Shown: piece after piece, positions 1-64,000 of the stretch
How positions within the stretch are numbered: the first letter of the stretch is position 1
How the letters are laid out: each line of letters begins with the position of its first letter
Assembly: GCA_028692395.1 (NCBI GenBank)
Contig: JAQUXP010000002.1
Location: 62,001 to 126,000 of the forward strand
Reading direction: 5' to 3'
Length of the DNA: 64,000 nt
Source of the DNA: Lachnospiraceae bacterium
GTDB lineage: Bacteria; Bacillota; Clostridia; Lachnospirales; Lachnospiraceae
Made by a program: the position numbers and the translations under genes
The notes under the pieces: model-generated
The model's input: only the letters and a program-made list of their open reading frames with translations
The model's database searches: none
What the model was told of the DNA's origin: nothing

Positions 1-15
1 ATCTTAAAAAGAGCA

Positions 16-1320
16 TTGATGACATGGATTGTGTTTTTAATTTTCTGTGTCAATACCTATGAATATCCTCTGATTGTGACGGCACAGTCAGAGGATATCA
101 GACAGGCCGACCTTTATGCAAGGTCGGCCTGTCTGATGGATGGGGAAAGCGGAGCCATATTATATGGAAAAGGTGAGACGATTCCGCTGGCCAACGCCAG
201 TACTACCAAGATTCTGACCTGTATTCTCGCTCTGGAGCAGGGGGATCTGGGGCAGCAGATTGTGGTCAGCGAACGGGCGGCGAAGGCACCGAAGGTACAT
301 CTGGGCGCTCCTGCCGGAAGAAGCTTTCTCCTGCAGGATCTGCTGTATGCCCTGATGCTGGAATCTTATAATGATGCCGCCATTATGGTGGCAGAGGGCG
401 TTGCAGGTTCGGTGGAGGAGTTTGCAAAACGTATGAATACGCTGGCAGGTGACATCGGATGTCAGGATACGTACTTTATCACGCCAAATGGACTGGATGA
501 CAAGGATGATTTCGGAATCCATCACACTACAGCATCGGATCTCGCATTAATCATGCGTTACTGCATCAACATTTCCGAAAAAAGAGACCAGTTTCTTACG
601 ATTACAGAGACGCCCTCCTACAGCTTTTGGGATTGTGAAAACAAACAGTTATATAATTGCTCCAATCACAATGCCTTTCTTGGCATGATGGAAGGAGCCA
701 TCAGCGGAAAAACCGGTTTTACTGCAGATGCAGGCTACTGTTATGTTGGAGCCTTAAGAAGGGATGGAAAATGCCTGATCGTGTCTCTACTGGCCTGTGG
801 ATGGCCCAATAATAAAGCCTATAAGTGGTCTGATACCAGGAAACTGATGACCTACGGACTGGAAAATTTTGAAAAGAAAGAATTGTTTGAGGAGGATCTG
901 CTGCCGGGAAAAATTCCGGTTCTTAAGGGACAATATCAGCCGCCCCAAAGCAGCGCAAGTGTGGGACTGCAGTATGAGCAGGGAGACAGTATGAAAAAGG
1001 TGAGCATGCTCATAAAGAAGGATGCAAAGATTTCCGTGGAAAAAAAACTTCCCCAGGTGCTGGAAGCACCAGTAAAAGCAGGAACACCGGTTGGAGAAAT
1101 CAGTTACTACTGCGGGACGAAAAAGCTGGCTGGCTATCCGGTATCCACAGACGCTGATGTGCCACGGATTAACTATGCCTGGTGCCTGAAAAAAGTATCC
1201 TACTGTTTCTTTACCAGGCCGGATATTCGTGCTATACTATCTGTAAATATCCTAAAAGGAGATCCTACCTATGAATCAGGCATTACATCTGTTATTAAAA
1301 GCACTGTCAGATCCGGATGA
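16..1320 (+). CDS. D-alanyl-D-alanine carboxypeptidase (serine-type, DacF-like PBP5 family)
   Basis: N-terminal hydrophobic segment; STTK (SxxK), SYN (SxN) and KTG motifs in order. Confidence 0.9.
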   Translation: MMTWIVFLIFCVNTYEYPLIVTAQSEDIRQADLYARSACLMDGESGAILYGKGETIPLANASTTKILTCILALEQGDLGQQIVVSERAAKAPKVHLGAPAGRSFLLQDLLYALMLESYNDAAIMVAEGVAGSVEEFAKRMNTLAGDIGCQDTYFITPNGLDDKDDFGIHHTTASDLALIMRYCINISEKRDQFLTITETPSYSFWDCENKQLYNCSNHNAFLGMMEGAISGKTGFTADAGYCYVGALRRDGKCLIVSLLACGWPNNKAYKWSDTRKLMTYGLENFEKKELFEEDLLPGKIPVLKGQYQPPQSSASVGLQYEQGDSMKKVSMLIKKDAKISVEKKLPQVLEAPVKAGTPVGEISYYCGTKKLAGYPVSTDADVPRINYAWCLKKVSYCFFTRPDIRAILSVNILKGDPTYESGITSVIKSTVRSG

Positions 1321-2272
1321 GCATCTGGATGTTACCAAATCAAGGCAGCTGATGAATCTGAAAGCCTTTGATCCTTTGAAGCCTCTGTACCTGACGAGAG
1401 ATGAAACTGCAGAAGTGGATGACCATATGATATCCTATCGCATCTATTTTCCACATGAAGATGCCAGCATGGCAGCGAAGATTGACAGAGGGACAGAACG
1501 CAGGCAGTCAGTCCTCTATCCTGTTATTTTTTATATTCATGGTGGTGGATTTTCTACGGAAAGTGTGGAAAGCTATAATAAGATCTGCTGGAATCTTTCC
1601 AGGAGAACCGGACATATTGTGGCTGCCATTGACTATCCCCTGGCACCGGAACATCGTTTTCCGGTGCAGATCCAGGAATGCTATTCCCTGGCAAAAGCAC
1701 TGTATCAGAATCAGACTGTGATACCGGTTGATCCGGAGAAGTTCATCATCATGGGTGACAGTGCCGGTGGAAACCTTACGGCGGCGGTCTGCCAGATGGC
1801 AAGAGACAAAAAGGAGTTTCTGCCCAAACGTCAGATCTTGATTTATCCCTGCGTGAATAATGATTACTCGGAAAACAGTCCCTTTCCCTCTGTGATGGAA
1901 AACGGACGAGACTATCTGCTCACAAGATTGAATATGGTTGATTATCTTGACTTCTATCAAGGCAAGGCAGAGGACCGGCAGAATCCGTATTTTGCCCCTC
2001 TCATGGCAGAGGACTACAGCGGACTTCCGGATGCCCTTGTGATCACCGGCGAATTCGACCCTCTGCGGGATGAGGGAGAAGAGTATGCAAGGCGGATGCG
2101 TGAGGCTGGCGTGTCAGTGGAACATCACAGAATTTCGGACGCCATCCATGGATTTTTCCTGCTTCCCACACATTATCCTTCTGTTCGGGAGACTTATGAA
2201 TACATAAATGAATTTCTAAGTGAGGTGGATAGCAGTGTTTCAAACGAGGAAAACCAATTGGAGAACGCTTGA
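1271..2272 (+). CDS. alpha/beta hydrolase (HSL/esterase-lipase type)
   Basis: HGGGF oxyanion motif, GDSAGG nucleophile elbow, C-terminal D...H (DAIHGF). Confidence 0.9.
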   Translation: MNQALHLLLKALSDPDEHLDVTKSRQLMNLKAFDPLKPLYLTRDETAEVDDHMISYRIYFPHEDASMAAKIDRGTERRQSVLYPVIFYIHGGGFSTESVESYNKICWNLSRRTGHIVAAIDYPLAPEHRFPVQIQECYSLAKALYQNQTVIPVDPEKFIIMGDSAGGNLTAAVCQMARDKKEFLPKRQILIYPCVNNDYSENSPFPSVMENGRDYLLTRLNMVDYLDFYQGKAEDRQNPYFAPLMAEDYSGLPDALVITGEFDPLRDEGEEYARRMREAGVSVEHHRISDAIHGFFLLPTHYPSVRETYEYINEFLSEVDSSVSNEENQLENA

Positions 2273-4076
2273 GAATACAGCCAAGATATTTCCGGCAACC
2301 AGTGGGAGAGAGGATGAACGGGTCTTTCGTTTTGCCTGTGAACTGATAGAAGAGATAGACTGCGAAGCTCTTCAGAAAGCACTTGACCAGACAGTGAAGG
2401 ATTATCCCATGTTTCTGTGTGTGCTGCGCAAAGGTCTTTTCTGGAACTATCTGGAGGAGTCTGCTCTTCACCCGGTAGTGGAGGAGGAACAGCGTCTGCC
2501 CTGCAGTGCTCTGTATGTGCGGGATCAGAAAAATCTGCTGTTTCAGGTATCCTATTACAAAAAGAGAATTAATTTTGAAACCTATCATGCCCTGACAGAC
2601 GGGACAGGTGCACTTCATTTTCTGCAGCGGCTGATCTATCATTATCTGCACCTGCTGCATCCGGATACAGTTGCGGCAGGTGCCATCCTGGAAAGCATCA
2701 GTTCTTCCCAGGATGATCAGATGGAGGATGGATTTGAAAAGTATTACGGAAGCGAAGAAAATGCAGACGATATTCCAAAGTACAAGTCCTATCAGTTTAA
2801 GTATCGTCATAAGCTGCAGCGAAGACTGAAGCTCTATGAGGGAATTATTCCCACCTCGCAGATTCTGAAAGCTGCAAGAGAAAGGCATACTACGGTTACC
2901 GTGCTTCTGACTGCCGTATACCTTTGTGCCATAGCAAAGGACATGAAGGTACGGCAGAAAAAGCGTCCTGTGGCACTGATGGTTCCGGTAAATCTCCGAA
3001 GTTATTTTCCTTCAGAATCCATGCGGAATTTTTTTGGATGGATTGATGTGGGGTATGATTTTGGAACTCAGCCCCAGGATCTGGAAAGTGTGATTGCCTA
3101 TGTTTCTGAGTTTTTCAAGAAGGAACTGCAGCAGTCACGTATTGCAGCCCGGATGAATAATCTGATCAAGTTTGAAAAGAATCCCATTGTCAGGATTCTT
3201 CCGTTAGAGCTGAAAACATTATTTATGAAACTGGGTGCCAGATTTTCCAGTGGCGATGACACGGCGGCCTTTTCCAATATCGGAAGAATCACCATGTCAG
3301 AGGCATGCGGTGCTTATATCGATTTTTTTGAGTTTTATACTACAACCCCTTCCATGGAACTTTGTATGTGTTCCTTTGAGGAAAAGATGACCTTGTCTTT
3401 TACCTCGGCTTATGAAACTTCCAAGGTGGAACGGAATTTTTTCTCGATTCTGGAAAACATGGGAATTGAGGTGGAAAAAGTAGCGGGAGCAGATGCTCCG
3501 GTCATGGAAGAGAGATTCCCGGATGTTACAAAACGAAATCAAACCCATGATTTCTGGTATCAGCTCTTTTCCTTCGCAAGCATTGCCCTGGTAGTATTAA
3601 GCGTTATGCTGAACTGGATCGTGACACCTGAAAACCTCTGGTCACATTATGTGGCTGGCGGGACGCTGACGGCATGGATCGTGACTACAGTAGGGTATCG
3701 AAAACGGAGAAATCTACTGAAGAATGCACTTTGGCAGCTGATTCTGATCAGCAGCGGTCTGATTCTGTGGGATTATGCTACCGGCTGGAGGGGCTGGTCA
3801 CTGGATATTGCCCTTCCCTCAGCGATTATTCTTACCCTTGCTGCCATGGGTATCATCGTGGCATGCTTTGGGATGGATTCTCCGGATTATATGATCTACA
3901 TTCTGATCTGTACTATGATGGGTTTTTTGCCATTATTGCTGAAGCTTTTCCATCTGATCCAGTTTCAGATTCCTACTATTATCTGTGCCGGAATCAGTTT
4001 GATTTCACTGGCAGCCGTACTGATCTTTCAGTGGTCAGCGGTGAAAAGTGAACTGACCAAGAAATTCCATATATAG
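2220..4076 (+). CDS. condensation/WS-DGAT/alcohol-acetyltransferase-like protein with C-terminal multi-TM domain
   Basis: HALTDG (HxxxDG) acyltransferase motif; about 170 aa hydrophobic C-terminus; start overlaps the upstream hydrolase, exact start uncertain. Confidence 0.75.
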   Translation: MRWIAVFQTRKTNWRTLENTAKIFPATSGREDERVFRFACELIEEIDCEALQKALDQTVKDYPMFLCVLRKGLFWNYLEESALHPVVEEEQRLPCSALYVRDQKNLLFQVSYYKKRINFETYHALTDGTGALHFLQRLIYHYLHLLHPDTVAAGAILESISSSQDDQMEDGFEKYYGSEENADDIPKYKSYQFKYRHKLQRRLKLYEGIIPTSQILKAARERHTTVTVLLTAVYLCAIAKDMKVRQKKRPVALMVPVNLRSYFPSESMRNFFGWIDVGYDFGTQPQDLESVIAYVSEFFKKELQQSRIAARMNNLIKFEKNPIVRILPLELKTLFMKLGARFSSGDDTAAFSNIGRITMSEACGAYIDFFEFYTTTPSMELCMCSFEEKMTLSFTSAYETSKVERNFFSILENMGIEVEKVAGADAPVMEERFPDVTKRNQTHDFWYQLFSFASIALVVLSVMLNWIVTPENLWSHYVAGGTLTAWIVTTVGYRKRRNLLKNALWQLILISSGLILWDYATGWRGWSLDIALPSAIILTLAAMGIIVACFGMDSPDYMIYILICTMMGFLPLLLKLFHLIQFQIPTIICAGISLISLAAVLIFQWSAVKSELTKKFHI

Positions 4077-4087
4077 TCAGAATTTAT

Positions 4088-4332
4088 GGAGCTGTCGCTC
4101 TTCGGTGGCCGCAAGTCCCCCTCTGAGGCCTGAACACGGTTTCGAAGTCCAAGAGTATAAAAAAAAACAACCGATTTTGCTAAAATCATAAGAAATCATC
4201 ATAAACTCGCTGCGCTCAGACAGTATGCTGATTTCTTATAACGCAAAATCGGTTGTTTTGGTATACTTAGGACTTCTGCAAATGTGTTCAGGCCTCATAG
4301 GCGACTTGCGGCCACCGAAGTGCGACAGCTCC
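4088..4332 (+). repeat. long imperfect hairpin element, copy A (about 245 nt, followed by T6)
   Basis: Arms ggagctgtcgc-cttcggtggccgcaagtc...tgaggcctgaacac are near-perfect reverse complements of 4280-4332; perfect 16-bp inner helix 4164-4179/4244-4259; apical helix 4188-4203/4224-4239; homologous to 15681-15919. Confidence 0.9.
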
Positions 4333-4415
4333 TTTTTTGGGGGGATTCGATGGCTATCGGGGAATTGTTTATAAAAATTTTCGTATTTTTTTGTATATTT
4401 ATAATAAAAAAAGGG

Positions 4416-4444
4416 TTGCCATATTTCACCAATACGTATAAAAT
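4416..4444 (+). promoter_or_regulatory. promoter of the marR-ABC operon
   Basis: TTGCCA (4416-4421), 17 bp, TAAAAT (4439-4444). Confidence 0.6.
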
Positions 4445-4445
4445 A

Positions 4446-4461
4446 AGTTAGACGACTAACT
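4446..4461 (+). promoter_or_regulatory. probable MarR operator (autoregulation)
   Basis: Perfect inverted repeat AGTTAG-ACGA-CTAACT just downstream of the -10 box and upstream of the marR RBS. Confidence 0.65.
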
Positions 4462-4475
4462 AAAGGAGGAGACCA

Positions 4476-4976
4476 TTGGATTATAACGGAGAAAATGCCG
4501 GGGAGAAAGAGACTGTTCAGCGATGTCTGATGCATATCGTCCACAGCTATACAGCGATATTATTTAGGCAGCTTTCGGAGTATGAGCTTTATCCGGGACA
4601 GATACCGGTGATTATGATTGTTGAAAATCACGACGGATTAAGCCAGAGTGAAATCTGCCAAAAACTGCATATTAAGGCTTCCACAGTTGCAGTTTCCATG
4701 AAAAGGATGGAGAAGAAGGGACTGATTTGCAGGAAGGCAGATGATAAGGATCAGCGTATTACAAGAGTTTATGCTACGGATCAGCTTCATATGATGCATG
4801 ACAGAATTAAGGCACTGGTGAAAGAGGATGAGGAACTGATGCTGAAAGGATTTACAGAGGAGGAAGTCTGTCTTTTGGATGGATTACTGAATCGACTGCT
4901 TGGAAATCTGGAGGTTTTCCAGCCGTCCTGCTGCAGGTCAGACAGAAAAGAAAGAATGAGGAGTAATAAGTTATGA
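4476..4976 (+). CDS. MarR-family transcriptional regulator
   Basis: wHTH pattern (LSQSEICQKLHIKASTVAVSMKRMEKKGLICRKADDKDQRITRVY); TTG start behind aaaggagga. Confidence 0.9.
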   Translation: MDYNGENAGEKETVQRCLMHIVHSYTAILFRQLSEYELYPGQIPVIMIVENHDGLSQSEICQKLHIKASTVAVSMKRMEKKGLICRKADDKDQRITRVYATDQLHMMHDRIKALVKEDEELMLKGFTEEEVCLLDGLLNRLLGNLEVFQPSCCRSDRKERMRSNKL

Positions 4977-7078
4977 TAAAAATGTTTCGATACCTGAAAA
5001 AAAGCGCAGGCTATATTGTCATTATTATTGCGCTTTTATTTATTCAGGCGTATTGTGATCTGGCATTGCCGTCTTATACGTCTAAGATTGTAGATACCGG
5101 TATTCAGCAAAAGGGTGTAGAGGATGCTGTTCCGGATCAGATTAGAAAAGATTCTATGGATGCACTGCTGCTTTTGATGCCCCAAAAAGAGCAGACAGCT
5201 GTGACGGATGCCTATACCTTAAAAACTGATATGTATCAGCGCAATACCTTGACAAAAAAAGAACGGGAAAAGATTAATCAGTCAATGGCAAAGGCTATGC
5301 TGATGGTGACCGGCATGAAAGAGCAGGGCGTGGATATCAGTACGATTCCACCGGAGCAGATTCAGCAGATGCTTCCTCAGATGGAGGATAAGATTGATGC
5401 CCTGTCAGACAGTATTGTCACTCAGGCTGCCGTAGCTTATGTGCAGGCAGAATATGAGGCACAGGGACTGAATATCGATACAATTCAGACAAACTATGTA
5501 CTGCATTCCGGACTTTCCATGTTGGGAGTTGCGGCGCTTGCCATGCTGGCGGCAGTTTTGGTAACCTTCCTTGCCAGCCGTGTGGCAGCAAGCCTTGGAC
5601 GTTCCCTGAGAAATCATGTGTTTGAGCAGGTATTAAGCTTTTCCAGCCATGAGATGAACCAGTATTCCACTGCTTCTTTGATTACCAGAAGTACCAATGA
5701 TATCCAGCAGGTTCAGATGTTTATGACGATGCTCTTTCGTATTGTCCTCTATGCACCGATTTTGGGAATTGGAGGTATCATACGGGTACTGCAGACGGAA
5801 AGCTCTATGACCTGGATTCTTGCAATCGGTGTAGCTTTGATTCTTCTTGTAATCCTGGTATTGATGACCGTTGCTATGCCGAAGTTTAAGAAGCTGCAAA
5901 GCCTTATTGACCGGCTGAATCTGGTAATGAGGGAGATTCTTACAGGACTTCCGGTAATCCGTGCATTTTCCACAGAAAAGCATGAGGAAGAGCGTTTTGA
6001 AAAAGCCAATCAGGATCTGACAAAGACAAACCTGTTTGTAAATCGCTGTATGACCTTTATGATGCCGATTATGATGCTGATTATGAATGGTCTGACTGTG
6101 CTAATTGTCTTCTCCGGTGCGCATTCCATCGATGCCGGAAGCCTGCAGGTAGGAGATATGATGGCATTTATTCAGTATGCAATGCAGATTATTATGTCAT
6201 TTTTGATGATTTCCATGGTTTCAGTTATGATGCCCCGTGCCAGTGTATCTGCGAAGCGAATCAATGAGGTACTTGATACGAAGCCCCAGATTCACAGCCC
6301 AAAACAGGCAAAGATCCCAGAGAAAGCAAAATCTGGAGAGATTACCTTTGAGCATGTCAGCTTTTCCTATCCCGGTGCAGAGGAGGAAGTACTTACTGAT
6401 ATCAGCTTTACGGCCAGAAAAGGGGAAACTGTTGCATTTATCGGAAGTACCGGATCTGGTAAGAGTACTCTGATCAATCTGATTCCTCGATTTTATGATG
6501 TGACCGCAGGACGTATTCTGATTGATGGTGTAGATATCCGTGATATGGATCTGAAGGATCTGAGAAGCCGTCTTGGCTATGTACCGCAAAAGGGTGTGCT
6601 TTTCTCAGGAGACATCTCCTCTAACCTGCGTTTTGGTAAGGAAGATGCCAGCCAGGCAGAACTGGAGAAGGCAGCAGAGGTTGCTCAGTCTCTTGACTTT
6701 ATTGAAGAAAAAGAAGAAAAGTTTGATTCTCCTATCGCTCAGGGCGGAACGAATGTTTCCGGCGGCCAGAAGCAGCGTCTCTCCATCGCCAGAGCGATTG
6801 TGAAGAATCCGGAGATCTACATTTTCGATGACAGTTTTTCTGCTTTGGACTATAAAACAGATGCAGCCCTTCGAAAAGCCTTAAAGCAGTATACAAGGGA
6901 TGCCACTTCCCTGATTGTTGCACAGCGAATCAGCACGATTCTGCAGGCAGATCAGATACTGGTGTTAAATGACGGTGTTGTAGCAGGCAGCGGTACTCAT
7001 AAGGAACTGATGAAGACCTGTGAGGTATATCAGCAGATTGCAAAATCCCAGTTGTCAGAGGAGGAACTGAACGTATGA
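4973..7078 (+). CDS. ABC exporter subunit 1 (TMD-NBD fusion)
   Basis: Walker A GSTGSGKST, signature VSGGQKQRL, Walker B IFDDSFSALD; overlaps marR stop. Confidence 0.93.
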   Translation: MIKMFRYLKKSAGYIVIIIALLFIQAYCDLALPSYTSKIVDTGIQQKGVEDAVPDQIRKDSMDALLLLMPQKEQTAVTDAYTLKTDMYQRNTLTKKEREKINQSMAKAMLMVTGMKEQGVDISTIPPEQIQQMLPQMEDKIDALSDSIVTQAAVAYVQAEYEAQGLNIDTIQTNYVLHSGLSMLGVAALAMLAAVLVTFLASRVAASLGRSLRNHVFEQVLSFSSHEMNQYSTASLITRSTNDIQQVQMFMTMLFRIVLYAPILGIGGIIRVLQTESSMTWILAIGVALILLVILVLMTVAMPKFKKLQSLIDRLNLVMREILTGLPVIRAFSTEKHEEERFEKANQDLTKTNLFVNRCMTFMMPIMMLIMNGLTVLIVFSGAHSIDAGSLQVGDMMAFIQYAMQIIMSFLMISMVSVMMPRASVSAKRINEVLDTKPQIHSPKQAKIPEKAKSGEITFEHVSFSYPGAEEEVLTDISFTARKGETVAFIGSTGSGKSTLINLIPRFYDVTAGRILIDGVDIRDMDLKDLRSRLGYVPQKGVLFSGDISSNLRFGKEDASQAELEKAAEVAQSLDFIEEKEEKFDSPIAQGGTNVSGGQKQRLSIARAIVKNPEIYIFDDSFSALDYKTDAALRKALKQYTRDATSLIVAQRISTILQADQILVLNDGVVAGSGTHKELMKTCEVYQQIAKSQLSEEELNV

Positions 7079-8916
7079 GTGAACCAAGAAAAAGAAGAGC
7101 AGGCGGATTCGGACCTCACGGCGGCGGACGTGTCGTAGAGAAGCCGAAAAATTTGAAGGGCTCTTTACTGAAAATAGCAAAATACATCTCAAAATATAAA
7201 TTCAGACTTTTTATTATGTTTATCTGTGCAATTGCAGGAACCATATTCTCAATTGTAGGACCTAAGATTCTTGGAAAAGCCACCACTGAGCTTTTTAATG
7301 GTCTGGTGGCAAAGGTAAATGGTACCGGAGGCATCGACTTTGGAAAAATCGGTGCAATTCTGCTCTGGGTGCTGGGACTCTATGTAGTCAGCGCATTATT
7401 TTCCTTTGTGCAGGGTCTGATTATGACCGGAATCTCCAACGATGTGGGATATTCCATGCGCCGTGACATCTCTAAGAAGATTCACCGGATGCCGATGAAA
7501 TACTTTGAGAGCAGAACCTACGGAGAAGTGCTTTCCCGTGTCACCAATGATGTAGATACCCTGCAGCAGGGACTGAATCAGAGTATTACGCAGCTGATTA
7601 CCTCCGTGACCACCCTGATTGGTGTGTTTATTATGATGCTGTCCATCAATGTCTGGATGACCCTGTGTGCACTTTTGATTCTTCCGGTTTCCATGATGAT
7701 TATCGGACAGGTGATGAAGCATTCACAGAAATACTTTAAGGATCAGCAAAACTTCCTGGGCGATGTAAACGGTCAGGTGGAGGAGGTTTACTCCGGACAG
7801 AATGTGGTAAAGGCTTTTAATAAAGAAGAGGATGTCATGCATACCTTTCAACAGTCGAATGATAAGCTGTATGATTCTGCATGGCGCTCCCAGTTTTTCT
7901 CTGGAATGATGATGCCGATTATGAGCTTTGTGGGAAATATCGGTTATGTAATGGTTGCTCTGCTGGGTGGCTTTCTGGTTATTAAAAATGCCATCGAGGT
8001 AGGAGATATCCAGTCATTTTTCCAGTATATCAAGAGCTTTACCCAGCCGATTCAGCAGATTGCGCAGGTTTCAAATATGCTTCAGTCCTCTGCAGCAGCA
8101 GGAGAGCGTGTGTTTGAATTCCTGGAGGAAGAGGAAGAAGAACAGTTTGCCGAGCATGCAGTTTCTATAGAAGGAATGACTGGAGATGTGACTTTTGATC
8201 ATGTAAGCTTTGGCTATGATGAGAATCAGATTATTGTCCATGACTTTTCTTCTCATGCAGAGCCGGGACAGAAGATCGCCATCGTGGGACCTACCGGTGC
8301 CGGAAAAACAACCATGGTAAAACTTCTCATGCGTTTCTATGATGTCAATACCGGAGAGATCCGAATTGACGGACATAATATCAAAGATTTTAACCGAAGT
8401 GAGCTTCGGGAAATGTTTGGTATGGTATTGCAGGACACCTGGCTGTTCTCCGGAACGATCATGGAAAATATTCGTTATGGAAAGCTTGATGCCACCGATG
8501 AGGAAGTAATAGAGGCAGCCAGGGCGGCGCATGCTTACAAATTTATCATGCAGCAGCCGGATGGTTTCCAGACGATGATGAATGAAGAGTCCAGCAACAT
8601 TTCCCAGGGACAAAAGCAGCTGATTACGATCGCCCGTGCAATCCTGGCAGATAATAATATTCTGATCCTGGACGAAGCGACATCCTCTGTTGATACAAGA
8701 ACAGAGATTCTGATTCAGAAAGCCATGGATCATCTGATGAAGGGAAGAACCAGCTTTGTGATTGCCCACAGACTTTCCACCATCCGGGATGCAGATCTGA
8801 TTCTGGTTATGAAAGACGGAGATATTGTTGAGCAGGGAAATCACGAAACACTGCTGGCAGCCCATGGATTCTATGCGGATCTTTATAACAGCCAGTTCGA
8901 AAAAGTGACTGCGTGA
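7075..8916 (+). CDS. ABC exporter subunit 2 (TMD-NBD fusion)
   Basis: Walker A GPTGAGKTT, signature ISQGQKQLI, Walker B ILDEATSSVD; ATGA overlap with subunit 1. Confidence 0.93.
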   Translation: MSEPRKRRAGGFGPHGGGRVVEKPKNLKGSLLKIAKYISKYKFRLFIMFICAIAGTIFSIVGPKILGKATTELFNGLVAKVNGTGGIDFGKIGAILLWVLGLYVVSALFSFVQGLIMTGISNDVGYSMRRDISKKIHRMPMKYFESRTYGEVLSRVTNDVDTLQQGLNQSITQLITSVTTLIGVFIMMLSINVWMTLCALLILPVSMMIIGQVMKHSQKYFKDQQNFLGDVNGQVEEVYSGQNVVKAFNKEEDVMHTFQQSNDKLYDSAWRSQFFSGMMMPIMSFVGNIGYVMVALLGGFLVIKNAIEVGDIQSFFQYIKSFTQPIQQIAQVSNMLQSSAAAGERVFEFLEEEEEEQFAEHAVSIEGMTGDVTFDHVSFGYDENQIIVHDFSSHAEPGQKIAIVGPTGAGKTTMVKLLMRFYDVNTGEIRIDGHNIKDFNRSELREMFGMVLQDTWLFSGTIMENIRYGKLDATDEEVIEAARAAHAYKFIMQQPDGFQTMMNEESSNISQGQKQLITIARAILADNNILILDEATSSVDTRTEILIQKAMDHLMKGRTSFVIAHRLSTIRDADLILVMKDGDIVEQGNHETLLAAHGFYADLYNSQFEKVTA

Positions 8917-8960
8917 AAAATATAAAAATATAGAAAAAAGAAGAAAAAGAAATCAGAAAG

Positions 8961-8987
8961 GGAATCGCTTTGTGCGGTTCCTTTTTT
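8961..8987 (+). terminator. Rho-independent terminator of ABC operon
   Basis: ggaatcgc-tttgt-gcggttcc followed by T6. Confidence 0.75.
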
Positions 8988-9080
8988 GCTGTTTATGTGT
9001 TATGCTAGAGACTATATGCGGCGATTACGGCAGGAAATGCCAGGATAGCTGCAAAATGAAAAATTCAGGGAGGATTTTAC

Positions 9081-10292
9081 ATGAAAAATATTTTGGTAGC
9101 ACAGTCCGGCGGTCCCACTGCCGCTATTAATGCAACCCTTGCAGGTGTTATCACATGTGCCTACAGTTCCAAAAATGCGGGAAAAGTTTATGGCGCATGT
9201 AATGGAATTCAAGGTGTACTGGAAGAACGGTTTATTGATCTGCGGGAAAAGCTTACAGGAACGGAAGAACTTTCGATTCTGTGCCAGACACCGGCGGCGG
9301 CGCTTGGCTCATGCAGGTTAAAGCTGAAAGAAGAAAGCCAGCTGAAGGAAATCGTAGATATCCTTCACAAACATGAGATCTCCTGCTTTGTGTATATCGG
9401 TGGAAATGATTCCATGGATACGGTGGATCAGCTGTCTGCCTATTGCAGGAAGCATCAGATTACAGATATCAGTGTGATGGGTGCACCAAAGACGATCGAT
9501 AATGATCTGATGGGCACAGATCACTGTCCGGGCTTTGGTTCTGCAGCCCGCTATATCGCAGAGACATTTTCCGAACTGGAGAGAGACTGTCATGTCTATA
9601 CCACTAAGGCAGTTACCATCGTTGAGGTGATGGGAAGAAATGCAGGGTGGCTCACCGCAGCTTCCGCCCTTGCCCGTGTCAATGGAGAAAAGGGTCCAAA
9701 CCTGATCTATCTGTGTGAGCGTGCGTTTGATAATGAACAGTTCCTTGCAGATGTGCAGGAGCAGCTGAAGGACAATGACAGTGTGGTTGTGGCAATCAGT
9801 GAGGGAATTAAAGACAAAGACGGACGCTATGTCTCAGAACAGGTGCAAAGCAGCGCCGTGGATAATTTTGGACACAGTTATATCGCCGGTTCCGCAAAGG
9901 TTCTCGAAGAACTGGTTCGAGAGCGGATCGGATGCAAGGTGCGTTCCATCGAACTGAATCTGATGCAGCGGTGTGCAGCCCATATTGCCAGTGATACGGA
10001 TATTCAGGAGTCTCGTATGCTGGGCATGTGTGCATGCCAGGCGGCACTGGAGGGAGAGAGTGGAAAGATGGCCGCCGTTATTCGGCTTTCCGACGAGCCG
10101 TATCAGGTGAAATTCGACACTATTCCGGTCTGCGAGGCAGCCAATGCCGAGAAGAAGGTACCGGAAGATTTTATTACGGAAGACGGCCATGATGTGACAG
10201 AAAAAATGATGAAATATCTGAAACCGTTAATTCTAGGGGATCGGACCGTTACATTCGAAAATGGAATTGCGAAACATATCATTTTGTATTAA
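9081..10292 (+). CDS. 6-phosphofructokinase, probably diphosphate-dependent (PFP)
   Basis: GGNDSMDT and APKTIDNDL motifs; PFK fold length 403 aa. Confidence 0.88.
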   Translation: MKNILVAQSGGPTAAINATLAGVITCAYSSKNAGKVYGACNGIQGVLEERFIDLREKLTGTEELSILCQTPAAALGSCRLKLKEESQLKEIVDILHKHEISCFVYIGGNDSMDTVDQLSAYCRKHQITDISVMGAPKTIDNDLMGTDHCPGFGSAARYIAETFSELERDCHVYTTKAVTIVEVMGRNAGWLTAASALARVNGEKGPNLIYLCERAFDNEQFLADVQEQLKDNDSVVVAISEGIKDKDGRYVSEQVQSSAVDNFGHSYIAGSAKVLEELVRERIGCKVRSIELNLMQRCAAHIASDTDIQESRMLGMCACQAALEGESGKMAAVIRLSDEPYQVKFDTIPVCEAANAEKKVPEDFITEDGHDVTEKMMKYLKPLILGDRTVTFENGIAKHIILY

Positions 10293-10406
10293 AAACTATT
10301 GAAAAAAATGTAGAAACAAGCTATTATTATACTTGGATTAAATTTTTTTAAATCGCATCAGCGTATTTAAATTTTAATTTAAAATAGGTCTATGGAGGTC
10401 AGAAGA

Positions 10407-11843
10407 ATGAGTAACACAACAGCAAGCAGCGCGAGACAAAGAATAGATTCTTTACTTGACGCAAACAGTTTTGTTGAAATCGGCGGACAGGTTACTGCCC
10501 GCAGCACAGATTTTAACCTCACTGCAAAAGAGACACCTTCTGACGGTGTCATCACCGGTTACGGTGTGATTGACGGAAATCTGGTTTATGTATACAGCCA
10601 GGATGCATCCGTACTTGGTGGAACCATCGGCGAGATGCATGCCAAGAAAATTGTCAGATTATATGAGACAGCAATGAAGACAGGTGCTCCGGTTATCGGA
10701 CTTGTTGACTGTGCCGGACTGCGCCTTCAGGAGGCAACAGATGCACTGAACGGATTTGGTGATATCTATAGGGCCATGTCTGATGCATCTGGTGTAGTTC
10801 CACAGATTACCGCTTTGTTCGGAACCTGCGGAGGCGGTATGGCTCTCATTCCGGCTCTTACTGATTTCACATTCATGGAAGAGAAAAACGCAAAATTATT
10901 TGTAAATTCTCCAAATGCAATTGCCGGAAACATTGACAGCAAGTGTGATACTTCCTCAGCCAAGTTCCAGAGCGAAGAGACAGGTCTTGTTGACTATGTA
11001 GGAAGTGAAGCTGATATTCTTGGACAGATGCGGGCACTGGTGAGCATGCTTCCATCAAACTTCGAGGATGATCTGGATTATGAGGATTCCTCCGATGATC
11101 TGAACCGTGCATGCAGCGATCTTGCTAACTGTATCGGTGATACAGCGATTCTTCTGGCACAGATCAGTGATAACGGCACTTTCTTTGAATCAAAGAAGAT
11201 GTATGGAACCGATATGGTTACTGCATTTATCAAACTGAATGGAACAACTGTAGGTGCAGTAGCAAACCGCAGCGAGTCCTATGATACAGAAGGAAATGTT
11301 GTATTCCAGTCTGAGGCTGTACTGAGTGCAAGAGGTGCTGAGAAAGCAGCTGAGTTCGTAGAATTCTGCGATGCCTTCTCTATCCCTGTCCTCACCATCA
11401 CGAATGTGAAGGGCTTTAAGGCAAGCAAGTGCTCCGAGAAGAAGATGGCAAAAGCAGTTGCAAAACTGACCTATGCTTTCGCTAATGCTACCACTTCAAA
11501 GGTAAATGTAATCACAGGAGCTGCTTATGGAAGTGCTTATCTTGCCATGAACAGCAAATCCACAGGAGCAGATATGGTTTATGCATGGAGCGATGCACAG
11601 ATCGGAATGATGGATGCCAAGTCTGCTGCAAAGATTATGTACGAAGGAACTGACGCTGCTACGATCAATGAAAAAGCAGCAGAATATGCGACACTGCAGA
11701 ATAGTGTGATGTCTGCAGCAAGAAGAGGATACGTTGATACAATCATTGATCCGGTTGATACAAGAAAGTATGTAATCGGTGCATTTGAGATGTTATTTAC
11801 AAAGAGAGAGAATCGTCCGGACAAAAAACACGGCACGGTTTAG
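10407..11843 (+). CDS. carboxyl transferase domain protein (acyl-CoA carboxylase beta / methylmalonyl-CoA decarboxylase alpha-like, 12S type)
   Basis: ACC-type carboxyltransferase pattern (FGTCGGGMALIPAL, NVKGFKASKCSEKK, GAAYGSAYLAMNSK); RBS ggaggt upstream of 10407. Confidence 0.85.
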   Translation: MSNTTASSARQRIDSLLDANSFVEIGGQVTARSTDFNLTAKETPSDGVITGYGVIDGNLVYVYSQDASVLGGTIGEMHAKKIVRLYETAMKTGAPVIGLVDCAGLRLQEATDALNGFGDIYRAMSDASGVVPQITALFGTCGGGMALIPALTDFTFMEEKNAKLFVNSPNAIAGNIDSKCDTSSAKFQSEETGLVDYVGSEADILGQMRALVSMLPSNFEDDLDYEDSSDDLNRACSDLANCIGDTAILLAQISDNGTFFESKKMYGTDMVTAFIKLNGTTVGAVANRSESYDTEGNVVFQSEAVLSARGAEKAAEFVEFCDAFSIPVLTITNVKGFKASKCSEKKMAKAVAKLTYAFANATTSKVNVITGAAYGSAYLAMNSKSTGADMVYAWSDAQIGMMDAKSAAKIMYEGTDAATINEKAAEYATLQNSVMSAARRGYVDTIIDPVDTRKYVIGAFEMLFTKRENRPDKKHGTV

Positions 11844-11856
11844 GCGAGGTGATGAG

Positions 11857-12618
11857 ATGAAAAAGACATGGAAAAAATTGACGAGTCTTATCCTCACACT
11901 GACTTGTATGTTGATGCTTTTATGCTTACCGGTAAGTGCAGCAGCGTCTGCAATTACAGAAGAAGATAAAGCAAGTGTTGCCTCCACGTTAAAGTCAACG
12001 CTGGAACAGATGGGCACAATGTCCGAGAGTGATTTACAGTCCTTTAAGGACAGCAGTAATTTTACCGCTTCCTTTGTTGATGCATGGAAATCTTCTGTTG
12101 ATGAGGCAGGCACTGTAGTAAGTACAGGAGAAGCTGATATAACAGAAAAAGAGGGTGTGCTGACGGTTAAAATTCCAGTGGAATTTGAAAAGTACAGCGG
12201 CACGATGTCTGCAACTTTTGACAGTAACGGAACTACAACAGATACTGCATGGTCAGGTCTTACAATCAATGTTAACTATCCGATGTCTGTTCTTCTGGAG
12301 CAGGCAGGCATGAATACCCTTATGGGTATCTGCATTGTATTTGTTATGCTGATTTTCCTGTCTCTGATAATCTCCCTGTTCAAGTTTGTAGGACAGACAC
12401 AGCAGACAAAGAAAGCGGCACCGGCCCCGAAGGTGGAAGCACCAAAAGCACCTGCAGCAGCACCGGTTGTTGAGATGGCAGGTATCAGTGATGATACAGA
12501 GATTGCTCTTGTGATTTCAGCAGCAATAGCGGCATACGAGGAAGAGAATCCAGGTGGGGACGGATATGTAGTACGTTCTATCAAAAAAGTAAATAATAGA
12601 AGATGGAAAAGAGCATAG
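11857..12618 (+). CDS. OadG-family Na+ pump decarboxylase gamma subunit
   Basis: Signal/TM N-terminus, TM segment GICIVFVMLIFLSLIISLFKFV, Ala/Pro linker, EIALVISAAIAAYEEENPG C-terminus typical of OadG family; operon context. Confidence 0.8.
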   Translation: MKKTWKKLTSLILTLTCMLMLLCLPVSAAASAITEEDKASVASTLKSTLEQMGTMSESDLQSFKDSSNFTASFVDAWKSSVDEAGTVVSTGEADITEKEGVLTVKIPVEFEKYSGTMSATFDSNGTTTDTAWSGLTINVNYPMSVLLEQAGMNTLMGICIVFVMLIFLSLIISLFKFVGQTQQTKKAAPAPKVEAPKAPAAAPVVEMAGISDDTEIALVISAAIAAYEEENPGGDGYVVRSIKKVNNRRWKRA

Positions 12619-12632
12619 GAGGATTTAGTGAT

Positions 12633-13016
12633 ATGAAAACTTATACAATTACTGTAAATGGCAATGTATACAATGTAACCGTAGAAGAGGGAACAACCGC
12701 AGGCGCACCAGTACAGGCGGCAGCACCAGTGGCAGCTCCTAAGGCTGCACCGGCAGCACCGGCACCAAAGGCAGCAGCACCAGCTGCAGCAGGCACAGCA
12801 GGCGGTGTAGAAGTTACAGCATCCGTACCAGGAAAAATCTTTAAGATTGAAGCAAAAGTTGGTACTACTGTAAAATCTGGAGATACTGTAGTAGTTCTGG
12901 AAGCCATGAAGATGGAGATTCCGGTTGTTGCTCCCCAGGATGGAACAATCGCCAGCATCAATGTAGCTGCAGGTGATGCTGTTGAATCCGGTGACGTATT
13001 AGCTACTATGAACTAA
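12633..13016 (+). CDS. biotin carboxyl carrier protein / biotin-lipoyl attachment domain
   Basis: EAMKMEI biotinylation motif, Ala/Pro linker. Confidence 0.93.
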   Translation: MKTYTITVNGNVYNVTVEEGTTAGAPVQAAAPVAAPKAAPAAPAPKAAAPAAAGTAGGVEVTASVPGKIFKIEAKVGTTVKSGDTVVVLEAMKMEIPVVAPQDGTIASINVAAGDAVESGDVLATMN

Positions 13017-13057
13017 TCCATCCCTTGGGATGAAAATACGAACCGGGAGGTAAAGAA

Positions 13058-14215
13058 ATGTCTTACATTACAGATACACTTTCAAATTTACTTCACCAGA
13101 CTGCATTTTTTAATCTGACTGTCGGCAACTACTTTATGATTCTGGTAGCCTTCGTCTTTTTATATCTTGCAATTAAGAAGGGTTTTGAACCCCTTCTGCT
13201 GGTGCCAATCGCATTTGGTATGCTGCTGGTTAATATCTATCCTGATATTATGTCAGCTCCTTATACCGATGCACAGGGCATAGAACATGCGGGAGGACTT
13301 CTGCATTACTTCTATATCCTTGATGAGTGGAGTATTCTTCCATCACTGATCTTTATGGGTGTTGGTGCGATGACAGACTTCGGTCCTCTTATCGCCAATC
13401 CGATCAGCTTCCTGATGGGTGCAGCAGCTCAGTTCGGAATCTATGTTGCTTATTTCCTTGCAATCTTCCTTGGATTTAACGGAAAAGCAGCAGCTTCCAT
13501 CTCCATCATCGGTGGTGCAGATGGCCCTACCTCTATCTTCCTCTGCGGAAAGCTGGGACAGACAGACCTGATGGGACCTATCGCAGTAGCGGCATATTCT
13601 TATATGTCTCTGGTGCCGATCATTCAGCCTCCGATTATGAAACTTCTCACAACAGAGAAGGAAAGAAAAATCAAGATGCAGCAGCTTCGTCCGGTTTCCA
13701 AACTGGAGAAGATTTTGTTCCCTATCGTTATTACAACCGTTGTTTGTCTGATTCTTCCTACCACAGCACCACTGGTTGGTATGCTGATGCTGGGTAACTT
13801 ATTCCGTGAGAGCGGTGTTGTGAAACAGCTGCAGGAGACAGCATCGAATGCTTTGATGTATATCGTAGTTATTTTGCTGGGTACTTCCGTAGGTGCAACT
13901 ACAAGTGCAGAAGCATTCCTGAACTGGAGCACACTGAAAATCGTGTTCCTTGGACTGGCGGCATTTGCCTTTGGTACCGCAGCAGGTGTTCTGCTTGGAA
14001 AACTGCTCTGTAAGATTACAGGCGGAAAGATTAACCCTCTGATTGGATCAGCCGGTGTATCAGCCGTACCTATGGCGGCCCGTGTATCGCAGAAGGTAGG
14101 TGCGGAAGCAGATCCTACAAACTTCCTGCTGATGCATGCCATGGGACCAAACGTAGCCGGTGTTATCGGTACAGCAGTTGCTGCCGGAGTGTTTATGGCA
14201 ATCTTTGGAGTATAA
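13058..14215 (+). CDS. Na+-translocating decarboxylase beta subunit
   Basis: Polytopic; [10 protein letters not shown] motif; Rossmann-free 385 aa OadB/MmdB-type sequence. Confidence 0.92.
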
Positions 14216-14239
14216 CTTGAAAGAAGGAGGAAATTAGAT

Positions 14240-15652
14240 ATGGCAACAATAGAAAAAAAGCCGGTTGGAATTATGGAAACCGTACTTCGTGATGCACATC
14301 AGTCTCTGATTGCAACACGTATGACTACGGAGCAGATGCTTCCAATCGTAGATAAGATGGATAAAGTCGGATATCATGCAGTAGAGTGCTGGGGAGGTGC
14401 AACCTTCGATGCGTCCTTACGTTTCCTGCATGAGGATCCATGGGAAAGACTTCGCAAGCTGCGTGACGGATTCAAGAACACAAAGCTTCAGATGCTCTTC
14501 CGTGGACAGAACATTCTGGGATATCGTCCCTATGCAGATGATGTGGTAGAGTATTTCGTTCAGAAATCTGCTGCAAACGGAATTGATATTATCCGTATCT
14601 TTGACTGCATGAATGATTTGCGTAATCTGCAGACAGCAGTTAAGGCAGCAAACAAAGAAAAAGCGCATGCACAGGTAGCACTTTCCTACACACTGGGAGA
14701 TGCTTACACCCTTGATTACTGGACCTCTATGGCAAAGAAAATCGAGGATATGGGTGCAGATTCTATCTGTATCAAGGATATGGCAGGTCTGCTGCTTCCT
14801 TACAAAGCAACAGAGCTTGTTACGGCGCTGAAGGAGACTACAAAGCTTCCGATTCAGCTGCATACGCATTACACCTCAGGTGTAGCTTCCATGACTTATA
14901 TGAAGGCAATTGAGGCAGGCGTTGATGTTGTTGACTGTGCAATCTCCCCATTTGCTATGGGTACTTCACAGCCGGCTACCGAGGTTATGGTTGAAACCTT
15001 CAAGGGAACACCTTTTGATACAGGTTATGATCAGAATCTGTTGGCTGAGATCGCAGACTACTTCCGTCCGATGAGAGATGAAGCATTGGAAAGCGGTCTT
15101 CTGAATCCTAAGAACCTTGGTGTTAATATCAAGACACTTCTGTATCAGGTACCAGGCGGAATGCTTTCCAACCTGACAAGCCAGCTGAAGGATCAGCATG
15201 CAGAAGACAAGTATTATGATGTGTTGGAAGAGGTTCCCCGTGTTCGTAAGGACCTTGGTGAGTGCCCACTGGTAACTCCTTCTTCCCAGATCGTCGGAAC
15301 ACAGGCTGTATTCAACGTTATCATGGGTGAACGTTACAAGATGGTAACCAAAGAGACAAAAGATGTACTGAGTGGAAAATACGGTGCAACTGCAAAACCG
15401 TTCAATCCGGAAGTACAGAAAAAGTGCATTGGTGATATAGAACCCATCACCTGTCGTCCGGCTGACCTGATCGCTGATGAGCTGGATACACTGGAAGGTG
15501 AGATGGCGCAGTACAAAGAGCAGGATGAGGACATCTTGTCTTACGCACTGTTCCCACAGGTAGCTACAGACTTCTTCAAGTACAGAGATGCACAGAAGAC
15601 AAAAGTAGATGCCAAGGAAGCAGATAAAGAAAACGGAGCATATCCGGTTTAA
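14240..15652 (+). CDS. oxaloacetate decarboxylase alpha / pyruvate carboxylase subunit B-like carboxyltransferase (5S type, no fused biotin domain)
   Basis: ETVLRDAHQSLIATRM, FRGQNILGYRPYADDVV, IKDMAGLL, LHTHYTSG motifs. Confidence 0.92.
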   Translation: MATIEKKPVGIMETVLRDAHQSLIATRMTTEQMLPIVDKMDKVGYHAVECWGGATFDASLRFLHEDPWERLRKLRDGFKNTKLQMLFRGQNILGYRPYADDVVEYFVQKSAANGIDIIRIFDCMNDLRNLQTAVKAANKEKAHAQVALSYTLGDAYTLDYWTSMAKKIEDMGADSICIKDMAGLLLPYKATELVTALKETTKLPIQLHTHYTSGVASMTYMKAIEAGVDVVDCAISPFAMGTSQPATEVMVETFKGTPFDTGYDQNLLAEIADYFRPMRDEALESGLLNPKNLGVNIKTLLYQVPGGMLSNLTSQLKDQHAEDKYYDVLEEVPRVRKDLGECPLVTPSSQIVGTQAVFNVIMGERYKMVTKETKDVLSGKYGATAKPFNPEVQKKCIGDIEPITCRPADLIADELDTLEGEMAQYKEQDEDILSYALFPQVATDFFKYRDAQKTKVDAKEADKENGAYPV

Positions 15653-15680
15653 GTCCTAAAAAACGCCAGAATCAAAAAAA

Positions 15681-15919
15681 GCTGTCCCGCTTCGGTGGCT
15701 GGGAGCTCCTTAGGAGGGCTGAACACATTTGCAGAAGTCCTAAGCATAGGAAAAAGAATAGAATTTGCGTTGTAAGCATGCAGCACACTGTTTAAGTGAA
15801 ACGAGTTTGTGCTGCATACTTACGTTTTTAGCAAAATCTATTCTTTTTTTGTATGCTCTTGGACTTCGAAACCGTGTTCCGCCCTCCTAAGGAGCTTCCA
15901 GCCACCGAAGTGGGACAGC
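15681..15919 (-). repeat. long imperfect hairpin element, copy B (inverted orientation relative to copy A; T7 on minus strand)
   Basis: Arms gctgtccc(g/a)cttcggtggctgg(g/a)agctccttaggagggc reverse-complementary; apical helix 15772-15786/15809-15823; reverse complement aligns with 4088-4332. Confidence 0.9.
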
Positions 15920-15949
15920 CCCCCCTTGGTTGATTCTGAACAGTTATCG

Positions 15950-15978
15950 TTGCGTATCAAATTTCACCGTGCTATAAT
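15950..15978 (+). promoter_or_regulatory. promoter upstream of rpiR-type regulator
   Basis: TTGCGT, 17 bp, TATAAT. Confidence 0.6.
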
Positions 15979-16037
15979 GAGCGTTAGCGAGAAAGATGAA
16001 GATCTGCGAATAGTTACAAGAGAGGTTAGAATTCAAG

Positions 16038-16964
16038 ATGGAACAAACAGATAATTTACTGGCACGACTGAATCAGCAGTATGGCGAACTGAGTAAGGGG
16101 CAGAAGCGCCTTGCGGACTTTATTGCTGATCATTATGATAAGGCTGTTTTTATGACAGCTGCCAAGCTTGGCGGGGAAGTGGGTGTAAGTGAATCAACCA
16201 CAGTACGCTTTGCAACCCAGCTGGGATATGAGGGATTTCCCCAATTTCATCGTGCTCTTGAGGAATTGGTCCGCAACAGGCTGAATTCGATTCAGCGGAT
16301 GAAGGTTACCTATGGCAGAGTGCCCCAGGAAAAGATTCTGGACAATGTTTTGCAGTCCGATATTGACAAGATCAAGCTGACACTGGAACAGATTGACCAT
16401 GAAGCTTTTAATATGGCGGTACAGACGATACTGGACGCCAAGAACATCTATGTGGTAGGTATTCGAAGCTGCGCACCCCTGGCAGAATTCTTGGGCTTTT
16501 ATCTGAATCTGATTTTTGATAATGTGCGTCTGTTACGAACCAGCAGTTCCAGCGAGATCTTTGAGCAGATGATTCGGATTGATGAAAAGGATGTTATTAT
16601 TGGAATCAGTTTTCCAAGGTATTCTATGCGGACGTTAAAGGCGATGGAATTCGCCAATAACAGAAGTGCCAAGGTGATCACCATCACGGACAGTATTCAT
16701 TCACCCATGAATCTGTACTCCTCCTGTAATCTGATCGCACGCAGTGATATGGCATCCATCGTGGATTCTCTTGTGGCACCCCTTAGTGTGATTAATTCTC
16801 TGGTTGTGGCCCTCTGCATGAAAAAGCAGAAGCAGGTGATGAACACGCTGGAGACCATGGAAGAGATCTGGGATGAATATCAGGTCTACAGTAATGATGA
16901 AATTAATTATATCGATGATAAGATCAAACTACGATTCCCAAAGATGGAGGATGAGCATGTCTGA
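16038..16964 (+). CDS. MurR/RpiR-family transcriptional regulator (HTH + SIS)
   Basis: N-terminal HTH_6 (GEVGVSESTTVRFATQLGYEGFPQF) and SIS domain. Confidence 0.92.
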   Translation: MEQTDNLLARLNQQYGELSKGQKRLADFIADHYDKAVFMTAAKLGGEVGVSESTTVRFATQLGYEGFPQFHRALEELVRNRLNSIQRMKVTYGRVPQEKILDNVLQSDIDKIKLTLEQIDHEAFNMAVQTILDAKNIYVVGIRSCAPLAEFLGFYLNLIFDNVRLLRTSSSSEIFEQMIRIDEKDVIIGISFPRYSMRTLKAMEFANNRSAKVITITDSIHSPMNLYSSCNLIARSDMASIVDSLVAPLSVINSLVVALCMKKQKQVMNTLETMEEIWDEYQVYSNDEINYIDDKIKLRFPKMEDEHV

Positions 16965-18225
16965 GGTTGTGATAATAGGTGGTGGAGCTGCAGGTATGGC
17001 GGCAGCTGTATTTGCAGGGAGAAATGGTGCAAAAGTCCGCCTCTTTGAGAAAAATGAGAAACTTGGAAAAAAACTTTTTATCACCGGTAAGGGAAGATGC
17101 AATTTCACCAATGCCTGTGATATGGAAGAACTGTTTCAAAATGTGGTGACGAATCCGAAATTCCTCTACAGCGCATTTTACAGTTTTACCAATCAGGATG
17201 CCATAGGATTCTTTGAGGAGCTGGGAGTGGAGACGAAGGTGGAGCGGGGCAACAGAGCATTTCCAAGTTCTGATCACTCCTCCGACATAATCCGTGCGCT
17301 GCAACAGGAGATGCGCAGACTGGGAGTACAGATCAGACTTCATACTACAGTAAAATCGCTGCTTACGAAAGAAAATCAGGTAACTGGAATAATATTGGAG
17401 GATGGGGAAACGATAGCAGCAGATGCTGTTATTCTGGCGGCAGGCGGAGCCTCCTATCCGGTAACCGGATCCGATGGAGCGGGCGTGAGGATGGCTTCAA
17501 AGGTCGGAATACCGGTCAAGGAATCGGCTGCAGCCCTGGTACCGCTGGTGGTCAGTGAGGATTATATTCCTCTGATGCAGGGCTTATCTCTTCGAAATGT
17601 CGCACTCAAGATTATGGATCAAAGACGTGTGATCTTTGATGAGTTTGGTGAGATGATGTTCACTCACTTTGGCATTACGGGTCCCCTTGTCCTTTCTGCC
17701 AGTTCCCGGATTACGAGAAAACTGGAGAAGCAGAACCTAAAAGCGTTTATCGATTTAAAACCGGCACTTACGGAGGAACAGCTGGATGCCCGGGTTCTGC
17801 GGGAATTTGAGCAGGGAAAAAACAGGCAGTTTAAGAATGTGATCCCGGCGCTTTTCCCTGCACGTATGCTTTCCGTGATGCTGGCTTTGTCTGCAATTCC
17901 CTACGATAAAAAGGTAAATGAAATTACAAGAGAAGAAAGGCAGGCTTTTGTAAAACTGATTAAGTCATTTCCTATGACAATCACCAAAACAAGAGGTTTA
18001 GACGAAGCAATCATCACCCAGGGTGGTATTGATACGAAAGCAGTAAATCCATCCACCATGGAGTCCAGACAATACGAACACCTATATTTTATCGGTGAAG
18101 TACTGGATGTGGATGCTCTGACTGGTGGCTTTAATCTTCAGATTGCATGGTCAACTGCCTTTTTGGCTGCAACAGCCATACAGGAACAAACACAAAAGGA
18201 CGGAGGAATGAATATTGAGCTTTAA
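16957..18225 (+). CDS. NAD(P)/FAD-dependent oxidoreductase, HI0933/BaiN-like family
   Basis: GGGAAGMAAAVFAGRNGAKVRLFEKNEKLGKKLFITGKGRCNFTN. Confidence 0.93.
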   Translation: MSEVVIIGGGAAGMAAAVFAGRNGAKVRLFEKNEKLGKKLFITGKGRCNFTNACDMEELFQNVVTNPKFLYSAFYSFTNQDAIGFFEELGVETKVERGNRAFPSSDHSSDIIRALQQEMRRLGVQIRLHTTVKSLLTKENQVTGIILEDGETIAADAVILAAGGASYPVTGSDGAGVRMASKVGIPVKESAAALVPLVVSEDYIPLMQGLSLRNVALKIMDQRRVIFDEFGEMMFTHFGITGPLVLSASSRITRKLEKQNLKAFIDLKPALTEEQLDARVLREFEQGKNRQFKNVIPALFPARMLSVMLALSAIPYDKKVNEITREERQAFVKLIKSFPMTITKTRGLDEAIITQGGIDTKAVNPSTMESRQYEHLYFIGEVLDVDALTGGFNLQIAWSTAFLAATAIQEQTQKDGGMNIEL

Positions 18226-18880
18226 TATCGCAATTGACGGACCGGCAGGAGCCGGAAAAAGCACGATAGCCAAAAAAGTTGCAAAACAGCTGGAATTTAT
18301 CTATGTAGATACTGGTGCGATGTACCGCACCATGGCCTTGTACTGTATCAGACAGAAGCTGAATCTGGAGGATGAGAAAGTCATCGCAGAAGCCTGCAGA
18401 GATATCTCTGTAGATATTCGATATATCCAAGGAGAGCAGCAGATGCTGTTGAATGGAGAGAATGTCTCTTCTCAGATTCGCACAGAACAGGTGGGAAATG
18501 CTGCTTCCACAGTAAGCGCCTACCAGTCAGTCAGACAGAAACTGACGCAGCTGCAGAAGAATCTGGCATCCAGCCAGAATGTTGTGATGGATGGAAGAGA
18601 TATCGGAACGGCAGTGCTGCCCGATGCGCAGATAAAGATCTATCTCACAGCCAGTGCCCGCACAAGGGCACTTCGCAGACTGAAGGATCTCAAGGACAGG
18701 GGGATGAGCGGCGAGCTTTCTGTTATTGAAGCAGATATTAATGAGCGGGATCATCGGGATATGACACGGGAGATTTCCCCTCTTTGTCAGGCCGAAGATG
18801 CCCTGCTGATCGATTCCTCTCAGATGACGGCAGAGGAAGTAACCACAGAAATAATAAAGATTTACGAGGAGCGAAAGTAA
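18215..18880 (+). CDS. cmk: (d)CMP kinase
   Basis: IDGPAGAGKSTIAK, YVDTGAMYR, MDGRDIGTAVLPDA; TTG start. Confidence 0.95.
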   Translation: MSFNIAIDGPAGAGKSTIAKKVAKQLEFIYVDTGAMYRTMALYCIRQKLNLEDEKVIAEACRDISVDIRYIQGEQQMLLNGENVSSQIRTEQVGNAASTVSAYQSVRQKLTQLQKNLASSQNVVMDGRDIGTAVLPDAQIKIYLTASARTRALRRLKDLKDRGMSGELSVIEADINERDHRDMTREISPLCQAEDALLIDSSQMTAEEVTTEIIKIYEERK

Positions 18881-18883
18881 ACG

Positions 18884-19753
18884 ATGGAAGTTACCCTTGC
18901 AAAAACAGCCGGTTTCTGTTTTGGAGTAAAGAGAGCAGTGGACGAGGTGTATCACCAATGCGAAATCGCCGCCAGAGATAAAAAAAAGGTATATACCTAC
19001 GGACCGATTATTCATAATGATCAGGTGGTTCGTGATCTGGAAGCTATGGGTGTTCAGGTATTACATGGAACGGATGACCTGGAGAAGCTTGAGAAAGCAC
19101 CGGGAACCATCATTATTCGTTCCCATGGAGTTGCCCGGAGAATCCAGCAGCTGATGGAAGCTACCGGACTGGAGATCGTGGATGCCACCTGTCCTTTTGT
19201 GAAAAAGATTCATCATATCGTGGAACGGGAAAGTCTGGCTGGCTCCTATATTATGATAATCGGAGATCCCACACATCCAGAGGTAGAAGGAATTCGGGGA
19301 TGGTGTGCAACAGATGAAGTTTCAGTTGTCAAGAATGCATCAGATTTGGATAATTTACCCGATTTGGTTGGTAAAAAAATCTGCATTGTTGCACAGACGA
19401 CATTTAATTACAACAAATTTCAAGAATTAGTTGAAATATTTTCAAAAAAGAGGTATGATAGTAGTGTTTTAAATACTATCTGTAATGCAACCGCCGAGAG
19501 ACAAAAAGAAGCATACCAGATAGCCAGGCAGGTAGATGCCATGATTGTGATAGGCGGCAGACATAGCTCAAACACGCAAAAGCTATATAATATCTGCAGG
19601 GAAGAATGTAAAAATACTTACTTTATAGAGACACTCGTTGATTTGGATTCAAAGCCTTTTCAATCATTTCGTCACGTAGGTATTACAGCAGGGGCATCGA
19701 CCCCAAATAAAATAATTGAGGAGGTTCAAAAATATGTCAGAATTAAGTTTTGA
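18884..19753 (+). CDS. ispH: 4-hydroxy-3-methylbut-2-enyl diphosphate reductase
   Basis: KTAGFCFGVKRAVD, RSHGV, DATCPFVKK, GGRHSSNTQKL, ITAGASTP. Confidence 0.95.
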   Translation: MEVTLAKTAGFCFGVKRAVDEVYHQCEIAARDKKKVYTYGPIIHNDQVVRDLEAMGVQVLHGTDDLEKLEKAPGTIIIRSHGVARRIQQLMEATGLEIVDATCPFVKKIHHIVERESLAGSYIMIIGDPTHPEVEGIRGWCATDEVSVVKNASDLDNLPDLVGKKICIVAQTTFNYNKFQELVEIFSKKRYDSSVLNTICNATAERQKEAYQIARQVDAMIVIGGRHSSNTQKLYNICREECKNTYFIETLVDLDSKPFQSFRHVGITAGASTPNKIIEEVQKYVRIKF

Positions 19754-20840
19754 ACAAATGTTGGATGAATCATTTAAAACCATCAGAAACGGAGAAGTAG
19801 TAGAGGGTACTGTCATCGATGTGAAAGACGATGAGATTATCTTAAATATCGGATATAAAGCAGACGGAATCCTTACAAAGAATGAATATTCTAATGACTC
19901 CAGTGTTGATCTGAGAACCATCGCTCAGCCAGGCGACAAGATGGAAGTTAAGATCCTGAAAGTCAATGACGGAGAAGGACAGGTTCTGCTTACTTATAAG
20001 AGACTTGCAGCAGAAAAAGGCAACAAGAGAATTGAAGAAGCATTCGAGAACCATGAAGTACTGACAGCAAAGGTTGCTCAGGTATTAAACGGTGGTTTAA
20101 GCGTTGTTGTAGAAGAGGCTCGTGTATTTATTCCTGCAAGCCTTGTATCTGATGCTTATGAGAAAGATCTTACCAAGTATGCAGATCAGGAGATTGAATT
20201 CGTTATCACAGAATTCAACCCAAGAAGAAGACGCATCATCGGTGACAGAAAGCAGCTTATCGTTGCAGAAAAAGCAAAACTTCAGGAAGAACTTTTCGCA
20301 AGAATCCAGGTTGGAGATGTAGTAGAAGGAACAATCAAGAACATCACTGACTTTGGTGCATTCGTAGATCTTGGCGGAGCAGACGGCCTGCTTCATATCT
20401 CAGAGATGTCCTGGGGACGTGTTGAGAACCCAAGAAAGGTATTCAAAGTTGGCGATCCGATTACTGTTCTGATCAAAGATATTAATGGAGACAAGATTGC
20501 TCTTACCTTAAAATTCGAGGATCAGAATCCATGGTTAAACGCTTATGACAAATATGCAGCTGGAAACATTGTAGAAGGCCGTGTAGCTCGTATGACTGAC
20601 TTTGGTGCTTTCGTAGAACTTGAGCCAGGCGTTGATGCTCTGCTTCATGTTTCTCAGATTTCACATGATCATGTAGAAAAACCGTCAGATGCACTCAGCG
20701 TTGGACAGATCATTACAGCTAAGGTTGTAGATTTCAACGAAGCTGACAAGAAGATCTCCCTGAGCATGAAAGCTCTGGAATCTGCACCAGCGGAAGAGGC
20801 ATATGGGGATGAATATACAGATGAGTATACAGAGGAATAA
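19734..20840 (+). CDS. S1 RNA-binding domain protein (RpsA-like, about 4 S1 domains)
   Basis: Repeated S1 units ([57 protein letters not shown]); overlaps ispH by 20 nt. Confidence 0.92.
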
Positions 20841-20879
20841 TCTGTAATCTGTAAAAATTAAACATAAGCCAGACAAAGT

Positions 20880-20921
20880 ATCAAATAAGAGGTATCCTTA
20901 GACGGATACCTCTTATTTGAT
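20880..20921. terminator. bidirectional terminator between convergent genes
   Basis: Perfect 18-bp inverted repeat atcaaataagaggtatcc-ttagac-ggatacctcttatttgat; overlaps the 3' end of the minus-strand CDS. Confidence 0.75.
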
Positions 20922-21986
20922 GCCGCAGATATACTGAATCATGCTGTGGAGATATTGATCGGAAGAGATAATATCCGAAAGGTTTGCCTCCTGATAAAGA
21001 AAGTAAGGCATGCCTTTTGGAAGCTCCGGATAGAATGCCGGATGAAAGCAGATCCTTGGCTGGGGAAGAAAGAGCCCATCCATCTTCTGGTAACAATTAG
21101 ACGCTTTCGCTCTTTCCTTGAAGCCTGTATCCACGTAGGCAGCGATACTTTTATGAAGCGCAGTGTCTTCAGCAGGAAGATAATAATAATTTTTATAATC
21201 TGTGTAATAATGCTTCATGGTTGCCTGCTTTCCATAAATCTGAAGCTCCATCTGATCTCCTGCCACATGAAGGGAACAGATGGCGTCCTCCTGTTGGATT
21301 TCCTGTGGTACAGCATCGGACAGCTGAAGGGAAAAGGAAAGACAATCTTTTAGAAGTCTACAGTTCTTTTCTGTATATGCCTCTGTGGTCAGACGAGTGT
21401 AGGAAAGCAGCGGGAGAAGATCTATCATGCCTGTGACATCTTCATAATTATGAAGCAGAAGAAGTGACAGAAGCTCTTCATCAGCAGTGGAAAGATATCT
21501 CTGATAGACAGGAATCAGCTCGCCTCCGGAAAAGGTATCCTTTCTTTGAAGCTTCTGGAAATCCTCCAGATCCTTTTGCTTCATCCCTGGGAGCCCAAGA
21601 AGGTTTTTCCAGGGCTTGAGCATCCGGTAGAGATCTGCACTCTCCAGATCTTCAAAGGGCTGAGAAAGCTGATAAAAGGCGTACTTGTGCTGAAGGTAGG
21701 GAATATCAAAACTGTTTCCGTTAAAATGTATGATACACTGGAAGGATTTTAGAAAAGTTGAAAATTCAAGCAACAGTTCTTTTTCTTCCGAAGGTCTCTG
21801 AAGAAACCACTGCTTGATGTGCCAGGTATCCTCCAGCAGGTAGGAGACACCAATCAGATAGATATGGGAGGTCCTCCAGTTTAATCCAGTCGTTTCGATA
21901 TCAAAAAAGATGGCATTTTTTGTGAAATTGCGATAAAATGCTGACAGATGATTGGACTGTTTTGTAATGTCTTTGATTTGGAACAT
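20913..21986 (-). CDS. ribonuclease H-like (YprB-type) exonuclease domain protein
   Basis: FFDIETTGLNW (DEDD exonuclease motif I), HFNGNSFDIPYL, NYEDVTGM. Confidence 0.85.
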   Translation of the reverse strand: MFQIKDITKQSNHLSAFYRNFTKNAIFFDIETTGLNWRTSHIYLIGVSYLLEDTWHIKQWFLQRPSEEKELLLEFSTFLKSFQCIIHFNGNSFDIPYLQHKYAFYQLSQPFEDLESADLYRMLKPWKNLLGLPGMKQKDLEDFQKLQRKDTFSGGELIPVYQRYLSTADEELLSLLLLHNYEDVTGMIDLLPLLSYTRLTTEAYTEKNCRLLKDCLSFSLQLSDAVPQEIQQEDAICSLHVAGDQMELQIYGKQATMKHYYTDYKNYYYLPAEDTALHKSIAAYVDTGFKERAKASNCYQKMDGLFLPQPRICFHPAFYPELPKGMPYFLYQEANLSDIISSDQYLHSMIQYICGIK

Positions 21987-22056
21987 AGCCTTATCCTCCT
22001 TCTTGTGTTATAATATCATAGAAAATACAGGAAAGAAAGAGTGAAAGAGGGTTCTC

Positions 22057-22974
22057 ATGTTTAGCAGTCAATTACTGTCACTTTCTGTCAATGGAAGTGA
22101 CCTGTATCATGTGATCAGCTGGTTTTGGATCTACAGCTTTTTGGGGTGGATCTGGGAAAGCAGTTATGTATCCATAAGAAGTCATAAACTGGTAAATCGT
22201 GGATTTGTGTCGGGTCCCGCACTCACAATCTACGGCGCCGGAGCGGTGGCGGTGTATCTGATTATGAAACCCTTTAGCGGAAATGTTTTGCTGCTGTATT
22301 TGGGCGGTGTTGCGGTAGCTACCATTCTTGAGTACATAACAGGGATGCTGATGGAGGCGATTTTTCACACGAACTGGTGGGACTACAGTCATAAAAAATT
22401 TAATCTGCAGGGGAAGATCTGTCTGGAAAGCTCTCTCTTCTGGGGTGTGATGACATTAGTTCTTTTCTATGTGTTTCAGCCCTTTGTGGATGCGGTCGTG
22501 GAACTTCTTCCAAGAATGTATGGAGAGATTACACTGAATATTGTCATGGTTGTCTATTGCGTGGATTTTGGAATGTCAGCATTTGCAGCATTTCACATCA
22601 AGGACAAGCTTATTTCCCTGGATAAAACCTGGGATGAGTTTGTGGAGTATCTGGAAAAGTCCAGGCTTGGAGAGGCAGCGGAGGCTTTGAAGGCACGGGC
22701 GTCTATGCTCCATCACGAATTCTCCGGGGAACGGACATCAGCATATCTGCTTCGCGGAAAAGAAAGTCTGGAGGCTTATCTAAATCGTATCAGTGAGATT
22801 GGTACGGAAAAAAGAGAAGAAATCACATCCAAATTTGATTCCTTCTCTGAAAAATATCTGAATGGCAAAAAAGCCATGGATAAGATCACGCAGCGTTATG
22901 TGAAGGCATATCCAAATCTGGAACTGAGCGAAAAAAGAAAGGCTGCAAGAAAAGCAAAGAAAAATAAAAAGTAA
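22057..22974 (+). CDS. putative ABC-transporter type IV / CmpB-like integral membrane protein (PF06541-type)
   Basis: WFWIYSFLGWIWES...NRGFVSGPALTIYGAGA pattern. Confidence 0.8.
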   Translation: MFSSQLLSLSVNGSDLYHVISWFWIYSFLGWIWESSYVSIRSHKLVNRGFVSGPALTIYGAGAVAVYLIMKPFSGNVLLLYLGGVAVATILEYITGMLMEAIFHTNWWDYSHKKFNLQGKICLESSLFWGVMTLVLFYVFQPFVDAVVELLPRMYGEITLNIVMVVYCVDFGMSAFAAFHIKDKLISLDKTWDEFVEYLEKSRLGEAAEALKARASMLHHEFSGERTSAYLLRGKESLEAYLNRISEIGTEKREEITSKFDSFSEKYLNGKKAMDKITQRYVKAYPNLELSEKRKAARKAKKNKK

Positions 22975-22985
22975 GGAGAAAGTAT

Positions 22986-24302
22986 ATGAAGAATTTAACT
23001 TTTCATGGTGGAATTCATCCGGATGATCACAAGATTATCTCCAAGGATCAGCCGATTAAGGCGGTTCATGCAGGAGAAAAAATGTATTATTCTGTCTCAC
23101 AGCATATCGGTGCTCCTGCCAAACCGATTGTAGCAAAGGGAGACCATGTCTGTCGTGGTCAGATGATCGCAGAGGCAGGCGGTTTCGTATCTGCTCCGGT
23201 CTATGCAACTGTGTCTGGAACGGTAGAGGGAATTGTAAAAAAAAGAATGCCGGCAGGAAATTATGCAGACTGTATTGCGGTGGCAAATGACGGAGCGATG
23301 GAAGAGACTCCATATGAAACTGCTTCAATAGATGATCTTACCAAAGAGCAGATTATCAGCCGAATCTCGGCTGCAGGTGTTGTCGGTATGGGTGGAGCAG
23401 GATTCCCCACCCATGTGAAGCTTTCTCCAAGAGAGCCGGAGAAGATAGAATATATCCTTGTAAATGGTGCGGAATGTGAGCCTTATCTGACCAGTGATTA
23501 CCGTCGTATGCTGGAGACACCGGAGAAGATTGTACAGGGACTTCAGGTGATACATAAAGTGTTCCCAGCTGCGAAGTGTTATATCTGTATCGAAGATAAC
23601 AAACCGGATTGTATTGCCATGATGCAGGAAAAATGCAAGGACGCAGATGGCATCGAGGTAAAGATTCTTCGTACAAAATATCCCCAGGGCGCAGAGCGTA
23701 TGCTGATCTATGCCGTGACAGGTCGAAAAGTGAATTCCAGGATGCTGCCGGCAGATGTGGGATGCATCGTGGATAATATTGATACGGTGGTAGCGATCTG
23801 CCAGGCAGTACTGTATGGAGAACCGCTGATGAACCGTATTATCACGGTAACGGGTAATGGGGCAGCTGTACCGGGTAATTATTATGTACCGATTGGTATG
23901 CTTATGTCAGAGGTTATTGAGCATGTGGGTGGAATCAAAGGGCAGCCGGAGAAAATCATAGCCGGTGGTCCGATGATGGGAAATGCCATGTTTTCTCTGG
24001 ATATCCCCGTAACCAAGACCTCATCAGCCATACTGATTCTTTCCAGGGATGAAGTATCACAGATGGAACCCACCGCCTGCATGAACTGTGGACGTTGTGT
24101 ACAGGCCTGTCCAGGAGGAATTCTTCCTACAAGAGTGGCAGATTTTGCGGATCATGGGGACGAGGCACAGTTTTTGGCTTTCCAGGGGATGGAATGCTGT
24201 GAATGTGGCTGCTGCAGCTATGTATGTCCGGCTAAACGCCATCTGACACAGTCTATTCGTTCCATGAGAAAGATATTACTGGCAAAAAGGAAGAAAGGAT
24301 AG
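22986..24302 (+). CDS. rnfC: electron transport complex subunit RnfC
   Basis: FHGGIHP, VGMGGAGFPTHVK, two CxxCxxCxxxCP clusters. Confidence 0.95.
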   Translation: MKNLTFHGGIHPDDHKIISKDQPIKAVHAGEKMYYSVSQHIGAPAKPIVAKGDHVCRGQMIAEAGGFVSAPVYATVSGTVEGIVKKRMPAGNYADCIAVANDGAMEETPYETASIDDLTKEQIISRISAAGVVGMGGAGFPTHVKLSPREPEKIEYILVNGAECEPYLTSDYRRMLETPEKIVQGLQVIHKVFPAAKCYICIEDNKPDCIAMMQEKCKDADGIEVKILRTKYPQGAERMLIYAVTGRKVNSRMLPADVGCIVDNIDTVVAICQAVLYGEPLMNRIITVTGNGAAVPGNYYVPIGMLMSEVIEHVGGIKGQPEKIIAGGPMMGNAMFSLDIPVTKTSSAILILSRDEVSQMEPTACMNCGRCVQACPGGILPTRVADFADHGDEAQFLAFQGMECCECGCCSYVCPAKRHLTQSIRSMRKILLAKRKKG

Positions 24303-24313
24303 GAGAAAAAGCT

Positions 24314-25285
24314 ATGAGTGAATTACTTCATGTTTCATCATCACCACATATTCGTTCCAAAGCTACCACCAGTAATATCATGCTGCTGGTTCTGATTGCA
24401 CTTTTACCGGCAACCTGTTTTGGAATCTATCTGAACGGTCCCTATGCAGCCGCAATTATTGCAGTGTCTATGATTGCTGCAGTTGGGACAGAATATCTCT
24501 ACGAAAAGCTGATGCATAAAAAAATCACAGTCACAGACGGAAGTGCTGCCGTGACGGGACTGCTGCTGGCACTGAATCTGCCTGTGTCCGTACCGATCTG
24601 GATTCCACTGATTGGTTCTGTCTTTGCAATTCTGATTGTAAAGCAGCTCTTTGGAGGTCTGGGACAGAACTTTATGAACCCGGCATTAGCTGCCAGATGT
24701 TTTTTACTGATTTCTTTTGCTTCTCATATGAATGATTTTAGCACGAACAGCTGGAGCGCAAATAAGATTGTGGATACCGTATCAGGAGCAACGCCTCTGG
24801 CAGAACTGAAAGCGGGGGGAACACCTTTGCTGACAAGTATGTTTGCAGGTACGATCAAAGGAACCATAGGAGAAACCTCTGCAGCGGCTCTTTTACTGGG
24901 TGGAATCTTCCTTGTTGTGATGAAAATCATCGATCTTCGCATACCGCTTACCTATATCGGAACATTTACTGTGTTTTATATCCTCTTTGGCGGACATGGA
25001 CTGGATCCCTACTATATTGGAGCGGAGCTCTGCGGTGGTGGTCTGATGCTTGGCGCCTGGTTTATGGCAACAGATTATGTTACACGACCGATTACCAGAA
25101 AAGGTCAGTATGTGTACGGTATTATCCTTGGTCTGCTCACTGGATTATTCCGTATCTTCGGTATGAGTGCGGAGGGTGTTTCCTATGCCATCATCTTCTC
25201 CAACCTGCTGGTACCGATTATTGAGCGCTGTACAAGACCTTCCGGTTTTGGCATAAATCCCCAAAAAGGAGGAAAACAGGCATGA
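24314..25285 (+). CDS. rnfD: electron transport complex subunit RnfD
   Basis: Polytopic, DTVSGATPLA flavinylation motif, GLGQNFMNPALAARCFLL. Confidence 0.95.
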   Translation: MSELLHVSSSPHIRSKATTSNIMLLVLIALLPATCFGIYLNGPYAAAIIAVSMIAAVGTEYLYEKLMHKKITVTDGSAAVTGLLLALNLPVSVPIWIPLIGSVFAILIVKQLFGGLGQNFMNPALAARCFLLISFASHMNDFSTNSWSANKIVDTVSGATPLAELKAGGTPLLTSMFAGTIKGTIGETSAAALLLGGIFLVVMKIIDLRIPLTYIGTFTVFYILFGGHGLDPYYIGAELCGGGLMLGAWFMATDYVTRPITRKGQYVYGIILGLLTGLFRIFGMSAEGVSYAIIFSNLLVPIIERCTRPSGFGINPQKGGKQA

Positions 25286-25902
25286 ATAAAATCATAAAGA
25301 ATACACTGGCGCTGACACTGATTACGACAGCACTCGGTACACTGCTGGGTGTTGTCCATGAGATCACACTAAAGCCCATCGAAGTACAGGAACAGCTTGC
25401 AAAGGACAAAGCTTACCGGGAAGTATTTGATAGTGCCTCCAGCTTTGAGACAGTCTCTCTTAAGGAAGGCGGCCTTGCTGAAAAACTGGATCAGGCACTG
25501 GATGCGGCAGGATATCAGGAAGAAACCATTGATGAAGTCACAAAGGCTCTTGATGCAGATGGAAATGAAGCAGGGTATGTATTTACCGTGACAACAGCGG
25601 AAGGCTACGGTGGTGATATTCAGTTTACACTTGGGGTGACCAACGATGGCGTGATGCAGGGAATCTCCTTTTTAACTATCGGTGAGACAGCAGGTCTTGG
25701 TATGCGCGCTGACACGGAGGACTTTCGAAAACAATTTCAGGACAGAAAAACCGAACAGCTTACCTACAGTAAAACCGGTGCCTCTTCCGATGATGAAATT
25801 GATGCATTAAGCGGTGCTACTATCACCACCAATGCAGTTACCAACGGAGTAAACGCAGGTCTTGTAGCATATCAGATTATGATGGAAGGGGGCACAAACT
25901 AA
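25282..25902 (+). CDS. rnfG: electron transport complex subunit RnfG
   Basis: FMN-binding domain with SGATITTNAVTNGVNAG. Confidence 0.95.
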   Translation: MNKIIKNTLALTLITTALGTLLGVVHEITLKPIEVQEQLAKDKAYREVFDSASSFETVSLKEGGLAEKLDQALDAAGYQEETIDEVTKALDADGNEAGYVFTVTTAEGYGGDIQFTLGVTNDGVMQGISFLTIGETAGLGMRADTEDFRKQFQDRKTEQLTYSKTGASSDDEIDALSGATITTNAVTNGVNAGLVAYQIMMEGGTN

Positions 25903-26600
25903 TGGAACATAAAATATTACAGAAAAATTCACCTTTGGAACGATTATACAATGGTATTATCAAAGAGAACCCAACGTTTGTTATGATGATCGGTATGTGT
26001 CCTACGCTGGCAGTTACGACATCGGTTATAAACGGTATCGGCATGGGCCTTACTACCGCAGTGATACTGACAGCATCAAATGTGATGATTGCTGCTTTGA
26101 GAAAATGTATCCCGGACGGCGTTCGTATGCCGGCCTATATCGGAATTGTGGCATCCTTTGTGACAATTGTACAGTTCCTTTTAAAAGCATATCTTCCGGA
26201 TTTGAACAGTTCACTTGGAATCTATATTCCGCTGATTGTTGTAAACTGTATTATCCTTGGACGTGCGGAAGCATTTGCAGGAAAGAACAAGGTGATTCCT
26301 TCCCTGTTTGACGGAATCGGCATGGGGCTTGGATTTACCCTGGGTCTTACCTGTATTGCGGCTTTTCGTGAGCTTTTTGGAGCAGGAACACTGCTTGGAT
26401 TTCAGATTATGCCTGCAGCATATGAGCCTGTCAATATACTGATTATGGCACCTGGTGCATTCTTTGTACTGGCAATGCTGGTGGCTCTTCAGAATCGTAT
26501 TCGCAGCAAATCCGGGAAAAATACCGCTGGAAAAGAAAGCGGATGTGACAAAACAGGCTGTGCAGGATGTGGCAATTCTGCATGCGGCGGGAAGATGTAG
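25902..26600 (+). CDS. rnfE: electron transport complex subunit RnfE, with Cys-rich C-terminal tail
   Basis: Polytopic NqrD/RnfE sequence (NPTFVMMIGMCPTLAVTTS; IPLIVVNCIILGRAEAFA). Confidence 0.93.
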   Translation: MEHKILQKNSPLERLYNGIIKENPTFVMMIGMCPTLAVTTSVINGIGMGLTTAVILTASNVMIAALRKCIPDGVRMPAYIGIVASFVTIVQFLLKAYLPDLNSSLGIYIPLIVVNCIILGRAEAFAGKNKVIPSLFDGIGMGLGFTLGLTCIAAFRELFGAGTLLGFQIMPAAYEPVNILIMAPGAFFVLAMLVALQNRIRSKSGKNTAGKESGCDKTGCAGCGNSACGGKM

Positions 26601-26611
26601 GAGGTGCCGGG

Positions 26612-27187
26612 ATGAAAGAGATTTTGATCATTGCCATAGGCGCTGCCATGGTAAATAATGTTGTATTGAGTCAGTTTTTGGGGCTGTGTCCCTTTCTTGG
26701 AGTTTCCAAGAAGATGGATACTGCCGCCGGTATGGGCGGTGCAGTTGTATTCGTCCTTACATTGTCTTCTCTGTGTACCAGCTTGATCTATCGGTATCTG
26801 CTGATTCCGATCGGCATGGAGTATCTCCAGACGATAGTGTTTATCCTTGTGATTGCGGCACTGGTTCAGCTTGTTGAGATGTTTTTAAAGAAGATGATTC
26901 CGGCTCTTTATCGTGCGCTGGGCGTCTATCTTCCGCTGATTACCACAAACTGTGCAGTACTTGGTGTTGCAATTATCAATGTTCAGAAGGAATATACTGT
27001 GCTGCAGGGTGTTGTCAATGGTTTTGCTACAGCAGTAGGCTTTACCATCGCTATCGTTTTGATGGCTGGTCTGCGTGAAAAGATGGAGCACAACGATATC
27101 CCGAAAGCATTTCAGGGGATGCCGATTGTACTTTTGACAGCGATGCTGATGTCGATCGCCTTTACAGGCTTTTCAGGTCTGGTTTAG
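26612..27187 (+). CDS. rnfA: electron transport complex subunit RnfA
   Basis: NNVVLSQFLGLCPFLGVSKK; LPLITTNCAVLGVA; RBS gaggtg upstream of 26612. Confidence 0.95.
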   Translation: MKEILIIAIGAAMVNNVVLSQFLGLCPFLGVSKKMDTAAGMGGAVVFVLTLSSLCTSLIYRYLLIPIGMEYLQTIVFILVIAALVQLVEMFLKKMIPALYRALGVYLPLITTNCAVLGVAIINVQKEYTVLQGVVNGFATAVGFTIAIVLMAGLREKMEHNDIPKAFQGMPIVLLTAMLMSIAFTGFSGLV

Positions 27188-27203
27188 AAAGGAGCAAACA
27201 TAA

Positions 27204-28010
27204 ATGTCTATATTAATTTCTATACTGGTTGTGGGCGGAAGCGGACTGATCATCGGATTACTGCTGAGTATTGCAGGAAAAAAACTGGCAGTCGAGACCG
27301 ATGAAAGAGAAGCGCTCGTCCGGGAAGCTCTTCCTGGAAACAATTGTGGTGGCTGTGGTTATCCGGGCTGTGACGGTGCTGCTGCCGCAATTATGAGTGG
27401 TGCGGCAAAGATAGATGTCTGTCCGGTTGGCGGTGCGCAGACGGCCAAAAAGATCGGAAGCATACTGGGTCAGGAGGTCAGCACAGGTCCTCGTATGACT
27501 GCTTTTGTAAAGTGTCTTGGAAACTGTGATAAAACAAGACAGGAATATGAATATACAGGAATCATGGACTGCAGTATTATGCCATTTGTTCCGGCCGGAG
27601 GTCCTGGAAGCTGCGATCACGGCTGTCTTGGCTATGGCTCCTGTGTAGCCGCCTGTCAGTTTGATGCGATCCATGTAAAGAATGGTCTGGCAGTGGTAGA
27701 ACGTGAGCTTTGTAAGGCATGTGGAGCCTGTGTACGGGTTTGTCCCCATCACCTTATCGAACTGGTTCCTTACGAGGACAAGGATTACCATGTACAGTGC
27801 TCCTCCAGCGATAAAGGAAAGATGGTTATGAACGCCTGTGAGGCCGGTTGTATCAGTTGCGGAAAGTGCGTGAAAAACTGTCCTGCCGGTGCCCTTACTA
27901 TGGAAAATAATGTACCGGTTATCAATTATGAATTATGTACAAATTGTGGAACCTGCAGGGAGAACTGTCCCCGTGGATGTATCACAACCTGGAAAGATGA
28001 GAAGCAATAA
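27204..28010 (+). CDS. rnfB: electron transport complex subunit RnfB
   Basis: LPGNNCGGCGYPGCDGAA plus additional 4Fe-4S CxxCxxCxxxCP clusters. Confidence 0.95.
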   Translation: MSILISILVVGGSGLIIGLLLSIAGKKLAVETDEREALVREALPGNNCGGCGYPGCDGAAAAIMSGAAKIDVCPVGGAQTAKKIGSILGQEVSTGPRMTAFVKCLGNCDKTRQEYEYTGIMDCSIMPFVPAGGPGSCDHGCLGYGSCVAACQFDAIHVKNGLAVVERELCKACGACVRVCPHHLIELVPYEDKDYHVQCSSSDKGKMVMNACEAGCISCGKCVKNCPAGALTMENNVPVINYELCTNCGTCRENCPRGCITTWKDEKQ

Positions 28011-28992
28011 CAGAAAAAGGGTTCCACGCCCCGGGATCGGGTGCATCCTGTCCGTCTTTTTACTGGCGGGGAGCCTTTTTACAGCCGGCTGTCAGAGAGC
28101 ATCTGACAGCCCTTCTTTGGTAAGTCGGCAGGGATTTTACTTTGATACCTCCATCACCATAAGTGTTGCCTCTGACGATGCGGAGCAGATTTTGGATGAT
28201 TGCATGAAGCTTTGCGGCGAGAAGGAACTGATCTTTAGCAGAACACTGGAAAACAGTGAGCTGTATCAAGTGAACCACAGAACACAGAATACGCTGAACG
28301 TATCTGGGGAGCTGGCAGAGGTGATCCAGACAGGGATCTCTTTTTATGAGCTCTCCGATGGGATGCTGGATATTACTATGGCTCCGGTCTGTGATCTATG
28401 GGACTTTAAAAGTGAGTCTCCTGTGCTTCCGCCAAAAGATAAAATTGTAGAGGCATTAACCCATGTGGATGGATCAGCTGTCCACATCAGTGGTACGCAG
28501 CTCTCCTTTGACCGTGATGATATTCAGATTGATCTGGGGGCGCTGGCGAAGGGCTATATTGCAGACTGTCTGAAAAGTTTTCTGAAAGATCAGGGGGTTG
28601 TCAGTGCTCAGATTAATCTGGGCGGAAATGTTCTGCTTGTAGGAAGTAAGCCGGACGGGAGTGCCTGGAAGGTAGGTATTCAAAAACCCTTTGCTGACAG
28701 GGGAACGGTAGAACAGGTCCTTGAGATTACAGACCAGTCCGTGGTATCTTCCGGTATCTATGAGCGGGAATTTGAACTGGATGGCGTGCAGTATTATCAT
28801 ATTCTGGATCCGCATACCGGCTATCCGGTTCAGACAGATCTGGCACAGGCTACCATTGTAAGCGACAGTTCTCTTCTGGGAGATGCCTACAGCACAACCT
28901 GTGTACTTCTGGGGCATGAGAAAGCAAAAAGTCTTACAGATGCTCATCAGGACGTGATTAAAAATTGCATTTTAACAGAGCGTGTGATATGA
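27997..28992 (+). CDS. apbE: FAD:protein FMN transferase (lipoprotein)
   Basis: Lipobox LFTAGC; IDLGALAKGYIAD; HILDPHTGYPV; TCVLLG. Confidence 0.93.
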   Translation: MRSNNRKRVPRPGIGCILSVFLLAGSLFTAGCQRASDSPSLVSRQGFYFDTSITISVASDDAEQILDDCMKLCGEKELIFSRTLENSELYQVNHRTQNTLNVSGELAEVIQTGISFYELSDGMLDITMAPVCDLWDFKSESPVLPPKDKIVEALTHVDGSAVHISGTQLSFDRDDIQIDLGALAKGYIADCLKSFLKDQGVVSAQINLGGNVLLVGSKPDGSAWKVGIQKPFADRGTVEQVLEITDQSVVSSGIYEREFELDGVQYYHILDPHTGYPVQTDLAQATIVSDSSLLGDAYSTTCVLLGHEKAKSLTDAHQDVIKNCILTERVI

Positions 28993-29001
28993 TAACAAGA
29001 T

Positions 29002-29358
29002 ATGAAAAAGAATGATTTTATGTTAATAGCGGTAATCCTTGCAGTGGCAGGTGCAGTTTGGCTGTTTCACAGTTTTTCTTCCCGGCAGGCAGATTATCTG
29101 ACAGTTTCCGTGGATGGAGCTATCGTGGGAGAGTATCCACTTTCCAAAGATCTGGAAATCCCAATTGGAAAAGGAAATATATGCCGGATTGAAGACCATA
29201 AGGTTTTTATGGCTTCTGCCGACTGCCCGGATCAGATCTGCGTGCATCATACTGCGATTCAGGCAGATGGTGAAACGATTATCTGCCTGCCCAATAAAGT
29301 GACATTAACCGTACATCATACAAAGCAGCAGTCTGAGGTGGATACGATTGTCTCATAA
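29002..29358 (+). CDS. NusG domain II-containing membrane-anchored protein
   Basis: N-terminal TM, CRIEDHKVFMASADCPDQICVHHTAI...CLPNKVTLTV NusG_II pattern. Confidence 0.85.
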   Translation: MKKNDFMLIAVILAVAGAVWLFHSFSSRQADYLTVSVDGAIVGEYPLSKDLEIPIGKGNICRIEDHKVFMASADCPDQICVHHTAIQADGETIICLPNKVTLTVHHTKQQSEVDTIVS

Positions 29359-29905
29359 ACAAAGAAATACAAAAAAAAGATCAACGGCTGATGGGCAGAC
29401 CTTCGGATATGGGATAAGATCTATTGCATATCTGGGAGTGCTGACAGCAGCCGCTGCTTTATTATCTTATATAGAAACTCTGATTCCGCTGCCCTTTGGA
29501 ATTCCGGGTATGAAGCTGGGACTTACGAATCTTGCAATTGTATTGGTATTGTATCTTTTTGGCATGAAGGAGGCACTGCTGGTTTCTGTGGTTCGGATTT
29601 TAATTGTGGGATTCCTCTTTGGCAATCTCTTTTCCATCCTGTTCTCCCTGGCAGGCGGGTTGTGCAGCCTGCTTGTTATGTGGCTGATGAAAAAGTCAAA
29701 GCTTTTTGGGATAGCTGGGGTCAGTGTGACCGGAGGTGTATCCCATAACCTGGCACAGATGGCAGTGGCATCTCTGGTGGTGGGAAACAGCAGTATCTGG
29801 TATTATTTTCCGATTCTTATGACAGCCGGAATGCTGACGGGATTTTTAATTGGCGTGTTGAGTATGGAAATGATGAAACCGCTGAAGTTTATGAAAAAGG
29901 AGTAA
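29348..29905 (+). CDS. Gx transporter family / heptaprenyl diphosphate synthase component I-like membrane protein
   Basis: IPLPFGIPGMKLGLTNLAIVLVLYLFG pattern. Confidence 0.85.
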   Translation: MSHKQRNTKKRSTADGQTFGYGIRSIAYLGVLTAAAALLSYIETLIPLPFGIPGMKLGLTNLAIVLVLYLFGMKEALLVSVVRILIVGFLFGNLFSILFSLAGGLCSLLVMWLMKKSKLFGIAGVSVTGGVSHNLAQMAVASLVVGNSSIWYYFPILMTAGMLTGFLIGVLSMEMMKPLKFMKKE

Positions 29906-29911
29906 GAAAGC

Positions 29912-30511
29912 GTGATAGGATATATTAAAGGAGTTGTGGAGGAAGTAGAGGAGGAATGTCTTGTTTTGGACAGGGACGGTATGGGATTTCGTATCTTTGT
30001 ACCGGGAAAACTGCTTTCTGATGTGCGAACAGGTGACAGCCTGAAAATCTACACCTATCTGAATGTGAAGGAGGATCTTCTGCAGCTTTTTGGATTTCTG
30101 TCCAAAGATGATCTCAGTGTTTTCAAACTTCTGTTAAGTGTCAATGGAATCGGACCCAAGGCGGCTCTTGGAATATTATCCGGTCTGACAGCAGACGAAC
30201 TGCGTTTTGCAGTTCTTGGAGATGACGTGGCTACTCTTTCCAAGGCTCCAGGTATTGGTAAGAAGACGGCTCAGAAGGTGATTCTGGAGTTAAAGGACAA
30301 GCTCTCCTTGCAGGATGCATTTGAGCAGAAGCTTTCTCATAACGCTGCAGGAGAGAAGAGCTGTGGTGGGGCCCAGGATGATGCGGTTGCAGCGCTTACC
30401 GCTCTTGGTTACAGTGCAGCTGAGGCGCTGGGTGCTGTACGAAAAGCAGAGATCACAGAAGATATGGATACTGAGATGATACTAAAAGCAGCCTTAAAGC
30501 ATATGTTCTAG
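29912..30511 (+). CDS. ruvA: Holliday junction DNA helicase RuvA
   Basis: [43 protein letters not shown]. Confidence 0.97.
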
Positions 30512-30524
30512 GAGTGGAGTACAG

Positions 30525-31520
30525 ATGGAACGACGGATTATAACGACGGACGTAATAGAAGATGAGAACCGTGTAGAGGGAAGCTTAAGACCACAGCTTT
30601 TAAAAGAATATATTGGTCAGGAAAAAGCAAAGGAAAATCTGAAAATATATATCGAAGCTGCAAAACAGCGGGGAGATGTGCTGGATCACGTCCTTTTTTA
30701 TGGACCTCCAGGTCTTGGAAAGACTACTCTGGCCGGAATCATAGCAAATGAGATGGGTACACACATGAAGGTGACCAGTGGACCAGCCATCGAAAAACCC
30801 GGAGACATGGCGGCGATTTTGAACAATCTTCAGGAGGGAGACATCCTTTTCGTAGATGAGATCCACCGTCTGAACAGGCAGGTGGAGGAAGTACTTTATC
30901 CTGCCATGGAGGACTTTGCCATCGATATTATGATCGGGAAGGGATCCTCTGCGAGATCAGTCAGACTGGATCTTCCAAAGTTTACGCTGGTTGGGGCAAC
31001 GACAAGAGCCGGACTCCTGACAGCACCTCTGCGGGATCGCTTTGGAGTGATCCATCATCTGGAGTTTTACACGGTCAGTGAGCTTCAGACAATTATCATG
31101 CATTCCGCCCGGATTTTGGATGTAGAGGTAGATCCAAAAGGGGCAAAGGAGATGGCAAAACGCTCCAGAGGAACTCCGAGGCTTGCCAACAGACTGCTCC
31201 GGAGAGTGCGGGATTTTGCTCAGATAAAATACGATGGTGTTATCACGGAAGAAGCTGCCGACTTCGCGTTGGATCTTCTGGACGTGGACAAGTATGGGCT
31301 GGACACCACCGATCGTCTGCTGCTGACCACTATTATTGATAAGTTTCAGGGAGGTCCGGTGGGACTGGATACCCTTGCTGCTGCTATCGGAGAAGATTCC
31401 GGAACCATAGAGGATGTCTATGAACCGTATCTGATCAAAAATGGATTTTTGAATCGAACACCCCGGGGGCGGATGGCAACAGAGCGAACTTATCATCATT
31501 TGGGCATAAAACAGGAATAA
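30525..31520 (+). CDS. ruvB: Holliday junction DNA helicase RuvB
   Basis: [45 protein letters not shown]. Confidence 0.97.
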
Positions 31521-31546
31521 TCATAGAGATAATCCCATAAAAAAGG

Positions 31547-31574
31547 TTGTTTTTCACAGGAATTCGATTATAAT
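31547..31574 (+). promoter_or_regulatory. promoter upstream of zapA-like gene
   Basis: TTGTTT, 16 bp, TATAAT. Confidence 0.5.
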
Positions 31575-31663
31575 AGAACTAAGGTAACTGGTCAGGTGCT
31601 GAACAGTTACGAACTAAGACATGCCAACAGGCATCGCAAATGAATACAAAAGGAGAGATCCAT

Positions 31664-32071
31664 ATGTCTGCAAAGAACATGACCAAGGTATTGATAGATG
31701 GTAAGATTATTACATTAGGCGGATACGAAAGTACAGATTATCTGCAGAAGGTTGCCTCTTACATAAATAATAAAATTGCTGAATTATCCGAGATTCCCGG
31801 ATATAAAAGGCAGGCTCCGGATACAAAGCATACGCTTCTGAGTCTGAATATTGCAGACGATTATTTTAAAGCGAAAACTCAGGCAGAGACCCTGGAGGAA
31901 GATATTGAGTCGAAGGACAAAGAAACATATGATATGAAAAATGATATGATAGCCAGTCAGATTCAGATGGATAAGCTTCAGGCAGATAACAGAAAACTGG
32001 AGATCGAAAATGAAGCCCTGAAAAAACAGGTACAGGAACTGAATCAGGAATTGGAAGAACTACTAAAATAG
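31664..32071 (+). CDS. zapA: cell division protein ZapA
   Basis: VLIDGKIITLGGYESTDYLQKVASYINNKI; coiled-coil C-terminus; RBS aggagag. Confidence 0.85.
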   Translation: MSAKNMTKVLIDGKIITLGGYESTDYLQKVASYINNKIAELSEIPGYKRQAPDTKHTLLSLNIADDYFKAKTQAETLEEDIESKDKETYDMKNDMIASQIQMDKLQADNRKLEIENEALKKQVQELNQELEELLK

Positions 32072-32081
32072 ATGGATGAGT

Positions 32082-32110
32082 GGGGAATCGCGGAAGCAAT
32101 TCCCCTTTTT
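32082..32110 (+). terminator. Rho-independent terminator
   Basis: ggggaat-cgcggaagca-attcccc followed by T5. Confidence 0.75.
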
Positions 32111-32176
32111 CTCTTTAAAAAAGAAACGTGGCAACGCTCTGGCTGATAACCAGAGAATATGAAACGGAGATAAACA

Positions 32177-34408
32177 TTGAGCAAACATATGAATACCGAT
32201 ACAATAGAATTACTTGCACCTGCAGGCTCCTATGAAGCGCTGACTGCTGCCATCCAGGCAGGAGCGGATGCGGTCTATGTGGGAGGCAGTCGTTTTGGTG
32301 CCCGCGCCTATGCGAATAACCTGGATCAGGATCAACTTTGTGAGGCTATCGATCTGGTTCACCTTCACGGAAAAAAACTGTATCTTACGGTGAACACGCT
32401 GTTAAAGGAGCCAGAACTGACAGGAGAGCTGTATGAGTATCTGAAACCATATTATGAACGGGGATTAGACGCAGTAATTGTGCAGGATTATGGAGTGTTT
32501 CGCTTTATCCGTGAGAACTTTTCAGATCTTCCGATTCACGCCAGCACGCAGATGACGATCACAGGTCCCATGGGGGCATCCCTTCTGGAGAAGGAAGGTG
32601 CTACACGGATTGTGACAGCCAGAGAGCTGTCCCTGGAGGATATCCGTGCCATACGCTCAGAGAGCAGACTGGAGATTGAAAGCTTTGTGCATGGGGCACT
32701 TTGCTATTGCTATTCTGGTCAATGTCTGTTCAGCAGTATGATTGGTGGCCGAAGCGGTAATCGGGGAAGGTGTGCACAGCCCTGCCGTCAGGCGTATGAG
32801 GTTTGGGAAAATGGAAAAACTGTAAATAATAAAAGCTGTGCCTATCCCCTTAACACAAAAGATATGTGTACGATTGAGATTCTTCCACAGATCATCCAGG
32901 CAGGCGTTACTTCTCTTAAGATTGAAGGAAGGATGAAAAAACCGGAATATACGGCAGGAGTTGTAAGCATTTACCGGAAATATCTTGATCTATACCTTCA
33001 GGGAGAGAAATCCTATCAGGTGGAGAAGAAGGATCTTCAGATCCTATATGATCTTTTTAACCGGGATGGATTTCATCAAAGCTATTATCTGACTTCCGGT
33101 GGAAGAGAGATGATGGCCCTTCAGAATAAGAAAAATGAAGAAGGAAAGAAAGACCCTGCTTCTGCCCGGCAGAGAGAAAAAACCAACGCCCAAATGCTGG
33201 AAACTTATGTGCAGGCAAAAAAGCAGGAAAAAATTAATGGATCTTTCACAATATATTCAGATTCTCCCGCTATACTGACAGTATATCTGGGCGAACACAC
33301 GGCGGCAGCTTCCTGTGATGGAGTTGTAAAAGCCAGGAACAGGCCCCTTACAAAAGAAGCAGTGGAAAAACAGCTTCGAAAGACAGGACAGACTCCCTAC
33401 CAGTTTGACCATCTGGAAATCTTTATGGGGGATGATGTTTTTCTCCCGCTCCAAAGCCTGAATGAGGTGAGAAGGCAGGCACTGCAGAATCTCACAGAGG
33501 AACTGTTACGCCCCTATCAAAGAACTGCCAAAATAAAAAAAAGTCAGACAGCTCAGAGAGAAAAGAAAGAATTGGAAAAAAGTGCGGATATTCATGTATC
33601 CATAGAAACGGAAGAACAGCTTCGTGCAGCTCTTTTGTTTCCCCAGGTGGAGGGCATATACCTAAGCTATGACCTGTATCAGAGGAAGGATCAGAAACGC
33701 TGGCTGGCTCAGATGGAAGAAGCAGTGAGAGACGTACAGGATGCAGGGAAAAAGGTCTGGATTGCCATGCCCTACGTCTGGAAAGAGAAGCAGTCCAGGG
33801 AAGAGCTTCATTTTTTTAAGCTGTGTGATTCCTGGAAAGTGGACGGCTATCTGGTCCGCAATCTGGAAAGCTTCTGTTTTCTGAAAAAGCTGGGGAAAGA
33901 ATCTCAGGCAAGACTTGACTACTGTATGTATACCTGGAACCATATGGCACAGGAGTATTGGCGTTTGGAAAATAGCGGTGGAGATACGATTCCCTATGAA
34001 TTGAATTATAAAGAGATGCTTGGGAGAGACAACGCAGACAGTGAACTGCTGGTATATGGCAGGGTTCCCATGATGGTATCTGCTCAGTGTATCAAGAAGA
34101 ATCTGGAAGATTGTACCCATTCTCATGCCAGCCTTGTGCTAAAAGACCGAATACATGCAGAATTTCCGGTTCAATGCTGCTGCAATACATGTTATAATGT
34201 AATCTACAACAGTGTTCCCCTTTCTCTTTTAAGAGACAGAGATGAGATCGGGAAACTGAAGTGTGCGGCCCTTCGTCTGGCATTTACTACAGAAAATTAC
34301 GGGGAGACCAGTCTTGTTTTAAAGGCAACAGCTGCCGGCTGGCAGGAGGAAAGGGCGGAACTGAAGTGGCCCGTCACGAGAGGTCACTTTAAGCGAAGTG
34401 TAGAATAG
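32177..34408 (+). CDS. U32 family peptidase
   Basis: ELLAPAGSYEALTAAIQAGADAVYVGG; GRSGNRGRCAQPCR; SLKIEGRMK. Confidence 0.95.
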   Translation: MSKHMNTDTIELLAPAGSYEALTAAIQAGADAVYVGGSRFGARAYANNLDQDQLCEAIDLVHLHGKKLYLTVNTLLKEPELTGELYEYLKPYYERGLDAVIVQDYGVFRFIRENFSDLPIHASTQMTITGPMGASLLEKEGATRIVTARELSLEDIRAIRSESRLEIESFVHGALCYCYSGQCLFSSMIGGRSGNRGRCAQPCRQAYEVWENGKTVNNKSCAYPLNTKDMCTIEILPQIIQAGVTSLKIEGRMKKPEYTAGVVSIYRKYLDLYLQGEKSYQVEKKDLQILYDLFNRDGFHQSYYLTSGGREMMALQNKKNEEGKKDPASARQREKTNAQMLETYVQAKKQEKINGSFTIYSDSPAILTVYLGEHTAAASCDGVVKARNRPLTKEAVEKQLRKTGQTPYQFDHLEIFMGDDVFLPLQSLNEVRRQALQNLTEELLRPYQRTAKIKKSQTAQREKKELEKSADIHVSIETEEQLRAALLFPQVEGIYLSYDLYQRKDQKRWLAQMEEAVRDVQDAGKKVWIAMPYVWKEKQSREELHFFKLCDSWKVDGYLVRNLESFCFLKKLGKESQARLDYCMYTWNHMAQEYWRLENSGGDTIPYELNYKEMLGRDNADSELLVYGRVPMMVSAQCIKKNLEDCTHSHASLVLKDRIHAEFPVQCCCNTCYNVIYNSVPLSLLRDRDEIGKLKCAALRLAFTTENYGETSLVLKATAAGWQEERAELKWPVTRGHFKRSVE

Positions 34409-34416
34409 AGGAATAT

Positions 34417-35898
34417 ATGTTAAACGTAATCGTAGAATTTTCAAAGTACTTTTTGCTGTTTTTGATGGCATTGTTTACCCTGGAATCTTTCCTGGTGCTG
34501 AACAAAAAGAATGAAGAGGCCAGAAGAAGCCTGATGCTCAAGCAGATTATTGTGATGATTATCTTCACATTTGCTGCTTACTTTATCATGTTTCTGCAAA
34601 GCCAGGATAATCAGATGATCAAGATGTATCTGTGTAATATGGGCTATATTTTGATTGTACAGGTTCTGTACCGGCTGATTTATCGGAAGGCATCTCTGGT
34701 GCTTCTGAATAATATGTGTATGCTTTTGTCCATCGGATTTATTATGCTGAGCAGACTTAACTTTGTGAAGGCATATAAACAGTTTCTGATTGTAGCAGCA
34801 TCCACCATTGTGTCATTTCTGGTTCCTGTGATTATCCGGAAGGTGAAGCTGGTACGGGACCTTACCTGGACCTATGCAGTGCTGGGTATTATCCTTTTGC
34901 TTGTAGTCTTTGTGATGGCTCAGCTAAGCGGCGGAGCAAAGCTTTCCATATCCATCGGAGGAGTGACCTTCCAGTTTTCTGAATTCGTAAAGATCACTCT
35001 GGTATTTTATATGGCAGGTATGCTGCAGGAGGATACATCCTTTCGAAGAGTGGCGATTACCAGCGTAGTAGCGGCGGTACATGTTGGCATTTTGGTACTT
35101 TCCACCGATCTTGGAACAGCTTTGGTGTACTTTGTGGCTTACGTTGTTGTGATCTATGTTGCCACCCATAAGCTGCGCTACCCTCTGGCTGGACTGACCG
35201 CCATGAGTGGTGCTTCCGTAGCTGCCTACTATCTGTTTCATCATGTCAAACAGCGGGTGGATATCTGGAAGGATCCATTTTCCGATTATGAATACAGCGG
35301 TTATCAGATTGTGCAGGCGTTGTTTGGTATCTGCGCCGGAGGATGGTTCGGCACTGGCTTATACAAAGGATCTCCCAACACGATCCCCCTTGCGGACAAA
35401 GACTTTACTTTTGCTGCCATCTGTGAGGAGTTTGGAGGAGTATTTTCCATCTGCCTGATTTTACTCTGTATGAGTACGTTTCTGTTAATTGTAAATATTG
35501 CCATGAAACTGGGCAAACCTTTTTATCGCCTGATTGCTATGGGACTGGGGGCAGAATATGCCTTTCAGGTGTTCCTTACCATCGGCGGAACAACAAAGTT
35601 TATTCCCATGACAGGTATCACACTTCCTCTGGTAAGCTATGGAGGAAGCTCTGTCATGTGTACCATATTGATGTTGTCAATTATTCAGGGACTATATGTT
35701 TTAAGAGAAGACGAGGATGAAGAACTTGAAGCGGAGCGAAGAAAAAAAGCAAAACAAAAAGCAAAACGTGCAAAACAGGCAAAACAACCGATGCGAACAG
35801 ACGTACGAAAACCAGTATCCGGACAAACAGGCCAGCAGGACACGGATGAACTCACAAGAAAAATCGAAGAGCAAACAAAAAAAAGCCTCCATTGGTAG
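34417..35898 (+). CDS. FtsW/RodA/SpoVE family SEDS protein
   Basis: Polytopic; STDLGTALVYF, GLYKGSPNTIPLADKDFTFAAICEEFG, TLPLVSYGGSSV. Confidence 0.93.
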   Translation: MLNVIVEFSKYFLLFLMALFTLESFLVLNKKNEEARRSLMLKQIIVMIIFTFAAYFIMFLQSQDNQMIKMYLCNMGYILIVQVLYRLIYRKASLVLLNNMCMLLSIGFIMLSRLNFVKAYKQFLIVAASTIVSFLVPVIIRKVKLVRDLTWTYAVLGIILLLVVFVMAQLSGGAKLSISIGGVTFQFSEFVKITLVFYMAGMLQEDTSFRRVAITSVVAAVHVGILVLSTDLGTALVYFVAYVVVIYVATHKLRYPLAGLTAMSGASVAAYYLFHHVKQRVDIWKDPFSDYEYSGYQIVQALFGICAGGWFGTGLYKGSPNTIPLADKDFTFAAICEEFGGVFSICLILLCMSTFLLIVNIAMKLGKPFYRLIAMGLGAEYAFQVFLTIGGTTKFIPMTGITLPLVSYGGSSVMCTILMLSIIQGLYVLREDEDEELEAERRKKAKQKAKRAKQAKQPMRTDVRKPVSGQTGQQDTDELTRKIEEQTKKSLHW

Positions 35899-37294
35899 AC
35901 AATATCTGATTGTATCCTATCTTTTTGTAGGAATCTTTCTGTCTCTGATTGGATATATTGTATATTTTAATGTCTACAAACGAGATGACTTTTTGAACAG
36001 CCCCTATAACAAGCGTGCAGCTTCTTATCAGGAGGAGGTAATACGTGGATCTATCTGTGCAGCGGACGGAACCGTGCTGGCAAGGACAGACGTGGACGAA
36101 GCGGGCAATGAAACCCGGGTTTATCCCTATAATCAGCTGTTCGCACATGCGGTAGGCTACAGCACAAGCGGAGGGGGTGGACTGGAATCTACGGAGAGTA
36201 TCACACTTCTGACCTCCCATGCGAATCCGCTGGAGCAGGTGCAGAACGGATTCCAGAATGAAAAGAACACGGGCGATAATCTGATAACTACCTTTAATGT
36301 CAATTTGCAGCAGGCAGCCTATGATGCTTTTGGTGACAACAAGGGCGCTGTGATTGTGATGAAACCCTCCACAGGGGAAGTGCTGGTAGATCTGAGCAAA
36401 CCGGATTTCGATCCCAATACGATCAGTGCCAACTGGGATACCCTAAGCAGTGACAATGAGAACAGTCCTCTGCTAAACCGCTCCCTGCAGGGATTGTATC
36501 CGCCGGGTTCTACTTTTAAAATCATTACCTCGCTGGCTTACCTTCGTCAGAATCTTACACTGGATGGCTTTCAGTTTAATTGTACCGGCGAGCTGGAAGG
36601 CGGCGGTTACACGATTCACTGTTACGCCAGCACAGCACACGGGGATGAGGATTATACCACAGCCTTTGCCAATTCCTGTAACAGTGCCTTTGCACAGATT
36701 GGTTTGTCGTTGGATAAGGCTTCCTTTGCCACTGTTGCAGACAGCTTGTCATTTAATAAGAAGATTGCACTGGAGCTTCCTTCCAGTGCCAGTCGCTTTG
36801 ATCTGAATGCCCAGACAGCCGATGCACTGGTGATGCAGACTGCGATCGGACAGGGTGACACCCTGATGACACCGATGCATCTTGCTATGATTGCCGGCGC
36901 TGTAGCCAATGATGGAATTGCCATGACGCCAAAGTTTATGAATTCGGTTACAAATTACACAGGTACTGTTGTAAAAGAAGAAAGTAATCAGGTTTATGGT
37001 CAGATGATGTCAGCACAGGAAGCTGCCCAGATCAAGGAGCTTATGAAAGCAGTGGTAGCATCAGGCACCGGTTCTGCTTTGAATGATCTTGGTGTTACCA
37101 TCGCAGGCAAGACAGGCTCGGCAGAATTCAGCAGCAATCCGGATAATACACATTCCTGGTTTGTGGGATTTTCAGATACGGGTTCCCCGGATGATATCGT
37201 GGTATGTGTTCTGGCAGAGAATGCAGGAGCCGGAAGCGCAACAGCGGTTCCCATCGCCCGCTCTATCTTTGCCTCCTACTTTTCAGCGGAATAG
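35846..37294 (+). CDS. penicillin-binding protein (transpeptidase, FtsI/PBP2 type)
   Basis: N-terminal TM, STFK active site in YPPGSTFKII, SCN motif, KTGSAEF; alternative upstream start 35717. Confidence 0.92.
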   Translation: MNSQEKSKSKQKKASIGRQYLIVSYLFVGIFLSLIGYIVYFNVYKRDDFLNSPYNKRAASYQEEVIRGSICAADGTVLARTDVDEAGNETRVYPYNQLFAHAVGYSTSGGGGLESTESITLLTSHANPLEQVQNGFQNEKNTGDNLITTFNVNLQQAAYDAFGDNKGAVIVMKPSTGEVLVDLSKPDFDPNTISANWDTLSSDNENSPLLNRSLQGLYPPGSTFKIITSLAYLRQNLTLDGFQFNCTGELEGGGYTIHCYASTAHGDEDYTTAFANSCNSAFAQIGLSLDKASFATVADSLSFNKKIALELPSSASRFDLNAQTADALVMQTAIGQGDTLMTPMHLAMIAGAVANDGIAMTPKFMNSVTNYTGTVVKEESNQVYGQMMSAQEAAQIKELMKAVVASGTGSALNDLGVTIAGKTGSAEFSSNPDNTHSWFVGFSDTGSPDDIVVCVLAENAGAGSATAVPIARSIFASYFSAE

Positions 37295-37382
37295 TCAGCC
37301 AGAGGTTGCGTCGGACTAAAAAAAGAGTTATACTTATTTTCGAAAGAAAAAGCGAAAATACGCTGCGCTGGGAGGATTTGCA

Positions 37383-37847
37383 ATGATCGAAGCAACGAGC
37401 TGTGGCGGGGTAGTGATTTACAAAGGGAAGATCCTGCTTCTCTATAAAAGCTATAAGAATAAGTATGACGGATGGGTTTTACCCAAGGGAACCGTGGAGT
37501 CCGGCGAAGAGTTTAAAGAGACGGCAATAAGAGAGGTACTGGAAGAGACAGGGGTTCAGGCAAACGTAATTAAGTACGTAGGAAAAAGCAGATACAGCTT
37601 TAACGTTCCGGAAGACGTGGTGGAAAAGGAAGTACACTGGTATCTGATGACAGCCGGAAGCTATTACAGCCGGCCCCAGAGAGAAGAATATTTTATAGAT
37701 TCCGGATATTACAAGTACCATGAAGCATATCATTTACTGAAGTTTTCCAATGAGCGTCAGATACTGGAGACGGCTTATGGTGAATATCTGGATTTGAAAA
37801 AGGCGAATCTGTGGAGCAGTAAAAAATATTATCTGGGAAGCAGGTAA
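37383..37847 (+). CDS. NUDIX hydrolase
   Basis: GTVESGEEFKETAIREVLEETG (NUDIX box). Confidence 0.95.
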   Translation: MIEATSCGGVVIYKGKILLLYKSYKNKYDGWVLPKGTVESGEEFKETAIREVLEETGVQANVIKYVGKSRYSFNVPEDVVEKEVHWYLMTAGSYYSRPQREEYFIDSGYYKYHEAYHLLKFSNERQILETAYGEYLDLKKANLWSSKKYYLGSR

Positions 37848-37856
37848 CAGTAGGAA

Positions 37857-37889
37857 AGAGGGATGTCACAGGTGCAGCCCTCTTTTTTC
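37857..37889 (+). terminator. Rho-independent terminator
   Basis: agaggg...ccctct followed by T tract. Confidence 0.6.
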
Positions 37890-37920
37890 AAAAAAGGAAG
37901 GAATACGGTTACGGTGTTCG

Positions 37921-38241
37921 ATGATGATTCAATGGTATAAATATCTTTATGTTGGTAATAATTTAAAAAAGAAAGAAAAGAAAATCAGGAAAAAGCTGGA
38001 ACAGAAAAAGCTTCTTCCTGGTGTACAGCTGATTACTTATGCCAGTAACCCGAAAAATCAGCTGGATCTGATACCGGCAGTATGTATCAGACAACATGCA
38101 CTCTACGATACCCTTCCGGTTATTGTGGGAATTGCCTCAGATCCGGATGAAGCAGTGGAGATGATAAGGACAATCGCAGAGGAAGTGTATGAAAAGACAG
38201 GGGACTGTCAGATACGCTTCTATCTGGAACATCAAAAGTGA
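37921..38241 (+). CDS. hypothetical protein (106 aa)
   Basis: Intact ORF in operon-like spacing; plausible composition; no family recognised. Confidence 0.6.
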   Translation: MMIQWYKYLYVGNNLKKKEKKIRKKLEQKKLLPGVQLITYASNPKNQLDLIPAVCIRQHALYDTLPVIVGIASDPDEAVEMIRTIAEEVYEKTGDCQIRFYLEHQK

Positions 38242-38254
38242 TAGGTGGAGAACG

Positions 38255-39229
38255 ATGCTACATATGATTCTGTTAATTCTGAAAATAATCGGTATCTTAC
38301 TGCTGGTTATCCTTGGAATCCTGGTATTTCTACCTTTGTGCCTTCTGTTTGTACCCTTTCGATACGATGCGAAAACGGAGGGCAAAAATACAGATTGGGA
38401 TCTGAGGGGCGGCGTAAGCTGGCTTTTCTATCTTGTGTCTGTAAAAGCCTGCTATATAGAAAAACAGTTCAGCTATGAAGTTTATCTGTTTGGTATTCCG
38501 GTATTAAAACTGCTTTCAAAATTCAAAAAAAGAACAAAGTCAAATCGTGGAGAAAAAGCAGATGAGCCTGAAAAAATTACAGCTACAAAGGAAGAAAAAC
38601 CAGAAGAAATCCCTGTTTCAAAAGAGCATAAGCCCGAAAAGGAAGACAGCGATGGGAAAGAGCTCCCACAGGAAGAAGACAGGAAGCCTTTACCAGAGGC
38701 TCCAGAGATACCGGCTGCGCCTGGGACAGACCAGAAGGGTGCTGAGAAGGATGCAGGAGCATCTGAGGAAGAATCCTCGATTTTAGAACGGATCTTGTCA
38801 GTGTTACAAAGTGTGATCCAGATTCCTTCGAAAATATGTTGTGCAATCCGAAAAGGATATGCTAAAATACAATCATGGAAAGAACTGCTGCATTCAGAGG
38901 AAGTCACTCATCTGAAAAAGACAGCTGTTCTGTATTTGAAAAAAATCTGGAATCACAGTAAACCCAGAATGGTAGAGGGCTCTATTCTCTTTGGATTTGA
39001 TGATCCGGCATTGACCGGTGAGCTATTGGGCGGAATCTCCGTATTCTACGCCCTGCTTCCACGGAGGCTTGTTATCACACCGGATTTTCAGGAACAGAGA
39101 ATAGAAGGTCAACTGCATGTGGCAGGAAGAATCTATGGAATCTGCTTTCTGACCTGGGTACTACAGATTTTATTTGATAAAAAGACGATACCTGCAGTAA
39201 AGCATTTGATGAATAAGGAGGATAAATAA
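38255..39229 (+). CDS. DUF2953 domain-containing protein
   Basis: N-terminal TM; PF2953-like pattern (FGFDDPALTGELLGGISVFYAL); charged low-complexity middle. Confidence 0.75.
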   Translation: MLHMILLILKIIGILLLVILGILVFLPLCLLFVPFRYDAKTEGKNTDWDLRGGVSWLFYLVSVKACYIEKQFSYEVYLFGIPVLKLLSKFKKRTKSNRGEKADEPEKITATKEEKPEEIPVSKEHKPEKEDSDGKELPQEEDRKPLPEAPEIPAAPGTDQKGAEKDAGASEEESSILERILSVLQSVIQIPSKICCAIRKGYAKIQSWKELLHSEEVTHLKKTAVLYLKKIWNHSKPRMVEGSILFGFDDPALTGELLGGISVFYALLPRRLVITPDFQEQRIEGQLHVAGRIYGICFLTWVLQILFDKKTIPAVKHLMNKEDK

Positions 39230-39231
39230 TC

Positions 39232-39636
39232 ATGGCAGAAAATAACAGTTTTGAAACAACCGTACAGGCATTATTTAAAGGAATGGACAGCTTTATCACG
39301 ACAAAGACAGTGGTAGGAGAGGCAATTCATATAGGGGAGAATATTATTCTTCCTCTGGTAGATGTTTCTTTTGGCGTTGGAGCCGGAGCATTTGCCGATG
39401 GTGCAAAAAATAATGGAGGAGGCGGCATGGGTGGAAAGATCACTCCAAGTGCGATTCTCGTGATTAATAAAAATGGCACAAAACTGGTAAATATTAAAAA
39501 TCAGGATGCAATTACCAAGATTCTGGATCTTGCTCCGGATCTTATTCATAAATTCACCGGTAAAGAATCCGATGATACGTATACAGAGGAAGAAGTCGAG
39601 CATATATTAAAACAAGGAAAAGAAGAGCAGGAGTAA
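39232..39636 (+). CDS. GerW/YtfJ family sporulation protein
   Basis: VGEAIHIGENIILPLVDVSFGVGAGAF...GGGGMGGKITPSAILVI. Confidence 0.92.
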   Translation: MAENNSFETTVQALFKGMDSFITTKTVVGEAIHIGENIILPLVDVSFGVGAGAFADGAKNNGGGGMGGKITPSAILVINKNGTKLVNIKNQDAITKILDLAPDLIHKFTGKESDDTYTEEEVEHILKQGKEEQE

Positions 39637-39639
39637 TGC

Positions 39640-39777
39640 ATGAACCGAATACTCGGTTTTCTGATTTTCTGGGTTGGCATTGGAATATTGATCGGAATAT
39701 TTTTGCCAAATGAATTTTGCGCTGTATTGCTTGCTGCGTCTTTGCTTCTGATTGGATACAATCTGTTTTGCTGCTAG
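39640..39777 (+). CDS. small membrane protein (45 aa), not in supplied ORF track
   Basis: Reads MNRILGFLIFWVGIGILIGIFLPNEFCAVLLAASLLLIGYNLFCC*, starts 4 nt after the GerW stop with upstream gcaggag. Confidence 0.6.
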   Translation: MNRILGFLIFWVGIGILIGIFLPNEFCAVLLAASLLLIGYNLFCC

Positions 39778-39853
39778 TGTGCAAAGATTCTGGCTTTGGA
39801 GCATTCGGATGTGCTTTGACAGGTGTCTAATTAGATAAAAAAAGAAAGTAAAA

Positions 39854-39901
39854 AGAGATATAAAAAAGTCATCCTCGAAAGGATGACTTTTTTATATCTC
39901 T
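39854..39901. terminator. bidirectional terminator between small ORF and rpmB
   Basis: Perfect 21-bp inverted repeat agagatataaaaaagtcatcc-tcgaaa-ggatgacttttttatatctct with T runs on both strands. Confidence 0.9.
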
Positions 39902-40085
39902 ATGCTCTTTCTACTTTGCCTGATCTTAAGCAAGAAGTACAAACATACATTTTCTGAGGATTACCGTTAACCTTAACCTTTACAGATTTAACATTGGATT
40001 TCCACATTTTGTTTGATCTTCTATGTGAATGACTTACATTGTTTCCGAAATGAGCAGCTTTTTCACAAATAGCACATTTTGCCAT
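39900..40085 (-). CDS. rpmB: 50S ribosomal protein L28
   Basis: MAKCAICEKAAHFGNNVSHSHRRSNKMWKSNVKSVKVKVNG. Confidence 0.95.
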   Translation of the reverse strand: MAKCAICEKAAHFGNNVSHSHRRSNKMWKSNVKSVKVKVNGNPQKMYVCTSCLRSGKVERA

Positions 40086-40284
40086 GACTTGCACCTCCTT
40101 GACCGTACAATTTGAGCCTAAATACTTTTTGGCTCACAACATATGTTATTTTAACAGAAATAGTTTTCTTTTGCAAGCATAAAAAATAAATTTTACAAGG
40201 TTTTTCATTTTCTTATTTCATTTTACAGAAAAATCGGTTATACTAAGAGAATAAATATATTAGAAATTGGAGGTATCGTAAGCC

Positions 40285-40641
40285 ATGAAAGGTCGTATGA
40301 ATACGGGATTGGGAGAAGTAGTAATTAATCCGGATGTCATCGCCACTTACGCAGGAAGCGTTGCGGTAGAGTGTTTCGGTATCGTCGGTATGGCTGCCGT
40401 TAATATGAAGGACGGTCTGGTCAAACTTTTGCGAAAAGACAATTTAAGACACGGAATTATGGTTTCCATTGAAGACAATAAGATTTCTCTGGAATTTCAT
40501 GTAATTGTATCGTATGGAGTAAGTATTTCGGCTGTGACGGATAATTTAATCAGTAATGTAAAGTATAAAGTCGAAGAATTCACCGGTATGGAGATAGATA
40601 ATATTCTAATCCTGGTGGAGGGAGTACGTGTAATTGATTGA
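40285..40641 (+). CDS. Asp23/Gls24 family envelope stress response protein
   Basis: GEVVINPDVIATYAGSVAVECFGIVGMA. Confidence 0.92.
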   Translation: MKGRMNTGLGEVVINPDVIATYAGSVAVECFGIVGMAAVNMKDGLVKLLRKDNLRHGIMVSIEDNKISLEFHVIVSYGVSISAVTDNLISNVKYKVEEFTGMEIDNILILVEGVRVID

Positions 40642-40661
40642 TTTTAAGGAGGAAGCTTGTT

Positions 40662-42320
40662 GTGGCTACAGATAAGATTAATGCCGAATTACTGGCAAAG
40701 ATGTTTTTGGCAGGAGCTAAGAATCTGGAAGTAAAGAAAGAATGGATTAACGAACTGAATGTTTTCCCGGTACCGGATGGTGATACAGGAACTAATATGA
40801 CGATGACAATTATGTCAGCTGTCAGAGAAGTCAACAGCCTTGAAAAACTGAATATGCATGATCTTGCAAAAGCGATTTCATCCGGTTCACTTCGTGGAGC
40901 CAGAGGTAATTCAGGAGTTATCCTGTCTCAGCTGCTTCGTGGATTTACAAAGGGCGTCAGAGAATATGAGGAAGTAGATGCCAAAATCATTGCCGCTGCG
41001 TTTGAAAAAGCAGTGGAAACTGCTTATAAGGCAGTTATGAAACCCAAAGAGGGTACGATTCTTACAGTAGCCAAAGGGGCGGCGATGAAAGCTGATGAGC
41101 TGGCCGACGAGGCAGAGGATCTGCAGACTTTTATCGAAGACGTCATTGACTATGCAAAATATGTGCTTTCCCAGACGCCGGAGATGCTTCCGGTACTGAA
41201 GGAAGCAGGAGTTGTGGATTCCGGCGGGCAGGGTCTTGTCACGGTACTGGAAGGTGCCTATGATGCATTTGTCGGAAAAGAGATTGATCTGACTTTCGAA
41301 GCACCAAAGGGTGGAAGCGGTATTATCAAGGTTTCCAAGGAAACAGAAGCGGAGATCAAATTCGGCTATTGTACGGAATTTATCATTGTTTTGAATCAGC
41401 CCATCAGCGAGGCGGAGGAGATGTCCTTTAAGGCATTTCTAACTTCTATAGGAGACTCCATCGTACTTGTGGCAGATGATGAGATTATCAAGGTTCATGT
41501 ACATACGAATGAACCTGGAGTTGCTATCACCAAGGCTTTGACCTATGGCTCACTGACCAAGATGAAGATTGACAACATGCGGGAAGAGCATCAGGAACGG
41601 CTCTTTAAAAATGCAGAGAAGCTTGCAAAAGAGCAGTCAGCTGCAGAGAAAAAGCCGCCAAAGGCAGTTGGATTTATCGCTGTATCCATCGGAGAAGGCT
41701 TCGGAGAGATCTTCCGGGGACTTGGAGTTGATTATTTGATCGAGGGTGGTCAGACCATGAATCCAAGCACAGAGGACATGCTGAATGCAATTGAGATGGT
41801 AAATGCGGAAACCGTATTCATCTATCCGAATAATAAGAATATTATTCTTGCGGCGAATCAGGCAAAGGCCCTTTCCAAGGATAAGAATATTATCGTAATT
41901 CCCACTAAGACAGTTCCACAGGGAATTACCGCAATCATCAATTATGTTCCGGACAAATCTGCGGAAGACAACGCAGCCTTGATGCAGGAGATTATCACTA
42001 CCGTGCAAACAGCGGAGGTGACTTATGCAGTGAGGGATACGCATATTGATGATAAGGAGATTCACCAGGGAGATATTATGGGAATCGGTGATCATGGTCT
42101 GTTAAGTGTAGGTAAGGATGTGACAGAGGTTGCTTCCTGCTGTGTAGACGAGATGGTAGATGAGGATACCGAGCTGATCAGTATCTATTACGGTGAAGAC
42201 TATTCTCTGGAGGATGCAGAAAAACTGTCTGAGAAGATTCAGAGTCAGTATCCGGACTGTGATGTCGAGGTAAACTGCGGCGGGCAGCCTATCTACTACT
42301 GCATCGTATCGGTTGAGTGA
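40662..42320 (+). CDS. DAK2 domain fatty acid kinase-like protein (FakA/YloV)
   Basis: NVFPVPDGDTGTNMTMT, GARGNSGVILSQLLRGF; GTG start after aaggaggaag. Confidence 0.93.
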   Translation: MATDKINAELLAKMFLAGAKNLEVKKEWINELNVFPVPDGDTGTNMTMTIMSAVREVNSLEKLNMHDLAKAISSGSLRGARGNSGVILSQLLRGFTKGVREYEEVDAKIIAAAFEKAVETAYKAVMKPKEGTILTVAKGAAMKADELADEAEDLQTFIEDVIDYAKYVLSQTPEMLPVLKEAGVVDSGGQGLVTVLEGAYDAFVGKEIDLTFEAPKGGSGIIKVSKETEAEIKFGYCTEFIIVLNQPISEAEEMSFKAFLTSIGDSIVLVADDEIIKVHVHTNEPGVAITKALTYGSLTKMKIDNMREEHQERLFKNAEKLAKEQSAAEKKPPKAVGFIAVSIGEGFGEIFRGLGVDYLIEGGQTMNPSTEDMLNAIEMVNAETVFIYPNNKNIILAANQAKALSKDKNIIVIPTKTVPQGITAIINYVPDKSAEDNAALMQEIITTVQTAEVTYAVRDTHIDDKEIHQGDIMGIGDHGLLSVGKDVTEVASCCVDEMVDEDTELISIYYGEDYSLEDAEKLSEKIQSQYPDCDVEVNCGGQPIYYCIVSVE

Positions 42321-42321
42321 T

Positions 42322-44385
42322 ATGATAAAAGATACAGATTCTATACGCTCCTTAAAAGGGGTGGGAGAAAAAACTGAACAGTTATTTGCAAAAGTTGGTG
42401 TGGGAAATCTACAGCAACTTTTGCATTATTATCCCAGAGAATATGATGCCTATACGCAGCCCATAGCGTTATCCAATATATGTCCGGGAAAAGTGATGGC
42501 AGTAAAAACCAGACTGATGAAGGCTCCCGAGGTCCGGGGATATGGTAAGAAATGTGTCGTTACAGTGGTGCTGCTTCAAAATAACGTACGGCTGCAGCTT
42601 ACCTGGTTTAATATGCCCTTCCTTCGCAGCACCTTAAAGCGGGATGTCAGTTATGTATTTCGCGGCCTGATTCAGGAGAAGAACGGCAGACTGGTGATGG
42701 ATCAGCCGGAGCTGTTTACGGAGGCCTCTTATGCATCAGTACAGGGAAAGCTGATGCCAATCTATGCACTGACAGCCGGACTCACCAATAAGATGATTAT
42801 TAAGACCGTTTCACAGGTGCTGGAGGAGTCTCCTAAGATACCAGAGCAGCTGCCGGAGGAGCTTTGCAGGCAGTATGGGCTCATCCCTCTGTCGGAGGCG
42901 ATACAGCAGATACATTTTCCGAAAAATCAGGAACAGCTGCTCCAGGCCAGAAGAAGGCTGGTATTTGATGAATTCTTTCTTTTCCTGCTGGCGATTGCCA
43001 AAATGAAAGAAGAGCAGGGAAGCCGTATCAGCGGCTGGCAGCTAAAGGCAGTATGGCAGACCGAGGATGTGATACGTTCACTTCCCTATCAGATGACAGG
43101 AGCACAGATACGGGTCTGGAATCAGATTGAGTCAGAGTTGAAAGGGCATATCCGCATGTCACGGCTGATACAGGGAGATGTGGGAAGCGGAAAGACCATC
43201 CTGGCATTTTTAAGCATGATTATGTGTGCGGAAAACAGATGCCAGAGTGCCCTGATGGTGCCAACAGAGGTTCTGGCAAAGCAGCATTTCGAAGCGCTGT
43301 GTGCGCTGCTTGCGGCGAATGGACTGGAGGAATATGCACCTGTCCTGCTGACAGGTTCCACCTCGCAAAAAGAAAAACGAAGAATCTACGAAGAGATTTC
43401 AGAAGGTACTGTGAAGATGATCATTGGTACCCATGCACTGATTCAGGAACGTGTTGTCTATCAAAAGCTTGCTCTTGTAATCACGGACGAGCAGCACCGG
43501 TTTGGAGTAAATCAAAGAAAGAATCTTTCAGAAAAAGGCAGGGAACCTCATGTGCTGATTATGAGCGCCACTCCGATTCCCAGAACTCTGGCGATTATGC
43601 TCTATGGTGATCTGGACATCTCGGTCATCGATGAACTTCCGGCCAGACGACTTCCCATCAAAAACTGTGTGGTGGACACTTCTTATCGGAAAACCGCCTA
43701 TCGTTTTATCCGGGAACAGGTGCAGGAGGGAAGACAGGTCTATGTGATCTGTCCTATGGTGGAGGAAAGTGATTCGATTGATGCCCAGAATGTTACAGAT
43801 TATACACGAACCTTACAGGACCTGTATGGGGATGAAATCAACGTTGCCATGCTGCACGGACAGATGAAGCCTGCTGAGAAAAATGATATTATGGAACGGT
43901 TTTCCAATAATGAAATACAGATTCTTGTGTCCACCACTGTTGTGGAGGTAGGGGTCAATGTGCCAAATGCCACGGTGATGCTGATTGAGAATGCGGAACG
44001 CTTTGGCCTTGCTCAGCTTCACCAGCTGCGGGGCAGAGTAGGAAGAGGAGAACATCAGTCATACTGCATATTTATGCAGGGAGACTCAGCATCTGAAACC
44101 AGCAAAAGACTGGAAGTGCTTTCCAAATCTAATGATGGCTTTTATATTGCGGAGGAGGATCTGAAGCTTCGGGGTCCCGGGGATCTGTTCGGAATCCGGC
44201 AAAGTGGTCTTCTTGACTTTAAAATCGCAGACGTTTTTGCTGATTCCAGCATTCTTCAGGAGGCAAATGCAGCAGCAACAGAGGTTTTATCAGAGGATCC
44301 AAATCTTGTCGAAGATAAGCATGAAAGAATTCGTCAGCAGATGGAAACCTATCTGAGAAACATCACCGAGGAAATTTCTATATAA
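42322..44385 (+). CDS. recG: ATP-dependent DNA helicase RecG
   Basis: GDVGSGKTI, DEQHRFG, MSATPIPRTLA, QLRGRVGRG. Confidence 0.96.
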   Translation: MIKDTDSIRSLKGVGEKTEQLFAKVGVGNLQQLLHYYPREYDAYTQPIALSNICPGKVMAVKTRLMKAPEVRGYGKKCVVTVVLLQNNVRLQLTWFNMPFLRSTLKRDVSYVFRGLIQEKNGRLVMDQPELFTEASYASVQGKLMPIYALTAGLTNKMIIKTVSQVLEESPKIPEQLPEELCRQYGLIPLSEAIQQIHFPKNQEQLLQARRRLVFDEFFLFLLAIAKMKEEQGSRISGWQLKAVWQTEDVIRSLPYQMTGAQIRVWNQIESELKGHIRMSRLIQGDVGSGKTILAFLSMIMCAENRCQSALMVPTEVLAKQHFEALCALLAANGLEEYAPVLLTGSTSQKEKRRIYEEISEGTVKMIIGTHALIQERVVYQKLALVITDEQHRFGVNQRKNLSEKGREPHVLIMSATPIPRTLAIMLYGDLDISVIDELPARRLPIKNCVVDTSYRKTAYRFIREQVQEGRQVYVICPMVEESDSIDAQNVTDYTRTLQDLYGDEINVAMLHGQMKPAEKNDIMERFSNNEIQILVSTTVVEVGVNVPNATVMLIENAERFGLAQLHQLRGRVGRGEHQSYCIFMQGDSASETSKRLEVLSKSNDGFYIAEEDLKLRGPGDLFGIRQSGLLDFKIADVFADSSILQEANAAATEVLSEDPNLVEDKHERIRQQMETYLRNITEEISI

Positions 44386-44558
44386 AAAATGAAAGCATAA
44401 ATCATACAGTTTTTTAAATTTATGCTGTTATATTCGTGAAAACTATGTGAAATACATGAAAAAATCTGCATATACTTGAAAAAAAAAGGAAAATAATGTA
44501 TGATAGTTTTCGAACCTGATAAAAATGCTATAATACGCCAGTGTGGGAGGATTGAATT

Positions 44559-45095
44559 ATGGTAGAGAAGAAAACAACGACAGCAGCAAAGACTGCAGCG
44601 ATTGTAAAACAGGAACCGGCAAAAGTTGCTGAGGTCGCAAAGAAAGTGGAAGCGCCAAAAGCAGCACCAGTAAAAACTGTAGCAGCGCCAAAAGCAGAGC
44701 CTGTAAAGGCAGCAGAAAAGACTGCTGAAGCACAGAAGACAGAAGCTGCACCAAAAGCAGCAAATACCGAGACGAAAAAAGCAGCGCCTGCAAAAGAAAC
44801 AGTAATAACTGAGAAAAAGACAGCAGTAAAACCGGCAGTAGAGAAAAAACCTGCAAGAGCAAAAAAAGCAGCAGTAAAAAAAGAGACCGAAAAAGAAGCA
44901 GAAGCTACTGTAATCCTTCAGGTTGAAGGAAAAGAAGTACTTGCAAAGGAACTGCTTGCAAAGGCAAAAGAAGCATGGATTGCTTCCGGACATAAGGCTT
45001 CTGACTTAAAAGATATGACATTATACTTGAAACCTGAAGAAATGACAGCTTACTATGTAGCAAACGGTATTGACACCGGAAGTATTGCGTTTTAA
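44559..45095 (+). CDS. DUF6465-like protein with Lys/Ala/Pro-rich N-terminal tail
   Basis: Low-complexity K/A/P tail and compact C-terminal domain ATVILQVEGKEVLAKELLAKAKEAW...LYLKPEEMTAYYVANG. Confidence 0.7.
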   Translation: MVEKKTTTAAKTAAIVKQEPAKVAEVAKKVEAPKAAPVKTVAAPKAEPVKAAEKTAEAQKTEAAPKAANTETKKAAPAKETVITEKKTAVKPAVEKKPARAKKAAVKKETEKEAEATVILQVEGKEVLAKELLAKAKEAWIASGHKASDLKDMTLYLKPEEMTAYYVANGIDTGSIAF

Positions 45096-45182
45096 TCTGG
45101 TTTCCGTCTGAGATACATAGGTAACATGGATGTATGCTGCTGTGCATGAAATAGACAGGAACAACATGATGCTAAAAGAAGA

Positions 45183-45204
45183 GGACGGAGAATATTCTCC
45201 GTCC
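45183..45204. terminator. terminator-like perfect palindrome
   Basis: ggacggagaatattctccgtcc, 22-bp perfect palindrome followed by ctttctt, between convergent genes. Confidence 0.6.
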
Positions 45205-45240
45205 CTTTCTTAGGCATATACTTCATGTGCTAATATGACA

Positions 45241-45462
45241 TTAGTACTGACTGGATGAATTTCCGCTCATCTGACGTTCCTGAGCTTCAATCATTTTTTT
45301 GACCATATAGCCACCGACAGATCCGTTCTGCTTGGATGTGAGGTTACCATTGTATCCTTCACTGAGCGGAACGCCAAGTTCATTGGCTACTTCGTATTTA
45401 AATCGATCTAATGCTCCCTTTGCTTCAGGTACTGCTGTGGTGTTTGATGAACGACTTGCCAT
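45241..45462 (-). CDS. small acid-soluble spore protein, alpha/beta type
   Basis: ALDRFKYEVANELGVPL...GNLTSKQNGSVGGYMVKKMIE. Confidence 0.95.
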   Translation of the reverse strand: MASRSSNTTAVPEAKGALDRFKYEVANELGVPLSEGYNGNLTSKQNGSVGGYMVKKMIEAQERQMSGNSSSQY

Positions 45463-45614
45463 AGTTTCTATACCTCCTATGCTTTTGTTAGTTTTGGTGC
45501 TTTGCAGCATCGATTGATGTTACGATGTTAGTATATGTGATTGTCTGTGTTCTAAACTGGAACTTTTTGTTAAATACAATGTATTATTCATTACGCATAA
45601 ATTTCTAAAAATAA

Positions 45615-45643
45615 TTGCCATTTTTTTAGTTATTTGTTATAAT
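45615..45643 (+). promoter_or_regulatory. promoter upstream of mgsA
   Basis: TTGCCA, 17 bp, TATAAT. Confidence 0.65.
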
Positions 45644-45677
45644 AAAACTCATAATAACTGTATAAGGGGTGAACACC

Positions 45678-46079
45678 ATGAATGTAGGCATCATAGCACA
45701 TAACAGCAAGAAAACACTGATAGAGGATTTTTGTATTGCATACAAAGGGATTCTTGCAAAACACGAAGTATATGCCACTGGAACAACAGGACGGAGAATT
45801 GAAGAAGTTACCAACCTGCACGTCCATAAGTTTCTTGCAGGAAGCTTGGGTGGAGATAAACAGTTTATGGAGATGATAGAACGCGGTGACATGGATATGG
45901 TGATCTTTTTCTATAATCCACGCATGGTGGATCAAAAGGAGCCGGATGTTGGAGCTATTATCCGATGCTGTGATCAGTATACCATACCTATCGCTACGAA
46001 TATTGCTACAGCAGAATCACTGATCCTTGGTCTGGACCGAGGTGATCTTGACTGGCGTGAACAGCTTCGTGAGCATTAA
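45678..46079 (+). CDS. mgsA: methylglyoxal synthase
   Basis: MNVGIIAHNSKK, GTTGRRIEE, GSLGGDKQ, FFYNPRM, ATNIATAE. Confidence 0.95.
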   Translation: MNVGIIAHNSKKTLIEDFCIAYKGILAKHEVYATGTTGRRIEEVTNLHVHKFLAGSLGGDKQFMEMIERGDMDMVIFFYNPRMVDQKEPDVGAIIRCCDQYTIPIATNIATAESLILGLDRGDLDWREQLREH

Positions 46080-46109
46080 TACAAAGAGAGATTTTGAGGA
46101 ATTAAAGAT

Positions 46110-46676
46110 ATGAGAGTAATAGCCGGAAGCTGTAAAAGCCTTCCTTTGAAAACGATTACCGGAAATGATACAAGACCTACAACAGATCGCATCAAGGAAA
46201 CCCTTTTTAATATGCTCCAGTCGCATATCATGGGTTCTGTCTTTGTGGATCTGTTTTCCGGAAGCGGTGCCATCGGCATTGAAGCCCTGAGCCGCGGTGC
46301 AAAAAAAACATATTTTGTTGAACAGTCAAGGGATGCACTGCAGTGTATCCGTGACAATCTGAGTTTTACCGGATTACAGGAGAATGCAGTTGTGATGGCT
46401 GAGGATGCCAGAAACATCTGGAGACGTTTTCCTGAAGATCAGAAGATTGACATGATTTTTATGGATCCGCCATATGAGAAAGGACTGGAAAAGGAAGTTT
46501 TATCCATCCTTCGGAGTTGTCCCTGTATCGATGATGAGACACTGATTATTGTAGAAGCTTCTCTACAGACGGATTTTTCCTATCTGGAAGAGTGGGGATA
46601 CCATGTTATAAAAGAAAAAAAGTACAAGACAAACAAGCATCTTTTTTTGTCTTATCGTATGGAGAATAGATTATGA
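46110..46676 (+). CDS. rsmD: 16S rRNA (guanine966-N2)-methyltransferase
   Basis: [39 protein letters not shown]. Confidence 0.95.
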
Positions 46677-47179
46677 GTAAAGCAGTATACCCTGGAACCT
46701 TTGACCCGGTAACCTATGGACACCTCGATGTTATTCTTCGCGCTACCCAGTTATTTGATGAAGTAATTATCGGAGTTTTGAACAATTCCTCAAAAACGCC
46801 GTTGTTTTCTGTCGAGGAACGTGTTAATATACTTAAGAAAGCAACCTCTGATATACCGGGTGTGACAGTGATGTCATTTCGTGGATTGTCAGTTGAATTT
46901 GCAAAACAATGTGGTGCAAAAGTGATTGTACGTGGCCTCAGAGCCATAACTGATTTTGAATATGAACTGCAGATGGCACAGACAAACAGAGAACTCGAAT
47001 CGGGAGTGGATACCACGTTTTTGATCACTTCTCTGCAGTATGCATATTTAAGTTCAACCACAGTCAGGGAAGTTGCTGCTTTTGATGGTGACATATCAAA
47101 ATTTGTGCCTGATTTTGTAGCAGCTGAAATTCATAAAAAACTTGCACATAATGATAAGGAGAATAATAATGAGCAGTAG
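46673..47179 (+). CDS. coaD: pantetheine-phosphate adenylyltransferase
   Basis: [37 protein letters not shown]-like SSTTVREVA. Confidence 0.97.
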
Positions 47180-47777
47180 AATCGAGCAGATTATTGAAGA
47201 AATCGAGGAGTATGTAGAAAGCTGTCGCTATCAGCCGTTATCTACAACTAAAATTGTAGTCAACAAAGAAGAATTAGAAGAGCTGTTACGGGAACTTCGC
47301 CTGAAAACCCCAGATGAGATCAAGAGATATCAGAAGATCATCAGTAATAAAGATGCTATTCTTGCAGACGCTCAGGCAAAATCAGACAATATGATTGCAG
47401 AGACTCAGGCAAAGGTACAGGAGATGGTAACACAGAGCGAAGTGATGCAGAAAGCTTATGCTCAGGCAAATGAAACCATCAACACTGCAAACCAGCAGGC
47501 ACAGGAGATTCTTGATTCTGCTACACAGGATGCCAACAATATTCGTCTCAGTGCAATTTCCTATACGGACGATATGCTTGCAAACCTTTCCCAGATTATG
47601 AGCACCACTCTTTCTGATGCAGGTGAAAAATATAATTCCTTTATTGGTTCTCTTCAGAGCTGTTATGATGTTGTAAATAAAAATCGCAGCGAGCTGTCAC
47701 CGCAGGCCTCTCAGGCAGCATCTTCTGCTGTAGATGACCTTGAGGTTGATACTTTGTTAGAGGATGATGAAGACTAA
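47169..47777 (+). CDS. coiled-coil protein (DivIVA/ATPase-like), function unknown
   Basis: Extended Ala/Gln-rich coiled coil; conserved position after coaD. Confidence 0.7.
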
Positions 47778-48656
47778 GCCAAGAAGCAGAGCTATCATAG
47801 TCTGAAGGATTTTTGCAGCGATGTATCTTTTTATGGACAGACCACTTCCGCTGATGACACAATTGGTCTGCAGGATCGTACTGAGTCCGCCAAAAGCGGT
47901 ACAGCACAGCGTGATCAGCAGCTTACTCTCAGGTGAGAGTGCACTTTCTCGTACGCATGCAAGACCGCTGGTGAGTTCCAGCAGGCAGCTTCCGAGAAGC
48001 GAAAGGATAGGTAGTCTGACCGTGATTTTTCGCAGCATGGCTCCATAGATGGTGAATAAGATAATATAGCCCCCAAGCCGGGTAATCGTTTCAAATGCAT
48101 TCATTATAGAGGTGTCAAGAAGAGTTCCTTTGGAATGTTCTTCTGATACCTCTTTTTGAATTCGAGTGCATAAAACCTGGGAGCTGGTGACAGTCTTGCG
48201 TGAAGAATCCAACCCAAATCTCAACAGTAGTGCACAAAGCAGGACAGAAAGATAGAAAAGCACCAGAAAAGGAAACAGCATCTTCTGGTCCTTATAGAAT
48301 ACATAAAAGCCGATATAGGTATTGAGAAACATGGGACTGGCCTGATTGCTGCATGTCAGTAGATACTGGGCTTCCTTTTTTGAGATTTTGTTTGTTCGAA
48401 GCAGATCCGCACTGTTTTTTGCTCCCATAGGATAGCCGCAGAGAATTCCCGTAATCCATGCGTAAAGCTTATAGGCTTTCATGAATTCTGTCTGAAGCAG
48501 AATACCGGACAGAATCAAAAAAGGAAGCAGTGAGGGAAGAACCGTCTCAAACCACAGAGAAACGCCGGTACAGGAAGCCTGAAAACTATCTTTTGGAAAC
48601 AGGAATAAAAAGAGGAGAAGAGGCATATATAATATACAGAGTGTCTTTTTTGACAT
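47757..48656 (-). CDS. YlbJ-like nucleoside-recognition (Gate) sporulation membrane protein
   Basis: Polytopic; PSLLPFLILSGIL...GILCGYPMGAKNSADL...CSNQASPMFL; next to rsmD-coaD as in Bacillus ylb region. Confidence 0.8.
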   Translation of the reverse strand: MSKKTLCILYMPLLLFLFLFPKDSFQASCTGVSLWFETVLPSLLPFLILSGILLQTEFMKAYKLYAWITGILCGYPMGAKNSADLLRTNKISKKEAQYLLTCSNQASPMFLNTYIGFYVFYKDQKMLFPFLVLFYLSVLLCALLLRFGLDSSRKTVTSSQVLCTRIQKEVSEEHSKGTLLDTSIMNAFETITRLGGYIILFTIYGAMLRKITVRLPILSLLGSCLLELTSGLACVRESALSPESKLLITLCCTAFGGLSTILQTNCVISGSGLSIKRYIAAKILQTMIALLLGLVFIIL

Positions 48657-48790
48657 GGTGCAGGTCCTTTTCTTTTATCTATATGCCTTGCTTTTTCAGA
48701 ATAGTTGTGTCAAAATAGATCCAGATAAATTCGCTGATTGTTCAGCAGAAGCATGAAGAACTGTTAATCTGCTACAAGGAGATACATAAT

Positions 48791-50245
48791 ATGGGTATTT
48801 TAGAAAATTTAGAACCAGGACGAGTTTTTTACTATTTTGAAGAAATCTGTAATATTCCCCATGGTTCCGGTCATATGGAGCCAATCTGCCATTATCTGAT
48901 TGAATTTGCAGAAAAACAGGGACTTTCTTTTCTGCGGGATGATTCGCATAATGTGGTGATTCGTAAAGCTGCCTCAGCAGGTTATGAAAGTGCGCCAGGG
49001 GTCATCCTGCAGGGACACTGTGACATGGTCTGTGAGAAAGCACCGAATTCCTCACATGATTTTGAGAAGGATTCGCTGAAGCTTCGCCGGAAGGACGATG
49101 ACTTGTATGCAGAGGATACCACGCTGGGCGGAGACGATGGAATTGCAGTAGCCTATATGCTGGCAGTGCTGGAGGATCAAACACTGCAGCACCCGGAGCT
49201 GGAATGTGTTTTTACCAGCGATGAGGAGATTGGACTTCTGGGTGCCAACGCACTGGACACTTCGGTGCTGAAGGGAAAGCAGCTGATCAATCTTGATTCT
49301 GAGGAAGAGGGAATTCTCTGGATTTCCTGTGCAGGCGGGATGAATGTACAGTGTGAGCTTCCGGTGAACCGGGTATCTCAGGAGGGCCTTCGGATAGAAG
49401 TGTCCATAGAAGGCCTTGCGGGTGGACATTCAGGAACTGAGATTGATAAGGGAAGGGCGAATGCAAGTATTCTTCTGGGACGCTTTTTCTTTGAGCTGGG
49501 TCAGGAGCTTCCTTATGGTATTATTGACGCTGCAGGAGGAACCAAGGATAACGCTATTACACGGATTGCAAGAGCAGGGGTATTAATTCAAGAGGAATGT
49601 AAAGAAGAGTTTCTGGCATTTGCCCTCAGACTCCAGCAGCAGCTTCGTAAGGAATATACCGGAACCGATGAAGGGATTACGATTCGGGTGGAGCCAAAAG
49701 CAGTAGGAAACTATGACATACTGAATGCAGTCAGCAGAGAAAAAACAGTGCTTTTTCTGATGCAGCTTCCTTACGGTGTGCAGAAGATGAGCGGCGTGAT
49801 AAATGGTCTGGTAGAGACCTCCTGCAATCTGGGGATCTTTGAACTGTCGCTGACGGATGATTATCTTTTCGCCTGCATCAGCATCCGAAGCTCAGTGGGA
49901 ACCGCAAAGTATGCATTAGGTGATAAAATCCGTTATCTCACAGAGTTTTTAGGTGGAGAGTTTGATATCGCCGGAGACTATCCTGCATGGGAATATCGAG
50001 AAGACTCACCTCTTCGTGAAACGATGAAAAGGGTATATGAAGAACTGTATCACACTTCCCCCAAAATTGAGGCAATTCATGCGGGACTGGAATGCGGATT
50101 GTTTTACGACAAAATACCGGGGCTGGACTGCATTTCCATAGGACCGGATATGAAAGACATTCATACTTCCAGAGAAAAGCTGTCGATTTCATCAACAGAA
50201 CGAGTGTATCAGTATTTAATACAAGTATTACAGGAACTAAAATAA
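48791..50245 (+). CDS. pepD: aminoacyl-histidine (beta-Ala-His) dipeptidase
   Basis: LQGHCDMVCEK, TLGGDDGIAVAY, TSDEEIGLLGA, GGHSGTEI. Confidence 0.95.
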   Translation: MGILENLEPGRVFYYFEEICNIPHGSGHMEPICHYLIEFAEKQGLSFLRDDSHNVVIRKAASAGYESAPGVILQGHCDMVCEKAPNSSHDFEKDSLKLRRKDDDLYAEDTTLGGDDGIAVAYMLAVLEDQTLQHPELECVFTSDEEIGLLGANALDTSVLKGKQLINLDSEEEGILWISCAGGMNVQCELPVNRVSQEGLRIEVSIEGLAGGHSGTEIDKGRANASILLGRFFFELGQELPYGIIDAAGGTKDNAITRIARAGVLIQEECKEEFLAFALRLQQQLRKEYTGTDEGITIRVEPKAVGNYDILNAVSREKTVLFLMQLPYGVQKMSGVINGLVETSCNLGIFELSLTDDYLFACISIRSSVGTAKYALGDKIRYLTEFLGGEFDIAGDYPAWEYREDSPLRETMKRVYEELYHTSPKIEAIHAGLECGLFYDKIPGLDCISIGPDMKDIHTSREKLSISSTERVYQYLIQVLQELK

Positions 50246-50335
50246 GACAGAGATAGATTTTTGCAGGTAACCGCTCAGGTAAGAAACAGATACCAGGACG
50301 GCTGCAGGTGGTAATTATAAGGGAGTTATGGAAAG

Positions 50336-51148
50336 ATGGACATACAGTTATGGCATGAGATTCTGGACCCGTATGAACTGGCGGTACAGGAACTGGTGGT
50401 TAAATTTAATCACGTAATAAAAGAGCACCATGAAAAGGGGTTATATTCACCCATTGAGCAGGTTACAGGTCGTGTGAAGACTGTCTCAAGTATTCTGGAG
50501 AAGATGCAGAGAAAGCATATTCCGGTGGATGAGATGGAAAGTCAGGTAGAAGATATCGCAGGAATCCGTATCATCTGCCAATTTGTGGAGGATATCGAAA
50601 AAGTATCGGAACTGATTGAACAGAGGAACGATATAGAGATCAAAAGTGAAAAAGATTATATTAAGCACATGAAGCCAAGCGGCTACCGCAGCTATCATCT
50701 GATTGTATATTATACCGTGGAAACACTTGGGGGACCCAAAAGATTACAGGCAGAGATTCAGATTCGTACCATGGCCATGGACTTTTGGGCAACCATCGAG
50801 CATTCTCTTCAGTATAAGTATAAGTCCAACATTCCCCAGCATATCAAAGAACGGCTGAGTAATGCAGCAGATGCAATCATTGCACTGGACAATGAGATGT
50901 CCACCGTCCGCAGTGAGATCATGGATGCACAGAATTCCTCCCAGATACAGATCAATCTGGTGACAGATATTCTGAATAATATCGAAAATCTGTATAAGCT
51001 TTCCAACAAACGCGAGGTGGCCAAGATCCAGAATGAATTTTATAAAATCTATGCGTTAAATGATCTGGAACAGCTCAAACGTTTTCATACCCAGCTGGAT
51101 ATTATAGCTGAAGGCTATCGTGCCCAGGCCGTTACCGACGAATTCTAG
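50336..51148 (+). CDS. small alarmone synthetase (RelA/SpoT synthetase domain only)
   Basis: ITGRVK-like TGRVKT, DIAGIRIICQFVEDI, KPSGYRSYHLIV, EIQIRTMAMDFWATIEH; no HD hydrolase domain. Confidence 0.92.
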   Translation: MDIQLWHEILDPYELAVQELVVKFNHVIKEHHEKGLYSPIEQVTGRVKTVSSILEKMQRKHIPVDEMESQVEDIAGIRIICQFVEDIEKVSELIEQRNDIEIKSEKDYIKHMKPSGYRSYHLIVYYTVETLGGPKRLQAEIQIRTMAMDFWATIEHSLQYKYKSNIPQHIKERLSNAADAIIALDNEMSTVRSEIMDAQNSSQIQINLVTDILNNIENLYKLSNKREVAKIQNEFYKIYALNDLEQLKRFHTQLDIIAEGYRAQAVTDEF

Positions 51149-51190
51149 TGAGGTACCAGTACCTTGTTTTGCAGGAGGAATAACCGATTG

Positions 51191-52573
51191 ATGATAAAAC
51201 TTTCTGAGGAATATAAAGCCTCCATGAAGGAACAGTTAAAAGAAGAATATCAGGCTTATGAGCAGAGCTTTGCACATCCGGTACATAACGGACTTCGAGT
51301 AAATGAAGCGAAGCTAAGTTCTATGGAATACCGGAAGATTTCTCCCTGGCAGTTCAGGGAGATTCCCTGGCTGGATCAGGAAGGCTATTATTATGAGGAT
51401 GGTTGCAGCCCTGCAAAGCATCCTCATTATTATGCAGGTTTATATTATCTGCAGGAACCAAGTGCCATGACGCCGGCTCATATTCTGCCTGTAGTACCAG
51501 GGGATCATGTACTTGACCTCTGCGCAGCCCCGGGGGGCAAGGCAACCCAGCTTGGAGCAAAGCTTCACGGACAGGGGTTTCTGCTGGCGAATGACATCAG
51601 TAATTCCAGGGCGAAGGCTCTGTTGAAAAATCTGGAATTACAGGGAATATCCAATATCTTTGTAACCAGTGAGAAGCCACAAAAGCTTTGTAAAACCTAT
51701 GAAAGCTTTTTTGACAAGATTCTTCTGGATGCTCCCTGTTCCGGGGAAGGCATGTTTCGGAAGGATCCGAAGATGGCTGCCCACTGGGAGCAGGAGGGAC
51801 CGGAGGCCTATGCCCTCAGGCAAAAAGAACTGCTTTTTGAGGCCTGGGACATGCTAAAGCCTGGAGGAATGCTGCTTTATTCCACCTGTACCTTCTCTGT
51901 GAAGGAAAACGAGGAAGTAATAGCAGCTCTTTTGGAGAAACAATCCGATGCAGTCATCTGTATAATTCCGGAATACGAAGGCTTTGCTCCAGGAATTGCA
52001 GAACAATCTCATCCTGAGCTGACCCGCTGCGTTCATATCTATCCGCACCGAATGGAGGGGGAAGGACATTTCCTCTGCATGCTGAAAAAACAGGAATCTA
52101 CAGAGACTCGAAAGCATTATGAGACAGAAGCTAACAAGCCTGGAAGTCTGACACTTCCACCTGAGGCGAAGGAGTTTCTTTCAGAGGTATCCATGGACTT
52201 TTCAGAAGGATATTATTATCTGCTGGATCAGCAGCTATACTTTTTGAAAAATGACATGAAACCGCAAAAAGGGATTCGCTATCTGCGCACGGGACTGCTT
52301 CTTGGAAAATGTGAAAAGAAACGCTTTGAACCCTCTCAGGCATTGGCCATGGCCCTTCAAAGCAGGGAATATCCGGCTTGTATCAGGCTGAAAAGTGAAG
52401 ATGAGAGGGTCGTTCGTTATCTGAAAGGAGAAACCATCGATCTTGGAGGTGTGGAGCTCCTTACAGGACATACATGGCAGCTGGTATGCGTGGATGGTTA
52501 TCCACTGGGCTGGGGAAAGCTGCAAAATGGCTGCTTGAAGAATAAATATTATCCGGGATGGAGATGGCAGTAA
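51191..52573 (+). CDS. RsmF/RsmB-type rRNA cytosine-C5-methyltransferase
   Basis: DLCAAPGGKATQL, LLDAPCSGEGMFRKDP, YSTCTFSVKENEE. Confidence 0.93.
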   Translation: MIKLSEEYKASMKEQLKEEYQAYEQSFAHPVHNGLRVNEAKLSSMEYRKISPWQFREIPWLDQEGYYYEDGCSPAKHPHYYAGLYYLQEPSAMTPAHILPVVPGDHVLDLCAAPGGKATQLGAKLHGQGFLLANDISNSRAKALLKNLELQGISNIFVTSEKPQKLCKTYESFFDKILLDAPCSGEGMFRKDPKMAAHWEQEGPEAYALRQKELLFEAWDMLKPGGMLLYSTCTFSVKENEEVIAALLEKQSDAVICIIPEYEGFAPGIAEQSHPELTRCVHIYPHRMEGEGHFLCMLKKQESTETRKHYETEANKPGSLTLPPEAKEFLSEVSMDFSEGYYYLLDQQLYFLKNDMKPQKGIRYLRTGLLLGKCEKKRFEPSQALAMALQSREYPACIRLKSEDERVVRYLKGETIDLGGVELLTGHTWQLVCVDGYPLGWGKLQNGCLKNKYYPGWRWQ

Positions 52574-52576
52574 GAG

Positions 52577-53281
52577 ATGATTCGTTTAGATAAATTCCTG
52601 ACAGAAACCAATATGGGAAGCCGAAGTCAAAGTAAGCTTCTGATTCGTAAGGGACGTGTTACCGTAGATGGCACCCCGGTAAAAAATCCGGAGCTGAAGA
52701 TTGCGGAGACAGCGGTTGTCACCGTAGACGGAGTGAAAGTGTCCTATCAAAAATATGTGTATTATATGCTGCACAAGCCTGGCGGAGTGATATCTGCCAC
52801 CGAGGATTCCAGAGAAAAGACTGTATTGGAGCTCTTACAGCCACTTCCTGTCAGGGATTTATTTCCGGTGGGAAGACTGGATAAGGATACGGAAGGGCTG
52901 CTTTTGATTACGAACGATGGACAATTAGCTCACCGCCTGCTTTCTCCCAAAAAGCACGTAGCAAAAACTTATTATGTGAAAGCCATGGGAGCCGTGGAGG
53001 AAAACGATGTCAGACTTTTTCAGGAGGGACTGGATATCGGAGATGAGAAGCCTACCCTGCCTGCAAAGCTTCAGATCCTCAAAAGCGGTGAGAGTAGTGA
53101 GTGCCTGATTACTGTGACGGAAGGAAGATACCATCAGGTAAAAAGAATGTTTTTAAAGATTGGAAAACCGGTGGTATATCTGAAGCGTCTCACCATGGGG
53201 AGTCTGCAGTTGGATGAAAAGCTTGCACCAGGAGCGTATCGCCCTCTGACGCAGGAGGAAATACAGTTACTTTTATCTTAA
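52577..53281 (+). CDS. RsuA-family 16S rRNA pseudouridine synthase
   Basis: S4 domain; PVGRLDKDTEGLLLITNDG; EGRYHQVKRMF. Confidence 0.95.
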   Translation: MIRLDKFLTETNMGSRSQSKLLIRKGRVTVDGTPVKNPELKIAETAVVTVDGVKVSYQKYVYYMLHKPGGVISATEDSREKTVLELLQPLPVRDLFPVGRLDKDTEGLLLITNDGQLAHRLLSPKKHVAKTYYVKAMGAVEENDVRLFQEGLDIGDEKPTLPAKLQILKSGESSECLITVTEGRYHQVKRMFLKIGKPVVYLKRLTMGSLQLDEKLAPGAYRPLTQEEIQLLLS

Positions 53282-53313
53282 TTATTGATGATAGATACAG
53301 AAAGGGAAAACAG

Positions 53314-55197
53314 ATGCCTTTTTTACCCACAACACGAAAAGAAATGAAGGAGCTTGGTCTGGCCCAGATGGATTTTGTCTATGTCTGTGGAGATGCTTAT
53401 GTAGACCACTCGTCCTTTGGTATGGCGATTATTACCAGGGTGCTGGAAGCCCATGGATACTCCGTGGGAATTATCGCCCAGCCGGACTGGAAAGATGACA
53501 GCAGTATTACCGTGTTTGGTGAACCACGGCTTGCTTTTCTTGTAAGTGCCGGGAATATGGATTCCATGGTAAATCACTATACTGTCTCCAAAAAGCACAG
53601 AAGTGTAGATGCTTACTCTCCTGGCGGTCAGATGGGACTCAGACCGGATCGTGCTGTCATGGTATATGGAAATCTAATTCGTAAAACCTACAAGCACACA
53701 CCGGTAATTCTGGGTGGAATAGAAGCCAGTCTTCGAAGACTGGGACATTATGATTACTGGTCAGATGCAGTACGAAGATCTGTTCTTTTGGATTCCGGTG
53801 CAGATTTGATCTCCTATGGCATGGGAGAACATTCCATCATTGCCATAGCAGAGGCTCTGGATAGTGGACTTCCCGTAGATACCCTGACCTTTATTCCGGG
53901 TACGGTATACAAAACAAAAACATTGGAGCACCTGGAGCATCCCATCCTTCTTCCTTCTTTTGAAGAGATTAAGACTGACAGGGAACGTTTCTCGGAGAGC
54001 TTTCGGATTCAGCACGAGAACACAGATCCGGTTACCGCTCAGGTTCTTGTGGAGGACTATGGCGGACAGGGATATGTGGCAGCCAATCCACCGGCGGCGT
54101 ATCTTACGACCCAGGAGATGGATGATATCTATGATCTGCCTTACATGTGCAGATGGCATCCCTCCTATGATAAGGCAGGCGGCATTCCGGCGCTGGAGGA
54201 GATTCGCTTCTCCCTCACCAGCAACCGAGGATGCTTTGGCGGCTGTAATTTCTGTGCACTTACCTTCCATCAGGGAAGAACAGTACAGGTGAGAAGTCAC
54301 GAGTCTCTGCTTCGGGAGGCAAGACGTATGACGCAGGATCCGGCATTCAAGGGCTATATTCACGATGTGGGAGGTCCAACGGCTGATTTTCGCGGTCCCT
54401 CCTGTCAAAAACAGCTGACGAAAGGGGTATGCAGGAACAAACAGTGTCTGTTTCCAAAGCCCTGTGGGAATCTGAAGGCAGATCACAGTGATTACTGTAA
54501 GCTTTTGAAGCAGCTGCGGGAGCTTCCTAAAGTAAAAAAAGTCTTTATCCGTTCCGGTATTCGATTTGACTACGTAAATGCGGATCAAGATCCGACGTTC
54601 CTAAGGGAGTTGGTGGAGCATCATATCAGTGGACAGCTTCGGGTGGCGCCGGAGCACGTATCAGACCGTGTTCTTGCCCGTATGGGCAAACCGGAGCATC
54701 AGGCTTACCAGACCTTTCTCAAAAATTTTGAGGCATGTAATAAAAAGTATGGAAAACAGCAATATGCACTTCCCTACTTTATGTCCTCCCATCCGGGCTG
54801 TGAGTTAAGTGATGCGGTGGCTTTGGCAGAATACATCCGGGATATGGGATTTATTCCCGAGCAGGCTCAGGACTTTTATCCTACCCCTTCTACTGTTTCC
54901 ACCTGTATGTATTACACCGGGATGGATCCGCTTACGAAAAAGAAGGTTTATGTGGCGAAAAATCCCCATGAAAAAGCGATGCAGCGGGCATTGATTCAGT
55001 ATCGGAATCCGAAGAACTATGAGCTGGTAAAGGAAGCCCTGCTTTTAACCGGAAGGACAGACCTGATCGGTTTTGATAAGAAATGTCTGATTCGTCCGAG
55101 AAACAGTGAAAAAAAGAATGTTCCGGTCAAATCAGGCACTCATGCACCCGGCAAAAGAAGTCCAATCCGCAATCTGCATAAAAAGGGCAGAAGATAA
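53314..55197 (+). CDS. YgiQ family radical SAM protein
   Basis: SNRGCFGGCNFCALTFHQGR (CxxxCxxC), YVCGDAYVDHSSFG. Confidence 0.95.
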   Translation: MPFLPTTRKEMKELGLAQMDFVYVCGDAYVDHSSFGMAIITRVLEAHGYSVGIIAQPDWKDDSSITVFGEPRLAFLVSAGNMDSMVNHYTVSKKHRSVDAYSPGGQMGLRPDRAVMVYGNLIRKTYKHTPVILGGIEASLRRLGHYDYWSDAVRRSVLLDSGADLISYGMGEHSIIAIAEALDSGLPVDTLTFIPGTVYKTKTLEHLEHPILLPSFEEIKTDRERFSESFRIQHENTDPVTAQVLVEDYGGQGYVAANPPAAYLTTQEMDDIYDLPYMCRWHPSYDKAGGIPALEEIRFSLTSNRGCFGGCNFCALTFHQGRTVQVRSHESLLREARRMTQDPAFKGYIHDVGGPTADFRGPSCQKQLTKGVCRNKQCLFPKPCGNLKADHSDYCKLLKQLRELPKVKKVFIRSGIRFDYVNADQDPTFLRELVEHHISGQLRVAPEHVSDRVLARMGKPEHQAYQTFLKNFEACNKKYGKQQYALPYFMSSHPGCELSDAVALAEYIRDMGFIPEQAQDFYPTPSTVSTCMYYTGMDPLTKKKVYVAKNPHEKAMQRALIQYRNPKNYELVKEALLLTGRTDLIGFDKKCLIRPRNSEKKNVPVKSGTHAPGKRSPIRNLHKKGRR

Positions 55198-55225
55198 TTG
55201 GCTGACAGAAAGAAAGGATGCAAGG

Positions 55226-55858
55226 ATGAAAGAGGATAAGAAGATAAAAAAGGCAAAAAAAGGAACCTATGGGTATATACGATGGCAGAAGTGTCAGAGA
55301 CTTGTGATCACGCTCGCTCTGTTTGCACTGCCGCTGACGTTTTTTATTGTGGGAATGGTTCTTAATAAAGGAGATCGAAAGAACATCTATACGCTAATTG
55401 CCGTGGTGGGATGTCTTCCGGCCTGCCGTTCTACGGTGAATCTGATTCTGATCTGGACGCAGCATTCCATAATGCTACCCATATATGAAGAGCTTTCTGT
55501 ATTGTCAGAGAAGGTTTGCATGGTCTATGAACTGTATCTGACCACCTATGAAAAAAATCTTATGGTGGAGGCAGCGGCAATCTGTGGTGAGGAGGTTGCC
55601 TGCTTTGCACCAAAGGCAGATAAAAATATTACTTTTTTTGAAGAACATATGCAGAAGATATTACGGGCAAACGGCTACAAGTCCCATGTCAAAATATTTA
55701 CGGATAAAAAACACTTTTCAGAGCGTGTTCTTTCCCTGGATGCACATTATGACGAACTGGAACGTGGGGCAAATGAAAAATTTCGTCCGGATGAACAGTA
55801 TCCGGATCTTTCCAGGGATGAGCTTGTAAAACACAATCTGATGGCAATCGCACTATAG
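55226..55858 (+). CDS. membrane protein of unknown function (about 210 aa, two TM segments)
   Basis: Intact ORF, ATG after gaaaggatgcaagg; hydrophobic TM pair; no family recognised. Confidence 0.65.
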   Translation: MKEDKKIKKAKKGTYGYIRWQKCQRLVITLALFALPLTFFIVGMVLNKGDRKNIYTLIAVVGCLPACRSTVNLILIWTQHSIMLPIYEELSVLSEKVCMVYELYLTTYEKNLMVEAAAICGEEVACFAPKADKNITFFEEHMQKILRANGYKSHVKIFTDKKHFSERVLSLDAHYDELERGANEKFRPDEQYPDLSRDELVKHNLMAIAL

Positions 55859-55871
55859 GGCAGGAAAACAG

Positions 55872-56861
55872 ATGAGAGAGATCAAAATTACCAGTCAGGA
55901 AGCCAGCCAGCGGTTTGATAAATTCTTAAACCGTTACTTAAAGCTTGCGGGAAATGGCTTTCTGCACAAGATGCTTCGAAAGAAAAATATTACCTTGAAT
56001 GACAAAAAAGCGGAAGGGAAAGAGGTCCTTGTGACAGGAGATACCGTAAAGCTCTTTCTGGCGGAGGAAACCATAAAAAAGTTTCAGGGCGCAGCAGAAG
56101 ATGCAGATCACTATCCGGTATCCAAAAAGCTGAAGGTGCTTTATGAGGATAAAGCTGTCTTAATCCTGAACAAGCCTTGTGGCATGCTTTCGCAGCAGGC
56201 AAAACCGGAGGATCTGTCGGCAAATGAATATATGCTGGGATATCTGCTTTCCACCGGACAGCTTACCACAGAGGACTTTGGGCGGTATCGTCCCGGGATC
56301 TGTAACCGGCTGGATCGAAACACCAGCGGACTGCTCCTGGCAGCCAAAACTCTTCCGGCGGCACAGCAGCTCAGTGAACTGCTTAAGTCCCGCAATCTGG
56401 CCAAATATTATCTTACCGTGGTGGCAGGTGTACTGTCGGAGAGTTCCCATCTGAAAGGATATTTGCAAAAAGATGAAAAATGTAATAAAGTAAGTATATC
56501 CATGGAATACAGGGAAGATGCGGATCTGATTGAGACTTCCTATGAACCTCTTTCCAATAATGGAAGATTCACGCTGTTAAAGGTGCATCTGATCACAGGC
56601 AGAACCCACCAGATTCGAAGCCATCTGGCATATACCGGACATCCTGTTGTTGGAGATGCCAAATACGGGTTTCAGAAGATCAATCAATATTTTAAGACAA
56701 AATATCAGCTGACAAACCAGCTGCTCCATGCATGGCAGATTACATTTCCAGCGGATGCTGCCTGCCCTGGACATTTGGCTGGAAAGACAACAGAAGCTCC
56801 TTTGCCGGAACAGTTTCAGACCATTCTGACGGAAGAGATTTTATGGGAGAGAGCAAAATGA
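55872..56861 (+). CDS. RluA-family pseudouridine synthase
   Basis: S4-like N-terminus, RPGICNRLDRNTSGLLLAAKT, TGRTHQIRSHLAY. Confidence 0.95.
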   Translation: MREIKITSQEASQRFDKFLNRYLKLAGNGFLHKMLRKKNITLNDKKAEGKEVLVTGDTVKLFLAEETIKKFQGAAEDADHYPVSKKLKVLYEDKAVLILNKPCGMLSQQAKPEDLSANEYMLGYLLSTGQLTTEDFGRYRPGICNRLDRNTSGLLLAAKTLPAAQQLSELLKSRNLAKYYLTVVAGVLSESSHLKGYLQKDEKCNKVSISMEYREDADLIETSYEPLSNNGRFTLLKVHLITGRTHQIRSHLAYTGHPVVGDAKYGFQKINQYFKTKYQLTNQLLHAWQITFPADAACPGHLAGKTTEAPLPEQFQTILTEEILWERAK

Positions 56862-57412
56862 GCAGAAAAAAGAGAGAAGATTCGAAGGATTCTCTGCTAA
56901 AAGAAATCCTGGACTATGTTGTTACGATTGCGGTTGTGGTAGGTCTTATGCTGCTGTTGCAAAATTTTGTAATTATTAATGCACAGATACCGTCTGCTTC
57001 CATGGAAACAACGGTGATGACAGGAGACAGGATCTTTGGCAATCGTCTTGCCTATCTGAAGTCTGATCCGAAACGCTTCGATATTGTAATCTTTCGTTTT
57101 CCGGACGATGAGTCAAAGCTTTACATAAAGCGTATCATCGGTCTTCCCGGGGAAACTGTGGATGTGGTGGATGGAAAAGTCTATATCAATGGTTCCCAGG
57201 AACCTCTGGATGACAGCTTCTGTCGGGAAACACCCAATGGAGATTATGACGGACACTGGGTTGTGGATGATAACGGCTACTTTATGATGGGAGATAACCG
57301 AAACGATTCCTGGGATTCCCGCTGCTGGGTACACACCTTTGTACAGCGTGATAAGATTCTTGGGAAGGCACTGCTCCGGTATTGGCCATTTACAAAAATT
57401 AAAATGTTTTAG
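56858..57412 (+). CDS. lepB: signal peptidase I
   Basis: IPSASMETTVMTGDRI (Ser), KRIIGLPGE (Lys), GDNRNDSWDSR; ATGA overlap with RluA-type gene. Confidence 0.95.
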   Translation: MSRKKREDSKDSLLKEILDYVVTIAVVVGLMLLLQNFVIINAQIPSASMETTVMTGDRIFGNRLAYLKSDPKRFDIVIFRFPDDESKLYIKRIIGLPGETVDVVDGKVYINGSQEPLDDSFCRETPNGDYDGHWVVDDNGYFMMGDNRNDSWDSRCWVHTFVQRDKILGKALLRYWPFTKIKMF

Positions 57413-57427
57413 CGAGGAAATGATACT

Positions 57428-57961
57428 ATGCCCACATGGAATTCCAGGGGCCTTCGGGGCTCCACACTGGAAGAGATGATAAACCGCTCAATTGAGCAGT
57501 ATCGGGATAAGGGACTTGCTTTGATTCAGAAGGTTCCCACCCCGATTACTCCGATTAAGATTGATAAAGCCACAAGACATATTACACTGGCTTATTTTGA
57601 CCAGAAGAGCACTATAGACTATATAGGAGTGGTACAGGGCATCCCTGTCTGCTTTGATGCGAAGGAGTGCGCAGCTTCTTCCTTTCCACTGGCCAATATC
57701 CATGAGCACCAGGTTACCTTTATGCAGGACTTTGAGCGTCAGAGAGGAATCGCATTCTTTCTGCTTTACTATACGGCAGAGGATCTGTATTATTATCTCA
57801 GACTGTGTGATCTTCTGGTATTCTGGGAGCGGGCCAAAAGTGGAGGACGTAAAAGTTTTTTACTTACGGAATTAAATCCACGCTATTATCTGCAGGGAAA
57901 AAGCAGCCTTTTTGTACCATTTTTAGATGGAATTCAGCTGGACTTGGAAGAAAGGGATTGA
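57428..57961 (+). CDS. recU: Holliday junction resolvase RecU
   Basis: RGSTLEEMINRSIEQY, DYIGVVQGIPVCFDAKECAASSFPL. Confidence 0.93.
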   Translation: MPTWNSRGLRGSTLEEMINRSIEQYRDKGLALIQKVPTPITPIKIDKATRHITLAYFDQKSTIDYIGVVQGIPVCFDAKECAASSFPLANIHEHQVTFMQDFERQRGIAFFLLYYTAEDLYYYLRLCDLLVFWERAKSGGRKSFLLTELNPRYYLQGKSSLFVPFLDGIQLDLEERD

Positions 57962-57985
57962 CAAAATAGTTTCGTGTGGTAATAT
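57958..57985 (+). promoter_or_regulatory. promoter of his operon (overlaps recU stop codon)
   Basis: TTGACA (57958-57963), 16 bp, TAATAT (57980-57985). Confidence 0.6.
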
Positions 57986-58020
57986 GGTAGCAGACTAAAG
58001 TGAAAAATAAGGAGATATTT

Positions 58021-59304
58021 ATGGAACGATTAATTCATACACCGGAAGGGGTACGTGATATTTATAATGCAGAATGCGAGAAAAAACGTTGTCTGCAGTC
58101 TAAGGTTCAGAGCATCTTTCAGTCCTATGGTTACAGAAGTATCGATACACCATCCTTTGAATTCTTTGATGTATTCAGTAAAGAGGTGGGAACCATACCA
58201 TCCAGGGATCTTTACAAATTTTTTGACAGAGAAGGAAATACACTGGTTTTAAGACCGGACTTTACACCATCTATTGCCCGGGCAGTATCCATGTATTTTA
58301 TGGAGGAACAGCTGCCGATCCGTCTCTGCTATGAGGGAAGTGTTTTTGTAAACAGCAGCAGCTATCGGGGACAGCTCAAGGAGTCTACAGAGATGGGCGT
58401 TGAGTTTCTCAATGATGACAGTGCTGCAGCTGATGCGGAGCTGATTGCCATGATTATCCGTGTTATGCTGGAATCCGGGCTGAAGGAGTTTCAGGTAAGC
58501 ATCGGTCAGGTGGAATACTTCAAGTCACTGGTAGAAGAAGCACATCTTTCAGCGGAAACAGTTTCAGAACTGCGACAGCTGATCTCCATCAAAAACCATT
58601 TTGGTGCGATGGAACTTCTTGAAAAGCAGCATATCCGGGGAGATCTGCAACATGCACTGGGATCACTTACACAGGTGTTTGGCGGTGGAGAAGTCCTGGA
58701 ACAGGCGGCTGCCATGACCAATAATAAACGTGCTCTTGCAGCCGTACAGCGTCTGAAAGACATCTATCAGCTTCTTCAAATCTATGGACTGGAAAAATAT
58801 GTGGTATTTGACTTTGGAATGCTCAGTAAATATCATTATTATACGGGAATTATCTTCCAGGCTTACACCTATGGTACCGGAGAAGCCGTAGTTACCGGAG
58901 GCCGCTATGACAGACTGCTGGAGCATTTTGGAAAGAACGCCCCTGCAGTAGGATTCACGATTCTGATGGATCAGCTGCAAAGTGCCTGTGAGCGTCAGAA
59001 TATTCAGATTCCTGTGGATCATACCAAAACCATGATTCTCTATCCTGATTTTATGGAGGGCATGGCAGTTAAGGTTGCAGACGGACACAGAGCCTGTGGA
59101 ATGGATGTAGCCTGCATCCGTTTTCGAAGAGATAAGATCCTAGATGATTATATTGCATATGGAAAACGATTTAACTTTGGTGGAATTGTCTACATGCAGT
59201 CGGAGACTGAGACATTTGCCATTAATCTTCTCAAGGATGAGACCATGCAGATTGATGTCACCAAATTTCTGACGAATGAGAAAACCGGAGGGAACGAAGC
59301 ATGA
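58021..59304 (+). CDS. hisZ: ATP phosphoribosyltransferase regulatory subunit
   Basis: HisRS-like paralog immediately upstream of short-form his[17 protein letters not shown]. Confidence 0.93.
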
Positions 59305-59948
59305 GATATTTAACATTTGCGCTTGGAAAGGGTCGTCTTGCAGAAAAGACCATGCAGCTTTTTGAAAAAATCGGCATTACCTGCGAAGAGATGAAGGATA
59401 AGGATTCCAGAAAACTGATCTTTGTAAATGAAGAGCTGAAGCTTCGTTTCTTTCTTGCCAAGGGACCAGATGTCCCTACCTATGTAGAATATGGAGCAGC
59501 CGATATTGGTATTGTGGGAAAAGATACTATACTCGAAGAAAACAGAAAGCTTTATGAAGTGCTTGATCTGGGCTACGGAGCCTGCCGCATGTGTGTATGC
59601 GGTCCGGAATCCGCCAGAGAATATCTGAATCACAACCAGCTGATCCGTGTGGCTACAAAGTATCCTCATATTGCCAAGGATTATTTTTATAATAAAAAAC
59701 ATCAGACCGTGGAACTCATCAAGCTGAACGGATCCATCGAGCTTGCACCGATTGTAGGCTTATCCGAAGTCATCGTGGATATTGTTGAGACAGGAAGCAC
59801 GCTCAGGGAGAATGGTCTTCAGGTGCTGGAAGAGGTATGCCCTCTGTCAGCCCGCATGGTAGTGAATCAGGTCAGCATGAAGATGGAAAATGAACGGATC
59901 ACAAAGCTGATTCAGGCATTAAAGACAGCGATACAGCAGGAAGGGTGA
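59301..59948 (+). CDS. hisG: ATP phosphoribosyltransferase (short form)
   Basis: [41 protein letters not shown]. Confidence 0.96.
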
Positions 59949-60044
59949 GAAAATCCCATCACCGAAGGTGATTTTAAGCGGATTTTCCAATATAACTGCT
60001 CCGATACAGAATAGTTGCAACTGATCAATGAAATGGAGGAAAAG

Positions 60045-61340
60045 ATGAGAATTGTAAAGCTTACCAAAGAAACAACAGAGAATATTCTGGAAAATATGCT
60101 GAAGAGAAGTCCAACACAGTACGGAAGCTACGAAGCAGCGGTACAGGAAATTATCGATAATGTCAGAAAGCGGAAGGATGAGGCTCTCTTTTCTTACACA
60201 GAAAAGTTTGACAAGGCAGTTCTCACTGCAGATACCATACAGGTAACGGAGGAGGAGATCAGGGCAGCCTATGAAAAGGTAGATCCCGCACTTCTTTCTG
60301 TAATCAAAAAGGCATTGGTCAACATCCAGAGCTTCCATGAAAAACAGAAGCAGAACAGCTGGTTTAACAGCACCCCACAGGGAACAATTCTTGGCCAGAA
60401 GGTAACTCCTATGGCAAGAGTCGGTGTCTATGTTCCGGGAGGAAAGGCAGTTTACCCATCGTCTGTGTTGATGAATATTGTTCCGGCCAAAGTAGCAGGA
60501 GTGGAAGAGATTATTATGACCACTCCCTGTAATGCAGCGGGAGAGGTGAATCCGGCAGTCCTGGTTGCCGCCAGAGAAGCAGGTGCAGATAAGGTGTTTA
60601 AGGCAGGCGGTGCTCAGGCGATTGCAGCCCTTGCATATGGAACAGAGAGTATTCCCAAGGTAGATAAGATTGTAGGACCTGGAAACATCTATGTGGCACT
60701 GGCAAAGAAGGCAGTCTATGGTAATGTCAGTATTGATTCCATCGCCGGCCCAAGTGAGATTCTGGTGCTGGCAGACGAATCAGCGAATCCACATTATGTG
60801 GCAGCAGATCTTCTTTCCCAGGCGGAGCATGATGAGCTGGCTTCTGCAATTCTTATTACCACAAGTCAGAAGCTTGCCGAGGAGGTTTCCGCAGAAATCG
60901 ACGAGTTCTTAAAGGGTCTTTCCAGAAAAGACATTATTCAGAAATCATTGGATAATTTTGGGTATATTCTGGTAGCTGATACAACGACAGAAGCAATTGA
61001 TACGGCAAATGCCATCGCATCGGAGCATCTGGAAATTGTGATGAACAATCCTTTTGAAGTGATGACAAAGATCAAAAATGCCGGGGCTATCTTCATCGGA
61101 GAATACAGCTGCGAGCCTCTTGGTGATTATTTTGCAGGACCGAATCATATTCTTCCTACTAATGGTACAAGCAAGTTCTTCTCCCCCTTATCGGTAGATG
61201 ATTTTGTTAAGAAATCAAGTATCATCTATTATTCCAGAGAAGCTCTGGCCGAGATCCATGAGGATATTGAACAATTTGCAAAATGCGAACAGCTGACTGC
61301 ACATGCCAATTCCATCGCAGTTCGTTTTGAAAAAGAATAA
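60045..61340 (+). CDS. hisD: histidinol dehydrogenase
   Basis: VPGGKAVYPSSVLMNIVPAKVAG; DSIAGPSEILVLAD; SQAEHDE. Confidence 0.97.
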   Translation: MRIVKLTKETTENILENMLKRSPTQYGSYEAAVQEIIDNVRKRKDEALFSYTEKFDKAVLTADTIQVTEEEIRAAYEKVDPALLSVIKKALVNIQSFHEKQKQNSWFNSTPQGTILGQKVTPMARVGVYVPGGKAVYPSSVLMNIVPAKVAGVEEIIMTTPCNAAGEVNPAVLVAAREAGADKVFKAGGAQAIAALAYGTESIPKVDKIVGPGNIYVALAKKAVYGNVSIDSIAGPSEILVLADESANPHYVAADLLSQAEHDELASAILITTSQKLAEEVSAEIDEFLKGLSRKDIIQKSLDNFGYILVADTTTEAIDTANAIASEHLEIVMNNPFEVMTKIKNAGAIFIGEYSCEPLGDYFAGPNHILPTNGTSKFFSPLSVDDFVKKSSIIYYSREALAEIHEDIEQFAKCEQLTAHANSIAVRFEKE

Positions 61341-61358
61341 AAAGGAGCCCCATCCAAG

Positions 61359-61946
61359 ATGAAAAGAACAGCCACGGTTGAAAGAAATACAAAAGAAACA
61401 CAGATTAAACTGACCATAGATCTGGACGGATCCGGAAAATCCCAGATCAATACCGGTATCGGATTCCTGGATCATATGCTGGAGGGATTCGCAAAGCATG
61501 GTTTTTTTGATCTTTCGGTAGAAGCCACCGGAGATCTTCAGGTAGATGATCATCATACAGCGGAGGATGTGGGAATCGTGCTGGGTACCGCAATCAAGGA
61601 AGCACTGGGTGATAAAAAAGGGATTCGCCGTTATGGAAGCATGATACTTCCCATGGATGAAACCCTGGTTATGGCAGCGATTGATTTAAGCGGAAGACCA
61701 TATTTTGTGTTCCATGCTGATTTTTCCAAAGATAAGATTGGAACTATGGATACCGAAGTGATCCGGGAGTTTTTCTATGCAATCTCTTATACCTGTGGTA
61801 TGAATCTGCATATGAAGGTACTGGACGGAATCAATAATCATCATATTGCAGAAGCGCTATTCAAAGCTTTTGCGAAGGCACTGGATGAGGCGGTTCGCTT
61901 TGATCCCCGTGTAACCGATGTACTTTCTACCAAGGGCAGCCTATAA
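61359..61946 (+). CDS. hisB: imidazoleglycerol-phosphate dehydratase
   Basis: GIGFLDHMLEGFAKHG; DDHHTAEDVGIVLG; NNHHIAEALFKAFAKAL. Confidence 0.97.
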   Translation: MKRTATVERNTKETQIKLTIDLDGSGKSQINTGIGFLDHMLEGFAKHGFFDLSVEATGDLQVDDHHTAEDVGIVLGTAIKEALGDKKGIRRYGSMILPMDETLVMAAIDLSGRPYFVFHADFSKDKIGTMDTEVIREFFYAISYTCGMNLHMKVLDGINNHHIAEALFKAFAKALDEAVRFDPRVTDVLSTKGSL

Positions 61947-61969
61947 AAGATCAGAAGGGATAAAAAAAG

Positions 61970-62350
61970 ATGAACAACCAGACAGCTGCTGATGCAGCCC
62001 ACAGCACCACCCCGCTTGAAAGCTCGGTCAGATGGTCGGACCTCAAGCTGAATTTTGATGGCATGATCCCTGTGATTGTACAGGATGCTGACAACGATGA
62101 GGTTTTGATGCTTGCCTATATGAACGAAGAAGCTTACAAAAAAACATTAGAGCTTGGGATGATGACTTACTGGAGCAGAAGCCGAGACGAGCTTTGGACC
62201 AAGGGTCTAACTTCCGGACATGTACAGTATGTTCGAAGCATCGCCATGGACTGTGACAATGACACCTTACTTGCGAAAGTAACCCAGGTGGGAGCAGCCT
62301 GCCATACGGGTAATCGTTCCTGCTTTTACCGGGAAATCGTAACTGTATAG
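61970..62350 (+). CDS. hisI: phosphoribosyl-AMP cyclohydrolase
   Basis: [56 protein letters not shown]. Confidence 0.96.
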
Positions 62351-62360
62351 AAGGAAACCA

Positions 62361-62390
62361 GGTATAGGATTGTAAGGTATAGGATTGTAA
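62361..62390 (+). repeat. 15-bp perfect tandem duplication
   Basis: ggtataggattgtaa x2. Confidence 0.9.
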
Positions 62391-62490
62391 AGTGAAAAAG
62401 GTTGCGTGCACAGGTTTTTTGTGATATGGTATTGAGGTCTAATAGAATAACGAATTAAGTGTCTGTCAGTAGAGAAAATATTCTATCCGG

Positions 62491-62657
62491 TAATTAAGGG
62501 GAATATCTCGATACTGACAGGAAAGAGGGAATCAGGTGAAAATCCTGAGCGATTCGGTCACTGTAAGAGGGGAATCTGATTTAGAATCCATTGCAGCGTA
62601 TGCTGTGAGAAGGTAAATCAAGGTAATGATCCCAAAGCCAGGAAACCTGCTTAATTT
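62491..62657 (+). ncRNA. cobalamin (B12) riboswitch aptamer
   Basis: gagggaatcaggtgaaaatcctgagc, cggtcactgtaa, B12 box aaagccaggaaacctgc; P1 taattaag/cttaatt. Confidence 0.92.
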
Positions 62658-62725
62658 GAGTAAAGATGAAGCTTCCGTAAAAAGCAACATCTGGGAATGA
62701 ACTTTCAGGAGAAAGTTTGTTTTTG

Positions 62726-62758
62726 GTGTCTGCTACTATCATAGCAGGCACTTTTTTT
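62726..62758 (+). terminator. riboswitch expression-platform terminator
   Basis: gtgtctgcta-ctatca-tagcaggcac followed by T7. Confidence 0.85.
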
Positions 62759-62850
62759 CGTTATCTCTATGTTGGCAGAAATGATCAGGGACGCCGCAGC
62801 AAAAAAAGTATAGCTGCAAGGCGTTACGACAACAACAAAAGGAGAAAAAG

Positions 62851-63978
62851 ATGAAGAGAAGACAAATCACAACAAAGGCACTGGCATTGATTCTGGCAGT
62901 GGGGATGTCCGTGGGAGCATCTGCGTGCGGTACTCAGGCAAACAACAGCGGAGATGCAAACCGTCAGGATGCTGCTGCAATTAAGGAAAACAATCAGGCG
63001 GCAGGAACCTCCCAAGCCACTGAGACAGACAGTGAATCAGTTACAAGCCAAAAGAGTACCCAATATCCGCTTACTATTACAACCTATGATTATGACGGCA
63101 ATGAGATAGAAACAACCTATGAGAAGGCACCGGAGAAAGTGTTAGCCGTATATCAGGGCTGTATCGAGACGATGCTTGCGCTGGGACTGGAGGATCACAT
63201 CGTGGCAACAGCGGGACTGGACAACGAAGTACCGGATGATCAGAAAGCTGCTTTTTCCAAGACCAAGTATCTGGATGAATTCACACCATCACTGGAATCA
63301 GCCACCATGCTGGAGCCGGATTTGATTTTTTCCTGGAGTTCTCTCTTTAGTGACAAAAATCTGGGAGATGTAAAAAACTGGATTGAAAAAGGCTGCAATA
63401 CTTACTATAACACAAACACACGTCCAGGCACTGATGCCGAGAAGCATGATCGTACACTGGAAAATGAATACACAGATATTTTAAATATGGGAAAGATTTT
63501 TGATGTACAGGACAAGGCAGAAGCGATTGTTTCCGATATCAAAGCTTCTATTCAGCAGACTACTGACGCCATAAAAAACATCGAAGAAAAACCAAGTGTA
63601 CTGATTCTTGAGCCAATGGGTGATTCTATTACAAACTACGGAAAATCCAGTCTTGGCGGAGATATGGTCACAGCACTTGGGGCAACACTGGCAAATCCGG
63701 ATGCTTCCACTGTGGGAAAAGAAGATATTATCGCTGCAAACCCGGATGTAATCTTTGTTGTGTATATGCCATATGCAGGAGATGATCCGGAAACTGTAAA
63801 AAACCAGCAGCTCAATGTGATTATGGAGGATGACTCCTTAAAGAGTCTCGATGCCGTAAAGAATGGCAGAGTTGTACCCATCATGTTAAGTGAGATGTAC
63901 GCCAGTGCTACCCGCACGCAGAATGGTATTGAAAGCTTTGCTGCAGGTCTGTATCCGGATGTAGCTTCAGCCAAATAG
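62851..63978 (+). CDS. ABC transporter substrate-binding lipoprotein (BtuF/FepB-like), probably corrinoid uptake
   Basis: Lipobox SVGASAC; periplasmic-binding protein family pattern (EKVLAVYQGCIETMLALGLEDHIVATAG); downstream of cobalamin riboswitch. Confidence 0.88.
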   Translation: MKRRQITTKALALILAVGMSVGASACGTQANNSGDANRQDAAAIKENNQAAGTSQATETDSESVTSQKSTQYPLTITTYDYDGNEIETTYEKAPEKVLAVYQGCIETMLALGLEDHIVATAGLDNEVPDDQKAAFSKTKYLDEFTPSLESATMLEPDLIFSWSSLFSDKNLGDVKNWIEKGCNTYYNTNTRPGTDAEKHDRTLENEYTDILNMGKIFDVQDKAEAIVSDIKASIQQTTDAIKNIEEKPSVLILEPMGDSITNYGKSSLGGDMVTALGATLANPDASTVGKEDIIAANPDVIFVVYMPYAGDDPETVKNQQLNVIMEDDSLKSLDAVKNGRVVPIMLSEMYASATRTQNGIESFAAGLYPDVASAK

Positions 63979-64000
63979 AAGGTAGACTGTTATGAAGAAA

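Follow-up and report, generated by a model that had tools for sequence, protein, structure and literature searches.

A dispersed family of long intergenic hairpins with a conserved tip in Lachnospiraceae and other bacteria

We lean towards the view that the long hairpin described here (copy A), found between two genes in the genome of a gut bacterium of the Lachnospiraceae, is a member of a large, gene-less, dispersed family that is mobile by means of a putative tip-reading enzyme and whose stems are rewritten with one arm as the template for the other. Members of the family are numerous, lie between genes and occur patchily; they have a nearly fixed tip, conserved internal loops and stems that differ in sequence and are paired, and at one Ralstonia locus the element is present in some genomes and absent from others.

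Structure of copy A

The window is the whole stretch of DNA analysed, 64,000 nucleotides long. Copy A lies in it between two plus-strand genes, one for a 618-aa protein that has acyltransferase-like and DUF6320 matches and one for a MarR regulator. Positions 4088–4340 fold into a single long imperfect hairpin of −152.5 kcal/mol, compared with −62.1 ± 4.5 kcal/mol for 200 shuffles of the same interval (0/200 as stable, z = −20). A preliminary description had placed a near end-to-end hairpin at 4088–4332, with TTTTTT directly after the 3′ arm, and the same arms and T-tract were recovered at the same positions. Its apical helix is also present, although with one mismatch (CATCA vs TGCTG), and the tip proper is 4204–4223. 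It had reported no credible ORF, which agrees with our finding that the sole ORF of at least 80 aa touching copy A is antisense (4236–4544, 102 aa) and looks spurious. The parts of copy A, and the second copy in the window, are:

4088..4332, plus strand: hairpin element copy A, whole (fold, and at least 73 tip copies in the genome)
4088..4120, plus strand: left outer arm with TIR-like end GGAGCTGTCGCtCTTCGGTGGCC, 33 nt, 94% complementary to 4300–4332 (inverted-repeat search)
4138..4155, plus strand: conserved internal-loop strand GGTTTCGAAGTCCAAGAG, nearly invariant in alignments A1 and A2
4165..4180, plus strand: left side of the 16-bp helix, AAAACAACCGATTTTG-C, paired with 4243–4259 in the fold
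4179..4187, plus strand: left strand of internal loop, GCTAAAATC (the GCTAAA/TAACG loop, conserved in the genome and enriched in other phyla)
4204..4223, plus strand: conserved tip AACTCGCTGCGCTCAGACAG (pan-bacterial exact matches)
4209..4215, plus strand: mini-hairpin GC-TGC-GC within the tip (C7-G11 and G6-C12 pair swaps across loci)
4240..4244, plus strand: right strand of the GCTAAA/TAACG internal loop, AACGC (same basis as its left strand)
4266..4284, plus strand: partner strand CTTAGGACTTCTGCAAATG of the GGTTTCGAAGTCCAAGAG loop, nearly invariant in A1 and A2
4300..4332, plus strand: right outer arm, partner of 4088–4120 (inverted-repeat search)
4333..4338, plus strand: T-tract TTTTTT 3′ of the right arm (about one-third of hairpin sides in the genome have one)
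15673..15922, minus strand: copy B, of the second subfamily, with tip AACTCGTTTCACTTAAACAG at 15788–15807 and 78% identity over the entire element

Copies in the source genome

The source genome (G000, 3.14 Mb in 61 contigs) holds at least 73 copies by tip search, against 4 control matches. The preliminary description had seen two; the homologue that it placed 11 kb away is copy B, whose inverted repeat spans 15681–15919. Searching the whole genome with the element as DNA gave 75 matches, many of which are one place found on both strands. Alignment is possible for two subfamilies, A1 (24 copies) and A2 (27 copies), and additional copies have stems of their own. In the subfamily of copy B, the tip pair C7-G11 is replaced by T-A.

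Near-invariant in both A1 and A2 are the tip, the GCTAAA/AACGC loop and the GGTTTCgaAGTCCAAGAG/CTTAGGACTyCTGCAAATG loop, and the internal-loop strand GGTTTCGAAGTCCAAGAG is still recognisable in genome G004 despite unrelated stems. The outer arms of the source-genome copies are highly variable, and in some copies unrelated, yet they are always paired. An end sequence, GGGGCTGTCGCACTTCGGTG, occurs 67 times in this genome, many times as facing pairs about 225–245 bp apart. Some copies are nested or palindromically extended into copy-specific flanks (L012, L017, L015).

Two long copies (L372, L383) lack exactly the tip and apical helix, apparently through a central deletion. Such tip-less long copies, and short hairpins that share the outer stem, look like decay products. 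We considered insertion of the element into pre-existing CTGTCGCAC terminators but rejected it, as the short hairpins that have this stem (L373, L375, L378, L379, L381, L382) are more simply read as remnants after central loss.

Genomic position and termination

The copies of the source genome sit just past genes: 65 of the 68 classified are downstream of at least one gene and 3 lie between divergent genes, these classes being based on simple ORFs, so that single cases may be misclassified (e.g., copy A counts as "convergent" through its antisense ORF). The base of the hairpin is a median of 13 nt from gene 3′ ends, and where the flanking genes are in tandem, the tip strand is the gene strand in 29/39 cases. 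A T-tract is found at the base of about one-third of hairpin sides, compared with 11% of control windows. Genome G381 shows neither a T-tract excess nor an orientation preference.

The preliminary description had taken copy A for an oversized, terminator-like intergenic element with one homologue, a reading that is supported in part. Copy A is located behind a gene and is followed by a T-tract, but the element belongs to a large dispersed repeat family rather than being a lone RNA in two copies, and termination is a side aspect. A simple terminator scan gives copy A no score because its loop is too large. Termination may be a side effect of the hairpin in the source genome, and a terminator role leaves the conservation of the tip across phyla unexplained.

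Occurrence across bacteria

The tip, AACTCGCTNCGCTCARACAG, is 20 nt long, lies at the tips of hairpins and is nearly unchanged across very different phyla. Searched with up to one mismatch (AAACTCGCTNCGCTCANACAGT), it occurs in 27/397 sampled genomes of the family (one control match). Of 301 genomes of the phylum, 17 have the tip. The family copies L044–L073 that were folded all have it within a hairpin, mostly a long one, with stem sequences that differ, and the median arms of the 167 Lachnospiraceae copies collected are 121 and 117 nt. When 85,488 species genomes (264 Gb) were scanned with a 21-nt tip pattern, at least 120 stretches matched, compared with about one expected by our own estimate of chance (19 fixed bases, one two-fold position, both strands). 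Among the matches listed are Bacteroidota, Pseudomonadota, Nitrospirota, Patescibacteria, Gastranaerophilales, Bacillota and others. These tips also sit in hairpins: an arm score of at least 10 is reached at 86% of 135 non-Lachnospiraceae tips vs 6% of random positions in the same loci.

Copy numbers can be high, with 58 tip copies in G381, 55 in Arcicella rosea, 37 in Ralstonia sp. A12, 23 in a Barnesiella, 22 in Cellulophaga sp. BC115SP, 21 in Alkalibaculum and 19 in a Nitrospira (0–4 control matches per genome). Occurrence is patchy within families and within genera, i.e., between species of one genus, and the tip was not found in E. coli genomes. Several copies (in G418, G644 and G015) are no more than 70 bases from a contig end, so the hairpins probably break assemblies and the copy numbers are underestimates. 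Many Proteobacteria and Bacteroidota have another small hairpin, of the TTTGGTTACTTTTG-CAAG-CAAAAGTAACC type, after the tip hairpin (e.g., L445, L446, L447 and L036-like loci); the window copies lack it.

The GCTAAA/TAACG loop recurs outside the family as well. Both of its halves are present at 18/128 loci of other phyla, compared with at most 4 in 500 shuffles, and this motif played no part in choosing those loci. Within the tip, positions 7/11 over 302 loci are C-G in 267, T-A in 33 and changed on one side in 2, and positions 6/12 are G-C in 290 and A-T in 6. These two pairs covary, so the tip holds a small stem of the form GC-TNC-GC. Most T-A cases come from the second subfamily of the source genome, however, making the independent events few and the tip covariation a matter of few lineages. 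The reverse strand of the tip, CTGTTTGAGCGAAGCGAGTTT, is an open frame reading LFERSEF; at several loci, small spurious ORFs contain this peptide and may be misannotated as proteins.

How the stems change

Stem changes come in pairs. Counting cells that depart from the commonest pair, changes on both sides that still pair number 207 in A1 and 352 in A2, against 126 and 137 one-sided mismatches. In A2, 96.6% of cells are paired, with both-side changes at 356 vs 74.6 ± 6.9 when shuffled and 60–100 when the partner is slid; covariation is 0.385 vs 0.111 shuffled. Homologues thus abound and their pairing is conserved, the two points on which the preliminary description had staked the element. Transversions make up about half of the double changes in both subfamilies, and one-sided G·T and A·C mismatches are about equally frequent (35 vs 50 in A1, 40 vs 47 in A2). 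Deletions can be mirrored too: L153 has lost 11 nt at exactly opposite positions of both arms, and L159 and L164 show single-base mirrored deletions.

The same pattern is seen between strains. Ralstonia genomes RS650, RS647 and RS642 have left flanks identical at 398/400, 398/400 and 396/400 positions and right flanks identical at 320/320 or 400/400, and among them element A has 4–7 of 30 pairs changed on both sides and 0–1 changed on one. Between RS650 and RS647, Ralstonia elements A and B seem to have traded stems, and an exchange of this kind between copies may account for some of the paired changes with no need for template switching.

Stepwise compensation in an RNA would pass through G·T pairs and would leave no mirrored deletions; copying of one arm from the other or exchange of whole stems would leave them. 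That template switching homogenises inverted-repeat arms in DNA is established (PMC8604942, PMC7202029). Sequence comparison points to paired stem changes that reflect arm copied from arm, and not slow compensation under RNA selection.

The balance of isolated wobble mismatches varies between genomes, with G·T 27 vs A·C 10 in G004 and the opposite (16 vs 48) outside Lachnospiraceae. This strand asymmetry in some genomes would still allow the hairpin a role as RNA or as a single strand. As a test of the acting strand, the comparison of G·T with A·C was dropped, because its answers disagree between genomes.

Probable mobility and putative partner enzyme

At the nirD/FAD-oxidoreductase locus, R. 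wenshanensis and Ralstonia sp. RRA.1 carry the element, whereas three other Ralstonia and two Cupriavidus megaplasmids lack it. The filled and empty sites belong to different species, which are too diverged to fix the boundaries or a target-site duplication, and loss in some lineages rather than gain is possible. By eye, the flanks of copies in the source genome have no direct repeat, and some have a palindromic extension. No autonomous parent was found between facing ends among 18 further loci with such ends or related pieces. A search for an empty site in Pasteurellaceae prophages gave only a 78-bp match in phage records.

Two ideas on mobilisation were set aside. RAYT/IS200 (PF01797) shows no association with the hairpins in 49 family and 21 other-phyla genomes, and cassette arrays are not what is seen where copies cluster, as those in G381, G067, G282 and G058 flank ordinary unrelated genes.

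We infer that the element would be non-autonomous mobile DNA, moved in trans by a putative enzyme that recognises the folded strand (tip and loops) rather than linear ends. Synthesis, repair or exchange between copies would replace both arms together, by template switching or by replacement, and so keep them complementary. Stems could then drift fast without unpairing while the tip and loops would be held by selection, and the copies just past gene ends in the source genome may also terminate or cap transcripts. A trans-acting enzyme on the folded strand and a universal host factor would both fit.

Alternative explanations

The hairpin could instead be a structured RNA made from the upstream genes, whose tip and loops bind a protein or an RNA, or which acts as a terminator or 3′ stabiliser, with RNA selection driving the compensation. 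Much about the source genome agrees with this: hairpin bases close to gene 3′ ends, few copies between divergent genes, a tip strand that mostly matches the gene strand, enriched T-tracts and covarying tip pairs. Against it stand the equal frequency of G·T and A·C, the half share of transversions, the mirrored 11-nt deletion, paired change on the time scale of strains, the behaviour of G381 in T-tracts and orientation, and the lack of an Rfam match, and we judge it unlikely. Alternatively, the DNA might form a cruciform to which a host protein binds, for instance a nucleoid or topology factor. Very long intergenic palindromes suit such a site, as does a wobble-pair strand preference that is inconsistent across genomes, but a cruciform has no need of a 20-nt tip with asymmetric internal structure and would not be expected to be patchy between species of one genus, which makes this improbable.

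The remaining two readings invoke known kinds of mobile DNA. A classical MITE would have arisen by deletion from a DDE insertion sequence and would move by way of its TIRs (in the source genome, GGGGCTGTCGCACTTCGGTG), and the shared ends in many copies of both subfamilies, high copy number and non-coding sequence are in keeping with one. The ends are conserved in only part of the source genome, however, many outer arms are different, and it is the interior that is conserved, the reverse of a MITE; with no target duplication seen by eye and no autonomous element at the 18 further loci, we give this reading little credence. A repeat of the REP/REPIN or "TIR" type mobilised by RAYT (a Y1 tyrosine transposase) would likewise yield palindromes dispersed outside genes, and there are descriptions of RAYT genes with flanking TIRs (PMC3733652). 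Many carriers have no Y1_Tnp match, though (e.g., G004, G232, G405, G282, G384, Nitrospira, Barnesiella and Bacteroides), and at the fetched loci no tip lies within about 1.5 kb of a Y1_Tnp gene except for one weak match with 4 mismatches. These two results largely refute the RAYT reading, which we regard as very improbable.

Comparison with known systems

Rfam, to which the preliminary description had suggested comparing the element, has no match on it in the window or at 17 other-phyla loci. The only hits were sub-threshold plant microRNA hairpins, which have the long-hairpin shape alone in common with it. We found no description of the tip or the element in open-access papers, and one may exist elsewhere.

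REPs are 20–40 bp long, carry a GTAG or CGTC tag and are often located beside a RAYT gene (PMC3733652, PMC8266576, PMC3116915), and RAYT genes with long flanking TIRs in place of REPs are on record (PMC3733652). Like REPs, REPINs and BIMEs, the hairpins are dispersed, extragenic, palindromic, present in many copies per genome and often downstream of genes. They differ from REPs in having arms of about 100 bp, a conserved tip and no RAYT association, and the source-genome alignments contain no GTAG or CGTC foot. ERIC is a single long stem-loop (PMC2267715). The hairpins resemble it (by its description) and other MITEs (RUP, NEMIS, Nezha) in being gene-less and 100–300 bp long. MITEs have conserved ends and a parent IS, whereas here it is the tip that is conserved across phyla, and the ends are variable.

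Integron attC sites lie in cassette arrays beside the integron integrase. Both would be recognised in the same way, as folded single strands whose stems vary and whose unpaired bases are conserved, but the hairpins are single and dispersed between ordinary genes. Quasipalindrome correction by template switching (PMC7202029, PMC8604942) similarly makes the arms of inverted repeats identical; it is described as a mutation process at short imperfect repeats, however, and not as what drives a dispersed family whose tip is fixed.

The hairpin family works like REPs or MITEs and fails their defining features where these were tested, and there is a real chance that it is a class of its own. More tentatively, and with the odds somewhat against us, we suggest a pan-bacterial gene-less class without fixed ends, in which identity would lie in the folded tip and loops and the stems would be rewritten on both arms. 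Because stems would be continually rewritten, sequence comparison would miss the kinship between copies. If this is true, many phyla contain, at tens of copies per genome, a repeat family that was overlooked because its stems defy alignment. Its long palindromes would also serve as a natural archive of copying between arms at the scale of strain divergence, and would imply that the tip is read either by a widespread enzyme that mobilises the element or by a universal host factor, which could be tested in culturable Ralstonia, Bacteroides and Flavobacterium.

Other features

The sole Rfam match in the window is a cobalamin riboswitch (RF00174) at 62479–62668 on the plus strand (79.9 bits). A separate 38-nt inverted repeat at 39838–39917, with A-rich and T-rich arms that are 84% complementary, is possibly a bidirectional terminator. 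At locus L034, a TPP riboswitch (1176–1283) lies a few hundred bases from a G004 hairpin copy.

Follow-up and report, generated by a model that had tools for sequence, protein, structure and literature searches.

Background

Several classes of short folded sequence are known from bacterial DNA. The bacterial MITEs, such as NEMIS/Correia, ERIC, RUP, SPRITE and BOX, are short, non-coding, multicopy and intergenic, have long inverted repeats and form hairpins as RNA. SPRITEs resemble terminators, and for pneumococcal elements the insertion of one into another has been reported (PMC10969869). REP and BIME sequences are palindromic, chromosomal and extragenic, and are mobilised in trans by RAYT transposases. 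REPs measure 20-40 bp and carry a GTAG/CGTC tag (PMC3733652).

Intrinsic (Rho-independent) terminators place a G+C stem and a T run right after stop codons. The attC sites of integrons have a variable stem sequence with a conserved structure and conserved unpaired bases, and are recognised as a folded single strand. A survey of 40 genomes described intergenic, structured stem-loop repeat families, which came from genome scans, with sequence similarity inside each genome as the defining criterion (PMC2267715). A text search of its main text gives no mention of Ralstonia or Bacteroides.

The element described here works like a MITE or fold-back element and also like a terminator; no parental transposon was found, and flanking duplications are weak. 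It is below the roughly 600 bp of MITEs (243 nt), non-coding, palindromic throughout, and present in about 80 copies. Presence and absence at orthologous sites are seen as well, between species only. Unlike the described MITEs, however, it is a rod of fixed length in which the stems diverge and the inner loops are near-invariant, its tip loop recurs across phyla, and no parental insertion sequence was found. Like REP sequences it is palindromic, chromosomal, extragenic and probably moved in trans, but it measures 243 nt, and the Y1 transposase family is missing from a congener with 17 copies.

Compared with an intrinsic terminator, the element has the stem, the T run and the position, but it is 243 nt long with conserved loops inside, and the copy under study, copy B, lies the wrong way round for its upstream gene. 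Its variable stems, conserved structure and conserved unpaired bases resemble attC, and a similar recognition of the folded strand may apply. In contrast to attC, copies are dispersed single sites, are longer and have a conserved tip loop, and they sit among ordinary host genes with no cassette array seen. Because ordinary repeat finders need sequence similarity, such an element is nearly invisible to them.

The locus

The window is the whole stretch of 64,000 nucleotides that was analysed. Copies A and B of the element lie in it, with these parts:

15674..15919, minus strand: copy B, a palindromic element made of a 239-nt hairpin and a 7-nt T run (from the fold, the alignment with copy A and a covariance model)
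15721..15879, minus strand: core of copy B, matching covariance model R1 over its full 157 positions with 178 bits (C25:77721-77879 in contig coordinates)
15787..15808, minus strand: tip (apical) loop AAACTCGTTTCACTTAAACAGT, the local version of AAACTCGCTKCGCTCAGACAGT, the loop that recurs across phyla
15681..15720, minus strand: outer arm, 3' side on the sense strand, ending GGGACAGC
15880..15919, minus strand: outer arm, 5' side on the sense strand, starting GCTGTCCCACTTCGG
15674..15680, minus strand: T run at the sense-strand 3' end (A7 on the plus strand)
15667..15675, strand unassigned: CAGAATCAA, which pairs with TTGATTCTG just outside copy B
15930..15938, strand unassigned: TTGATTCTG, the partner of CAGAATCAA
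4088..4338 (to 4339 in the match with copy B), plus strand: copy A, of the same family, with its core at 4132-4289

The segment 15681-15919 is a near-perfect palindrome of 239 nt, with arms at 15681-15755 and 15845-15919 plus inner stems. The whole folds at -169 kcal/mol on either strand, versus -76 +/- 5 for dinucleotide shuffles (z = -17 to -21). A preliminary description had placed a long hairpin here, with a reverse complement that aligns with copy A, an A7 at its edge and both flanking genes on the plus strand, and all of this is borne out. The alignment is ungapped at about 80% (I1, 135 nt, 79%; I2, 81 nt, 80%).

Since A7 is on the plus strand, the T run of copy B belongs to the minus strand. 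The plus strand leaves the hairpin through C7, not T. Upstream is a carboxyltransferase gene of the oxaloacetate/pyruvate carboxylase type (14240-15652, plus strand; PF02436 and HMGL-like), whose stop codon lies 22 nt ahead of the A run, and downstream is an rpiR-family regulator gene (16038-16964, plus strand). An intrinsic terminator of the upstream gene would need its T run on that gene's strand, and copy B has it on the opposite one; the earlier doubt about a simple terminator role was thus correct. Copy A and many other copies do fit. The flanking pair CAGAATCAA and TTGATTCTG could possibly be the halves of an older hairpin.

Copy A is co-directional with the open reading frame at 2220-4076, lies 12 nt past its stop codon and ends in T6. 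It is a regular family member; copy B is the exception, a minority insertion in reverse orientation. This means that the T-run side of copy B faces antisense transcription.

Copy B is probably a member of a non-autonomous, mobile, MITE-like fold-back family, palindromic over its whole length of a constant 243 bp or so, which would be read as a folded strand by a putative trans-acting enzyme and which gene ends would tolerate as a terminator-like unit. The evidence is the high copy number, the constant length, the diverged but complementary stems, the near-invariant unpaired motifs, the biased location behind stop codons, and the presence and absence between species.

The family in the genome

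The 3.1-Mb genome has about 80 dispersed copies of the element, on most contigs sampled, so the likeness between copies A and B is far beyond chance. A covariance model, R1, was built from 24 cores. Its search of the genome returned 83 sense-strand matches, of which about 72 come close to full length, in a list that is incomplete: a loop pattern added three copies with nested inserts and one half copy.

Most of the 50 measurable copies span 243 +/- 2 nt from end to end. Because this spacing holds despite differing arms, it is the length of the element that is kept, and not its sequence. There are two core subfamilies, with compensated changes at many paired positions (for example GAATAG/CTATTC versus CAACCG/CGGTTG) and constant unpaired residues. 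The outer arms come in several unrelated sequence types, each still complementary. The idea that these arms are independent target hairpins was rejected, since the 'type B' arm was found only around cores; the arms therefore travel with the core.

The genome also has internally deleted derivatives. Some ordinary terminators, short hairpins in form, have their stem, GGCTGTCGCA/TGCGACAGCC, in common with the outer arms of the element (L274, C1:19504; L275, C37:80931; L281, L282, L283 and L290). These may be deletion relics, or simply the usual terminator type of the species.

A second palindromic repeat family, E2, measures about 162 nt and has six full copies plus deletion derivatives. In three element copies with different outer arms, an E2 occupies precisely the tip loop:

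C19:19776-19937 (L276): E2 in the tip loop
C13:44301-44462 (L294): E2 in the tip loop
C61:70656-70817 (L295): E2 in the tip loop

Either the loop itself serves as a target for insertion, or composites spread.

Stem covariation and conserved loops

Covariation was computed on 39 cores, taken from the genome of the window, the congener G004 and named Lachnospiraceae and Clostridia loci. Standard pairs make up 92.5% of cells and double-sided changes occur in 49 of the 56 core pairs; because some of these sequences also served to derive the structure, the percentage of standard pairs is inflated, and more strongly than the counts of double changes. Against 0.198 for shuffled and at most 0.184 for slid controls, the covariation score reaches 0.745. 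Each of the 16 pairs of the apical helix has changes in both partners, and still 98.4% of cells there pair, with G.U in about 10 of 624. Invariant or nearly invariant columns are mostly in the internal and tip loops.

Mismatches in the stems could in principle tell the strands apart. G.T versus A.C counts are 52 versus 69 in the genome of the window, 27 versus 7 in G004 (loci L044, L048, L052 and L066-L072) and 18 versus 43 in loci of other phyla (within L073-L191). Strand assignment from mismatch type was dropped because this polarity is inconsistent between groups. The folded strand is under constraint; the claim extends neither to which strand this is nor to RNA versus DNA. The scarcity of G.U does favour DNA, and the G.T-rich mismatches of G004 would fit selection on a single sense strand, RNA included.

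Position and orientation at gene ends

The sense direction is defined by the T run at the 3' end, and gene contexts come from a simple hexamer gene caller. None of the 83 copies lies inside a predicted gene, and for 67 the 5' neighbour is co-directional. The preliminary description had called for a genome-wide search with orientations tabulated, and this is its outcome. From stop codon to core the median is 59 nt, so the palindrome begins roughly 10-20 nt past the stop. Contexts are same-strand tandem (35), convergent (32), inverted tandem (11, including copy B), divergent, or promoter-type (3), and no called left neighbour (2). Since most copies are co-directional and directly behind a stop codon, the terminator position is the rule for the family.

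T tracts follow 28 of 72 copies, and A tracts precede 23. Given these similar rates, transcription arriving from either side could be stopped at many copies.

The simplest mechanism, and a likely one, starts from the folded single strand, as a DNA hairpin or cruciform or, less likely, as RNA, which would be recognised by the putative trans-acting enzyme. This enzyme would read the conserved loops at fixed distances along the rod, and the sequence of the rod would not matter. The element may insert into gene 3' ends, or may survive only there. Its G+C outer stem and T run might then act as a terminator or insulator.

Strong covariation and conserved loop residues, a T run on one strand and a position behind genes are also what a structured non-coding RNA would offer, or a 3'-UTR RNA family, with loops that bind protein and many transcripts that carry the same module. 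The excess of G.T over A.C in G004 agrees with this too. It is an unlikely explanation however: G.U is almost absent where RNA helices usually tolerate it, G.T does not exceed A.C in the genome of the window, T and A tracts are similarly frequent on the two sides, 11 tandem copies are inverted, and the distribution is patchy. Rfam 15 had nothing above gathering score, only sub-threshold look-alikes of miRNA precursors, and related loci had no match. The preliminary description had allowed for an antisense-strand RNA next to an oriented mobile or repeat unit. As G.U is rare and G.T is not commoner than A.C in the genome of the window, the antisense RNA is unsupported there. The repeat or mobile unit is favoured by the copy number, the orientation bias and the empty sites described below.

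Related species and mobility

Three congeners (G002, G003 and G005) have the orthologous gene pair with a short ordinary hairpin terminator at the site of copy B, and lack the element. Such empty sites had been suggested as a check; the opposite pattern, with all relatives carrying a co-directional terminator copy here, was looked for and did not occur. One G004 copy is missing at the orthologous site in the genome of the window (G000). These comparisons are all between species, none within. In G004 (L193), the region orthologous to 15653-16037 has an unrelated hairpin-rich insert of about 300 nt at the site of copy B.

G004, one of five congeners, has 17 copies, and two other genera have 21 and 4. 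Two single-contig congeners, 98-99% complete, have 0. Of the 150 species in a phylum sample, 2 have the exact tip loop.

Direct repeats of 7 nt or longer flank 6 of 50 copies versus 1.9 expected, with 1 of 200 permutations as high. The clearest are 12, 8 and 7-10 nt long, at a few copies only. The target-site duplication signal is therefore modest.

No partner gene is shared near the elements at about 120 loci, where the largest cluster is ABC-type ATPases and the rest are ordinary host genes. Nor was any autonomous copy found whose loop carries a gene; an unmatched half-copy and the deleted copies hold no gene. A RAYT/IS200 link was considered and is unsupported, as the Y1 transposase is absent from G004 (90% complete, 17 copies). 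G000 has one, truncated at a contig end. That the searches made found neither a mobilising enzyme nor an autonomous copy counts against the mobile reading.

An ordinary MITE would have arisen by internal deletion from a known insertion sequence whose ends are GGGGCTGTCGCAC, and the transposase of that sequence would move it; the covariation would come from palindrome correction during replication. This would account for the inverted ends, the non-coding nature, the fixed size, the few flanking direct repeats and the internally deleted derivatives. Yet other genomic sites of the exact 10-mer GGCTGTCGCA, inspected with short flanks, are short hairpins (several of them terminators), further copies or unpaired matches, with no transposon end. 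What is conserved is the interior loops and not the ends, other genera have other ends, and palindrome correction would erase the conserved mismatches too. An ordinary MITE is thus distinctly unlikely.

Very improbable is a set of host-recruited terminators or insulators, multiplied by duplication or gene conversion and now immobile, which has the terminator position, the T runs and the presence of the GGCTGTCGCA stem in short ordinary terminators of the same genome on its side, but not the dispersed single copies at non-homologous sites, the patchy species distribution, the loops common to several phyla or the occasional flanking direct repeats.

If the element is indeed mobile, as favoured here, a structure-reading enzyme is implied behind it. 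It would also offer a direct test of whether palindrome arms co-evolve by selection or by copying during replication. For annotation, many genes in carrier genomes gain a long terminator-like 3' end.

The tip loop across phyla

At least 119 stretches from many phyla contain the exact 22-mer AAACTCGCTKCGCTCAGACAGT; in most it lies at the apex of a long palindrome, and the stems of these are unrelated. Phyla with the loop at such an apex include Bacillota, Pseudomonadota, Bacteroidota, Fusobacteriota and Nitrospirota. Copy B may, rather tentatively, belong to a previously undescribed class of mobile elements in many bacterial phyla. Such a class would be defined by its folded shape, a rod of fixed length with near-invariant loops, and read as a single-stranded hairpin by a putative widespread, chromosomally encoded enzyme, while the stems diverge freely by paired changes.

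The open-access papers searched have no match to the loop sequences in a relevant context, and their text on terminator insertion, on MITEs, on Lachnospiraceae and on repeats of Ralstonia has no description of the element.

With short queries of limited sensitivity, AAACTCGCTKCGCTCAGACAGT was not found in IMG/VR viral contigs or in 5,426 complete E. coli genomes, and 6 of 72,556 plasmid records match, all non-mobilizable and from 169 kb to 962 kb. The phage, E. coli and small-plasmid collections have no copies, apart from one weak unannotated phage match. It is unusual for a mobile element to be nearly missing from plasmids and phages, and this counts against the mobile reading. Copies appear to be restricted to chromosome-like replicons. 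The pILYOP01 replicon of Ilyobacter polytropus (NC_014633.1, L239), at 962 kb, has the tip loop at ten places.

Many loci outside Lachnospiraceae have an extra 5' hairpin, CTTTCTTTG-loop-CAAAGAAAG, with a loop of about 6 nt that is complementary to a segment just downstream. Among these are L076, L140, L151, L181, L239, L241 and Ralstonia, and loop and segment covary. The mean longest complementarity is 4.08 versus 3.46 when permuted (0 of 500 permutations as high), over loci that are not independent because many are Ralstonia. A pseudoknot between loop and segment is possible.

Other structures in the window

An inverted repeat at 39838-39917, with 38-nt arms and a 4-nt loop, is unrelated to the element and is probably a strong terminator. 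At 62479-62668, on the plus strand, there is a cobalamin riboswitch (RF00174, 79.9 bits).
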